DNA from: Endocalyx cinctus
Lineage: Eukaryota; Ascomycota; Sordariomycetes; Amphisphaeriales; Apiosporaceae
Assembly: GCA_001600455.1 (NCBI GenBank)
Contig: BCKC01000010.1
Coordinates: 1,308,144 to 1,372,143, forward strand
DNA length: 64,000 nt
Reading direction: 5' to 3'
Below are positions 1-64,000 of the stretch, piece after piece. The position numbers were made by a program, and so were the translations under genes. The notes below the pieces were generated by a model. The model ran no database searches, was not told where the DNA came from, and saw nothing but the letters and a program-made list of their open reading frames with translations. The first letter of the stretch is position 1. Each line of letters opens with the position of its first letter.

Positions 1-95
1 GTTGTTTGAATAAACCGCTGCGTATCTTTCTTGATCCATGCCGGGGCAGGTGTTCTACGGCTGTCAGGGGTCAGGTGCCAGGTAGCTACCAGCTA

Positions 96-137
96 AAGAT
101 GCGTACGGCCTCACGGGCTACCGCCTCACGGGCCACC
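96..137 (+). repeat. Left terminal inverted repeat
   Basis: This 42-bp arm pairs with 1989-2030 with one mismatch (position 119). It contains two tandem GCCTCACGGGCYACC-type units and stays GC-rich although the interior is AT-rich. Confidence 0.85.
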
Positions 138-1988
138 AATATAATAAACGAACGTATTTTAATTAAAGTTATCTTAAGTACTAAAATAAGTATATTAATT
201 CTATTTTTTATTATTTTTTACTATAATATACTCTTCGGGCTTTATATTATTAAAATAATTATTATTAGGTACTTTAAGCTCGTCTTTAAGTATTTTAATA
301 TCGTTAGCCTTATCGTTATATATTACCTTATTTCGTAACCTTTATTTCGCTTTTCGTACGTTAATTATGCGAATAAATACTTAATTAGGTTAATATTTTA
401 TAATTTTCCGTACTTTTTTAGACTTTTTATTTATTTTTATTTTTAAATAGTTAATTTAAACCTTTAAGTTAACTATTTAAATAGCTTATTAATTTAAAAT
501 TTTATTAATTTTTTAGGTATATAATCGTTAATTTAGTAATTTAAAAGAAAAATTTATACGACCTAATTTTCGGCTATTTTCCTATAATAATTAATTACCC
601 GCGGGTATATTTATTATTAATTTAATTATTTTGGATATAATATTAAAAAATAATTTTCGGATAAATAGTTAAAATATTTAAAATTATATTTTAAGTATAC
701 TTATATTTTTTAATATTATATATTTTAAATTTAATAACTTTATACGATTACGTAGTTATATTTTAAAGGCCTTTTAAGCCCCCTTAATTATTTTCGGAAT
801 AAATATATTATTTTAGGTTAATCGGAAGGCCTTAAAAATTTCCTCTTTAGTTAGTTTAATATTAATAATTATATAAAATAATTTTCGGAGATAGTAACGA
901 AGTTAATTTTTTAATAGTTTAAATAGATTAATATTTAAGATTTAAATTATATAATTATAATATAATTTATAAAATATTAATTATATTTTATTTATAAAAT
1001 AATATTATAAAAATATTTTATTAATATATAATTTATAATTATTTAATATGAGAATTATTTATTAATTATGATAATAAGCTCGTATATGTGGTAAAAAATG
1101 GTTTTTTAGTTATTTTAACGCGATATTATTATTAGTTTATTCCTTAGGAATATATTTAAAGTGTTAGTTTTTTTAGAGATATGTATTTATATTTGGAAAT
1201 TATTAATTTTAAATTTTAATATTTTTATAGAGTATTAGCGGCGAAAGGGTTATTTTATTATAGTTTATATATTTTAGTAAGGTAATTTATTTATTTTTTT
1301 TAATTTTTTTTTTTAAAGTATAATAATTAGTAATTTTAACGATTACGATATAGTTATCTCTGATATTTTGGCTAATATTTATTTTATTAGTATTATATTA
1401 ATGTTTGGGTGGTATATTTGTTAGTTTTGGTATATTTAACCGGTTAAAAAAAATGTTAATATTTGCGGTGGTAATTTTGTTAATTTAATAATAATTAATG
1501 GAAATAGACCGGATTAACCAAATTTTTGGGTTTTGGGCTAAAAATTAAGTATATTATTATTTTTTAAAATCTCCGGAGTAATCGGAAATATAATATATAC
1601 GTTGGGTTATATATCGGAATTTTATAAGGACTGGAGCGAATTTTAACCTAGTTTAACTAATTGTTTAGTTAATTAGTTAATTTTTTAATAATAGTGATAA
1701 TATTTAAAAATTTTTATTTATTTTTTTTCGTATAGGTACGCCCTTAAAATAATGCGTGAAATATAATTATGTAAGGTTTTATTTAGTGGCGGTAATACGT
1801 ACGGAGCCTCCAAGTTTGACCTTTTTTATAGTTGTTACTGTACGTTTATTAATATTAGGAAGTATTATGGTGAAAAGTATTAAAAATAACGATTCGAATG
1901 ATATTAGAAAAAGTAATATTGAGTAAAAAATGAAGTAATAATTAAAAAAAAATAATAATTGAGATACGCGTTAGTAATCTATATACGC

Positions 1989-2030
1989 GGTGGCCCGTGA
2001 GGCGGTGGCCCGTGAGGCCGTACGCATCTT
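1989..2030 (-). repeat. Right terminal inverted repeat
   Basis: This arm is the reverse complement of 96-137 with one difference. It is followed by TA at 2031-2032, mirroring the TA at 94-95. Confidence 0.85.
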
Positions 2031-2032
2031 TA

Positions 2033-2831
2033 CTCTGGTGTAAATGTATTATTACAATGTGTATATATATGCGGTCTCCCTCCCATATATTCAGTATGAG
2101 AGAGTCAGGAGTCAATAGATCATTGAACCTTGTACTTACCTAGCTGGTATCATGCATGCTGTACCCTCATTTCGATATACCGCCTTCTTTCTCACAACGG
2201 CCTCAGAATCACGAATCCCAAATTAGTGATGTTTGAATAACTTTGGAAGGAAATGCCCTTCTCCGTAACATTCTCATAAGAGTTAAACCAGGTCAATACG
2301 AGGTGTAAGTTGTGCTTTCTTTTAGCACTTAGTCTAGAAGCGATCCGAGAAATCATATTAGTCCTCCTCCAGCTCTATCATCTCCAAATTGAAAGTGAAA
2401 TGATACGCTTCGAAATCCTGTTTCTCGACTTTGATATCTTTTCTGTGCTGCATATTTCGGGTGGGATTGATCCACAAAACCGAGTCAACCTTCTATGTAC
2501 GAACCATCCATAAAATTTAGTAAGTTACTCATGACATTTCCATTGAACTTTCGAGATAATGGCTTGGAGTAAAATTATAATAGTTCTGCGCCCAAGTCTG
2601 GACGGAACATTGGGATGACAAGCCAGCGCGGGCACGTGAATTCCCAAGAATGAGGACACTACCAATACTACTTAGGGTTAGAAGTAGAATTTCTATATTA
2701 GTTAAACCGTTAATAATACACTATTTTCAACGTCGTCCTTTTGTTTCCTTTTTATGTATTACTGAAGCTAGAGTAATAACATATATACCCATAATCTACC
2801 AATAGTTACTAATAGGCAACTAAAGTCAAGT
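2033..2831. other. Intergenic spacer, no gene seen
   Basis: This stretch lies between the transposon relic and the 3' end of the kinase-like gene. It holds only short ORFs without recognisable domains, and I see no RNA gene or repeat in it. Confidence 0.5.
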
Positions 2832-4424
2832 TCATTCATACGAAAATAGTTCATCTGCATTTTCATCATCGGCGTCAAAGATTAACGCCCTCAGCGATCT
2901 CTTTATATCCTCGTCCGTCTCTCCTTCATATCCTGCATAAAACTCGGCGGTTCTATTCTGAGCAGCGTCGGTGGTTATGTCGAACAGTTCCTGTAGCGAA
3001 GGGCGCTTGTATTGATTAAGGTTGACTGTTCAAAGCAAAACGTCAGTACTTCTCTGTCCTAAGTTGTACTGCGACAACATAAATTGGGGGAAAATATCGA
3101 ATAGGAAATGGCTATTTCACTTACTGCAGTTTTGAACCAAGTGATCTAATTCGGGGTCTAGGCGGTAAATTCTGTATGGTCTTTCTGGCACCTTTCCCTT
3201 ATCTTTTAACCCTGATCTGAGCCTATCTGTTACTCCTTCTGCTATACTTCTTACCAGGCCCTCGGAGTTTCGCATAATATCGGAGTTCTTGTCTGGCAGA
3301 GTTGTTCCCATTTCCTCTGCTAAGGCTTCGGCTAGGCCTGGTGGCACTTGTGGCTGTGTCTTTGGTGCCGCCGACGGTGGCAGCTCGTCTAGGACGTCTC
3401 TCATCATTCCTTCCACAGTTGCGTTTAGACGACTTTGTTTTTTCGGTGACGGGTTGACTGCCACTGGGCTTGTCCCCAATGAAATTGATTGAAAAGAGCC
3501 TGATACAAAAGAGTCTAAAAATGGATTTGCTGGCATTGGGTTCATTACTCCTGGGTTTGCTGGCGGTGGGTTTGCTGGCGGTGGATTTTGTACTGGTGGG
3601 AATCCATATGGGCGTCCATATGGGTTTGCTGCCAATGGGAATCCATATGGTCGTATATATGGGTTTGCTTCCTTTGGAGTTGGTACTGATGGGATTGGCA
3701 AAGATGGATTTGATGTTGTGTTATCCACCCGCCCTAATACTTCTGCCACTTCTTCTTCTACAATTTCTGATAGGCTTTTGCGTTTACTTGGTGATTTTGA
3801 GTTCTTCCCCGATGCGACTCCTCCTGAGAATCTTCTCTGAAATTCTTCTAATCGATTTCTCATTTCTTGCGATATTTCCGAGATACTAGGTTCTCCGCTT
3901 AATATAGGCAGTCCATCCTGCCCTATCCTCAGAATAAATCCGGCTGGAATGAGATCCCTAATAATCTTTAATAGATATTAGCATATGTTGATAGCTGGTA
4001 AGGATTGTTATTTAAATACTTACTTTTGAAATTGCCAGCATATTATTTGATACATTGTATATATTTTCAGTAGTTAGACCGAAGTCAATTAGCTTCAAGG
4101 TTGGCACTATGCTGTGCTCCAGAAGGGTTTCGTCTACGTCTCCTATCATGACTGTATGGATGGAATGAAATCATACATTAGCCAAGTCAAGCCAAAAAAA
4201 AAGCTATTCAGCTCATCGAATTGTATGAGAAATATTTCGGTTAATTAATAAGGGGAACGTACTATTTCCACCATGTAGATCGCCATGAACTATAGTACTC
4301 GGACTTTTCCCTTCTTGTATTGTCTCAAGTACCGGTTCCGAGTCCTCGGGTAGGTTAGGAGGATACGCCATTCCAACAGTAGCACGCACCACTGAATTTA
4401 TAACGAACAGTCAGTAACTTTTCT

Positions 4425-4463
<39 letters not shown>

Positions 4464-5902
4464 TGGTCGGCCTTGATAACATGCTTAAAGGCATGTGAAG
4501 AAATGAAAGTCGGCACGGGAATAGGGGGGTAAAAAAGGTTAAAAAGGTTGACATACGGCAAAGAAAAAATGACCACAAGATTCTATTGGAGAATCGATGG
4601 TTTCGCCTCCTAGATCTCAGTACCGCGTTGACCAATGGCCCATTTTGCAAGTACTCTATCACGAGGACGGGGCCGCCCAGACCCGCTAGTAAGCTCTTCT
4701 CTCCCCGTGGTGATATCGATTCTCGCAATGTCGATTTTGTACTTAAATCTTCATCGTTACGCGAGCCACCAGCATCTGAAAAGTTTATCGGAATCTCATC
4801 GATACGTGTTGGTTTAGTATCTTCTTCGTCGTCATCGTCATCTTCATCGTCATCGCCCAAGCCAGATCCTTTTCTAATCGTATCATCACTCCAAGCTATG
4901 AGTCTCGCGATATGGGCACTTCCGCTGAGTTTCTGATTGATAGTCAGTATCGAGGATAAGGGGAGTAAATGGGAGGGGCAGAGGAAAGCTCATACTCGAT
5001 AAAATTTAATCTCTGATCTTAGTTCCCCAGAAACACGATAGTTCCAGGCTCTTTTTATACACTTCATCTAATTAGTCTTTTTCTTCTTTAAGCTTGAACA
5101 TAGAGATCGCGGGATGTATTATGATAATCGCCGAGCAGGTACCGAGACTTACGAATCTCCTAACCACTTGCGGTTCATAGTCCTCTTCGTCGAACTCTTC
5201 ATCATCACGCTCCAGCTCTTCATCGTAATCAAAAAGTACACTTCCAGTACCTAATGCAGAAGCGGCTCCTCCACCTGCACCGGCTGGCCCGCTTCCGCCT
5301 GTACCGGCTGTCCCGCTTCCAGCTGTAAAACCTGGCGTAGTCCCAGATCCCCCACCATATACGGGCCCAACCGGGGCCCCAGGTACAAGCGGTAGACCGG
5401 CCTCGTCGTAGCCGAGGGTCGAGCCACCCACGTATAACAAAGCGAGGAAATTCGCCAACCCCTTGACCCTTCTCGCAATCGTCGAGTTGGCCTTCCGCAC
5501 CCGCCGCGTTATCCTGCCGGCCCGGGCCTTCGCGTTCTGGAACTGCCTCCGCACGACGCCCACCTTCGCCTGCTCCGCGCGCTTCTTGACGGCCTCTTCC
5601 GAGTTGGGCGGCGGGTCGTTGGAGGGCAGGAAGACCGGGACGGGCTCGTCGAGCGAGGGCGTGCGGAGCGAGGGTAAGGCGACGTCGCTCGAAGCGGACG
5701 GGCGCGGGGCCGTCTCGACGATGCGGAAGGTGGCCCCGTACGAGCCGCTGCCGAGGAACTTCTCGAACCTGTACCGTGGCTCGAGCCCTTGAAAGTGCTG
5801 CTTTAACTCCTCGTTGATTTGAGAGAACTGGTAGCTGCTGAGGCTAGTTTAACGTTAGCGCTTTCCTCGTACGTTCTTCATGTTACTGGGTTCTTACTCC
5901 AT
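2832..5902 (-). CDS. Protein-kinase-like protein with proline-rich tail (7 exons)
   Basis: Exons: 5902-5898, 5837-5153, 4932-4557, 4391-4263, 4151-4024, 3965-3125, 3025-2832. They join in frame to 785 aa. The start ATG gives a 5-nt first exon; I chose it because the next exon has an upstream in-frame stop, and the 60-nt intron has GTAAGA, GCTAAC and CAG signals. Kinase landmarks in order: a glycine loop (GSGSYGATF, ~aa 34-42), a hinge-like VLVIEYL, NRILWSFFLC spliced to LVRATVGMAYPP, catalytic HGDLHGGN (exon 4), and LKLIDFGLT with the DFG (exon 5). Between the glycine loop and the hinge is a ~180-aa basic, Gly-rich and acidic linker, and I find no VAIK-type lysine. After the domain comes a tail with two NPYxRPYGFP repeats and Pro-Ala-Asn repeats. 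The fold resembles fungal HGDLHGGN kinase-like proteins. Substrate and activity are unknown; the C-terminal acceptor at 3966 is AAAG, weaker than consensus. Confidence 0.75.
4428..4462. repeat. 35-nt poly(T) tract inside an intron
   Basis: An uninterrupted T run on the plus strand (A run in the sense of the host gene). It lies wholly inside the 165-nt third intron (4392-4556) of the kinase-like gene. Confidence 0.9.
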
Positions 5903-6148
5903 GCTGTCGTAAGAACTGGCCTATTTTTCAGACCTTTGGCAATTATGATGATCGGGAAATCAGTTCAGGTGGCGGAGACGGGGGAAAAAAAAAGAGAGAC
6001 TCATTCGATTACTAGTTTTCCGCATTACTTCGCGACATACTCGTGTAATTGTTTACCATGCTGGTTTTTGTTTCAGACATTATTCTTGTGCGCATTTGTT
6101 CAAGATGTAACAAAGAATTCATTATAGTTGATTATATCCACTTCCTGT

Positions 6149-6442
6149 TTAGAGTAGTGCTACCCGATTCCGGAAATCTAGATGATATAATGATAGACAA
6201 AGAATTATAATCGCCCAAAACGATATACCAATCATTCTACTTTTTCCCAAACTCCCATAATTATACACAGCCCAATGCTGAAAAGGGTTTACTGGATCAT
6301 CACCAATGAATAATGAAAGACGATAACTTTCCTTGACTATCCCCTTAAGTGCCAACTCAGCATCTCCAAGACATTACGCCAGTTTGGCTTCGATCAGCTG
6401 TGGCCGGCTGCCATATCGAGTAGGTAAAGAAGTGCTTAACAT
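6149..6442 (-). pseudogene. Possible broken small gene with one in-frame TAA
   Basis: An ATG at 6442 opens a 22-codon frame closed by TAA (6376-6374). The same frame then continues open to 6149 for about 74 further codons. The flanking peptides read like real protein, for example RPQLIEAKLA before the stop and GDDPVNPFQHWAVYNYGS after it. One C-to-T change (CAA to TAA) would explain the break. I do not recognise the family. It may be a chance ORF or one exon of an undetected gene. Confidence 0.25.
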
Positions 6443-8628
6443 AGCTAATTTACTTACTGGCGTGTATATTACGAATATGGTTTTATTTTTCGAATGGGCA
6501 TGTTAAAAATATCATCGTAATCGTATCGTCTTTCTTTTCTAGTGATATAAGTCTTATACGTACTGTTTATTATTTAGCAGAAGAAAATGAAGGGTGAAGT
6601 TGGTAAGTTGATAGGTTTTGGTGGTATCGGGCCCGTGCGCGAGCTATTTTGGCGATAACCTGCGGGATTACTAGGTATTCCTTCACATATCTTCAGCCCA
6701 ATCAAATAATATTTCAAGAGTCACAGAGCATATTCATGGATACTTTCTCGCATGTGAGATTTACCGTGTATCACGTCCTGAATAAGTATTTATATGTTAG
6801 TCACCCACTACTAAGCCTCTCCTAGACCTACCCTTCTCCCTCCTTTGGGGTTGCAACGGTTCTCAAACCACATCGACCTTCCCCCTTCTTCGAACACCCC
6901 AGAGGGTATTTTTTATGTCTTTAACTAACTCATAAAACTATGGTATATGGACCCATTAGATGGAATATTAAATGGCATATACCTAAGTACTTAGAATTTA
7001 TGCCTTTTACAATCAACATACGACCGTTTCTCCACTTCTTCGATTTCGATGCAGGTGAAATGATCCCTCCGTCAGGTCCTAGTCGCAATTTATTTATTCC
7101 AGAGCTCGGCATTGGCTCCAAACGACTTCATCTCTTGAATTAAGTACTGGACTCGCGTATCCGATTGATTATAGGCCTAGACTCGGAACCTATGTGCAAT
7201 TTCTATTCCGGAGCTGCTTTCCTCCGAGGTAGATCATCTCGGCTGAGTTGAAAGCCCCAGCTAAGAAAAAAAAGGCGATACAACTATCGATACGATTTGG
7301 TTCACCCTTCCCTCATTTCATAAATAAATAAAAGGTACTATATATTTGGCGAACCTTCCCTATATTGCGAAACAGTATTTTCAGTTCCTTAGTTCGAAAA
7401 CGTGACGCTGGGAAACGTGACGCCGAGAAACGTTTCGCAAACACAAGACGAACCCGCCCCGCAAGCTCGTTCTCACAGAGAGAGAGAGCTGATGTGTGAT
7501 GAATAACGGGTGCCACGTTCTTATGAACTATGTTTTTTTCTCTTAGGGCCTAACTGTTATCTCTGAAACGGGTTTGATAACCATCATGAGCATCATGTCA
7601 TACGCGAGTCGTGCCGCGTTCAGATCAAGATTCGTAATAGTCGCGGCTGACTGCAGTGACCCAGAAAGCCAGGATGCAAACTTGTGCCAACCCACGTTTT
7701 TTTACTGGATGAACACAGCATAATAGGATCTAGATGGTATCCACAGTTGTTATATCACAGAGTTATTAAGCGGGTTTTACATCGTATTTTGAATTTAGCC
7801 ATTCACGTCTCCAATTCTGACTGGCAAAATACCCTTCCCCCCTCGCTTCGTTCTCCTCTCAGACTTGGGCCAAGCTAAAGCCCCCCGCAAACTTCGAGAT
7901 GATTCAACCACGAACAGTCTTCGAAATCCCGTTTAGCGAAGATGGGGAAAGCGGCAAGGTGATATATAGCGATATTATTGCATCGTCCTCGACCTCTGGC
8001 CTGGCCCAAGCGAGAACTAATTGAGCTACGTGACGAATCAATATAGTACGGGGCTTCTCGAAAAATGATGACGCCATTGCAATTAAAAAGAGAGAAAGAG
8101 AGAGATAGAGAGAGTAAAAAGGGGGTATTATACAAGCCGAAAGCGCCTTCAGAAATCTCACCCAGAGCGAAAATCGCTTAGGTATAGAACTATTCCATCC
8201 GAGCCTGACATCCCACTTTTTATCGTGGCGCGATGTCTCGAAAAGAAACGTCACGTCACAGCGGTGCCACATCCAGGCTCTGTGGTGAACGGTTATGAAG
8301 CAAACTAGCTCGGTTCACCTGAGCACGAGGTGTATCACGGTCTTTTCGCCTTTCCCGTTCCCACTTCTTCCCTGACAACCAGAGCATAGGTCGTCAGGTT
8401 CGGGGAAATATATAATAATTAGGTTGGCGTATTATGCTTCATGCATGATTTAATTATAGGGGGGCATAAATTAATATATCGGCATATCGAGATTCCGAAG
8501 ATCTTAACCCGTTGTAAGTTATATGTCGAATCAAAGTCGAATTAAACATGATGAGGGTGTCGGGTCGTAAATAGTGTGCTGATCCTCTAATAGGACTGAC
8601 GCCGGCGAAGATCTCTATCAAGTCCAAG
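6443..8628. other. Intergenic spacer, no gene seen
   Basis: About 2.2 kb upstream of the glutaminase gene. ORFs on both strands are short, low-complexity or overlap each other, and none carries a motif I recognise. No tRNA or rRNA signature was seen. Confidence 0.5.
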
Positions 8629-11217
8629 ATGCGGGCTCCTACGTTGACGTCGATCTTCTCATGTTGGCTGAACGTAAAATTCTTTCTTGCTGTTTCGCCA
8701 TTCGTTCACGCCCAAAACCCTTACACGGACGAGACTGATCGTAATGGACATATCCTCCCCAACTACTCCCCCGTTAGGCCGCCCGCCATCCCTCTTGCCG
8801 TCAGAAGCCCGTACACTACTATCTGGAGCACCACAGGCGGTTCCTCGACGCTGAATAGCCGAAAGCCAATCTTCTGGCCGGGAGATTCTGTCGGATGGGA
8901 AGGTATCGTCGTAGTCGATGGCGAGGCTTACGAGTACATGGGCGATGCGATCCATCAATTTCCTCCGATCGACACGTTTAGTTCAGCCGTTCCTCGGGAC
9001 GTTAGCTTCGACTCGCAATACTCCAACTTCACCTTCTTAGCCGGACCGGTCACTCTGACCGCCAGTTTCTTTTCCCCGGTGATACCGAAAGACATCTGCC
9101 GCAGCTCGATTCCCTTGAGCTATCTGATCACCAGCGTCAGCTCCAACGACGGTCGGCCGCATCGCATACGCTTTTACTCCGATGTGGACTCTACCCATAT
9201 GGGGGTTGGGAGCAAAGATGATATCAATTGGGATCTGTACAGCGCGGGGTACCCGGTAAACGGGACCGGGAACTCGACCAACTCCCCGGACGCTCTATTC
9301 ACCTGGCTCTACGAACGAAAGGCGCCGGTGTACCTAGGGGAGGATAGAGAGTTTCCCGTCTGGGGCAATTTCTCCTACACGACGAGCCCTATGGGATCCT
9401 CCAACTTCTCCTTCCAGAACGGCCCCGCTACGGCGGTAAGGCTGAGCTTCGTGAACGATCTCGTGCTGAACGATATCGTCGTCGCTTCCGGATCGACCGG
9501 GTTCGACGACGAGGAGCCCGTCTTCGCTTTCGCGCACGATTTCGGCATAGTAGAAAATTCGACGGTACAATACACGATCGGCTCCATTCAGAATCCCATA
9601 GTGCAGTATCTCAACGATGCCGGAACGACTAATTTGGAACCGTGGTGGCTAAACTGCTACGGAGAGCTTCATCCCATGATTCATTTTCATTGGGACGATT
9701 TGTCGCATGCGCAAGAGCTCGGGGATCAATTCGAGGCGCAGTTGAAATATGACGTGAATTATTTCTTTGAAGGCAAAGAACCTGATGTGTTTAGTTACGG
9801 CGCGCCTTCTGACCCTACCATTCCTCTAAATGGCACCAACCTCTACGGGGAGTCTTACGTATTCGATCCAAGCTCCGGCGACGGATTTTTGGGTCCTGAT
9901 GGCTCGGGCGTCTCGGTACCCTTAGCCTGGGAGTCACAATCCTACTACGCTATACTAGCTTTGTCTGCTCGCCAGATCATGGGCGCATATGTCTTCGCAG
10001 TGCCTCCGAAAGATAGAACCCATTCGGTCAAGGCGGACGAAATCAACGACCCTTTAGTGTTTCAAAAGGAAATATCGAGCAACGGCAATGTCAATACTGT
10101 TGACGTGCTATATCCCGCGGCGCCGTTCTTCCTCTACGCCAATCCAGATATGCTACGATATGCTTTACAACCTCTATACGAATTTCAGGAGAGCGGATTT
10201 TACCCCAACACTTGGAGTATCCACGATCTTGGCGCTCATTTCCCCAACGCGACCGGACACGTAGAGGGCACAGACGAGCCTATGCCGGTGGAAGAAAGCG
10301 CGAATTTCATCCTGATGAGCTACGCATACTATAAATTTACGGGCGATACGGAATGGATGAAGATGCATTACGATCTTTTGGAGCGATTCACGCAATACCT
10401 GATCAGCTCTTCGCTGATACCGGAGACGCAGCTCAGCACGGACGACTTCGCCGGCCGTCTAGGGAACCAGACGGATCTGGCCATCAAGGGTATCGTGGGC
10501 TTGCACGCCATGGGGCTGATCGCGAACCTGACGGGTAACACGGAGGACGCGGCCGAATTCTACACGACGGCGCGGTCGTACTACCGGCAGTGGGAGGAGT
10601 TCGCGATCGACCCGGACGAGCTGCACACGACGCTCGCGTACACGTGGCGGTCGAGCTGGGGCCTGCTGTACAACGTCTACTTCGACAAGCTGCTGAACAT
10701 GGGCCTCGTGCGCCCGGCGGTGTACGCGATGCAGTCGGGCTGGTACGCGTCCGTGTCGGAGCTGTTCGGGGTCCCGCTCGACAGCCGGCACCACTACACC
10801 AAGTCGGACTGGGAGATCTGGACGGCGGCGACGTGCGAGGCCAGCACGCGGCGCATGATGGTCAACGCCGTCGCGTACTGGCTCAACCGGACCGACACCG
10901 ACGGCCCCTTCACGGACCTCTACGAGACCGTCGGCACGGGCTACTACCCGCGCGACCCGGACTCGATCACGTTCCGGGCCCGGCCCGTCGCGGGCGGCCA
11001 CTTCGCGCTGCTCGCGCTCGGCCGGACGGGCCAGACGGCGGGCGCGCAGGCCGGGAATACGACGGGTTCCTTGTTTCCGAGAAACGCGACGACGCCGCTG
11101 CCGATCGCGGATACGCCCATCCCGCCGTACGAATCGGCCGTCGCGGTCGCGGCCGCGATGCATGACTCGCCGCGGAGGGTGGTGAGGAGAGTGGGAGGGA
11201 GGATAGGCTATCGCTAG
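8629..11217 (+). CDS. gtaA: Secreted glutaminase A-like protein (GtaA family)
   Basis: A single-exon frame of 862 aa. GtaA-family proteins are extracellular fungal enzymes that hydrolyse glutamine to glutamate and ammonia. The N-terminus has a hydrophobic signal-like segment ending near VHAQ. PPAIPLAVRSPY (~aa 52-63) begins the conserved domain, followed by FWPGDSVGWEGIVVVDGEAYEYMG (in two blocks: pump-like GW..VDG and the MG), typical of the family's DUF5127 region. The middle and C-terminal parts correspond to DUF4965/DUF1793, with the family-like RPVAGGHFALLAL near aa 784-796. A ~65-aa tail follows, rich in Thr/Ala and ending in basic residues; most relatives I know of stop near GGHFALLAL. 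Base composition rises sharply to very GC-rich from about 10450. Several NxT/S sites fit secretion. The neighbouring MFS gene is on the same strand but 1.6 kb away. Confidence 0.85.
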   Translation: MRAPTLTSIFSCWLNVKFFLAVSPFVHAQNPYTDETDRNGHILPNYSPVRPPAIPLAVRSPYTTIWSTTGGSSTLNSRKPIFWPGDSVGWEGIVVVDGEAYEYMGDAIHQFPPIDTFSSAVPRDVSFDSQYSNFTFLAGPVTLTASFFSPVIPKDICRSSIPLSYLITSVSSNDGRPHRIRFYSDVDSTHMGVGSKDDINWDLYSAGYPVNGTGNSTNSPDALFTWLYERKAPVYLGEDREFPVWGNFSYTTSPMGSSNFSFQNGPATAVRLSFVNDLVLNDIVVASGSTGFDDEEPVFAFAHDFGIVENSTVQYTIGSIQNPIVQYLNDAGTTNLEPWWLNCYGELHPMIHFHWDDLSHAQELGDQFEAQLKYDVNYFFEGKEPDVFSYGAPSDPTIPLNGTNLYGESYVFDPSSGDGFLGPDGSGVSVPLAWESQSYYAILALSARQIMGAYVFAVPPKDRTHSVKADEINDPLVFQKEISSNGNVNTVDVLYPAAPFFLYANPDMLRYALQPLYEFQESGFYPNTWSIHDLGAHFPNATGHVEGTDEPMPVEESANFILMSYAYYKFTGDTEWMKMHYDLLERFTQYLISSSLIPETQLSTDDFAGRLGNQTDLAIKGIVGLHAMGLIANLTGNTEDAAEFYTTARSYYRQWEEFAIDPDELHTTLAYTWRSSWGLLYNVYFDKLLNMGLVRPAVYAMQSGWYASVSELFGVPLDSRHHYTKSDWEIWTAATCEASTRRMMVNAVAYWLNRTDTDGPFTDLYETVGTGYYPRDPDSITFRARPVAGGHFALLALGRTGQTAGAQAGNTTGSLFPRNATTPLPIADTPIPPYESAVAVAAAMHDSPRRVVRRVGGRIGYR

Positions 11218-12788
11218 GCGATAATATTGTATGTTAAAGGGCTTACCTTATCGAGGATAAGGGAGGCGGGGAAAGACGGAAGAAAAAAAAAGAGAGAAAA
11301 GACAAGAGAAACAAGCGAAAGAAAGTTCCGGAGGTTCCGGAAGGATGATGAATTATGAAGTAGCTTCATTACAGTAGATTCGATGATTATTGCATTATTT
11401 TTATGTATCGATCTTGTTATTAGCCTATTAAACTACCTAGTCAGCGACGCGCATTGATAAGATAAAAACGCGACGAGTGAGGTGTTCGGTGTCGTTGTGA
11501 TACTGTAAATCATAATCATATTGGTAAGCCAACTCAGCCAGATAGATTAAGCTTACAGATTTCCACGTAGCGATTACTTAGGGACAAGTACTGTATATGC
11601 ACAACACACTGCAAGTACCTGACTATCCACTAAACTCCTACTAAAAATGGAACCTGCACAGGTGAGGTATTTCGGCTGTTCGGTTCCAAAGTTGTCATCA
11701 ATCTCCTAATTCTATACGTCGTATGTATACATGTAAGCTTGGTATTTATCCAATATCCAATCTCGGTATACGTATAGGTCAGTGGTCAGTGGATGGGTTC
11801 AATTTCGATTGAAGAAAGAAGCAATGAACAATAAGCAACGAAGAAGAAGAAGAAAAAGAAAAAGAAAAAGGAATGGAAAAAGGCCTGTCGTCTTATCACA
11901 TTGCATACAGTGTAAACTAAGGCCTAATAAATTCCTTTTAGGGGGTCTTTATTGTTTCTTTCTCGGCGCTAACGGCTTTACACTGTCACCCAGAAGCAGG
12001 CTTTAATAGGCTTCTAATAATCACTAAATATAAGGCACGATTAGCAGCCATGTTTCGGTACTTGGTTTCCGATTTCAATATCCGTTGTAATATTCCGCGG
12101 AATATCTTCTTTCTCTTTAAGGCTGCTTATATGTTTATTTCTATCGAATTTTTTATTTCCATTCTCTAGAATAGGTAGATAGGTACTTTTAGGTAAGTGA
12201 GCTTTAGGTAAGTAAGTAAATAGTGAGTGATAGAAAAAAAAAAAAAAAAAAAAAAAAAATGGGTGGTGATGAGGCCCTTATTGGTACCTAGGGCTGCTAG
12301 GTTAATATGTTATTCATCCTTACTAAGAGTCATCATGTACTCGCCTAGATGATTACAATTCAAAAGAGAGAGGATCACCTCATCAGTTACTTAGATGAAA
12401 AACTCCCTGTTTTTTTCTCTCTCTCTTTTCCTTTTTTATCAATAATATGTTTCCTTTTATTTTCGTTTTATATCTTCCCCTCCTTAATCCTTAATATGCG
12501 CCAAGTTTTAAGATATACTACGTTATGATTTCAAATGGTTAACGGTACCCAGCAAGTTTTTTCATCGCTATGTGAAAATAAAAATAATAATTCAATTCTA
12601 ACTGGGCTGCATATACCACTTACATACATTTCACTTTAAGAACCTTATCTTTGAAAACATATATCTGCACATATAACTAGGTATATCCATATACCATTGT
12701 CTTGCGTTGTGTTACACAAGGTACATAACTCGGATCCTCGCCTAAGCTTTAGAAGAAATATCCGTCGAATCAAAAAATAGCATTCAGA
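11218..12788. other. Intergenic spacer with poly(A) tract
   Basis: AT-rich spacer between the glutaminase and MFS genes. A 26-nt A run lies at 12234-12259. Short GAAGAAG/AAAG-rich ORFs (for example at 11782) look like low-complexity sequence. No gene is supported. Confidence 0.5.
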
Positions 12789-14551
12789 ATGGATGAGATG
12801 GATGAAAAGCGAAAAGAAAGAGGAACATCTCCACCGGCATCGGATTCGATCGAACACATCCCCGGTTCATCGTCGGAAGGAGACTACGAGAACGAACTCG
12901 GAATACAACCGTCTCGCGTCGAGTCAATATGGCCTGTCGATCATTTATCCTTTCCCCGAGAGGCTTTGATGGTCTTCGTTGTCTGCATGGCTCAATTCAC
13001 CACTCGTAAGTTGGTCGCCATCCCTACACTCGATCTTCGTACCGATTACTTCAAGGTTATCGTACAATGATATAACAACACGCACATATATATGTAAAAC
13101 TTATAAATCCTTTTCAATTAACCCACTTTTTTTTCTCTCTCTTTCTATCAGAATCCGCCTTACTTGAGACCCTTCTCCTCCTCCGCACCATCGGCGACCA
13201 CTTCGGCGTCACGGAGCCAGCCCGGCTCGCCTGGCTCGTCGCCGGGTACTCGCTCACCGTGGGGACCTTCATCCTCTTCTCGGGCCGCCTCGGCGACGTC
13301 TTCGGGTACAAGCGGATGCTGATGATCGGTTTTGCCTGGTTCAGCGTCTGGTCCGTCGTCGTCGGCTTGAGCGCGTACTCGAACTTCGTCCTCGCCGTCT
13401 TCGCCCGCGTCCTGCAGGGGATCGGCCCGGCCTTGTGCCTGCCGAACGGCCTCGCCATCCTCGGCGCCGTGTACCCGCCCGGTCACCGCAAGGCCATGGT
13501 CTTCGCCTTCTTCGGCGCCGTCGCCCCCACCGGCGCCATCACCGGCGGGATCGTCGGGTCGGCGCTCGCCCTCCTCTGGTGGCCTTGGGGCCCCTGGGCT
13601 ATGGGCATCTGGCTCGCCGTCCTCGTCGGCCTCGCGTACGTCGGGATCCCCGACCTCGCGCGCGATAGGGACCACCATCACGCGCCCCGGGGCGGCCGGT
13701 CCTGGCGCGCGCTCGTCGAGGAGCTGGATATCCCCGGCGCCGTCGCGGGCGTCGTCGCTTTAGTCCTGTTCAACTTCGCCTGGGTCCAAGCGCCGATCGC
13801 GGGATGGGGCACGGCCGAGATCATCGTCCCGCTGGTGGCCGGTCTGGCCCTCTTCGGCGTCTTCGTCCTCGTCGAGTTCAAGTACGCGCCGAAACCGCTC
13901 CTTCCCTTCGACGTGATCAACGGCCACGTCGCGTTCGTGCTGACCGTCGTCGCCTGCGGCTGGGGCACCTTCGGGATCTGGTCTTTGTACCTGACGCAGA
14001 CGCTCGAGCAGGTCCGCCACTTACCGCCCGTGCTCGCGGGCGTCTGGCTTATCCCCCTCGTCGTCGCCGGGATCGGCGCCGCCATCTTTACGGGTTTGCT
14101 CCTGGGCCCGCTGAAGGTGGGCCCTCCCGCCGTGATGACGCTCGCGCTCGCCGCTTTCACCGTCGGCGTGACCCTCGTGGCGACGGTGCCGCCCGACCAG
14201 ACGTACTGGGGCCAGACGTTCGTGTCCAACGTGATCATCCCGCTCGGCATGGACTGCTCGTTCCCGGCCGCGACGCTGATCCTGTCGGACGCGGTCGGCA
14301 AGAGGCATCAGGGCATCGGCGCGAGCCTGGTCAACACCGTCGTCAACTACAGCATCGCCCTCGCGGTCGGGTTCGCCGGCACGGTCGAGCTGCACGTCGC
14401 CCACGGGGATACCCTGAGGGGGTTCAGGGGCGCGCTTTACCTCGGCATAGGCTTGGCGGGGCTGGGCTTGGTGATTTGTCTGCTGTACATGCTGAGGGAA
14501 TGGTGGGTCGGAAGGAGGAGTAGGAGGGATCTGGCTAATGCGGATGTTTGA
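12789..14551 (+). CDS. MFS transporter, DHA2-like (2 exons)
   Basis: Exons 12789-13005 and 13152-14551 join in phase 1 to 538 aa; the intron starts GTAAGT and ends ATCAG. After a hydrophilic, acidic ~55-aa N-terminus come multiple hydrophobic segments. The first helix spans the splice (VFVVCMAQFTT then QSALLETLLLL). The loop motif GRLGDVFGYKRM (MFS motif A) follows helix 2, and RVLQGIGPALCLPNGLAIL and GAVAPTGAITGGIVGSAL are typical of DHA2 drug:H+ antiporters such as the aminotriazole-resistance type. It should act in the plasma membrane as an efflux carrier; the substrate cannot be read from the sequence. It is the nearest transporter to the type III PKS/P450 pair (4.7 kb away), so a link to that pathway is possible but unproven. 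Confidence 0.85.
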
Positions 14552-17500
14552 TTGGATTCACGCTAGTTAGTGGCCAAGAAAGAAAGAGAGAAAATTTGGT
14601 TAGAAGTGGCAAAAAGAAAAAAGAAATGTACAATACTGTACCTAGGAAATAAATTCCCATTAGTGGCATAATTAGTTTTTTTTTTTTTTTTTTTTNTTTT
14701 TGTTCTGGCCCCGGGAGATGGCGTAAAAGTGTGCATAGAATAGAATATATTCTACAAGAGGCCTTTTTAGTTTAGCCTACGAATATACATAGAACTTGCT
14801 GTTTAACTTCAAGTGGATCTGTAGTATAGTATCTAGTGTTAGAGTATCCGGCAAGGTCCCTCCCTACTCGGCATTCTAAACTAGTATCTGGCATGTGGTG
14901 ATCGTAATAGCTAGCGTTATGATGATAGATATCAATATCTAGGTTCTACGTCATTGAACCCGTGGATTAAATACGTACGAAACCATTATATGTACATACG
15001 TACGACGTCCCCTTGAGAAGTGGTTCGTGGTTCTCTCCCCACATAGATACGAGCGACGATGTAACGACATGTTTTGTTTTGGGCAGTGCCGTCTCGGCGG
15101 CGTAAGAAACCTCGGTGGATATTACTTCAATCGAGATACACGGCATCTAATCTCGTATCCACTTGTCTTCGGCAGATCGCTTGACGGGGGCACTATCTTC
15201 TATTAAGATCGTGGATTAACCATAGTTCCTTGGCTCATTTGGCCCACGATATCCACGTACTGTGGTTTGATGAGCCTATGCGCCCTCTCCGCGATTTTAT
15301 TCTAGCAACCTAAAAGTGACGGTGTTTGGTACGGTATGATATAACTGAGCATGAGTATCATGTAATTTTCTTATATGCTACATATACTTTCAAGATTATT
15401 ACCGACGATGACGATGAGGATATGAGCTTTGCGTCGTTCCACCGCCATATTTTCCTCTCGAGCTCTCCCTGTTACCTATTTCCGTGCGTGTTCCCACCTT
15501 TTTTTTAACCTCTAATTTACCTGCCACCCTTCGATTGCGGCGAGTTCTTAACAACGCTCTGCTTTCACGTGCAATTGATTTCATTTCATCATCGTATACT
15601 CCGAAACCTGTTTTACTTGCCGTCTCTTATTTTCCGAGATATCTTGGCAGGGGATTTTCATAAGCACAAGGATTTATCTTTATTATCATGAACTTATTCG
15701 TTGTGAACTGGACTATAAGCCAATTATTTAAAGTTGCCTGGTATGATATGTTCGAATATTTTGCCCACTAATAGTACCTAAGAGAGATACCAGGCAGATA
15801 GGATTCATCTCATCTTCTCCTTCTTCCCTATGCGTAAGAGGCTAAGAGTCTAATTGGTAACATTTCCATGTTTGTACATATCTTTCGTCCTTCGATGCTT
15901 GGCCGGAGAGGTAGCGGGATCAAAGTTCTGAGTCGAGTCTCTTGATCAGGCCTATTTGATCACGTTAGATCATTTCTTACTAAGTAAAGATGTCGGCTAC
16001 CTTCACTTTGTAATCATACTTACTAAACGAAAGCAATAAATCAAATATTGCTACAGATAAAATTGATGGGCCTTATGTTAGAGACATATTTCTACTGTCG
16101 GTCGTCAACATGATTGGGCCTTCTACTTCAATGACCCTAGGTCGACTTTCTGTGGGATAATTATCCCAGCAGCATAACTGAAAATAGGGCGAACTTCTGA
16201 ACTAACAAGGAAAAGATGGTCTGTTGCCATGGCCTGATTTCTTGGGATTAACCAGGAGCTGCCAGGTACACCCTATTAGCGTTAAGACAGATCCGCCAGG
16301 TCTTTCTCGGTATGCCCGCCGATTATGTACACTCCTTATCGGAACCGAACCGGGGCATAGGATTGGTAAAGTAACGGCAATCAGCCTTGAAATAGAACGA
16401 ATGAGACGTAGCACAATGATATGCTGCGGCGTAGCAACTGCACGCGATTGAGATCGCCTTTTTTAACCACATACAACATTACTCCACCTACGATGATACG
16501 ATGGCAAGGTGACAGAGGTGCCAAGGGATTACACCAGCATTAGAAAGAGCCACTGTAATATTGTAGAAGCCTCAATGTCTACTATAATCACTCATGCCAA
16601 TACGACTACTAAGCTTTATCTTAAACGCAGTCATGCTTTAATTCCGTGCCCATCGGAAGTAATATATGTCAGTCGAAGGATGATTCCAATCATTAAATAG
16701 CGGGTCTAACACTTTCCCACTACACATAATAACCGTAATCAGTTGAAATACGGGACTTGGTATCAGAACGTACAGTGTGATGAAAAGCGAGAGTATCCAG
16801 TTATTACGCCTTAGTCATATCCATCTGTGCGAGACCGCTGCACAAGCACGCCACAATTATCAGCTTCTTCCATGCCAACGCATTACCTTCTTACGATTAT
16901 TAGATAACCTGCCAGCCAGCCAGCCAGCCCAACTAAGTATTCAATTGTTTAATGGCCATCAATCGTTTTTACTTTGTCCGCCTGCCTATTCAAGACGTTT
17001 TGAAACTCGGAAGGGCCCCACCTAACGTCCCATTAAGATAAGCCGCCCACAGATGAGATGATGTCAGGGATTGCCGGAAAACGAGGCATAACCCTTCCGA
17101 GGTTTTTCTATCCCTGGCTGCTTGGCTGCTTGGGTTGCCAGGTTGCCTCGATAGAAAAATTATGTGGTGTAGTAGTATTTCTAGGACTTACAGAGGCTCT
17201 TTTAAAAAAAGAAAAACATAAGAATAATTTCATTGTTACCTTCTCTTTCCGTAAATAAGTTTCAAGAAAAAGAAATAAAAAGCTCACCGCTACCAAAAAC
17301 GGCAAATGATCTCTTTTCACAGAGAGCAATTTCAAAAGCATCCTGGTATAGACATGGTGAGAGTCTAGACAAATTTAAGCTTTACGGTCTCCGGCTTACT
17401 TTTGAAACTCGGAAAACGACATTTGTTAGTGCTTATCAAAGTCTTCTATTCTACCTCCCATGAAATCCCTACGCCACTTACTGTGGACTGCACTATACCT

Positions 17501-19297
17501 CATTCTATCCGTCACAGACGGGAGAAGGGTCTACCCGCCCTGCTAGCTGAAGCTAGGGTCAGGCTCACCCTGCGTTTTTTTTTCGCGTCTTTCTTCAAGT
17601 TCCCTGCATAAAACGGCATAAGCCGAGAGATTCTTGTATACTCTGTACTGTACCTTAAAATACCTTTACAAAGGTTTCTAGTGGATATTCACGTTGAGTT
17701 AAAAGGGGAAAAAGCACGACATTGTTTATATACCTTGTTAAACTTTTCATCTCATAAACAAGCTTAGAAATAGTATATCTTGGCTCTCTATGAAAATGAG
17801 AATTTATACTAATTATAGACACGGATTTCAATGACGACATATCATATTGATATATCTCTTTTACTAACTCCGCTCACTCTCTCATGAAACATACCACACC
17901 TAAATCTTACTTTATTTCAACTTCACCGCATATACCTAGTAGTTATAGTAATTCGTGGCCAGATATCATTCTTCCTTAACAAGGATACACAGATGCAGTC
18001 AGATTGAAAACGATCAGTAAGCAACGATGGTCTGTAAAGTTGCTGGGAGGAATACTGCGTACTTGAGTATCGGTAGTATCTTGCTTGGTAATTGAACTTT
18101 TTTTCGTCTCTATTGAAAGTGACCAGAGGCTACGTAAGATAGCAAATCTGATTACATGCCGGCAGGGATTATTGAGGAATCAATGGCAGATCATCTCGGC
18201 GAAACAAGCATAACCAAGTTCTTTCCCTACTATGTACATATATTAAAAAATGACCCTATCGTGATTTTGTGTATCCACAGGCCGATAACCAGATGTTCTC
18301 TTTATTTTTTTTTCTTGAAAATTTATATGTCATATGACGCCAGCTACCGCGATACCGGATAAGCTTATGTACCACCATACGTGAATTGAGTTATATTGAA
18401 AATGTAACGAGTCTGATCTCTTGTCAATTAATAAGAGTTCTTCAAGGGGTGTTGTATATTAACACCTGACATAATAGGCTATTAAACTACTAAGGCGAAA
18501 CAGGTTAATTTCACATGATACTGTACAACTCTGAGCCTCCGAACCGAACCCCATAATAAGGGTCCGCTAAATTATCACATAGCTCGCCACCTAACTGGCA
18601 TGTTGGTACAAGAAGTTGTCACAAATTGCAGTCTGAAAATTTATTTCTTCCTCTTCCTCTTCTTTCCTAGGGTAGCGGTGTAGTGGATTCTATTATCCTA
18701 TACGAAAGAAAACTAATGCAGAATGCAGTCATCGGGGAGAGAAAAGCGTGGGATGTATATTTTGGGATGGTATATGGCTCATAGGTTCAGAGCATATCAT
18801 CATATGTGTGTCTGTATGCCTCTCAAAAATGAGATACGTCCAAGAAATGTGGTTACTACGATAAGTCCTAGCCCACGTCGCTACCGTAAGTGCCTGCGTG
18901 GATAGATATGCAACCTCTACTCAACCCTTACACCACCCCTGGTCGATTCGAACCTCAAGACCCTTTGATCGATCTGGGATGAGCTATTTTGAGTAAGACG
19001 TTTGATTAACTGGCTCTTCGGGCATGTCGCTGACCCAAGGCTACCGTATTACTCGGCCCGGGTTATTCCCACACTGATACAGCACAACAAGACTCTCCCC
19101 GGAGCTCTAGCATTTAAGAACCCATCAAACACCCAGATTGTCTCTACTGGAAAGTTCATGGTCGGTATCTTCTAGGGCTACATATCAACCACTCCTTGTT
19201 GATCCTTCCTCCTTGCCTTTCAAATCACCTCCCTTCACCCTTTTCTTTTTTCTGTAAGAAAAAAAAAAGTAAGACTTCGAGAACAACAACAGCAAAC
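14552..19297. other. 4.7 kb gene-poor spacer
   Basis: Between the MFS and type III PKS genes. It has a T-run with one ambiguous base (N at 14696), a short CCAG repeat near 16914-16928 and only short unrelated ORFs. I checked a GATTCGAACC string near 18946 as a possible tRNA B box on the minus strand, but no cloverleaf forms around it. No gene is supported. Confidence 0.5.
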
Positions 19298-20584
19298 ATG
19301 GGTATCACCTCCTCCAGTCCCGCCAATGTGGCCGCCACAGAGAAAACCAGCAATACTCTCACCATCACCGGTTTAGGGTCAGAATGGCCTGAGACCCTAG
19401 TCGGAAAAGATGAGCTTCGAGAGTATGCCGAGAAGATGTACCCGGGAGACGCAGAATGGTAAGTAGAAGGCCTATTCTTTACTTTCATATCACAAAACTT
19501 TTCACCCAACATGATATCTTCTTTCTTTTCACACGAGCATCAAAACAAGACTAATTTTAAGGGGTAATAATACAACAGGCTTCAAAAGCTCTTAAAGGTT
19601 AACGGCCAGACGGGTATCGAGACCCGCGCCCTCCTGAGCTGCTGGAACGACCCGATGTGGACGGGCCCCATCCCGCCTACTATCGAGCAAGTCCACGACG
19701 CGTTCGACAAGTACGCTCCCCCCTTGACGGCGGGCGCGGCCCGCAAAGCCCTCGCGGAAAGCGGCTTCGGCGCCAACGCCGTCACCCACATGGTGACGGT
19801 GACGGCGACGAACTGCAAGTGTCCCGGGTACGACCACCTCGTAGCCGAAGAGCTCGGCATCTCACCCGACGCCGAGAGGTCTCTGATCGCGGGTTCCGGC
19901 TGCGCCGGCGGGTTAGCCGCCCTGCGCGTGGCCAACAGCATGGCGACGGGGGCGACCCTGCGGGGAAAGCCGGCGAGGATCCTGGTCCTCGCGTGCGAGC
20001 TCAGCAGCATCAACCTGCGGGCCGAGCTCGAGGCCGGCCGGGATTCCGGCAAGCTGCGTATCGGCGCCGCCCTGTTCAGCGACGGGGCCGCGGCCGTGGT
20101 CCTCTGCAACGACGCGGCGCTGGCCGCGTCCGAGAAGATCCCGCGGCTCTTCACCGTCGAGGACTGGTGCCAGTACGTCTCCCCGGACACCTACGAGCAG
20201 GTCTCCGTCACCACGAACTCTAAAGGTTTCCTCGTCTACTTGTCCAAGGATTTGCCCAAGCACGCCGCCGCCGCCGTAAAGAGGCCCCTCCAGCGCATGT
20301 TCGCCGACCAGCCCGACTTGCCGTCCCCGAGCGCTTGCGATTGGGCGTTGCACGCTGGTGGTTCCGCTATTATTAAGGGCGTGCAGAACTCTCTGGGCAT
20401 ACCGCAGAAGAACTTGAGAGCTACGAGTGATATCTACGGCTCGAGAGGGAACACTGCGAGCGTCACGGTCTTGGCTGTTCTCGATAAGTTGCGCACGATG
20501 GGCCCCGGAACGAAGGACGTCGTCATGTGCAGCTTCGGACCGGGTTTGACGGTTGAGATGGCGCGGTTGAAGCGGCACTGCTAA
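19298..20584 (+). CDS. Type III polyketide synthase (chalcone/resorcinol synthase-like, 2 exons)
   Basis: Exons 19298-19458 and 19579-20584 join in phase 2 to 388 aa, the usual type III PKS length. The enzyme condenses an acyl-CoA starter with malonyl-CoA and cyclises the chain to pyrones, resorcinols or similar products. The catalytic triad is visible: Cys162 in GSGCAGGLAALR, His312 in DWALHAGGSAII and Asn345 in GSRGNTASVTV. The C-terminal CSFGPGLTVE is the family's GFGPG-type loop, here SFGPG. The ATG at 19298 lies just before the conserved N-terminal region (LTITGLGSEWPE), and the intron begins GTAAGT and ends ACAG. It is convergent with a P450 1.4 kb downstream; together they may make and oxidise one product. 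Starter and product are unknown. Confidence 0.92.
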
Positions 20585-21056
20585 ACTTGCTGGTTGATTG
20601 CCAATGACGAATTTTATTTTGCTTTGGGTACTTCAACAATCTAACGTGGCGTATTACGAGATAATGAAATTATCTGGGAAGTGGCTATTTTGCGACCATT
20701 AGCTTGCTGTCATCTGGTATATAAAAGAATGCACAAGTTATTGGCTTTTCGCAGAATTTCTCTTTCCGGATGCCCCCCTTTTTTTTTTCAACCAACTGGA
20801 TGCATTACAGGATATTCTTTTTTCTGCTTAACTTTTCATCAGCCTGTATATAGATTGTCGGTGGCGTTACGGGTACCTTGGTTATTGACTGGTTGATTTA
20901 TTACAGCTTTCAAGAAGTAGAAATGAATTACTTCACGTTAGTTTACAGCTAGATTAATAGTAAATTGCTAGAAGTATAAGAGTTCAAAATAGCGTCATGC
21001 TGTTCAAGACTTAAAAATGCTAATGACTTTAAATAATATTACTTTGACTCTACACA
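20585..21056. other. Spacer after the type III PKS
   Basis: About 470 bp with no supported gene; it leads into the LTR-like relic. Confidence 0.5.
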
Positions 21057-21308
21057 TGTGTAGTTTTCAGGGTCTTAGATATCACAGGGAATACGATGCG
21101 TGTCTTCGGCTACCCTCCGGGTAGCCCCAACAGGATACGTCTATATAAGGGAGGGGCTCCGCCCTGAAGAGATAGAATAAAAGGTCAAGATCAATGGAAT
21201 AGTTGTTCAACTCTTCAACTATATCCCTGTCTCACTGCTAAGCTCCGTCTACGTAACTGCGATGTCCTAGACTCTAACATATCCCTATCCTCTGACAGTA
21301 CTTGATCA
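21057..21308 (+). mobile_element. Degenerate solo-LTR-like relic, plus orientation
   Basis: About 250 bp beginning TG and ending CA. It matches a second copy at 51661-51892 on the other strand. Shared blocks are GGTCTTAG near the start, CGTCTATATAAGGGAGG (TATA-like), GGTCAAGATCAAT and CACTGCTAAGCT. A perfect hairpin, GGCTACCC with GGGTAGCC, lies near 21109-21127. No internal retrotransposon frame and no clear target duplication are seen, so the ends are approximate. Confidence 0.6.
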
Positions 21309-21553
21309 AGGGGTTGGTTTGTACCTACATACCTTCTGTCGTTTTTACAAGTAACTCCGTTAATGTAACTGCGTTACCCTACATTCCCACATAACCCATT
21401 CTCTTGCGCCCAAGTTGTGTATAACTGAGCAAAGGAACGAACGGGTTAAAACATGTTGTGATAAGCTAGATTACGCTTAGGGTTGCTCATAATGAAAGGT
21501 AGTCTGAAGTTAATAGTAGAATGAAATAGCGGCTACTACAATACATTCTTACA

Positions 21554-21660
21554 CCTCACCTTAATCCTCATCCTAATCCTAACCGTAATCCTAAACCTAA
21601 TCCCGATCCTAATCCTAATGGTAATCCTAGTCCTGATCCTAGTCCTAATCCTCTACTCAG
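21554..21660 (+). repeat. Degenerate CCTAAT hexamer array
   Basis: About 100 bp made of imperfect 6-nt units of the type CCTAAT (variants CCTAAC, CCTCAT, CCGTAAT, CCTAGT, CCTGAT). The unit is one base away from the telomeric CCCTAA. It sits between the LTR-like relic and the P450 3' end. Confidence 0.7.
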
Positions 21661-21961
21661 TCCAATGCTCAGGGGATGCTAAGGCTGTTCCAATGCTGCT
21701 GCATACTAGGGATTTTGTCGCTCATCTCCTAATTGTTAGCGTATCTTTCTATTCACTAGCCAAGTGGAACACAGGCCACACAATCTGACCATACCGTAAC
21801 ATCATATTACTGTTCCCAGTGTAATAGAATACAATAATAGGTAAAGAGATAAAAGGAAAAGAAATACCAATTAATTTTGTCTCTTACATCTTCTCCATGT
21901 GAGATGTTCAAAGATCATACAAATGAAAACCCATAATTATACAAAGCCCAGTATACTCCAT

Positions 21962-23981
21962 TCAAGCGAACCTCCGTCTACGTACCCTCAACGTCTCAGA
22001 AAGAGGAGGTGCAATGTGACCAAAGAACCACTTGTTCGCGGGTCTCTCGGGAATCGGCTCGATCTCGTACATGAGCGCAATATGCGCCAACGCAATTTTA
22101 AGCTGATTGGCGGCGAAGAAGCGTCCGGGACTGTCGAGTGTCAATTATTGTCAGCTACATGAGATCGAAAGATAGAAACGGAAAAGACCAAAAAAAAAAA
22201 AACATACCAAGCGTGCGACCCGTGACTAAACCCCATAAACGTCTCGCTCGTGTTCACCAACGACAGCGGCTTCCTCTTCTCCACCTCGACGTCGTCCTCC
22301 TGCACGAACCGAAACGGGTCGTATCTCGCCGCGTCCGCGTACGCGTCCTCGTCCCTGTGCACGCTATACCCCGACACCCCGACTTTAGTACCGCGCGGGA
22401 TGCGCGTACCGTCGGGTAAGACGACGCCCTCGGGCGCGATCACCATCTTGACGACGCCGCGCTCGACGAACCCGTTGAGCCGCATGCTCTCGCGCAGGGC
22501 CGAGTCCACGCGCGTCATGCGGCCGAGGATCGCCCGGGACCAGACCCCGCCCGTACCGGTACCGCCTCGACGATAAGGGGAGAAGGTCTTGGGAGAGGAC
22601 GACGACGCGGCGGGTTCGGTCTCTCGTCTGACCTCGTCCCGTAACGACGAGAGGGTCGAGGCGCAGGACGGCGACGAGGCTAGGTCGAAGAGCGCGTTCG
22701 TTAGCGTTATTACGGACGAGTGGATCGCCGCGAAGGTGAGGACCGAAAAGCGGATGGCGATCACGCTCGGGTCGAGGAGGGCGGGGTTGGTCATGGGCTT
22801 GGCGAGGGCGTGCTCGATTGCCCATTGCACGTAGTCGTTCTGCGAAGTACGTCAGATTTATGTAACCCCTTTTCATTCATCGACCGAGAATTTTTGGAGG
22901 CTGACACTAGTTAAGGGATAAAAAAAAAGGTTGGGAGAGAAAAGTGAAGAACGTACAGGTGGCTTGGAGTCTACAAAAGGTAGCTTGTCCGTCACCGATG
23001 TCGTCAGCTGCTCCAGACGCTCCTGGATGATGGGTATCATGTACCGGGCGCAGATGCGGTACTGGACGTAGTCGTAAAACGTGATCACGGGCGCCACAAT
23101 TCTATTGCGTGTTCACGTCAGCAACTCGGCTACACTTGAGCAGAAGCAACCATGTATCATCCTAACTCACGGTCTAAGAAAGGCGGGGAAAATACTAAGC
23201 GCCGCCGCGGCGACGGCGACGTTCTTGATAAAGCGGCTACAAGCCCTCAAAAACGTCGAATCGCGACACAGCGGCGTCCCCATGAGGACGCGCACGGTCA
23301 GGCGAGCGACCACGTCCAAAACGGTATCGTAGACTTTTACCTCGCGCCAACCCTCGTCGTCGTCGCCATCGCCGCCGCCCCAGTTCTTCTCGAGCGCGGC
23401 GACGGCCTCGTCCACGACGTCGGCCGTGAAGGCGCCGATCCGCTTCGTCAGCTGGTGGTGGATGATCTCCGGGTGGACCGGGTGCTCGACCCGGTTCGCG
23501 TGCAGGAAGGTGTGCTCCGCCTGCAGGAACTGCCGGTTTACCCGCTCCTGGCTGAGGACGGAGTCCGGCTGCTCGAGGAGCCAGGAGAGCTGCGAGGGCG
23601 GGAGGACGACCTGCGCTCCGGTGAGGTAGTACGGTAGGACGTAGGTTAGGCCGTTTTTGGAGTACTTGAAGATGGGTTAGGATGATGTTAGTGAAAAAAA
23701 ATTTGTAGAGGTAGATGTGAAAAAGGGAATGGTGATCGAACCTGGTTGTAGCCTTCGTCGAGGAGATCCTTCAAGTGGAAGACGCTTCGCAAGTTGGCTT
23801 TGGCTCGCGCGAAGGGACCCCCGCCTCTCGGCGTTCCGGCCCATGGCAGGTTTTCAGGGAGACCTGAGTCTGAGAATAGACGGCGGAGGAGGTTGATGAT
23901 GACGATAAGGGGCATGGCCACAATTATAATTGCCAATATGGGAGCAACGACGCTGAGCGTCGTGTGGGAAAGAAAAATCAT
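21962..23981 (-). CDS. Cytochrome P450 monooxygenase (5 exons)
   Basis: Exons: 23981-23742, 23664-23171, 23101-22957, 22839-22208, 22130-21962; they join in frame to 559 aa. It is a heme-thiolate oxygenase anchored by an N-terminal hydrophobic helix (about aa 8-33). Landmarks: Pro-rich linker near ENLPWAG, I-helix FAAIHSS, ExxR helix as ESMR in DSALRESMRL, a PERF-like DPFRF, and the heme loop FSHGSHACPGRFFA, with the ligand Cys504 rebuilt exactly across the last splice. The pattern resembles the fungal ent-kaurene-oxidase-like (CYP503-like) group, but I do not assign a family. The first intron has an unusual donor (GTTCGA) with a good CTAAC branch site. It faces the type III PKS and could oxidise its product. 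Confidence 0.9.
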
Positions 23982-26697
23982 GATGATGATAATGATAATG
24001 ATTGTTGTGTTCTTGTCGAGCTAGATTGTGATTATTCTAATACGAAAATAAGTGCGGTTATGGTTGGCTCTTAGATGATGAGTTGATGACATCCGTCCAT
24101 CCCCACGACATGAAATATCATCAGAGAAGTGTAGTTTATATACTGTTTTTACGAGCCCTTTATTCTCTCATTTCTGTTGCGTAATTGTCAACAATGCCAT
24201 CCTTGAAAGACGTGAGGAGAATATGGATACGTACTTAGCATTCATACACTCGTCAATATACACGATGCAAATAATACTAACCCCTGCTCAATACCCAGTC
24301 CGGAAAGCAATGACCCGCAGACGATCTACGATAGATGGAGAACACAAAATTCTGAGGCTAAAAATATGCGTCTATCTGAACCAGTAAGTGACAAATATTT
24401 CTGATTCTCTGGTTGCATATCTCGAGGAGCACAGCCCAACTTTCTGGCAGATCTAATATCAAGGAATTTCGCATGGGTTACCTAGATCTTGGAGTAAAAG
24501 AAAATTGGGATATATAAGCCAGCTGACAGGGGGGTCTATCGCGATTCATCTGCAAGGTATGTAAGGTACGAGACAAGCAGGTCCCAATGATGGAAAATTC
24601 TTCTCTACTTGATTGGCTTGATGGACCTGGGTATATCACCATTGTGCCCAGACTGGATACATGACTGACGATAGTGAGGCGGCCTAAATTAGTTCGTGCG
24701 TAAAATTCGAGTCGACTTATGTGCTTGTAGGTGGATCTCATGACTCTCCACCACGAAGAAAAGTAAAAAAAAAAGGGGGGTAAGGAAGAGCCACCACATA
24801 ATGATACCTTATTTTTTATCGTATTCATAAACCACACACTGTCATGCAATTTGAAGCGACACAGTTATACCAATTAGTCTCATTCCGTTCCAGTCTGGTT
24901 CGGGTTCCTGTTTAAACTTAACGTGCAGCCAGCCATGATGTCTAATATCTAGTATACGGGAGCTAGTATTTAGTAAAATGGCGCATCCTTTTTTTCCCCT
25001 TTCGAAGTTGTTCTGCACGAACCGCTTAACGACCGTTCCACGACTTCTCTCATGTTTTTTTTAAACTTCTCGTCCGATCAGTAATCCCGACATGCGTCGT
25101 ACGACGGTAGATTATAAATGCAAGTGGAGCGAAAAAGAAGAAACAATGATGGGAAAAGCAAAGAGAAAGATCCACAAGTTTTAAAATTGCAAATGGTTTT
25201 TTTTTTCTTCCTTCAATCCTCTGAAAGCCCTGCCAGCCTGCTTATCGAGAAATATTTAGGGCGGTTTAAAAAACAAAAAGTCCCCAATGATCGTCAGTTT
25301 ATGATAACTCTGTAACCAATCGGATTCGGTAGGATTCAGATCGATTTGGTGAGATGTTTGGTACGACCCACATAGATCTGATTATCCGCAGGGGTTTCTA
25401 GATTTCCGGGATTCTTGTAAGATCTAGTGGTTATAGTATTATGATAAACCTTTTACTATGGACTTGAGTTTTCTTTTTCTACGTGTTCATATTCATATCC
25501 ATATACATATTATACACTATATAAAGAACTAATTTCATTATAAATATTAATATAAACACTGGAGACTTTCATAAACTTATATCACAAATTAGAACTACCG
25601 AGCTCAGCTCTCTGGATACTCTTAGTTATCCATACGAGCTGAAGTTCGGTATTCGATACCCTTGTCCCTGTCTTATTTTCCTGATATCACATGCCCAATT
25701 CAGATCCCGGTTCATCCAAAGTTTCGGGTTACTAAACTTATCTATCGATCTTTTTACCAACTTCTTACAAGCACGGATCTATTATTACTATGTCCAGGGA
25801 AGGGGGAAAAAAGAAAACAATTGAAAAACAGTTGTTTATGATCAAGTAGTACTAGACGACGAATGACGTCCATTGTCCTACTCCTCACGAAAGAGATTAT
25901 AGATACGACGATGATGAAGGTTCGCCAAAGAATCCAATCAGGCCAGCGACGACGATGCACGTTTTCAGAATAATATATATAGTATATGAAAAAAAAAAAA
26001 AAAGTACCAAATAATATATCAATGATGGAGATAGTCACGGATACGCGCATTGACTCGTAATCACTTGATCTTCTATTGATCTTCCATTGTGTTACGCGGC
26101 ACGACATCGTCATCGTCTTTCGTCTAGTATACATTCCCGCCTTCGACTTTTTGAACGGAGTATATATTATACGTCTGTAAGCGCCGAGAAGTTAGACGAA
26201 AATGCAAACGAGTAATAGTATCAAGCCTCTCAATTCCGTATCGATTTAACCTATCTGCACTATTATACTACTCACTACCACAAATCTAAGCCGTCTTATC
26301 CCCTCCCGCTAGTCTCCTCGGTTCGACCTTACCATCTCGGCAGGAATTGTACTTTATTCCTGTAGTCTTCTTCGTCCTCGTCTCCTCATACCTTAGGCCC
26401 ACGCATCTCTACCGTTACCTCCTTACTCGCACTAGATAGTTCTCTTCCAATTATTTAGATCGGATGGTAAACATGAGCACGTAGCCTCTTTGCTTTGCTT
26501 TTACGCTCGCCGTCCACCAAAGAAGCTAGCATCCGCGCGTAAACATCAAAAAAGTTAGAATATCAACAGTATCGCCAGCAATACTTCCTCTCTTTTTTAT
26601 CTCTCGCTCTTTTTTATCTCTCGCTCTTTTTTTTTTTTTTTTTTTTTCTCTCTATTTCATTCCATTCCATTTCCACACATACACACAAACGCGCATC
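23982..26697. other. 2.7 kb spacer, no gene seen
   Basis: Region between the P450 start and the hydrophobin start. Just upstream of the hydrophobin ATG it becomes a pyrimidine-rich leader (TCTCTCGCTCTTTTTTATC repeats and a long T run, ~26580-26650), common in 5' UTRs of highly expressed fungal genes. No other gene is supported. Confidence 0.5.
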
Positions 26698-27434
26698 ATG
26701 AAATTTCTCCATCTCCCATTCCTAACCCCCTTCATACTCCTCGCGACGACAACAACGACAGCCACGGCGGAAATTCTCCAGGACCTCCTCGGGAGCGTCG
26801 GTAATTTTACGCCCCCGGATATTCTCTGGACGCCGTCTCCGTCGCCCGAATGCGCGACCGTCAACGGTGGCGAGCTGCAGTGCTGCCAGGCCACGGCGGC
26901 GGGGGACTTGCCCCTCGTCGTCTTCCTCGCGGAGATTTACGGGTATCAGTTAAATCCGGATGATGTTAATGGTATTGGATGTAAGTTATTATTTATTATT
27001 TATTTATTCTTTTTTTTTTTCTGGTTAGTTGGTTATCGCGTCCTTAGCTTAAAAAAGGGGGGTGAGAGGGGGGTCAGAGAGTACTGTCCTACCCCTGTTC
27101 TGGTAATGAGCATGCCTGAACTAGGTGATGTTGCGTTTATGTAGAATGGTAGAAAGCATGACGAAAGGAAGAAAAAAAAACAGATAAAGATAAATTAACC
27201 AATGAATTAATAGGTAATACCTATAATATCAACTCCTGTCCTGCCACCAAGTTATGCTGCCAGGTGACTGCATTGGTACGTTTATTCGTTTTTTTTTTTG
27301 TCTTGTCTAATTTTCTTTGGTTAACCCCCCCCTCCATACCCTTATCTCTAACCCCCTCACTCCGCATCTCCAAATAATTATTAACTATTATTATTCAGAG
27401 TCCGCTCCTGTCTCTGTACTGTCGCGATATCTGA
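26698..27434 (+). CDS. Hydrophobin, class I-like spacing (3 exons)
   Basis: Exons 26698-26980, 27214-27275 and 27399-27434 join in frame to 126 aa. Hydrophobins are small secreted surface proteins that coat spores and hyphae. A signal peptide covers about aa 1-24 (MKFLHLPFLTPFILL core, then TTATA). The eight cysteines are C52, C62-C63, C95, C103, C109-C110 and C123, giving spacings 9, 31, 7, 5 and 12, closer to class I than class II. C95 is rebuilt across the first splice (T then GT). The last exon is only 36 nt and supplies C123 (LSPLLSLYCRDI). An alternative last exon at 27522 would run into the tRNA and lack the eighth Cys, so I rejected it. Confidence 0.8.
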
Positions 27435-27537
27435 AACAAAAAGGAAAAAAAATTATTTCTCTGTTTAACAGTTTTCTGTGGATCAGAATTTTTTATGCGC
27501 TTTCTTGAATGGTTTTAACAGGCCGACAATCACCAAT

Positions 27538-27675
27538 TCCTCGATGGCGCAATTGGCTAGCGCGTCGTAAGTTTCACCCAACAAAAACCAAAGCTTGCTT
27601 TGTTACAAATTGACTAATAAAAATTCTCAGTGACTGTTAATCAGGAGGTTGGAAGTTCGAGCCTTCCTCGAGGAG
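27538..27675 (+). tRNA. tRNA-Asn(GTT): tRNA-Asn (GTT) with a 64-nt intron in the anticodon stem
   Basis: Exons are 27538-27566 and 27631-27675. Joined, they give a full cloverleaf: acceptor TCCTCGA with TCGAGGA, D stem GCGC with GCGC (loop AATTGGCTA), anticodon stem TCTGA with TCAGG (one T-G pair) around loop CTGTTAA, variable loop AGGTT, T stem GGAAG with CTTCC around TTCGAGC, and discriminator G. Internal promoters are present: an A box at TGGCGCAATTGGC (from 27545) and a B box at GTTCGAGCC (27655-27663), plus a T7 terminator at 27683-27689. The layout matches eukaryotic tRNA-Asn. The intron lies between nucleotides 28 and 29, whereas nuclear tRNA introns normally lie at 37/38. It lies 103 bp after the hydrophobin stop. 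It could be functional, or a tRNA copy spoiled by intron insertion. Confidence 0.85.
27567..27630 (+). other. Spliceosomal-type intron within the tRNA-Asn gene
   Basis: 64 nt starting GTAAGT, with CTAAT (YTRAY) in TTGACTAATA at 27610-27619 and ending TTCTCAG. Inside is a hairpin, CAAAGC followed by GCTTTG. Shifting the cut by one base either way breaks the anticodon stem, so the ends are fixed by pairing. Confidence 0.75.
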
Positions 27676-27682
27676 TCCTTTC

Positions 27683-27689
27683 TTTTTTT
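27683..27689 (+). terminator. RNA polymerase III terminator of the tRNA-Asn gene
   Basis: A run of seven T residues 8 nt after the discriminator base; four or more T is enough for Pol III termination in fungi. Confidence 0.7.
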
Positions 27690-28228
27690 AATTCTTTTTT
27701 TTTTTTGTTCTTGATTTTGTCTCTGATTTTTAATACCAATTAATATCATTTGTATTCTTTCTTTGGTTATTAAAAATATTCCGGACATGTTTTAGGCTTT
27801 ATCTTTTCATGTTTCTCTCTTCTCTCTCTATAGTGCATACGTACATCATGTTGGTGTGCGTGTGCATCCATGGATGTGTGTATGTGTGTATGTGCTTTAA
27901 ATGGACCGGAGTATCATTAAGCAAACTTTTCAGCGTTGAGAATCTTAGTCCTGCTTCGTGTGTTATCTTGGGTATACTTTTCTTGGGATAAGTACAAGTT
28001 TTTTTTTTTTTTAATATAAAAGTACAAGGTCTTCTACTCATCATTGGCTTGATGTTGCGTTAAAACATCTTCCTTCTATAATAAAAATGGGTGGTGATGC
28101 TTCCTCTCCTCCATCTAAAATATTCAATAAGGATTACATGCTCTTTTTTAATGGTAATAGTACATATATATTCTAATGCTGTTTTACCTTTTTTGACTTG
28201 TCTATTTTTTTTTTATTTTTTATTTTCT
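27690..28228. other. Spacer between tRNA-Asn and COQ1
   Basis: AT-rich, with GT/TG-rich and T-rich stretches. No gene is supported. Confidence 0.5.
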
Positions 28229-29649
28229 TTATTTCTTTCGTTTTAATGTTTTTACAGCCATCTCAATCAAGCCATCTTTTGCTTCGCTATCGGGGAATGT
28301 GTTGAGAGCTGCTATAGCTTGTTGAGAGTAATCTTCAGCTAATGCCCTTGTCTGCTCAATTCCATTACTAGTTAGGACTATTTCCCGTGCCTGCGACATG
28401 TTAGTACTCGTTTCCCAAACCTCCATCTGATCGGGGCTCAATAGTCGGACGATAAGGCAGAACTTACCCGTTGCACATCTCCTTCCTGCTTAAATTTCCT
28501 TCCCACCAGCGAGCCTAATTCAGGGACTGACTTCCAGGCGAACAGAAGGGGCGCAGTCGCAAGACCCAATTCCAAGTCAGCTCCTGTCGGCTTGCCTATA
28601 TCCTTCTGCGATGTTGTATAGTCTAGCATGTCGTCGACTAATTGGAAAGCCAGCCCGAGATTCTTGCCGTATAAGTAAGCGGCGTCGACCGTCGTGGCGT
28701 CGGCTCGGCCCAGCAAGGCGGCCGCCCTACAAGACTTGGAGATCAGGCTCGCCGTCTTGAGGTAAGTCTTCTGCAAGTAATACGTGAAGATCTCGTCCGA
28801 GTACTTGGGGTTGCGCTCGTCGCGCGCCGTATTCTTCAGCTGCATGAACTCGCCCTCGACGAGGTTCGCTATGACGGTGGCGAGCAGTTCTATCACCTCG
28901 GCGTTCCGCAAGCGCGCGAGCGCGACCGAAGCCCTGCCGAGCAAAAAATCGCCCGCCAGCACGGCCATCTTGTTGCCGAACTCGAAGTTGGCCGACGGGG
29001 AGCCCCGTCGGGATATGGAATGGTCGACCACGTCGTCGTGCAGGAGAGACGCCGTGTGGATCAGCTCCGTGATCTCGGCTAGCCGTCGCTGCGAGGGGAG
29101 GATGTCGCTGTCGGTGGACTCGGGCTGGGAAGAGAAACCGCTGAGAGGCGAAGAAGGGTTCGCATCGGCGAGGATTTCGAGCGGTGATATGGACGTGTTG
29201 ACCGTGTGCGACGATTCAATGGGTATAGGTTCGGGACTTTTAGGGCACAGAGCCGTCGCTCTGGACATGAGGAGCACTATTAAGGGCCGCACGTGCTTGC
29301 CCTCGGCTTGCGTGTAATATTTGGCCGCGCGGTCGAGGGATGGATGTCCGGACCCTAATAATTGCCTGAGATTTCCCGTCAAGAACTTCATCTCTTTGGC
29401 GACTATCCGGAGTGGGTCGACGGGCATGTCGTTTTTAGCTCGGCTAACTGCGTTCGAAACCATGTTCGATGCGACGGAAACGGCGGCGGCCCATGCTGAA
29501 GACCTTCTAGGCGAATTATGATATGACGCTCTCGATATCCGTATTCTTAGATCAAGATGTGCGGCCCTTCGGCAATCCGAACATGTCGAATAAAAAATCG
29601 GTCTGCCGGTTGTTCTCGACAGAGCCGAGGCCCCTGCTCGAAAAACCAT
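28229..29649 (-). CDS. COQ1: Mitochondrial polyprenyl diphosphate synthase (2 exons)
   Basis: Exons 29649-28468 and 28390-28229 join in phase 0 to 447 aa. The enzyme makes the long prenyl chain of ubiquinone in mitochondria. The first ~50 residues are Arg/Ser-rich with few acids, as in a mitochondrial targeting peptide. The first Asp-rich motif is DDVVD (205-209) in SLLHDDVVDHS, and the second is DDMLD (339-343) in FQLVDDMLDY; GKHVRP (118-122) is the substrate-binding motif. The C-terminal exon reads AREIVLTSNGIEQTRALAED and ends KTLKRKK, as in other fungal COQ1. The intron has a perfect TACTAAC branch site and CGCAG acceptor. A low-complexity Ser/Pro insert lies at about 138-183. The gene is divergent from a VMA12-like gene with 472 bp between the starts. 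Confidence 0.93.
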
Positions 29650-30121
29650 AATTATATCGGTGCCGGGCCTTTAGCCAGCTCCTCCTATATCGCAATTGGC
29701 CTATATACCTGTCATGAGACCATTCATAGAGGCATTAAAAATTATAAAATGCTAAAGAAAAAAAGAATTGAACGTGCGGAGACAGCAGAGGTCTAGTTGT
29801 AGTTTCGGGGTATCGATATGGCAGTCTATGATGTCTACGAGGTAATATGATATGATAAAAAAAAAAAAATTGGAAAAATTGGCGACCCTTGATCGTGGCT
29901 GACTAATATTCTATCGATATTGCTGAGATAGCTAGCTGAATGTGGCTTTTGTGGCTGCAGCTCATCTTTTGGTTACGCCGTTTATATGCATAACAGGGTT
30001 TGAAATGATATGCAATGCGCATAATAGTGTTGCCTCAGACTTGAATTGGGATCAGAGTTTATTCTCAGCGTTCAATTTTCTTTATTCCTGATCTGGACAT
30101 TTCCATGTATCATCTTACGCC
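29650..30121. promoter_or_regulatory. Shared divergent promoter region, COQ1 / VMA12
   Basis: 472 bp between two divergent start codons, with no ORF of its own. It must carry both promoters; I do not see a specific regulator site. Confidence 0.6.
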
Positions 30122-31027
30122 ATGGTACTTCTCACTATGACATCCTCCATTGTGGAGGCAATTAAGACTTTGGACAATATCTCCTCTACGGAGCCGACAT
30201 CATGCGATTCTTCAGAACCTTCGCTCGAGAACCCGGCTGTCGGAAATCCTATTTCTCATGGCCAAATTATCGATATATCGACTCAGTTAAAAGAACATGG
30301 TCATAAAGGATTAAAGTTGGAAGATTTATTACGTGGAGCAGCGGTTTATGTCCCTCCACCACCACCAAAGGCAGAACCTGTTCGTTGAAAACATTCGTAG
30401 TAGTGTATATTTAGAGTCAAAGGCGAGTTACTGACTAGAGCGTTGCATGCACAGACTTCCGAATACAAAGCTCTTATGGCTCGATTACGTCGCGAAGAAG
30501 AAGAACGATCGTACGAACGAATGCTACAAAAAGCGCCTACGCGAGAATCTTTCAAAGAACGATTTCCCTTTGCCCCGGACGTGCAAGCGTTTGCCGAAGT
30601 AAACAAAGCTCAAGCATCGGATATAGGAGAAGACTTCGAGCTGGGAGATGTGCAGAAACAGGTCACGTTAATCATAAACTTCCTCGTCAGTATCGCCGGC
30701 AGCGCTGCCGCGCTCTTCATGGCCAGCAAGTGGTGGCCGCTGCCCGCTCGAATCTTCTTAGCCCTCGGGGGTAGCATCGTCGTGGCGATTGCCGAAGTGG
30801 CCGTTTATTCCGCTTTTAGCTGGCGCATGGTGGAGGGCGAGAAGAAGCAGGCGAAGGCCAAGGAGATAAGAGAGATCGCGAAAACTTGGGTTATTGGCGA
30901 AGACGAGGAGGATGTAAAAAATAAGGATGGTGACGATGATTTACAATCAACGGAGTTAACACTGGACACGAAGACGGACGCAGAAATAGAAACAAATCTG
31001 CGAAGAAGGTTAAAAGGGCCGACATAG
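30122..31027 (+). CDS. VMA12: V-ATPase assembly factor, VMA12/VPH2-like (2 exons)
   Basis: Exons 30122-30379 and 30455-31027 join in phase 0 to 276 aa. In yeast, Vma12 works with Vma22 in the ER membrane to assemble the V0 sector of the vacuolar ATPase. Evidence: a Pro-rich stretch before the splice (VPPPPPKAEP), then the conserved TSEYKALMARLRREEEER and a QVTLIINFLVSIAGS membrane helix followed by a second helix (IFLALGGSIVVAIAEVAVY). The C-terminus is acidic and charged, on the cytosolic side by the family topology. The donor is GTTCGT, weaker than consensus, with a CTGAC branch site. Start is at 30122; an ATG five codons later is also possible. Confidence 0.85.
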
Positions 31028-31204
31028 ATATAATAACCACTTTCAGTATGGGAATGCATGCATCCTTTAACTTTATGGTTCTGACGTAGCTCTAACGTTA
31101 CCGTAAAATACGGTGCAATCTCGGGCTAGTATGCACCGTTTTGTACCGCGTAGCTATATTTTAATTTGTCCTGCCCCACTACACCATTCGCGTCAAGCTT
31201 CAAG

Positions 31205-31210
31205 ACGCGT
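31205..31210 (+). promoter_or_regulatory. MCB-type site ACGCGT
   Basis: Part of the palindrome AAGACGCGTCTT. ACGCGT is the core bound by MBF in G1/S gene promoters of yeasts. It lies 316 bp before the ESCO-type ATG. Confidence 0.45.
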
Positions 31211-31224
31211 CTTAATTTCAATTT

Positions 31225-31230
31225 ACGCGT
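31225..31230 (+). promoter_or_regulatory. Second MCB-type site ACGCGT
   Basis: Exactly 20 bp downstream of the first ACGCGT, as in clustered MCB elements. Confidence 0.45.
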
Positions 31231-31503
31231 CTTTCGGTTTTCTATTTTGTATTTTATTATTTAGGCGTTTTTCCTCGGTCTTTCATTAACACACATGCAT
31301 TCCTTAGAGCTTCTGACATCAAGTTCACGGTCATTTCTGACAAATCGAGTTTTGTGTTTTTGTTTCTTTTGATAAATAATGTTTAACTTTAACGTGACGG
31401 CCATTCGACACGCTCCTTAACCCACCTCCTAAGATTCTTGCATCACTGGATACCCATTATATATTGGTAGATTGTATTACATCAAGACACTCGCCTATAT
31501 AAT

Positions 31504-31511
31504 TTTGGCGC
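31504..31511 (+). promoter_or_regulatory. E2F-like site TTTGGCGC
   Basis: Matches the E2F consensus TTTSSCGC, 9 bp before the ATG. Being so near the start it may lie in the 5' UTR, so function is uncertain. Confidence 0.35.
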
Positions 31512-31520
31512 GTTGACAAG

Positions 31521-32453
31521 ATGAATGACATTTCATTTGGAAACGATAAAATGCCACCAAGGTATGAAGGCCATAATAATCAAGACCTCTGTCATCAAGC
31601 CTATAACCAACATAACTTGTATAGTGCTGCGAAGAAGACGGATCGCACATACGTCTCGTCGTCTCACGCCCACTCATTCCGTCGGCGACCTGACTCCGAT
31701 AAACGAGTATTACGAACTTATAGCAAACGTACAACATCAGATGGCTCGACAGAGCCACCAACTAAGAGACGGCGCGTAAATGACTCTACAAGTCGAGATC
31801 AAGCTACCCCATCAACAGAACAAAAAGAACGCGATGTCATCAGTACGCCTCAACGACCATCGTCTCCAGAGCTTCCACCCGTGCAACCTCCAAAAAAGGG
31901 CACAATATTAGCTTACTTCAAAACCGTCCCAGTCACGTCCAGCAGTACACTAGACTCGGAGGCTTCGTGCGAAACGATAGTACAGGAAGCCACTACACCA
32001 CCGTCCTCACCACCTACATTCCAAACAAGGAAAAGAAAGCCGAGGAGATTGTGCGCAAGAATTGCATCTTATGATAAGGACGAACCCCAAGATGAAGAGG
32101 AAGAAACGAAAGAAGCAGAAGAAAACGACGAAAAACTACAACAACCATCATTGCCGAGCAGCGGCGCAAATGTCTTAACGGAAAGCAATGCTCAGAATCT
32201 CGGTCGATCAGACAGCAACAGCGACAGTGCGAGGAGAGAAGCCGGGAAACGCGGCAAGACAGCGACAAGACGGCAGCATAGCACGATACAGACCACGTTG
32301 AACCTATCCCTCTCGGACAAGGCATTTGCACATTGTGATCTGTGCGATATGTTATATAACCCTCTACACAAACCTGACGCAACATATCACGCAAGACGAC
32401 ACGCCGCTCTGGTGCAGAGGGCCGGCAAGTGTTTGGATAGCGAGGAGGAATAG
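31521..32453 (+). CDS. ESCO/Eco1-type zinc-finger protein without acetyltransferase domain
   Basis: Single frame of 310 aa. The C-terminus holds the zinc finger found at the start of Eco1/ESCO cohesin acetyltransferases (zf-C2H2_3 type): Cys272 and Cys275 in CDLCDMLYNPLH, then His290 and His294 in YHARRHAAL, preceded by STIQTTLNLSLSD. KKGTILAYF (125-133) resembles a PCNA-interacting peptide. The rest is disordered and rich in Ser, Thr, Pro, Glu and Lys/Arg, with basic runs such as KRRR (82-85). The frame ends 16 residues after the last His, and there is no GNAT acetyltransferase sequence before the next gene. It may be a nuclear replication or cohesion factor related to, or derived from, Eco1; the function is inferred. 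Confidence 0.7.
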   Translation: MNDISFGNDKMPPRYEGHNNQDLCHQAYNQHNLYSAAKKTDRTYVSSSHAHSFRRRPDSDKRVLRTYSKRTTSDGSTEPPTKRRRVNDSTSRDQATPSTEQKERDVISTPQRPSSPELPPVQPPKKGTILAYFKTVPVTSSSTLDSEASCETIVQEATTPPSSPPTFQTRKRKPRRLCARIASYDKDEPQDEEEETKEAEENDEKLQQPSLPSSGANVLTESNAQNLGRSDSNSDSARREAGKRGKTATRRQHSTIQTTLNLSLSDKAFAHCDLCDMLYNPLHKPDATYHARRHAALVQRAGKCLDSEEE

Positions 32454-32721
32454 AGGGTATTGAGTAGAAATGTACGAATGAATGAAAATTGATAATTGCT
32501 ATACCAAGGGGTTTTTATTTTATGAGGCGTTGATTATAGCGCGCATTGTTATTGTTTTATTGTATTGCCAGTCCATACGTGGTTTGGACCGAGACTCTCA
32601 TATTATCTGAATTATATAATACGAAAGTTGCATTCTACTATTCTCCTGTTTGGGCCCTCTTCATAGAGTTGGTTTAACGTACTTCCTGCCAGTGATTCTC
32701 GGCTAACCCTCTCGCTTCTCT

Positions 32722-34252
32722 TCATCGCCATTTCCCACCGAACTTCTCCAAAAGCTCTATCGCCGCTCTCGTGCGCTCATGGTCATGACCGGCATAATAC
32801 CGTAAACTCTTCACCGCCAACTCTGCATACCTCCTCACCATCTCATCGTCCTTCAAGTCCGCGTACAAGCCAGCGATGATGAAGTAAAAATCCCCTACCT
32901 GTGCCTCCAGCCCTTCCTCGTCACAAAGCTTCAACACTTCCGTCACCCTCTCCTCGATGGCGACGCGATTGTGGTTTTCCTTCGAGTCTAGCTCTTCCAG
33001 TATCCCCTGGATGCGCTGCCGGCGTAAGTCGGATATCTGACTGGCGCTCGACGAAGTGCACAGCGCGCACGTGCAGTTGAACCCCCAGGCGCGGAGCGCT
33101 CTTTGACGGTCGTCGGTGTACAAGTTTATGGGTATATCTTTTTATGGGGCGTTCGTTAGTCTTGTAGACGGGTATATACAAAATGAGATTTTCCGATGAT
33201 CTTGAGAGAAAAAGACGAGGGGAAACTCACAGCTAAATGTCAATTCTTCCCCTTCTTTAATATCCCGGTATGCGATAACCTCCATGGACAGAGTCTCGGA
33301 AGAGAACCGACTAAAGCAGCTAGATATCATGTGTTATTTATCTCACTCTTATTCGTATACCGGAATCACGGAGGATACTCACTTCGGCTTGCAGTCGTGA
33401 TTTATTCTCTGGTAGTTGATAAATATTATGTTAGACCACCTATCGACCTCTTCTAGTTACTTGAAACACATTATGACAGAAAAAAAAAATCACACTTACC
33501 GACACATCTGGATACAACCCGACATGATCACCGCCACCAAACAGCACGCCGAAAGAATTCGTACCTACAATATCCTCGACCACGTATCCGCCCTTCGAGC
33601 GCGCCAGACTCATCAGCACCTTCACATCATTTACAGGAAGCTGCATGGCCGCGCGATGCAGCAATTTCAGTATATCCTTATGTTTCCAGTACTTCTGCGC
33701 GGCCAGCTGAACGATCATCGGATAATTCAGCATCAGCAACTCGCCCTTCCGAATCGCGCGATTCGCGAAAACGCCGACGCCTCTCCCTTCGGTCTCCCTC
33801 GCCTCGTACGGGGCCGGGACGGATACCCGCGACGGCGGGTCTTGAACCCGATCCGTCCACTTTTGGTCCCGGTCTTCCAAGATGCCGGCTCCGGCTGCGG
33901 CGGCGGCGTGCGAGGGCGTCGTGATGACGCTGAGGGACGGGCCGCCGTGCAGCCCGACGTACGTGAATACGCAGAGCTTGCCGGAGTCTGCTTCGGTGGG
34001 GTCGATGCAGAAGGGCGGAAACGTCCAGGGTGTCCAGTCGTCTCGCTGCGCCGCTATCTCGTCGTCTAGGGGCTGCGGGCATGTTGTCCGCGCATCTGTT
34101 GATGAAAACGGACCTAGAAGGGAGCTCGCGGGACATTGTTCAAACGATACGCGATCTAATATAGATGATAACCAGGCGTTTCCTTCCTGGGCACTAGCCG
34201 CGAAGGATATAAGCGGCAACGAAATGGACAGGAGGTTACTGAAGCGCCTCAT
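32722..34252 (-). CDS. SET-domain protein with a signal-like N-terminus (4 exons)
   Basis: Exons 34252-33500, 33408-33383, 33310-33231 and 33137-32722 join in frame to 424 aa. SET domains transfer methyl groups to lysine. Motifs: GRGVGVFANRAIRKGELLML (start of SET), RINHDCKPN across two splices (the conserved NHDCxPN), IAYRDIKEGEELTFSY, and the zinc-binding GFNCTCALC after SET. The second exon is only 26 nt. The N-terminus MRRFSNLLSISLPLISFAASA looks like a secretory signal, unusual for chromatin enzymes but known for some fungal SET proteins. Downstream are helices (about 300-424) rich in Leu/Arg. The target is unknown; it may be a protein methyltransferase of the secretory route, or an inactive relative. 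It is divergent from the TPR gene (845 bp). Confidence 0.8.
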
Positions 34253-35097
34253 TGTCTACAACGCAATGACCATACACTTAATTGCTATGATTGTGTAAAT
34301 ATGCATGGATATGTTCGTCATAGGCACGATTAAATTAAATCGCGACGTTCAATTCATATATGAATACTCTTTTCGAAGAATAACAGATCCTCGATTTGTT
34401 GTCCACATATGGTGGTAAGTGAAACCGTACGATTAAATTAGCCGGAATGGCAATGTGTTCGGATCCCAGATGTGAACCTGCACAAGACATTTTGGATTCC
34501 CGGGTCACTACCACTTAAAGAAACAATAATATATACACCTACACTTGCAGATGGAAAATACATATCTAGATCTCTCTTTAGTAGTTTTCACTACCGAGTT
34601 CTGAAAGCGTGAGCTCGCCTCACGATAGACCGTTTTATGTGAAACCGACGATATAAATAACACTGCAAGTTTCGTCTCCAAAAAAAAAAAAAAAAAAAAA
34701 CCGGAAGACTGAATCGTGCATATACGCGATTATGAGAGACTACGTCTCAAGACGATGGTAGATAAACCATAATGAAGATGCATGACATATTTTTTTTTCT
34801 TTTTTTTTCTTTTTATCTATCTCAACAGCACTCTTAGCCACGAAACGATGATTCTTCTTCAAAATTAAGTTCCGTTAAAAGATAGAGATATTTCAATTAC
34901 GTTCGCTCACTCAGAAAAGAAACGTCAAAGTTACGAGCTGCAGCACCGCCGTTATACGAAATATTCCGTTTTGGAGAATATCCTTATAGTGTGACATCTA
35001 AAGCAGCCTTTTATACATGATAACAAGTTAGGCATGAATCTCCATCTAAGGACACATCATTTCCATCTGAATAAGGGGATGGTATCAAAATACGGAA
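34253..35097. promoter_or_regulatory. Divergent promoter region, SET / TPR genes
   Basis: 845 bp between divergent starts, with a 21-nt A run at 34680-34700 and a T-rich stretch around 34791-34812. No gene is seen. Confidence 0.5.
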
Positions 35098-36768
35098 ATG
35101 GGGTCTCTTGAATACTATAACCTCGGTTCATACCGACGAACGGTGAGTTCCCAAAGCGAGGAAGCTCGGGAATGGTTCAATCGGGGCCTTATTTGGTGTT
35201 ACGGTTTCAACCACGAAGAGTCGATAAAATGCTTCGAGAGGGCGCTGCAACACGACGGCAATTTTGCTCTCGCTTATTGGGGTCTGGCCTACGCTCTAGG
35301 TCCGAATTATAATAAACCGTGGGATTTCTTCGACGAGACCGAGCTTGAGGCGATAATGCAACGCACGCATCATGTAGTCGAGCAGGCAAAATCCGCCGTC
35401 GCCGCGGGGCACGTACAGCCCGTCGAAAAGGCATTGGTGGAAGCCTTGCATTTTCGATATCCCACTAAGCACGCTGATCAGGACTGGTCCATATGGAATA
35501 AGGGGTACGCGGATGCGATGGGGAAAGTATATGCGGAATTCCCCGACGACCTCGACGTCGCTGCCCTCTACGTCGACGCCCTCATGAATCTCACCCCCTG
35601 GCAACTATGGGATCTAAAGACGGGAGAGCCCGTTTCTGGAGCTAAAACTCTCGAAGCGAAGACCATTCTAGACCGCTCTATAGCCCAAGAAGGAGGATTT
35701 CAACATCCGGGCCTCTTGCATCTCTACATCCACCTCATGGAGATGTCGACGACCCCCGAAACGGCCCTACCGGCGGCCAACGCGCTCCGTACCCTCGTCC
35801 CGCACGCGGGCCACCTGAACCACATGCCTACCCATATCGACGTCCTGATAGGCGATTACGGAAACACGATCGAGTGGAACGAGAAAGCCATCGCCGCGGA
35901 CGACGTCTTCTTCTCGCGCGAAGCCGACGACCCCCTCCCCAAGTTCTACACCTTGTACCGGATGCACGATCACCACTTCCGCCTGTACGCGGCCATGTTC
36001 GCGGGGAAGTCCGCAGTCGCGATGGACACGGTCGACCAGCTCGAGAAGGCCCTGCCCGAAACCCTCCTCCGCGTCGAATCGCCGCCTATGGCCGACTGGC
36101 TCGAGGGTTTTCTAGGCATGCGCGTGCACGCGCTCGTCCGGTTCGGCCGCTGGTCCGATATCGAGGCGTTATCCCTCCCCGAAGACCGGGGGTTCTACTG
36201 CGTCACGACGGCGATGATCCACTACGCCAAGGGGGTCGCGTTCGCGGCTACTAGTAGGGTAGACGAGGCGGCGGTCGAGCGCGCGCTCTTCCTCGAAGCC
36301 AAGAAAGCGGTGCCGTCGTCGCGGACCCTGTTCAACAACACGTGCGTCGACATCTTGAACGTGGCCGAGGCGATGCTCGACGGCGAGATCGAGTATCGGC
36401 GGGGGAACTACGAAGTCGCTTACGCGCGTCTGAGGGAGGCGTCGGATCGGTGCTACGCGCTTCCGTACGACGAGCCCTGGGGGTGGATGCAGCCGCCGGC
36501 TCACGCGCTCGGCGCGCTGCTGGCGGAGCAGGGACGGTTCGGGGAGGCCGCAGATGTTTATGCCGAGGATTTGGGCTTCAACGAGAAGTTGCCGAGGGCG
36601 TTGCGGCATCCGAATAACGTGTGGGCTCTTCATGGGTACTACGAGTGCTTGACGAAGTTGGGGCGCACAGATGAGGCGAAGATAGTTAAGCCGCAGTTGG
36701 ATAAGGCGCTGGCCGAGGCTGATATACCTATTAAATCTTCGTGTTTTTGTCGTTTGAAGGTAGCTTAG
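35098..36768 (+). CDS. TPR-repeat protein, function unknown
   Basis: Single exon of 556 aa. It has tetratricopeptide-like helices, for example EEAREWFNRGLIWCYGFNHE and ESIKCFERALQHDGNFALAY near the start and RFGEAADVYAEDL near the end. The central motif PHAGHLNHMPTHI is typical of a family shared by bacteria and fungi. There is no signal peptide and no membrane helix. TPRs mediate protein contacts, so it is probably cytosolic; I do not recognise its partner or reaction. The last residues, SSCFCRLKVA, are Cys-containing. It is convergent with the DJ-1-like gene (260 bp apart). Confidence 0.85.
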   Translation: MGSLEYYNLGSYRRTVSSQSEEAREWFNRGLIWCYGFNHEESIKCFERALQHDGNFALAYWGLAYALGPNYNKPWDFFDETELEAIMQRTHHVVEQAKSAVAAGHVQPVEKALVEALHFRYPTKHADQDWSIWNKGYADAMGKVYAEFPDDLDVAALYVDALMNLTPWQLWDLKTGEPVSGAKTLEAKTILDRSIAQEGGFQHPGLLHLYIHLMEMSTTPETALPAANALRTLVPHAGHLNHMPTHIDVLIGDYGNTIEWNEKAIAADDVFFSREADDPLPKFYTLYRMHDHHFRLYAAMFAGKSAVAMDTVDQLEKALPETLLRVESPPMADWLEGFLGMRVHALVRFGRWSDIEALSLPEDRGFYCVTTAMIHYAKGVAFAATSRVDEAAVERALFLEAKKAVPSSRTLFNNTCVDILNVAEAMLDGEIEYRRGNYEVAYARLREASDRCYALPYDEPWGWMQPPAHALGALLAEQGRFGEAADVYAEDLGFNEKLPRALRHPNNVWALHGYYECLTKLGRTDEAKIVKPQLDKALAEADIPIKSSCFCRLKVA

Positions 36769-37028
36769 ATTAAACAAGCTAGATAGAAAGGTATAAATAG
36801 AATTAAACCACAGTTCTACGATAATACGATGGCATTTTGGGCAGTGAGACTAGAAATTATTATAACAGCAAAAATAAAAAAGAGTATATGCATACTATTT
36901 TTTTCAAATAATAAAATTATATTCATTCATCATCGTTCATATGAACAACCTCATATGCAGTTACTATCAAATACAATTTTTCCCATTATCGACTTATCAT
37001 TAACATTATTCCTCATCCCTTCCTCCGC

Positions 37029-37721
37029 TTACAAACCAAGAGCCTTCACCAACTCCTCACCGACACCCTTCGAACTGGCGGGGTTCTGACCGGTGATAAA
37101 CTTGCCGCCGTCCTGGGTGATGACCATGGGGCCCAAGTTCTCGGGCGCCTTCTTGTAGATAGCGCCGCGCTCCTGGAGCCGGGTCTCGAGGGGGAAAGGC
37201 ATATCGTTGGTGTACTGGAACATCTCCTCCTCGGCGTTGCTGAACGCCGTCACCTCCTTGCCCTCGACGAGGTACTTGCCGTTCGGCAGCTTCACGTCGG
37301 CGAAGACGACGGGGCCGTGGCAGACGGCCGAGACGGGTTTCCCGGCGGCGACGAAGGCCTGGATGAGCGCGATCGAGTCCGCGTCCGAGACGAGGTCGAA
37401 CATGGGGCCGTGGCCGCCCGGGTAGAAGATGGCGTCGAACTCGGACGCCCGCGGCACGACGTCCGAGAGCTTCAGCGTGTTCTCCCAGAGGTCCTTGTGC
37501 TTCGCCAAAAACTCGGCGCACGAGGGGTCTGCTTTGAAGGCTTCGACCGAGGCCGGGTCTAAGGGTGCGACGCCGCCCTTGGGCGAGGCGACGGTGATCT
37601 CGACGCCCTTGGAGGCTAGGACGTCGTATGGGTGGGCGAATTCAGGTAGGTACCAGCCAAAAGTCTTCTCTCCAACCTTGCTGACGGAGGTGAGTACGAC
37701 GAGAACCTTCTTGGGTGCCAT
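37029..37721 (-). CDS. DJ-1/PfpI (Hsp31-like) protein
   Basis: Single exon of 230 aa. This family includes glutathione-independent glyoxalase III (methylglyoxal to lactate) and Hsp31-type chaperones. The nucleophile elbow AVCHGP holds Cys134 with His135, and a conserved Glu lies at position 27 in WYLPEFAHPY. The N-terminal strand KKVLVVLTS and the PGGHGPMFDL loop (101-110) fit the fold. No targeting signal is seen, so it is probably cytosolic. Stress response is expected from the family; no regulatory site was identified. Confidence 0.92.
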   Translation of the reverse strand: MAPKKVLVVLTSVSKVGEKTFGWYLPEFAHPYDVLASKGVEITVASPKGGVAPLDPASVEAFKADPSCAEFLAKHKDLWENTLKLSDVVPRASEFDAIFYPGGHGPMFDLVSDADSIALIQAFVAAGKPVSAVCHGPVVFADVKLPNGKYLVEGKEVTAFSNAEEEMFQYTNDMPFPLETRLQERGAIYKKAPENLGPMVITQDGGKFITGQNPASSKGVGEELVKALGL

Positions 37722-38917
37722 TTTGATTTTTGTTGTTGTTGGTAATGTTGTGTATAGTAGATTTTTTTCTTAGATATGTTTTAAAGAGAAGATTGAATGG
37801 TATGTTTTGTTGAGTTTCTCTTCAACTTAAATTTCTCTTAAGGAGTATGTATTTATTTATGATGAAATAAATTATCCTTGAACTGAATTGGATGAAATGG
37901 TAATAATGACGTTTTCCCTTCTCTTCATATTTTTTTTTTCAAAGTGGAATCTTTTCCCCTCTTATATCCATAGATATTTCTTTTCTCTTCTTTAACATTT
38001 TCTAGTTTTCTACGAGTGATTCCACAATTACGTAAAGCCGTCGACGTTCGATATCGAAGCAAAACCCCGCAACTCCTTTCAACCCACCGAAGAAGCATTT
38101 TCTCAAAGTTCAAGCAGGGAAAAAACGGGTATAACTACAAGGATTGCATACTCCGAAACTCCATTCCCAAGGAAGCTTAGTGTCTACTGTCTATTTTATC
38201 ACTAGAACATCTCCGACGTTCCATTTGCCCCTGTATCCATATCCTGAATATGTAAGCACTTTACTTTCTAAGTTAGGTGGTTATTATGGAGTAGTTTGTA
38301 ATGGATGATATGTCGGGTATACTGTGGACTGTGAATATTCAAAAAGACTTATACCAGCGAATTAGTACCGGTAAGTATTCTCTCTTTTCAGGGTTATTTC
38401 TATTATAACTATTCCACCATCTCATTCGGCTAATCTTTTCTTATTCACTGTATTTTGGAGCTATCAGGAATACTGGAAGATGGTGACATGTAAAATTCCC
38501 GAGGATTCTACTGTACTCTGTACATAGTATGCACATACACTGATGTCAATGTGTGGGTAAGTGGATATTCTAGAAGTTAATTGGTAAACAAGCTAACCTA
38601 AGCAGATCGCCGACCGAGGCTTACATAGTACATAGTCAGCAGGTATCAGACTATACCAAGTTCGCTATTGGCTCATGTTAATCGCCCTGGTTCAGATATG
38701 CACTTTTAATGATGTGTCGGCGGCCCCGTACCTCGGAAGCAGGAACCAGCCCTTGATTCAATGACAGGTTGGTAATCTCTGAGGCTCTTACATCGAGGGT
38801 ATCCAGGGTATCCCTCTATTCACGAGTAGAATTTCGTCACAGTAAGCCCTATAGTCACCCGTGCAATGGGGTTATACGGCAGTAATAAGATTGAGATATT
38901 AACATCTTCGCAATACA

Positions 38918-38995
<78 letters not shown>

Positions 38996-39113
38996 TTCTC
39001 CTCTTTTCTTTTTTTTCCCCCCTTGCTGTCCCCCTCCCCCCCCGCCCCCCCCCCCCCCCCCCCCCCCTGAAGATCTTTCGCGTCAGCTCACGATCTAAGT
39101 TCACATTCACCGG
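37722..39113. other. Spacer between DJ-1-like and HET genes
   Basis: 1.4 kb, AT-rich, without a supported gene. Its distal end carries a very long poly-C tract (separate entry). Confidence 0.5.
38919..39067 (+). repeat. Poly-C tract (77 nt) plus a second C-rich run
   Basis: Seventy-seven C in a row at 38919-38995, then a pyrimidine spacer with T/C runs, then another C-rich run to 39067. On the minus strand it is G-rich and could form G-quadruplexes. It ends 47 bp before the HET stop, in the 3' flank of that gene. Length should be confirmed, as homopolymers are prone to assembly error. Confidence 0.9.
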
Positions 39114-40865
39114 TTAACAAATTGAGAACTGTTTAGCTTGCTCGCGATCTCGGTCCAAAAAGCTCTGAAAGGCCTGGTCGTCCGCGATTCCTCGGATATA
39201 CGCATCCCCGATAAACTGGAAGTGGGTTCCGTTAGGTCGAAGGATAACTAAACGTTTCGCACCACGCAAAGCAACGACCGTATCACCCTGCTTCGACATG
39301 TACGGACCCATGCCCATCTTGCCGCAGGTAGTTGTGAAGAAACACCTACTCAGCAAGACATGCATGGAATTTTGATAGAACTCATTCAAGAAAATCTGCT
39401 CGATTTCCGATAAAGAACTGGGCTTGTCGCCGTCTAACATTGGCACAATGTCATGTATAAACTCCTCGTAGGCGTCTGCCATGGAAGACGGTGCCGGCCG
39501 TATAGGCTGCTCTACGTTATATGCTTTGCAGTCCATCACGAGTGTCCTCCAAAAACATTCTCTTTGAATCGGCGATAAGTTTTCATCCAAATCAATGACC
39601 TTTTGTAAAAACGAGCGAAATGATACAAATGAAGGGGCAGCCCCGCTTCGTACCTCTAAAGGGCCTATTACCGTAATTAAATTGCCGATTTCGAGCCCTT
39701 TGACGATGAGAATATTGTCAGGTCCAAATCTGATGTCCACGGAGAAATCAAATCCAACTGCGTCGTAGTGCTCTTCAAGCCAAAAGGGTCCCTCGGCGAT
39801 CTGACGTTCAAACTTGGAGATCCACGAGGGGCCAGAAGCATTCATAAAAGTCCGATTGCAGATAATAGGCTGCAATGAGCCTTCCTTCTCCATCGAGGCT
39901 TTAAATATATCAACGAAAGCCTCCTCAGCCGGCCTTGAATAATTCGGTACAATCATTTCAGCGCCGCCCGGGATCAGGCTGAGTAAAGCATAGACCTTGT
40001 CATGCAGATCTGAAGCTTTAAATGAAGAGGTATATTTTAGCACCGAGAGAGTGTCCGTGTCTAAATCGGCAGCCTTGAAGGTCTCAACGGCTTGCGGAAG
40101 GCCAGCTACAATCATTGTTTTAAGCGGCTCATAGTTTAGCTCCTCGGCCTTTACTATTATTTTCGCAGGCCTACTGAATGTCATCATGAGCATCGTGCAT
40201 ATAACTCGGTAGGCATCCACCGTAATTGACTTGTGTCCACAGATGATATACCCGTGGCCGGGGAGAGAAAGTGCCGCAGTTAGCTCTTGGACAACCCAGA
40301 TTCGTTCCCAGTAAGGGCGAGATAGCAGCGACCGGATAGCTTTCCAATCAATTTCTTCAATATCGATACCGACCTGTCGGAGTGTTTTATTGTAGGTCAC
40401 AAGGAGGAAATTGGGATTTTCGCAGTGCTCTAACTTGTCAAAAATCTGTTTGATTACGTCCATTGCGGTGTCGCTGTTATCCGCCGATGGCCCCAGCCAT
40501 ATGACCACCATGGTAGCGGTTCTATAGATATCCCACATTCTGGGGACCTGTTCTGATTTCTCGGTGAGATCCGTTTGGTTAATGCACAGCGCATCTATCC
40601 ACATCACTCTCGGCTCGGACTCGCGGCGCAGATAGCGCAACGCGGTTTCGAGATTCTTGGTCACTTTCCACGCGTTACCCTCCAAAGAAATAGTACTCGT
40701 GTCGCGAGCATCGCCCCAACAGTAAGAAAGAGCTTCGAATTTAGGCTGCTCGCCGAGACGAGCATTCTCTAGGTCGCATCTGATTTCGGACTCCCATGAA
40801 CCAGGTCGGATCGTTAGAAGACGTATCTCCGATAAAGCCGCCGAAATAGGCTGGTAGAAAAACAT
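39114..40865 (-). CDS. HET (heterokaryon incompatibility) domain protein
   Basis: Single exon of 583 aa. HET-domain proteins mediate vegetative incompatibility and cell death in filamentous ascomycetes. Three hallmark motifs are present: FEALSYCWGD (43-52), WIDALCINQ (89-97) and RPYWERIWVVQE (183-194). The C-terminal half has no recognised partner domain such as ankyrin, WD40 or NACHT. The frame is intact, so the gene may be functional. The 3' end abuts the poly-C region. The neighbouring ABCG gene has the same orientation 546 bp downstream. Confidence 0.9.
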   Translation of the reverse strand: MFFYQPISAALSEIRLLTIRPGSWESEIRCDLENARLGEQPKFEALSYCWGDARDTSTISLEGNAWKVTKNLETALRYLRRESEPRVMWIDALCINQTDLTEKSEQVPRMWDIYRTATMVVIWLGPSADNSDTAMDVIKQIFDKLEHCENPNFLLVTYNKTLRQVGIDIEEIDWKAIRSLLSRPYWERIWVVQELTAALSLPGHGYIICGHKSITVDAYRVICTMLMMTFSRPAKIIVKAEELNYEPLKTMIVAGLPQAVETFKAADLDTDTLSVLKYTSSFKASDLHDKVYALLSLIPGGAEMIVPNYSRPAEEAFVDIFKASMEKEGSLQPIICNRTFMNASGPSWISKFERQIAEGPFWLEEHYDAVGFDFSVDIRFGPDNILIVKGLEIGNLITVIGPLEVRSGAAPSFVSFRSFLQKVIDLDENLSPIQRECFWRTLVMDCKAYNVEQPIRPAPSSMADAYEEFIHDIVPMLDGDKPSSLSEIEQIFLNEFYQNSMHVLLSRCFFTTTCGKMGMGPYMSKQGDTVVALRGAKRLVILRPNGTHFQFIGDAYIRGIADDQAFQSFLDRDREQAKQFSIC

Positions 40866-41410
40866 CTCGACGCGAGTGACTGTTTCGCTGTATAATATGG
40901 TGAATGGACAATATTTATATTATTGCAGGGAGATGCTCCAATTTTTAAGTATACTTCCTTCAATTCAAAATTCAAAGGGAAAAAAAAAAGAGGTGAGAGA
41001 GTGAATCAGTGTATAATATAATATACGTGTAGAGAGTATGTGAGGTGGGGATCTTATATCTCTCCATCTTCTAAGTATGCTTATTGTAAGAATATCACCG
41101 TTACTGTGTATGCGTATACTTAGGGTATCGTTAACGTCTAGACCTGTAACTAGTTAAGTTATTCAACTCGATATATCGTCAAAGCCCACTCCACCCGGTT
41201 TTATAAACCGACAGACCCTCACAACATTTCTTAAGGAAGATCTGACCTACTCTTTCAATGCGTATTATTTAAACGTCACTTTTATAATGACAAAACTCGG
41301 TTACCAAATTATATACTATTTAGCTATACGTTATAAGCCCCTAGAAAATCTCAAAAGTTTAGAATATTATTTTCAACGCGCCTATACTACGGTACATCGC
41401 CCGACAAAAA
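40866..41410. other. Short spacer between HET and ABCG genes
   Basis: 545 bp between the HET start (40865) and the ABCG stop (41411); both genes are on the minus strand. Only short ORFs are present. It includes the HET promoter. Confidence 0.5.
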
Positions 41411-44400
41411 TCATGCACCATGGCGTCTCTCCACGACTCCCTTCCACCTTGTTCGCACAATTCTCAGTAATAACCAAGCCACCAGTCTATAAACCACGAT
41501 AGTCGCTGCCAACGCTGCAAGATTGACGTAAGGATTTACGTTCAGCTTATACAAGTCAAGCACCTGCTCGCCCGTCTCTATCGGGCACTGACCGTTCGGC
41601 AACCTCTGGTCATCCGTGCACGTAAAATTGATGTGGCGCAAACTCTCAGGAGCCAGCGCCCGGGCCGAGTAGCGCAGCGGGCTCAGGTAATTAAACACCC
41701 TGAAGACGGTAGGCATGTCGATGCTGATGATACCGACGAGGGCCTGCGCGACCGACAGGAAGACGGAGACGACGTTGACGGCGAACCCGGTGTGGTTGAA
41801 GACGGTGTTGAACATGATGCCCAAGCTCTCGCCGCAGGAGACGATGCCGAAGCCGCAGAAGACGCAGACGAAGTAGACCTCGGCCGTGCGCGGGAACCCG
41901 ACGGCGAGGTCGGCCAGAATACCAAAAACAAGGCAGCTGACGAGCTCGAACGGCAGCTCGAGCAGGGTGTACGACGCTAGGAAGACCTCAACCCCGTACA
42001 CGGCGTCGTCGTCCTCGCGGTAGAACACCTCCCGCTCGGCCGGGTAGACGGCCACGTTCTGCAGCATCCCGACGAAGTAGAAGGCCCCGACCTCCTGGAT
42101 GAACCCGACCCGGTTCTGCACGCTGTAGTAGTCGTGCCGCAGCGGCGCGAAGAAGAGCGCTAGCACCACGCCTAAACCTACCACCTGCGCCGTCCGCGCG
42201 AGGAGTAGCTGCGGCTGCCGTCGGAAGTTGATCGTAGACCGGTGTAGTAGCAGAGGTAACGCCGTCCGGAACGACGCCCGCTTGTGCACGAGGGCGCCCA
42301 GCTCGGCCGGAGTCGCCAGCTTCGCCTTTTGGAACGATTGTCTTGGTCTGGGTATATCGATTGATTTTCGCTTACCGAGAACTCCTTGTTCTTCTCCCTC
42401 GCCTCTCCTTTCGGCTTTCTCGCCCTCGTTATCGTTATCCGAGCTCGTCTCTCCGCCGTCGGCGTTCCGAAGAGACGGGCCCGACGCGGACGCCCTCTCC
42501 AGCTCGTCGCTCCACGCGCCGATCAGCCGCGTCACCCTCCGACGGCTCTCTGCCTCCCGCTTCTCCTCCTGCAGGTCGACGGTGATGAGGTCGAGCGCGT
42601 AATCGGCCGGGTTCACATCCCGCGGGCACGGGTACCCCAACCGACCGAAGTAGCCGATCATATCGGGCGCGGCGCCGGCGTAGGCCGGAAACCCGCCGCG
42701 CGCGAGCAGGAGGACGTTTCCGAACTGCTTGAACAGGTCCGACCGCGTCTGGTGTATCGTGAGAATCAACGTCCTCCCTTCCCTCGCCAGCCCTTGCAGG
42801 ACCTCGAGGATGCTGCCGGCCGTAAAAGCGTCGAGCCCGCTCGTCGGCTCGTCCAGGAGAAGCACCCGCGGATCCGTCAGGATCTGCACGGCGATGCTGA
42901 CGCGCCGCTTCTCGCCGCCCGAGATCCCCTTGACGAGCCCGCCGCCGACGAGGTTATCGGCGCAGTCGCGGAGGCCCATCTTCGAGAGGACCTCCTCGGC
43001 GCGCGCGTATTTTTCCTCTTTCGTCATGCGCGACGGCAGCCGCAGCCCGGCCGCGAACCGGAGCGTCTCGCGGACCGTCAGCGACGGGAGCAGGCCCTCG
43101 TCGTCCTGGCACACGTACGAGACGACCGAGCGCACGACCGAGCTCGACGGCTCGGCGAGGTTGAAGAGCATCTTGCCGCCGGGCCGGTACGTCGTGCCGA
43201 GGGAGCCGTGCAGGCGTCGCGCCATGGCGTTCAGCAGGCTGGTCTTGCCGGATCCCGAAGGGCCCATGATCACGTTCAGCATCCCCGCCTGGAAGGTGGT
43301 CGTGACGGGGTTCAGGATCGTCTTGGTCGGCGGCTTCGCGCCGAAGAGGGACCTCTTGTCCAGCTTCAGCGAGAACTCTTCGAGGGACACGTCGATCGCC
43401 CGGACCTCCTGAATCGAGCGCGCCGTCATCTTCTCCTTGCCGGCCGAGAGGTCCGTGTCCGAGGCGCGCGCCCGCGCGATCGTCATCTCGACTTTGAGGA
43501 AGGCTAGGAATACCCACGACAGGAGGAAGAAGAGGACGACGAAGGCTAGCAGTATGATGATCGGTCGCGTTATCCAGTTGGGGGGAAACCCGAGGTTGTC
43601 TAGTATGTATTGTCCCGTGTATTGCTTACAGGCTGGATTCGATTCTCCGCCTGGGTAGGGGCAGTCGAAAAAGGAGCCTTGGAATTCGTTGGCGCAGAGA
43701 GCGCCGAATGCGTAGTACTAATCAGGTAAAGGTAAGTAAATTCATAGTTGTGCATTGGATAACTGAGAAATTGTATATGTGCATAGCCAGACTTACCAAG
43801 AAAGCGATGTATTTGGTCCACCGCACGTACACGGGAATGGTATTACTCTGGATGAAGTAGCCGCAAGCCATATTCTGCACAGTCGAGATCAGATTACCCG
43901 TCAGACTGGCGCCGGGGAAGTCGCGGACGGCGGCGACGATGGCTGTGGCGAAAGTCACGGCGATGTAGTGGTTCAGCAGGATGATGGAGAAGAAGCGGAA
44001 GAATTTGACCGGGTCGTCGCGGTCGAAGCCGGCGAGGAAGTAGAAGATGACGCTGTAGAGAAAAGGCACGGGGATATCCTCGGTGAGCAGACGCGCCAAC
44101 CGCCGCGAGACGAGGAACGGCAAAGCCGTCACGCAACCCTCGCTCTTCTCCCGGTCGAAGCTTGGCATGTCTACGGTAAGCCGGTATATCTCGTAGATGA
44201 GAAACAGGTAGCCCTGCAGTCCTATAGAGAGGTACAGCGCGCCCTCACGCGACCGGATGCCGGCTTGATCCCGCGGTAGGCTGTAGAAGAGGTATCCCGT
44301 AATAATGGCCATCAGAACGGCCTCTAGTATCGACCCAACCATTCCCATGGGATCCCGATAAGTCGTTCTAAGTGTCCTGCCGGTTAATACTCGTAATTGT

Positions 44401-45512
44401 CTGATGAAGCCGGCGTGTTGTATGGCCTTTGACTGGTTACGACTAGGACCAGGATCACGATTTTCAGCAGTATCTGGTGTCTTCTCCTTATCGCTGCCAT
44501 CATTAGGTTTTTCGTTAAACACACGTTGTGACTCTCCACTCCAAGCAATCTTTAGCCTCTCAACACGTTCGACACTGTCGCTTTCCAGCTCAGGCGTGCG
44601 GTTATCGACGGCGGCCAAATCGACGACAAATTCGGCCGGGTTCACGAAAGGCGGCGACTCGAAGCCCAGACCGGCAAACCACGGGATGCAGCGTTCCCGG
44701 GGACCGAAGTAAACGGTCGCTCCCCGGGACAGGATCATGAGATTATCGAACTGGTCCCAGATCTCCGACCGGGGCTGGTGGATGGTAGTGACGACGGTGC
44801 GGTTCCCCTTGCGCGCCAGCGCTTTTAGCGTGCGCGCCAGCTGGTACGCGCTCGCGGCGTCGAGGCCGGTCGTCGGCTCGTCCAGGAAAAGGACCGAAGG
44901 GTTCGCGAGGAGCTGCACGCCGATGCTGACGCGGCGCTTCTCGCCGCCGCTGCACCCGCCGTGCCGACCGCCGCCGACGCGCGTGTCGGCGCAGTCTTTC
45001 AACCCCAGCTCCAGGATCACTTCCTCGACGACCCGCAGACGCTCCTCCTCCGTCGTCGGCGGCGGCAGCCGCAGGTGAGCCGAGTACCGCAACGTCTCGC
45101 GCACGGTCAGGCTCGGGAGGAGCACGTCCTGCTGCGTCACGTAGGCGTGGCGCGTGGTCCGTACGCCCGGGACGCCGTTGAAGGTCACGCTTCCGGTCTG
45201 GGAGAGGCGCGCGCTGGACACGCGCTCCGAGATCGTATTCAGGAGGGTCGTCTTGCCGGATCCGCTACCGCCTAATATCGCCGTTAGGGTACCCGGTTTG
45301 ATGGATCCGGATACGGAATGAAGAAGCGTCTTCGAGTGCGAGTTGGTATTATTGACGTTTGCCTTTTTAGTGCGCGATCGGAATAGTTCTGGATAGGTGG
45401 CTGGCTCGAAAATGGACGGCGACGTGTCCACCGTCACGGACAGGTCCCGGATGGAGATGTCCACGGGATCGACATCATCTAGCGATAGAGGACTTGCGTC
45501 CTGTTGTCCCAT
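41411..45512 (-). CDS. Full-length ABCG (WHITE-type) transporter (2 exons)
   Basis: Exons 45512-43797 and 43717-41411 join in phase 0 to 1,340 aa; the 79-nt intron starts GTAAGT and ends ATTAG. The order is NBD1-TMD1-NBD2-TMD2. NBD1 has Walker A GGSGSGKT (81-88), signature CSGGEKRRVSI and Walker B LFLDEPTTGLD. NBD2 has Walker A GPSGSGKT (about 724-731), signature ISGGEKRRVSI and Walker B LLLDEPTSGLD. Both sites look intact. Six or so hydrophobic segments follow each NBD. It is a membrane ATP-driven exporter; the substrate is unknown, with lipids or drugs likely by family. A frame opening at 43486 inside exon 2 could be misread as a separate half-transporter; the intron joins them. Confidence 0.9.
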
Positions 45513-47675
45513 TTTTGTTTTTATCTCTATTTGTTTCTTTCCTTTTTATTTTTTTCTGTTTGGTCTACTACTTTAGGGACTAAAGGATGATGATTGTTTG
45601 GAAGACCCCTTAAATACCTCTCATGGCGACATAAGTTTTACCAAAGAAAAAAAAAAAAAGAGAGAGAGAGAGAGAGAGAGCAATAATTAAGGTACCACGA
45701 ATACCAAGAAAGGCTCAAAATTTTAAGGTTTCAGTTTATGTATGTGTTCAATGAGTTGGCAAACCAACTGATCTTGCTTACGGGGGAATACAGCCTTGAG
45801 CTATCCCGAGACGGTGATGATATTCTTTAGAACGAAAGAGGATCTCTTCTCGTAAGGCGCATCATATTCCCTTTCGAGAAATAAGTAGTATGTGAAAATG
45901 CTGCATAGCTGCTGACGGTATTTAAAGAGAAAGAAAAAAAAATCCACTCATCTCAACGAGAAGAACAACAAAACACATGCTAGTGACCCTCTCTTCTCAC
46001 GGGCTAGATTTAATCTTTTATTTTTTTCTCCTTTAGACTTTTCAATTGGCTATGTTGGTATATGGTTATCCGACAACCAAATAACGAAGGAACCGGTACC
46101 ATGGTCCGTGTACCCAATTAATCATTAATCTGACCCTCCCTCGCTATCCTTGTCTCTTTATTCTTTTCTTCACTGCCTTACCATTATATACCCTTGATTG
46201 TTTTTTTTTTTACAAAGGATAAGGGTGTAATATGTACGTTGGTTAATATTTATAATAATGCCCTCGAACCGAGCCGTTCCTTTCTTCCTTCGCCGGTTGG
46301 TTCCTTTTTATTTATTTATTTCAACCAACCAATATCTCTTAAAGGAAAGACGAAGGTAGGTGTGCATTCTTTTCCCGCATTCCGTCAAAAGAGGCGAAGA
46401 GGGTGAGAGAGAGAGAGATAAATTCGACGTCCAGGATGACATTCTAAGCGAACCTTGCAGGGATAAGGGATTAAAATATCCATGTAATCGATCTCGTTGG
46501 CTTGCATTTTGATAGCTGCCGGCTCAGGTATATACTTACATATTTTGTCTCAGCTTTATTCTCCCCTCGGGTATTTTCTCAATAAACTTATCCTAGCTGT
46601 GCATTAATACACGTGGTTTAAGATGCTTAAATTTATTTTTTGTCCCTTATTTTTCTCCTTTTATTGATTATTTGATCTTTCTTATTAAAAATGAAGACCG
46701 ATACGTTCGCGTATCGATGTAGGCGGCCAAGAACCCGTCAGACTCATAATCCTATATATTACGCTGCTGTACATGTCTACTGAGTATGAAGCTGACAACA
46801 TAACCTGTATGTGGATCGATCATCGGGTTGATAAAAAAAAAAAAAAAAAAAAAAAAAACGTCCCACCAACGATCGTGACACTGTCTACGACGATAACAGT
46901 TTTTTCTTTGCTTCGTTTAAGTCTTTACACCAATAATAATGATTCATGATTCTTTCCTCGGAACCAATCCCGAGCGACCAATAATAATAAAATGAACAAT
47001 CCGGGTCAAAGAGAACGGGGAATAATGTCGTCGTTTATATACCACCTAGATTTGGTATTTTCCCTGCTTTTTGTTTATATCTGATATTTTATATTACTTT
47101 CAGCATAAAATTAATTAACCTTGGTATGGTATTGTTTGGTTTATGCATATTTTCTCGATGTTATGTACAGAATATTTCGGATGCGAAAGTCTCCGATGGA
47201 TCCAAGAGTATCTCGCTTACACGTTTTCCCCACGTCGCTTGGATGAGAAAGGCATACGATCGATTTTATTCATCTCGCGTATATTCTTGCTCCTCCTTTT
47301 TCATCCCTTCTTTTCTGTTATAATAATAGGTAACTTAGACTTACGAACTGTAAGTTGGTTGAAAGAGATCGGATATGATATATCCGATCAATACCTTTCT
47401 TTATTGGGACAGGTGAGGATAGGATACATGGTCAGACTGAAGCCACCTGATTCAATTGGTATTTTTCGCGATGCGTATTCACCCATACATATCGTATGAA
47501 TATCAAAATCCTATTTCTTTCACATATATCTACTTTATTTTCATCTATTTATCAGGTCAACTAGATTAATAGACCAATTACTACATATAACATCAAAGCA
47601 GTTGACAAGTAATGCAGTGAATATCCCATAGAAAAATTGAAGAACAAAAAAGCTAGATAAATAATCATCAAATTG

Positions 47676-47721
<46 letters not shown>

Positions 47722-48056
47722 CTATTTCGTATATAAGATAAATATGCAATAGAAAATCAAGTCTCATCCATCCTCGAGCTATGCATTTACCATCCCATGC
47801 CATATGTGAATCATGAAACCAACGCCATCTAATTAATACCAGATGAAATTCTATCGTGTATATCCATGCGTGTATGTTTCGTCTCTACCTCTTCCCCCTT
47901 TAATTCTGATTCGGAAGTCTACTAACTCCGCACTTCATTCCAAGGAAAAAAAGAAAAAAAGAAGAGAAAAATTCCCCAACTTGTTTCTTTTTTCAGACGA
48001 CTTTAGTCACCAACTTACACAGTACCCTTTCCCCTTTCCCCTTCCCCTCACCTCCA
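45513..48056. other. 2.5 kb spacer with simple repeats
   Basis: AT-rich, with an AG run (45660-45680), an A run (46833-46858) and a TA microsatellite (47681-47717). The ORFs present are short and unconvincing. Confidence 0.5.
47681..47717. repeat. (TA)n microsatellite, 37 nt
   Basis: Uninterrupted TA repeat of about 18 units in the spacer between the ABCG and allantoinase genes. Confidence 0.9.
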
Positions 48057-49813
48057 TCACGCCATCCTCTTCTCCACAATCGCCTCGCCCGACGGCGTCC
48101 CGACCACGAACCCGGCGTTCCCGGCGCCGTGCTCGTAAATCTTGCGACCGCGCAGCCACGTCTCCTTGACGCGGCCGACGAACTTCTTGCCGTCCCAGGG
48201 GGAGCACCGGTTCTTCCAGTGCATGCCCGCCGCGTCGAGCTGCCACTCCTCGCCCTCGTCGAACACGCACACGTCCGCGTCCGCGCCGACCCGGAGGGCG
48301 CCTTTCCGGTGCGCGAGCCCCACCTGCTTCGCCGTCGCGGCGCAGCAGAGCCGGACCATGTCCACGACGTCGGGGACCGCGGCCGAAGGACGGGAAGATT
48401 TTCGCGCGAGCGCCGTCGTGTGCAGTATCGGTAAGCCTAACCCGACCGAGGAGATCCCGCCCCAGGCGGCGAAGAAGTCGCCCCGGTTCTTCGCCTCGTC
48501 TTCTTTTCGCAGCGCCTGATCCGCCGAGACGTCGACGCCCGAGTCCGAGTGGTGCATCGACGGGGCCTCGGCGGGCTGCAGGTGAGGCGGCAAGAGCTTG
48601 AGCTCGGGCGTGCAGGGGGAGTGGTCGGACACGACGGTGCGGATGCACGAGTCGGGCCGCGCGAGCTCGTCCCACAGCCCGTCCTGGTTCGCGCGCTCGC
48701 GGATGGGCGGGCAGCACTTGTAGCGGCAGTCGCCGTCGTCGACGGCCTCGGCCTCGAGCCCGAGGTAGTGGAAGCACGTCTCGGCCGTGACGTCGACGCC
48801 CGAGGCGCGGGCCGCCCGCAGGATCGGGATCGCCTCCGTCGCCGATAGGTGCACCACGTGCAGGTGCAGGTCGGGCGCGAGGTGCGCGAGCGAGACGATC
48901 TCGTCGATCGCGCACGTCTCGAACCGCGCCGGCCGCGACTCGAGGAACGTCCGGTACGCGTTCAGCGCCCCGTGAGGCGCCAGCGGCGGGTCCGAAGTCT
49001 GCACCGCGTCCCCGACCGAGTCGGCGATCGGCGGGATCATCTCGGCGTGGAACATGAGCGTCGTGGGCGTCCCGTTTAGCGTTTTCATGGCGAGCGCGAT
49101 GTCCTCCGACGAGATAGCCGGGAACTCGTCGACCTGTTTTAAGAGAAAGAAGAAGAAAGGAAAATGCACGTTAGTGTATGTGCGTGGATAAGGGCAAAGA
49201 GTGGTGCGCCAGCTTAAAAAACTGTTCTTTTATTGATCATGCACACGCATACATAGGTGAATTTTGCAAGAGATAAGAAGAAAAAAATGCTTACACCAGA
49301 CTCGATCAAAAACCCTTTAAACCCTCGCACACCCTCCTCGACAAGGGGCAGCAGCTCGTGCGCGTTACCGGGTATGACACCACCGTAAAACCCGACGTCG
49401 ACCCAGCACTGTCCCCGGCTAGCGGCCAACTTCTCTCGAAACCCGGCGACGGTCGTAGTCGGGGGGATAGCGTTCAACGGCATATCGACGACGGTGGTGA
49501 CGCCTCCGGCGGCGGCGGCCCTGGTGCCGGTGTGAAAGCCTTCCCACTCGGTGCGACCCGGCTCGTTGAGGTGCACGTGCGCGTCCACGAGGCCCGGGAT
49601 GAGCAGCTTCGAGCCGTAATCCACGTACGCGGCCGAGGGCGGGAACGCGTCCCGCGGGAGCACGGTCGGCGCGACGGCTTCGATCTTGCCCGTCGAGGCG
49701 GATACGGTGATGCTCGCGGGCGTGAGCACGAGGCTGCCGTCTTCGAGGGTCAGGACCGCTCGCGTGGATACGAGGACGGTGGTTTGGTCCTTATCGGGGC
49801 CGGATGTCGCCAT
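48057..49813 (-). CDS. DAL1: Allantoinase (2 exons)
   Basis: Exons 49813-49295 and 49133-48057 join in phase 0 to 531 aa. It converts allantoin to allantoate in purine catabolism. Metal-binding HxH is at His79/His81 in DAHVHLNEPGRTEWEGF. The carboxylated lysine is Lys166 in FKGFLIESG, and VVSDHSPC provides the catalytic aspartate region (VSDHSPC). The N-terminal part GKIEAVAPT and the C-terminal GADADVCVFDEGE and WLRGRKIYEHG are usual for cyclic amidohydrolases. The intron (161 nt) starts GTAAGC and ends AACAG. It has a ~40-aa low-homology insert with SDSGVDVSADQALRK. GATA-type sites upstream suit nitrogen control by an AreA/NIT2-like factor. Confidence 0.93.
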
Positions 49814-49950
49814 TGTGGGTGGTCTTCCTTGTCGTGACTCTTTTAACCGGGGTAAAATGCTGATTTGACCTTTAAAATCGGGAACTCGGAGATTACTTAA
49901 TATATAATCCCGAGATTACCCAAGCCGACGATAATAATATGAGGATTCGG

Positions 49951-50066
49951 CTTATCGCACGCAATGGATTATGGTGTAGAGGAGGCTCTTAAGGATCTTG
50001 ATTATGGGGGTGGGGTGGGAGATAAGAGATCCGGGGAACGGCGCAAGGAATGGAAATAGAGATAAA
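49951..50066. promoter_or_regulatory. GATA-type sites upstream of allantoinase
   Basis: Three HGATAR-like sites upstream of the ATG at 49813: CTTATC at 49951-49956 (minus-strand CGATAAG), GATAAG at 50021-50026 and GATAAA at 50061-50066. AreA/NIT2 factors bind HGATAR in nitrogen catabolism promoters. The motif is short, so chance hits are possible. Confidence 0.45.
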
Positions 50067-51660
50067 GACGTTAGAGACAATGTTGCTAGCTTACTAGCAA
50101 TGATGGGTTCTGGAGCTAATAAGAGAGTGAGCTGCTAATTTCTCGGATTTGGTACTGTCTAAGAATGGTACGTGAATAAATTAAGGCAAAGTGTGATCAA
50201 AGAAGGAGAGTGTTGGCAGGACAAGAGAAGAGAGAGAAAAGAAGGGAGAAATCGGTAGGAAATGAATTCCTGACTAGACGATACGAAGAACAAGAAGAAC
50301 TAAGGGGGAAACAGTGACTCGCTTGAGGATCCGCAATGATACCTACCGCCTTTCTCGGTAACAAACCGGCGCTTGTCTTTTAATTTGTATAACATCGTAA
50401 CCATTCTGGGCGACCCTTTGTGGGGTGCATTATAGCGAATATGTCTATCTCTTTATTACCTTACCTTATTTCCCTTACCATCTTTTCTTTCCTCTTTTTT
50501 CTCTCTCTTTTTTTCCCCGACTTTACGTACTTAAGCACCTACTAGATAAGTATTCGCTTTTATCGCAATTCATCTTCCGTTTTGATTCCGTCCATTTCCA
50601 TGAAGTAGATAAACAGACTAACAGAGAGATAGAGATAGATAACGAGTCGGTATTTCAAGATCTTTAAAAGGCCTGATTGGTCTAGTTTAGTCGGTATAGA
50701 GCAGGGTTGGACGGGTATGCAGGTATAAAATGCGCTGTACGACATGTCTAGAAAAAAGCAAAGAAAGAGAGATAAGGGAATTCTAAAATTATGATTATAA
50801 AAGGGTTTAATTATTTTAGAACGATCGCTGAAACCGGTGAGAATAGGTTTGTTATCGTCGAGTTTTGATTCGTTGAAATTATTGTTTTACTCGTATTAGC
50901 ACTTTCGTAGTCTTTTCCCTTCACTTTAGTTTTAGTATCGTCACCGGAATTCGCCGATTTTCCAGAGAGCCAAATATTGTCCAAGAATCTGACAACCCTT
51001 TATAGAATTGGTGAGAGAAGAATATGATGATACTGAAAAGAAAGAAGCAAAGGTATTCAGTGAAATAAATACAAGATATCTATAAAATTATATACCTATA
51101 CCCGTAAAATATCACCTTGTGTTTACTTATTTACTTATAAGTATCGGCCTCTAGAACAAGTCCAACATAAATTCACGGTCTCCTCCGATAACTATCACAG
51201 GAAATGAAGAATCGATACTTCCGTTTACCAGCTCAATTTTTATCGAGTAATAGTTTTCTACTTGATTCGGCTTGAAGTTTTGATCGAGTAATCCGTTTTT
51301 CTTTTTGTTTTAGCTCCTTCGCAAATTAGATATTATCTTTTCACGCTAGATTATGACTTTACTGAGATGCATTCCAGCGAATATAGACGACATCTTGTCT
51401 GGCCCCTCGTACTCCGTAACGATTCAAATATATAAAACGGGCTCGATCTGACTTTAGCTTCAGTGTCTTGAATATCAATTCTACGAACTTATAAACGTGG
51501 AAGATATGTTAATTTAGAAACAAGCATATATAGGTATTATCTGTAAATATGTATGTATAGATACATAGATCTACCACTATTAATTACTTCAAGGCATTCG
51601 CTACACCAGTAGAGTTATTATCTAGGACTATTAGAGCCGACTTTCCGAGAAACATTGAAT
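50067..51660. other. Spacer upstream of allantoinase, no gene seen
   Basis: 1.6 kb, AT-rich; no gene, tRNA or long repeat found. Confidence 0.5.
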
Positions 51661-51892
51661 TGCTCAGTACATCATGGATGAAGTTTACGAAGCTTCCGTC
51701 AGCTTAGCAGTGGGACAAAGGCGTAGTTTTAAGAGTCGAATGGCTATTGTATTGATTCTTGACCTTAATTATATTCTATCTTCGGGGCGAGAGACCTCCC
51801 TTACATAGACGCATTCTACCGGGAATACCCTCCGGGTAGCCGTAGGTGCACACCTCGAATTCGAACGTAACTAAGACCTCTGAAATGCCCCT
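51661..51892 (-). mobile_element. Degenerate solo-LTR-like relic, minus orientation
   Basis: Reverse-complement homologue of the 21057-21308 relic, with shared blocks GGTCTTAG, CGTCTATGTAAGGGAGG, GGTCAAGAATCAAT, CCCACTGCTAAGCT and a terminal TGAGCA. The two copies are clearly related but diverged. No internal retrotransposon sequence is present. Confidence 0.6.
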
Positions 51893-52914
51893 GGATCGTG
51901 GCAAACTCATTTATACCCCGTTCATGCATGAAGCTAGAGTGCAGACGAGGGAATAAGCGCGCTTTACAGCGGCAAAGTAATAACACTTTTGATCTTTATA
52001 GCTCAGTATCTAAGTCAGGACAATCAAGATGGTACGTATGAGGTGATTACCGCGGCTTCAGAGGAAAGCTGTTCGTACCCGTACTATACAGTCGGCCTTG
52101 TACAGAATCGTAATTTTGTGGACCGTATCACACACTCTCCAAGAAGGGTCGACTTCATATCATCAATTGAGTCCCTGGTCAGAATAATACATGTTCTATT
52201 GCTTCCACAGGCTGTACACTGCCGTCACGGAGGGTGGTCAGCAGTTATTGTCAACGGACATATAACTATCTTCAGCTACTCTTGTCCCAGGCAGAACTTT
52301 TTTTTTGTCCTTACTGCAAATAAGAGGGCATAGATGCCGACGTAGTAATCTAGACACGAAATGAACAAGAAGCTGACCGTTGAACTGATATGTTGTTGCG
52401 TAATCCATAATTAGGCATCAGGATAACTACACACAAGTCTTCGGGTGATTATCATGTGCCCTCGACATGTCAGTGACCATGATTACTCCTTGTATACTTC
52501 TCAAAATATGGGGGAAATGGATTCTGAAATTTAAACACTATAGCCTTCATGTCATAAGGGAGAGGCTGACGGTCGCCGTCGTAATGATAGGAAACATATA
52601 GATTCAGATGATAGAAAAGTCGCTTGAATTTTGCTGACTAGTTCCTTCCTTCACATTTAGAATTATCTATGAAATAAATGTACTTAAGTAGACAGTACCA
52701 AAATTGCAAACTTCCGTCCGACCCATTGATATTATTTTGAGGAGTCAAGCCAGGATTTCCCGTTCAATCTGCCCAAAAGTAGACCAATCCCCCTTTTCCG
52801 TTAACACCGGTAAACAATCAATTTATCAAACTCTTCGTAGTTATACATAGCTCTTCGTTAATCTAATCTAATCACCTAAACAGGTTCGTAAACCTTTTCG
52901 TATCGGATATCACC
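51893..52914. other. Spacer, no gene seen
   Basis: About 1 kb between the LTR-like relic and the small minus-strand gene. A 114-codon ORF at 51989 has no recognisable feature, and I do not call it. Confidence 0.45.
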
Positions 52915-53310
52915 TCACATTTTCGACTCTGTGATTGATACACTTCTCGTTAGCCGTTTTACGGGTTTCTCTTTCGTTTATCTCAAAATCTCGAAGGTTT
53001 TATTTTTTAAGAAATCACTTAAGAACTTACCTGCCAACACTTTAAACGTGAAACCCATGGTAGGATACCAATCGTCGCTGGGCTTGGGTTTCGAGACCAG
53101 CGCCTTTTGGGAAGTACCGAGCTTAGCCTTGACCTTCGCTATGCCCTTGTCCAGTATTGTCGAAGACTTGGTTTCCGAGCCTTTCTCGGCGTTCGTCATC
53201 TTCGTATATTTGGTCGTAGTTTCCGCTACGAGCGTCTTATCCGAAGATGTAGAAAGTCGAGGTTTCGAAGAGGAGGGAGAAAGAGACGAAGTGGTGCGTG
53301 TGCTCGACAT
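52915..53310 (-). CDS. Small uncharacterised protein (2 exons)
   Basis: Exons 53310-53031 and 52928-52915 join to 97 aa; the 102-nt intron starts GTAAGT, has GCTAAC as branch site and ends CACAG. The protein is Ser/Thr/Lys-rich, hydrophilic, with PSDDWYPTMGFTFKVLAESKM at its end (19-residue core plus the splice). I do not recognise the family. The splice pattern, and the low antisense support, argue for a real gene, but the composition is low-complexity. It faces the Zn2Cys6 gene divergently (1.4 kb). Confidence 0.4.
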
Positions 53311-54696
53311 GATGAAATTTGTATGTGACTTGAAGAATTGGGCTATTAGGAGAGATTATCGTGACTGAAATGATTCAGTTTCACTGAAATAGAGAAGAAG
53401 AAATGAAGTAAGTTTAGTTTGTGTCAATTGTATATAGTATATTATTAGTTACTTGTAATTTTAGATAGGTGGTAATTGTTTCCTTGGAGATGCCTGAGCT
53501 GCCTAGCATATAAGGATGGGAAGGAGCCGGCTGCATTTTTATATAAAAAATGACTATACATATTGTCGCCTGGAAGTCCTATAACATTGCCTAGTCACCT
53601 CCTTTTTTTTTTCCGCTTTGTATTATTTCCGTCGCAATGGCTGCTGACGGCTTCGGGATGGAGAGTCTCGGTATGACTCAGCCGGCGCCGGCCATGCTGC
53701 TTCTGCATGCATGCAGCTAGGCAGTGTAATTAATCTACTGATTCACACCGCATCCACCCACGGCTTGCAGGGGTTTCTACCGTATACTTTACGCATATAC
53801 TTCATCGGCTTCTCTCGGTTTGGTATGACCTCACGAGCGACAACGAGGCTTATCCTATGCGATGTCGTTGCTAATGGAAATGACCGTATGCCTGGATCTA
53901 GATTTCGTTAATCGAAAAAATGAGCGTATCACACCTACTGCGGTATTAGCTTTATCAATTAATTGATTTCATCCTTAGAGCTCCAAGTACAATATCCTAT
54001 ATACTAAAGCTAATCTGGAATAGTTGTTGAGTGTTAGGTAACCTCTTTTCCATCTAGGCAACAAGAATACTTTATACCGTAAAGTATCTCTTTGCTTCTT
54101 GAATCTTCAGTATCACACCTACTGAATATCAAATGTTTTTTGTCCTTTATATCACTAATTGTCCTTAACAAGGGGAAAAAAGTGAATCTCTAATCCATCT
54201 TATGTCCGATTGCCATTTGTCCTTTGTGATCGAATGAAACTTGGCAGTCTGTTTTTCGAAGGGTTTAATTAGATTGCTTACAGTAGTACAGTACCCTGAG
54301 TATTTGGTGGTCAGTGGTGACCGCTAAACGGACGCCATTAAACCGCTAAATCACTACACTTACTGTGTACAGAACATGTCTAAAAATATATTTACCTGAA
54401 ATTTTCAACATGGGAATAAGAGATATATTATACAGAATTTATATCAGATTAGATCGCGATAAACGATAATTCCGAAAGGAAGTTGGCAAAGGAGATTAAC
54501 CCCCGCAGTACTATCTATTTTAGTGATGGACCGTAAACGTTACGTGGGGTTGTAAGCCGACACTAATTGAACCGAAGCCGAAACCGAAGCCGCTTCTCGT
54601 TTCCTTTACCTTCACCAGTGGATGATGATATAGGCACCCACTTATCACCATGCGGACTACTTTCTTGTCTCTGAAAAGTCTCTTAGGTTGAATAAT
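53311..54696. other. Divergent spacer upstream of the Zn2Cys6 gene
   Basis: 1.4 kb; contains short palindromes such as CCGGCGCCGG and TGCATGCATGCA (~53683-53714). No gene is supported. Confidence 0.45.
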
Positions 54697-57231
54697 ATGG
54701 AAGACTCTCCTCAAGTTCCACTTCTACGTCGACCGAATGGACGACCTCAAGCTTGTGAAGTAAGTTCTGTCAGAAAACGTGGATTAATCTTAGAGGTGGT
54801 GACACAGAAAATTAACAGGTTTATGACCTGCATACGTAGCCATGTCGTAAGCGAAAAGTTGCATGCGATCATAAGCAGCCCATCTGTAATAGATGTGTAA
54901 AAAGGGGCCAGGCAGATAACTGCGTCTACCTCATATCCCGCCAGAACCAGGCAGCCCCGCCATCATCATCACCATTATCCAACAATGCCAGCCCACAACC
55001 GCCAGTCGCAGTATCCTCCCCGTCAATGCGCTCGGATCGACCCTATAATCGATCCGCCAGAGCACCATCCTCGCTAGCGCAGCAAGCGAATCCATACCGT
55101 TCGAGACAGCAGTTACTACCGAGGACCGCAGGGTGTTCAGGGTACCTCGGCTTCACCAGTTTCGAGCCCGTTTACGAGGAGACTCAGAATAGTCTATCCG
55201 TCATCCGCGGCTCGTCCTCCGTAGACGCCACGCCGTCGACAGATCAACCCGATCAGGATATTTCTAGCAACCCCTCGCTCAGAGACACGTTCACACTCAC
55301 CCCCAGAACTCGGGATGTCTGTATGTTTATCCTACGACATATACCCGACGAAGCCACCGGAAGAGCCGCCTTCAGAAGACTGCAGTACCGGTTCTTGGTC
55401 GAGATTATAATCGGCAGAGCTTTCGACACCTTCTACGAAACCTTCGGGCGGTTCTTCAGCGGCAACCAACGCCGCGATTCCGACCTCGAGGGGCTGTCCC
55501 AGCTTTTGTGCGCTAACACCGCACGTCCCCTTGCGGACGAGGACGAGGATGAACCGGATGTCTGGTTAAGCCATTTCACCGGACCCAACACGCGGTGGGA
55601 AATCATCGGCTTGTTTTTCAGCCTGTGGCACTTCTGGAAGACTCCCGAGTACGTGCCCAGGACTCACCGGGCCGAGGGGTCTCGCAAGAGCAGTGAGATA
55701 GAACTGGAATGTTTGGAGCTCTGCATAGAACTGTGTAAAGAGATGTCTACGGCTAATTTGATCCTGTTATGTCTTTCCCAGAATCGAACTGCGCGCGAAA
55801 GCATGGAGACCGGTGACGCAAGTAAGTTTCGTCTCTTTCTCTCTCCCTATACCTATTTTTTTTTCCCTCTCCGTAATTCTATTTTCAAGTTACGCCGAAA
55901 TTCACAGTTAACATCGTGAAGATCTCAGAGCTTGGGCCTCGCACGCCCAGACCGTCGCCATGGTCACGTTTCTAGGCTACCACGCGCTGGAGGACTCGAA
56001 AGAGTACCGACCCAGCCTTCCGTCCGAGCTCAGGCGCAGGCTGTACTATCAGGTCTACACGATGGACAAGACGCTGGTAGCGTTCACGGGACGACCACCG
56101 CTGCTCAGCCGACGCTTCGCGTCGATGCCGTTGCCGCTCGACTTCGACTTCACCGACCTGCGCGCCCCTCGCAGCCAGCTCCTGAAGGCTCACGAAACCT
56201 TGGACGAGCGGGGATGGAATAAGGACGGCGCTTTCAAGTCGAACACGGGAATACGCGCGAGATCCATCCTTGCGTTCATCAGAGAGGATTTGTATGAGAT
56301 TGCCCTCGGTCGATCGCAGGCTTATTCTGTTCAGACTCTTTTGTACGTTCTCTCTTACTCTCTCTTCATATTAATGAAACGAAAAAGGAAAAAAAAAAAA
56401 AACTCTTATTATTTGACTCGGTTCTAAGTCAGCTAACTTTATGGTTATTTCTGATGTACAGGGAGATTCGAGATCGTGAGTTGAAAACGTTTGAAGAGCT
56501 TCCCGACGTGGTCAAGTATCGCGAAGGAGACCTCGAAAATCTACGGTTTGACGTCGAGCTCCTCGCCACGAGACTGTTGGTGCAGCTCGAGCATCTTCAG
56601 AACTTATTCTTCGCCGAGAGACTTCTGAGCCGGCATTACAATCATGATAAGAGCAATCTACTGCTGATAAGTTACGACTTGATTATAAACACTCTCCCCT
56701 TTTGGACCCACCTGGATCGACTATCCGCCATGAGGGACGATTGCGAGTGGCTCGTAAGTTCCTCTATCTCTCTCGGTGTCTACTCCCCTACCATACTTCT
56801 ACTTTAAGACGATAAAACTGACCTTAACCTCCTTTTTGTCCCGACTTCACGCTGAAAAGGTCATGACCTTCGCCGTACCCGCCGGCGGCATCCTCTGCCT
56901 CGAGCTCCTCAAGCCCACCATCATCGGCCTCTCGACGCCGGCCCCGCACCACCCGCACATCACGAGGTCGAGCATCGTCCAAAAGCTCAGCCTCCTGAGC
57001 GGATTCCTCGACTGGATCAAGCCGTCGGCGCCGAACGGGGATCTCTGCGGTAAGGCCAACTCGATCATCAAGCAGATCCTCGACCAGACCATGAACCCGC
57101 CGCGCTCGTCCGGAGAGCCGAACCACGACGCGTTCGGCGGCGGATGGGATTTCCCTACCCAGCTGGACTTTGATTTCGATCTGATCGATACTTTTAGCTG
57201 GACGAGGCCGGATTTCTCGGCGGCTCGTTAG
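54697..57231 (+). CDS. Zn(II)2Cys6 transcription factor with fungal regulatory domain (5 exons)
   Basis: Exons 54697-54759, 54840-55821, 55922-56342, 56462-56753 and 56860-57231 join in frame to 709 aa. The zinc cluster is Cys20, 23, 30, 37, 40 and 49 (CEPCRKRKVACDHKQPICNRC split by the first intron after Cys20-Glu21), the exact C-x2-C-x6-C-x6-C-x2-C-x8-C pattern. A Ser/Gln/Pro-rich linker follows, then the middle homology region with LGYHALEDSKEY (exon 3) and CEWLVMTFAVPAGGILCLELL (exons 4-5). It should be a nuclear DNA-binding regulator. The ATG at 54697 lies just before the cluster. Two introns use an AAG acceptor (55919-55921 and 56857-56859 region). It has no obvious cluster of target genes next to it. 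Confidence 0.85.
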
Positions 57232-60200
57232 ATGGAGGGCGCGATGGGGTGAGGGCAGGAAGGGGCGGGATGGCGGGAGCTTCGGCGGGAGCTTCGGATT
57301 AGGGGGAATAGAATTCGTGGAAATTAGGTAAATACTTTGTGATGACTCCTGCATCCCTGCTCTACGAGCCTGAAAGTTGGCCACCTTCCGCGTACACGAC
57401 GCAGCGTTACAACGAAAAGCATGCTAACGCGGACTCTTGCATTTCTAGTGTAGTAGTCATGTCACGTATTCTCGTGGGGTGAAGACAGCATGGAGCATAG
57501 AACAAACATCAATTCACGAATCTCTACTTATGAGTGTATCTATTATGCCCGGTCAATAATGACGTGCGCGCAGCTGATGGGGTCAGTAAGGGACGATGCT
57601 ACCCTGCCCTGGATGACGCAGTTCCTTATATATAGGTTGGCTCGGTTAAGCGAAGATGAAGAGAGAAAGAAAAAAACGCATCTTATTTTTTTTACCGTTT
57701 ATACATCCAAACTTTCCAGCTTCCCTGTGCGATAATGGAACCGGGAGCTCTTTTCCGCGTGTTCGGCCGACTGTGATTAACTTTGCCAAGGAAACCATAT
57801 TCAGGGGTAATAATTAAGGGGCCAGCACGCGGAATAATAAAAACAAAAGCTGAGCATCTGTAAGAGATCGAACCAGCCAGTTAAAGCAGTTTATGTTAGG
57901 AAGTTGTATGCGATTATCTAAAAAAAAAAAAAAAAAATTACGACGGCTTTTGTTTGCTGATTACATCGCTTATTTTCCTGTGGCATTGCGCGAAATCTTC
58001 GGGGTTTGTCGAAGCGTTTTCTGCCTTGGACAAATTCTTGGCGTAATGAAATCGCGGCGTATTTTCTCTCTCGTATGCATGTAATCAATGCGCCGCCGTC
58101 CAGGCAGCTTCAGCTTCACACCGTGAAATGGCGTTCGGATGTACTTATGTAATTGATGCATACTATGATCATTAATGGACGTATGAAACAGGCAGCCAGT
58201 TTCTGTAACTTATTCACGCCCAATCGACTCTATCAACGGCTCCCCGAAATGCTTTAGAACGGGCCATAGAAATCCGATCTCAGATATGTATCATGAGCTC
58301 TGCGACACCGAGAAGCTACATAGGCCTTTAAAGCAACTCTTTGACCCGATTTTCTCTTTATATTTACTTTTGTCAGGGGGGTTCATATCAGACGGAAGGC
58401 TCCAGAGAAGCGTATTCTTCATTATTTGTGATTTCGCAAACTTAATTGGTCATTCACAGTAAGCTACCTAGGTGTTCATCTGCATGTGATGATTGATAGT
58501 TACGTAGTAGGTGCTACTACCTACGTATATACGTATAGTTAATCGCACATTTGAGATATTCTTTCAAGTTTCTCATACGACGTCAAACCTCCATCTCGCT
58601 TTCCGATATCAGAGAATACCAGGCACCCGATAAAAATTCAGTTATCCCTACAATAACGATCTTAACAAGGGAGGGGTTCGAAGGGAGGGATTTCCCCCGA
58701 AACAGGCAGCTTGTCCCGACTCCGGAATGCTTACGCGATCCCTGCTCTCTCCTTCCAGCTGGCCCTGTAGAAGGCAGATCTGCGTTCAAACGGGAAGAGG
58801 ATGGATGCGAGATTCGGTAGACTTAAAATGATAAATCCGGGTTTGCACGTATGAAAAGAAACCTGGTAGTATACCACGGACAATTATTTGCTAGGAGTAG
58901 GGGCTCCTTTTCGTCTTTTTTCTTTCTAATCCATCACCAAAAGAAGTTAAAAAAAAAGAATCTTTTGACGGACCTTTTTGCGATCGCCAGTTTTTTTTTT
59001 GTTTTCTTTTATCTCTGTAGCAAATGATATTTATCCCGCACCCACTCAATGCGTTTTCCGTATTAAAAAAAGAGGCGAAAAAAAAGAAAGAGAGAAAGAA
59101 GAGAATATGCAAGAATAATCGTAGAGGGGAAATAGGAGCGTAGATCATTCGTCTTATATACAGATCTCTTCCTTTGACGACCAGCTGTCAGTCTCGAGAT
59201 TCGCCAGAAGGTTAGGATTAAGTCATTACGATCACCGCCCAAGTTATATCGGAATATGGCTTTGTTTTGAATTATTATTATCTACCAAGTTCTCGAGTAT
59301 TATTTCTCCTTTTTTTTTTTCTTTTGTTTTGTCAAATCATCTAGATTTTTAACCGGTGAACGGTTTTTGGGGTTCGAAAAGGGATTTCGACCAAGCGATC
59401 CTATCACCGACGTTTCAATCGCCCTTCCGGGTACTTGACACCTGCATTTGCAGAGGCGAATGGCACGCCGGCATGCGGGGTTCCAGATCCCGTACCACGA
59501 ATCAGATCTTCGCGTCGGCGTTTTTTTTTACATACCCTCTTTTTTTTTTCTTTTTGTTGCTCGCGGAAACCCTTAAGAAGCATTAGACCGAGGGGTGATT
59601 GTAGGGGGTGGGAGAGCAGCATCAGAAAATGCGACCGTAAATAATGATATGATACTTTTCTAGGGGGGAGATCAGAAGAGGGAGAATGGAAAGAGAAATA
59701 GACGAGGGTGTGTGGTGAACCTCGCGCGCGGTCTCAAGTACTGCGATCATCCCCTTCGATGGTTTGGTTTCACGACAGTGAGAGGTAACGTACGAGATCG
59801 TAATATGATGTAGATCTTTTCCAGGTCAAAGAGAAAATGCACACTCACGGATAGGTGAGGCTCTGCATCATTACGAAGGAATGGTACGACATTAACAGGT
59901 GGACATCCGAATAATACTACATGGTAATTACGCCCGGAATACGAACGAAGCGTACTCGGTCTCAATTGGCTCTGTTCTCGCTCTTGTTCGCACGGCCGAC
60001 CGCGTAGACATTTGAAGTGGCGGAGATAAGTTAAGAATTCAAAAGTTCATACCTAAATATAGCGATCTGTGATATCGATGTGCAGATTATTATAGTGTAG
60101 ATAATGGCCAGATAATATTTGAAATAAGTTTTGAGTTTTACAAAACCCTTTAATGAGATTTACCGTGTATGAAAGTTGAACCTAAATCCTCTATAGATTC

Positions 60201-63200
60201 CCGACAAGAGAATGATTGATGATTTATTTTGCCTCAAGCTTATGTTAAACTTACGAAACAACTAGGTGAATCAGAAGTTTATATGCTTTCCCACGCCTTG
60301 ACATGATAGAGACCATTAGATAAAATGATTTCTCGTCGCTTTGAGAATAAAAGAAAAGTTTTGCTCAAAAACCGACATATATCAAAATATTCCGGACGTT
60401 GGAGCCTTGATCACGTGTCACGTTCCGAGCATCATCGCCTTCCTGCGCCCCGATGCTCGGTACTATGATGTTTCTGATTGAAAAAAAAGGAGAAAAAAAA
60501 GGAGGTAGAGTCTAACCTAGTATGGTAGTTCTTGTAATGACTTTTTCTTTTCTTGGTAATCTCTAATTGTCGTTAGTATCCAATGGTCAACTTTTTTTCT
60601 CTTCACTCTCTCCACCGTCCCATCTCCAAGCCATTGCGCGTAACGAGGACCTCCTTTCTTCTGGTTCGAGCGGTGAACGTCGGAAAGAAGGGAGCATCAA
60701 GAAGGGAACGTCCTTGTACGAGGCGCCACATACACCAAGAGGCCGAACCACTTAATCCAAGGACCAACATAAAAGAAAAAAAAAAGAGGGCTATGGAGGC
60801 TTTTCGGGATCTTCATTTTTTTTTAGGGCGTACAAGCAACGTCTCCTCCTTACCTAGGGTAACGTTGGTTCAAGTTTTTTTTTTTTTTTTTTTTTTTTTA
60901 GGCAGCAGACACACTACTTTCTCCTTCGCAGTTTTAGTGAAAAGCACTTGCGAACGCCACGTTGGGCTTCAGCGGTCACTGGATCTCTCTAGCCACGATG
61001 CTAAGAGAAAACGGTTTTCTAGTTTCTACGAAGATCGTGTGGTTGGCCAACCTCATTCGTCCAGCCATATTAGGCGCCGCCGCGGGAGATCTGCTAGTTA
61101 CGGGCCCAAGGGTTGTCACCTAATCAAAGGAACATTTCCCATACAAACGCCTTCTAGAGTGCCAAAAAAAAAAAAAAAAAATACGAATATAGTATCGATA
61201 AGGAACGCATAATAGAACGAACGCCACCTGAATAAGGGAGGGTGTGTGTTTAGTTATTTGCCTGATTCTTAGTCTAGATGGTCGAGATAGACAGGCAACC
61301 ATTCTAGTGCCCAAAGCTAGCAGATACCGGTATAACCACTATTCTTCACCGTTTATTTGCTTTTCAAAAACGAATATCCGAAGATTAGATTAGTCCAGAT
61401 AATTGCATGTCACATACTTGAGGTATTGCAGACGTTGTTCGGCGACCATATGTGATGAGATTGTTGTTGTGTGATAAAAGATCAAGTTAGTTTTGACGTG
61501 GAATGATGAGGCTGACTAGGGTACCCACGACTTGCTTCGCATGATTCAGTGACGTAAATTAGAATGTGCATAAAACTTCCCCCCCCCCCCCCTTAGATGC
61601 CGAAATCAAAGTCCGTTTTGCCCTTGCTGTCAAACGCGATTTCATTCGACGATGATTTGCATTTACGGGAGCGGCTGGTGGGAGGGGACTAAGTTCTTTT
61701 TTAGTGCTGTTGATATACATCATGCAACACGACTGGATGGCTGGGCTAGTCCCGTTTGTTTCGTTTCGTTCGTTGAGGGGACGCTTGGTTGGCGTGTCCA
61801 GTTAATCGGGACCAACTGAAATACTACGGTATTTGTATAGTGTAGACAGCTCACGCATGTCGGGTTATCGGGATAATCCTTTTACAGGTAAAAACTGGAG
61901 ACGGTGGGAAAATAGGTTTAAAGCATCGATCATGACTAGTGCGTAGTCATATAATATGGTAGTCAGGTAAAATATCAAGCTCAGTGAGGCGGTAAAGTAA
62001 TCTTCCCGGAGTGATCGAGATTAATTCACACGGGATAGAATAAAGAACATGGGACATGAATGGATAATAATATGTGATATCTCCCATTTCTCCAGATCTT
62101 CGAGGCTTGGCTGACCTGATCTTTATATGCTTCGGGTAAGTGTTACATAAGAATTTGGGTCGGTGTCAAGTTTCGGATCGTAAATATTAGTTTCGAGATT
62201 ATCTAAGAAGATTGATTGATATTTTTGACGGGGAGTGCAGCGACCAACTAATGCGGTGCTATAGAAATGTCCGAGAGAAAAAAAACTTGATATTTGCATA
62301 TAGACACGCGGACGACGTTGCGAATGGCTCCGTATAAACCGGCAGTTGTGCACATCATGATTGGATTGTCCCTGCAACAAAGTCCACGTAGACGGCTGGG
62401 AATGGCACATTAACGGCCCATAATCGAGAGTTTTTCTTCTTCTTCTTCTGTGATTCAGAGGTTTTGGAAGGAAAAAAAAAAGTATTGTTCATGTACTTAA
62501 GTTGTATCTGCCATGTACTTTAAGTACCGCGAGCCCACTATTTAACATCAAGCCAAGTCTTTTTTTCGGCAGCGTTTATTTACTTCCTTTTGGAGGAGTA
62601 ACTTCACTATAAAAAGGGAAGATCCTTTTGATATCAAATCCTGGCCCCGGGTAAGACGGCAGCGATTTTTTTTTTCTGGGGTACGGAAAATAGATAACAA
62701 TCTGCTATACATAGTAGGTAGGTCCTTAAAAGAAAAGGGACCGATTAATCATAGAACCGACAAAGGAGCGAAAAGGGGAATTTTCTTATTGAGAAGAAAT
62801 CGTCTTTCTAAAATAAATAATGCTAATTGATCAATTTGGCATTCGCTAACATCAACTCAAAAAAAAAAAAAAAGAATTTCAGTGCCCTGCAGATCTGTGC
62901 ATACGATGAGGGGTGTAACTGACGGCATGAAAAGAGACCCACCATTATGTGAAAATAAGGGCGATAAACAGTACCATGTGCGTATTCAGAGGAGTGAGCG
63001 AGAGTAACACAAAAAGAATCCATTCCACGAGATTTCGGCCGGAAAGTTATTGGAATAAGATTTGTGATGCAACATTATGTATTCGTTTCGGTGTACTGGT
63101 CCCCCTTCCCGACTCCTTCTCGGTGAGTTTCAAGGGTTTTAGGGGATAAATGCAACATCAATTGGGATCATACCATTAAACACTATCATCGACAAGCTTT

Positions 63201-64000
63201 CTTGATAATAGGGTTACCTTTCGTGGTAACGCGGATAGATGTCTTTCTTGTGCTTACCATGTCATGCTTCTCCGCTTGAGTCTCTACAAAAGTCCTTACC
63301 CTAGTGTAATATCTTTGTTTTTTTACCCCCTCCTCTGTACATACGTATATCATCTTCAGTGTATATCATCAAGGTCTTGCCTCCTTCTTTTCATTAGCTT
63401 CTAATTAATCCTTGGATGACAGTTGACGCCCCACTAGATATAGAAGTAGGTAGTTGTCAGTGGTCACGATTTCGTTACCCGCCCGTGGATAGATGGGTGG
63501 GATTGATTGGGGGTCAACTAAAACTAAGCCCTAGATGGATGGATGCGGGACGATATATTCCATTTCCATTTTTTATCAGCGTCTGGGCTGCATCTTAAGT
63601 CGAGCGAGAAGGGAAATGACGAACGACGATGAGGATGATGATGATTATGACGATGGTGGTGGTGAGGTTTAACACGCGCCAAATATAGCCTCAAGGATGT
63701 CCTTTCTGCATTTCCTTCTTCATACATACATCGTATATACGTGACACAGCAGGAAGCAAGCATAAGGGTTGGCGGGTTGGGCTCTCGTGTTTGGTAGGAT
63801 CCGAAATCCGGATCTAACTGCCGTGCCGCCCAATTCGCTGTTTCGAGCTGTAGGGAGGGAGGATGTTAAGAGCTAAGAGCTATAAAACCTCGGTCGGCCC
63901 CAATTAAGTTTAATTGATGGAAATCGTGGGGGTTGCGCAGGTAGGAAATGGGCTGATGATTATCGTCATCGCATTCTGGGTCTAGAAATTTTTCGACTCG
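57232..64000. other. 6.8 kb gene-poor end of the window
   Basis: No supported gene. It contains many short homopolymers: a T run at 60875-60899 and C-rich and A-rich runs (for example C at 61580-61592). The longest ORF (60583-61212) is built across poly-T/poly-F and is not convincing. I see no tRNA, rRNA or clear transposon ends. Confidence 0.5.

Follow-up and report, generated by a model that had tools for sequence, protein, structure and literature searches.

Spliceosomal-type introns at non-canonical sites in six tRNA genes of a fungal genome

Six tRNA genes from four isoacceptor families of one fungal genome are each interrupted outside position 37/38 by an insert with uniform mRNA-type splice signals, and the U6 gene of the same genome carries a similar intron. 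An earlier note on this DNA had proposed that a single tRNA gene is interrupted at a non-canonical site by a spliceosomal-type intron, and that proposal is borne out here. Judged from sequence, these are very probably functional nuclear tRNA genes that gained U2-type spliceosomal introns and whose Pol III pre-tRNAs are spliced by the spliceosome. This suggests that the mRNA splicing machinery also helps to make some of the tRNAs of this fungus.

The split tRNA-Asn gene and five further split tRNA genes

The assembly studied comprises 44,757,292 bases in 15 contigs. The window, which is the whole 64-kb stretch of DNA that was analysed, corresponds to C10:1308144-1372143. For a TPR protein encoded in the window, the best matches listed came from Hypoxylon (Xylariales), Anthostomella and Biscogniauxia at 74% identity, which points to a member of Xylariales lacking close relatives among the listed matches. 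Within the window, the exon and intron boundaries of a tRNA-Asn(GUU) gene were read in the sequence (Table 1), and the 64-nt segment GTAAGT...CTAAT...CAG described in the earlier note does lie between nucleotides 28 and 29. In full outline the intron reads GTAAGT...TGACTAAT...CTCAG, with GACTAAT inside. The A box, B box and T7 terminator-like run that had been claimed for this gene were all located, the two boxes being assigned by what we take to be their consensus.

Table 1. Coordinates of the split tRNA genes and of the parts of the tRNA-Asn gene (bare positions refer to the window, others to contigs)
Feature	Position	Strand	Basis or intron
tRNA-Asn(GUU) exon 1 (29 nt), positions 1-28	27538..27566	+	Read from sequence; 28/29 nt match intronless C7 copy
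A box TGGCGCAATTGG	27545..27556	+	Read from sequence
Spliceosomal-type intron, 64 nt, site 28/29	27567..27630	+	Excision scan, splice signals; single copy in genome
Donor GTAAGT of Asn intron	27567..27572	+	Read from sequence
Branch site ACTAAT of Asn intron, branch A = 27617	27613..27618	+	Sequence and signal comparison
Acceptor CAG of Asn intron	27628..27630	+	Read from sequence
tRNA-Asn(GUU) exon 2 (45 nt), positions 29-73	27631..27675	+	93% identity to intronless copy, differences compensatory
B box core GTTCGAGCC	27655..27663	+	Read from sequence
T7 run, Pol III terminator-like	27683..27689	+	Read from sequence
Upstream CAA	27534..27536	+	Likewise in 35/56 ordinary tRNA genes of genome
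Lys(CUU), cut after 24 (24/25)	C10:21969-21841	-	56 nt, GTCAGT...TTACTAAT...CACAG
Lys(CUU), cut after 24 (24/25)	C6:425866-425996	+	58 nt, GTTAGT...TGCTAAC...TTCAG
Arg(ACG) (L100), cut after G19 (19/20)	C12:490911-491057	+	62 nt, GTACGA...GACTAAC...CATAG
Cys(GCA), cut after 24 (24/25), tandem	C4:3545622-3545751	+	58 nt, GTAAGA...TACTAAC...ATAG
Cys(GCA), cut after 24 (24/25), tandem	C4:3545843-3545970	+	56 nt, GTAAGA...GACTAAC...ACAG

Using a custom cloverleaf scan of the 64-kb window, the split tRNA-Asn gene was found to pair at 7/7 positions in the acceptor stem, 4/4 in the D stem and 5/5 in the T arm; the one other match in the window was weak (6/7, 3/4 and 4/5). The same scanner recovers 53/56 known tRNA loci, the three missed being initiator-like Met genes. 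The split gene was missed by ARAGORN run on the window and by an Rfam search at E up to 1. When cuts of 52-75 nt were tried from starts 20-79, all five anticodon-stem pairs were obtained from one excision alone, the exact GT-to-AG cut at 28/29, and the two excisions adjoining it gave 4/5 pairs. Among the excisions tested, the assertion that this cut alone restores full pairing is thus correct.

The genome search also found two other tRNA-Asn genes, both located on C7: one lacks an intron and the other has a 16-nt intron at 37/38. Their count had been named beforehand as a check, and the existence of such copies is one half of what was said to make the window gene a disrupted pseudogene. Across the three mature forms, the six differing columns make up three pairs with both sides changed in each, and 21/21 pairs are kept throughout; in this comparison of three sequences only, 15/500 shuffles reached the same compensatory pattern. 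The base pairs 7-66 and 50-64 set the window gene apart from the other two copies. These changes, which may predate the intron, mark the split gene as a tRNA under constraint.

A genome search with the Asn intron alone returned no second copy, and an origin of this intron from an introner (a multi-copy mobile intron) was ruled out on that ground. An assembly error is unlikely, given six loci with differing introns and good splice signals.

The five further tRNA genes with GT-AG inserts outside 37/38 encode Lys(CUU) (two genes), Cys(GCA) (two) and Arg(ACG) (one). The Lys genes were brought in as partial single-piece matches to a joined query of the genome's own tRNAs (40/75 candidates scored), the Arg gene by a second tRNA query (34/34 candidates scored), and the tandem Cys genes by a pattern search for a widely spaced A box and B box. 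None of the searches that brought in these genes required GT, AG or a branch site. The A-box-to-B-box scans covered A boxes starting TAGC or TGGC only and returned 24 and 45 rows versus 35 and 24 in reversed controls, so that most rows are chance matches; tRNA-like rows were chosen from them by eye, a step that could favour visible splice signals. One locus with a widened distance from A box to B box (L104, C6:234133-234246), possibly a degenerate tRNA, was dropped as a split tRNA, being degenerate tRNA-like at best.

Thr-AGT, Ser-CGA, Ser-GCT and Asp were left out of the query that found the Arg gene; Ser-GCT was included in another query and all four in the query with 40/75 candidates scored. 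A further tRNA-family query (34/34 candidates scored) returned, among the rows inspected, only intact or canonical copies apart from the Asn and Lys genes described above. In a scan from GTAAGT to a B box (49 rows versus 38 in the reversed control), no new split tRNA appeared in the 30 loci scanned by script, and the remaining 19 rows, including the window gene and an intact Asn copy, were judged from 80 letters each. Yeast-type queries for missing isoacceptors gave six matches, every one to the Gly(GCC) part. An Rfam genome search was scored for 63/1,473 candidates, and the six genes matching the Gly(GCC) query were absent from its listing. Given that some tRNA families were only partly covered by the queries, the number of split genes is at least six.

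The inserts lie in the D stem of the Lys and Cys genes, the anticodon stem of the Asn gene and the D loop of the Arg gene. All six sit between the A box and the B box (19/20 to 28/29), and the Arg intron abuts the end of its A box. Paired stems, an A box, a B box and a T-run were found in the split genes, with the T-run beginning 3 to 52 nt downstream of each (6/6). The Arg gene also has an ordinary 12-nt intron at 37/38. For the Lys, Arg and Cys genes, GT-AG is not the sole possible cut; one or two neighbouring registers yield an identical product, and one register per gene is GT-AG. Other copies were seen for Asn (two), Lys-CUU (three) and Arg-ACG (two), and given these the split Asn, Lys and Arg genes could be dispensable.

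Splice signals and the U6 gene

The six tRNA introns are 56-64 nt long and have RCTAAY in 6/6 cases, with 13-15 nt from the branch A to the intron end. Their donors are GTAAGT, GTCAGT, GTTAGT, GTACGA and GTAAGA (twice), and their acceptors are CAG (four) and TAG (two). Each therefore has the marks of a U2-type intron, namely a GT donor, a YAG acceptor and RCTRAY at a constrained distance. According to the accessible part of PMC5832005, the fungal intron consensus is GTRWGT, RCTRAY and YAG, and in U3 introns the branch site lies on average 15 nt from the acceptor. The signals of the split tRNAs agree with this consensus.

In order to set a background rate, stretches of 56, 58, 62 and 64 nt were taken from both strands of the 64-kb window; GT, AG and CTAAY at 13-15 nt coincided in 9/511,440 stretches, a count that includes the Asn intron. 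Ordinary tRNA loci were parsed in 46/57 cases, and introns at 37/38 are common among them (28/46). In these canonical introns, some of whose boundaries are approximate, GT-AG was seen in 0/28 and CTAAY in 0/28. The inserts lie not at 37/38 but at 28/29, 24/25 and 19/20.

A coding intron of the form GTAAGT...TACTAAC...CAG is present in the polyprenyl synthase gene of the window (PF00348). An ORF-derived list of coding introns in the window proved too noisy for a consensus, and only protein-recognisable cases were used. Avoidance of TTTT was considered as a sign of Pol III transcription; TTTT is absent from the six introns, and 17% of shuffles equal this (P = 0.17), which is not significant and proves nothing.

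One U6 match was found, at C1:2248938 (48/2,990 candidates scored). It reads ...GAAACGAT/GTAAGTTTACCC...CTAAC...TTACAG/ACAGAGAAG..., where slashes mark exon boundaries that were placed with what we take to be the U6 exon sequence, and thus contains a 63-nt mRNA-type intron. This intron has the form GTAAGT...CTAAC...CAG with TCTAAC at 15 from the end, and it begins in a way similar to the Asn intron. Because U6 carries an mRNA-type intron, the spliceosome can be expected to splice a Pol III RNA in this fungus; the new part is the step from U6 to a tRNA.

A B-box-like element, AGTTCGATTC, was also observed inside the U6 intron (L041, about 1509-1525). A B-box-like element lies in the U6 intron of S. 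pombe as well.

Exon conservation and alternative explanations

The two split Lys genes are identical in 73/73 exon positions and agree in 38/62 aligned columns of their introns; the two Cys genes are identical in 72/72 exon positions and agree in 42/63 intron columns. Splice signals persist despite this divergence. The introns within each pair are related beyond shuffles, with scores (Lys, then Cys) of 8.5 versus -0.7 (sd 3.4) and 16.5 versus -0.3 (sd 3.2), which makes a single intron gain per pair probable. The 5' flanks have diverged (39/67 columns for Lys and 35/64 for Cys), and the Lys 3' flank, which contains a conserved trailer, is less diverged (45/65 columns). Exon identity in the absence of function could also result from gene conversion.

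The trailer is a CAATTCCCGRTGCCTC-hairpin before the T-run, common to 5/5 Lys(CUU) genes found (L008, L009, L027, L098, L099). A change in one arm of the hairpin is matched by a change in the other, and the acceptor 3' strand is complementary to CCCGRTG. The hairpin is kept in both split Lys genes.

Upstream CAA within 15 nt was seen in 35/56 ordinary and 4/6 split tRNA genes, against 16% of background positions; it is lacking upstream of the first split Lys gene and of the Arg gene. By energy folding, the spliced Lys and Cys sequences form a cloverleaf, in spliced Asn the D arm and the anticodon arm form and the T arm is shifted, and spliced Arg gives no cloverleaf even without both introns. 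Unspliced sequences are mostly misfolded, with unspliced Cys2 retaining part of its D arm.

The split copies might instead be insertion-disrupted tRNA pseudogenes that are never matured. For Asn, Lys-CUU and Arg-ACG the genome does have copies that are intact or carry a canonical intron, and according to the accessible part of PMC4090602 a eukaryotic tRNA gene with an insertion is probably a pseudogene when it is one of many synonymous genes. Decaying pseudogenes appear unlikely, however, because the two split Lys genes share identical exons, as do the two Cys genes, despite intron divergence and because the differences among the Asn copies are compensatory. The GT-AG ends with a branch site at fixed spacing (6/6) and the trailer hairpin of both split Lys genes speak against this explanation too, and we regard it as improbable. 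The same holds for the disrupted-pseudogene alternative that had been raised for the Asn copy, against which exon conservation speaks.

A second explanation is that Pol II transcripts contain the split tRNAs, are spliced like any mRNA or lncRNA and later release the tRNAs by cleavage. The spliceosome normally works on Pol II RNA, and a probable hydrophobin gene lies upstream of the Asn gene on the same strand. Every one of the six genes, however, comes with both promoter boxes (A and B) and its own T-run, Cys1 and Cys2 in their tandem arrangement included, and a comparable intron occurs in U6, which Pol III transcribes; we consider this explanation very improbable. The earlier suggestion of read-through from the hydrophobin gene is unsupported and also unneeded, as the Asn gene has its A box, B box, upstream CAA and own T-run.

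The hydrophobin gene itself is small and probable (window 26698-27434), with T-rich introns and an inferred stop 103 bases before tRNA-Asn. Its identification, also made in the earlier note, is plausible by Cys spacing but reaches 18.4 bits in Pfam versus a cut-off of 23.

Hardly probable at all is removal of the inserts by the tRNA splicing endonuclease, as non-canonical introns of the type seen in Cyanidioschyzon and nucleomorphs: introns in the D arm and anticodon stem are known, sometimes beside a 37/38 intron (PMC4090602, accessible part), and the central helix of Cys1 pairs 4/4 in one register, but central, outer and inner helices never occur together in any gene (with anything from 0/4 to 4/4 central pairs), the best register varies between genes, and GT, RCTAAY and AG would be left unexplained. 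In a simple custom test, no same-product register gave a bulge-helix-bulge (BHB) motif at both junctions, the closest being Cys1 (central 4/4, outer 3/5, inner 1/5).

Proposed maturation and comparison with known systems

Under the preferred reading, that of U2-type introns in functional Pol III genes, introns would have been gained between the A box and the B box of working tRNA genes. Pol III transcription, which we infer from promoter boxes and T-runs, would run from the internal promoter to the T-run, and the spliceosome would then excise the GT-AG intron in the nucleus. In the order proposed here, the tRNA body would fold and its ends would be processed after splicing, yielding a presumably functional product. 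A 37/38 intron, where present, would be removed separately by the tRNA splicing endonuclease, and the Arg transcript would need both the spliceosome and the endonuclease.

A stronger reading is that the spliceosome is obligatory for tRNA maturation, with both genes for the sole cytoplasmic Cys tRNA split, all Cys decoding dependent on splicing, and Arg in need of both machines. Two Cys genes would be a plausible full set in a genome with few tRNA genes, and no intact tRNA-Cys was seen among the candidates scored in this incomplete census. On this reading, split genes of the kind would also escape, across related fungi, those tRNA-finding programs that expect introns at 37/38. We hold this reading tentatively and lean slightly against it.

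If the preferred reading is true, tRNA genes with spliceosomal introns break the 37/38 rule, the spliceosome acts on tRNA precursors while competing with their folding, and the Arg gene is a natural double-splicing substrate. Split genes of this kind could also account for tRNA genes that seem to be lacking from annotated fungal genomes.

Canonical eukaryotic tRNA introns lie at 37/38 and are cut by the tRNA splicing endonuclease. They too interrupt nuclear tRNA genes, and one (12 nt) shares the split Arg gene, but their site differs from 19/20, 24/25 and 28/29, and GT-AG ends were seen in 0/28 here. Nuclear tRNA introns are placed exclusively at 37/38 in the accessible part of PMC3978253. Non-canonical ones are supposed to be rare in eukaryotes, with nucleomorphs and a red alga as the exceptions (PMC4090602, in part); the stem 'spliceosom' is absent from the main text of that paper. 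Cyanidioschyzon and nucleomorph introns resemble the present inserts in their D-arm and anticodon-stem sites and in sometimes being several per gene (PMC4090602, same part). Those of Cyanidioschyzon depend on BHB motifs, whereas the split genes here have none that is convincing and carry spliceosomal signals instead. Searches of open-access full text, judged from their listings and from passages of a few papers, brought up no earlier description of tRNA genes with spliceosomal introns, and novelty is claimed provisionally.

Tani and Ohshima reportedly described mRNA-type introns in fungal U6 snRNA genes in 1989 and 1991, and spliceosomal introns occur in ascomycete rRNA genes. The latter place an mRNA-type intron in a structured non-Pol II RNA, as here, but the host is rRNA and the polymerase Pol I; an 18S rRNA spliceosomal-intron case is among the references seen of PMC11782384. 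Introns in U3 snoRNA genes are frequent in Pezizomycotina, and U3 and U6 are the only small structured RNAs known as often interrupted, according to the accessible part of PMC5832005. Fungal U3 introns are similar to those of the split tRNAs in their signals (GTRWGT, RCTRAY, YAG, mean 15 nt), with U3 as host. Introns are likewise known in fungal U6 genes (PMC5832005 and PMC8917221, both in part), and these share with the split tRNAs a Pol III gene, GT-AG ends, a branch site and the length of a pre-mRNA intron, but interrupt U6 rather than a tRNA.
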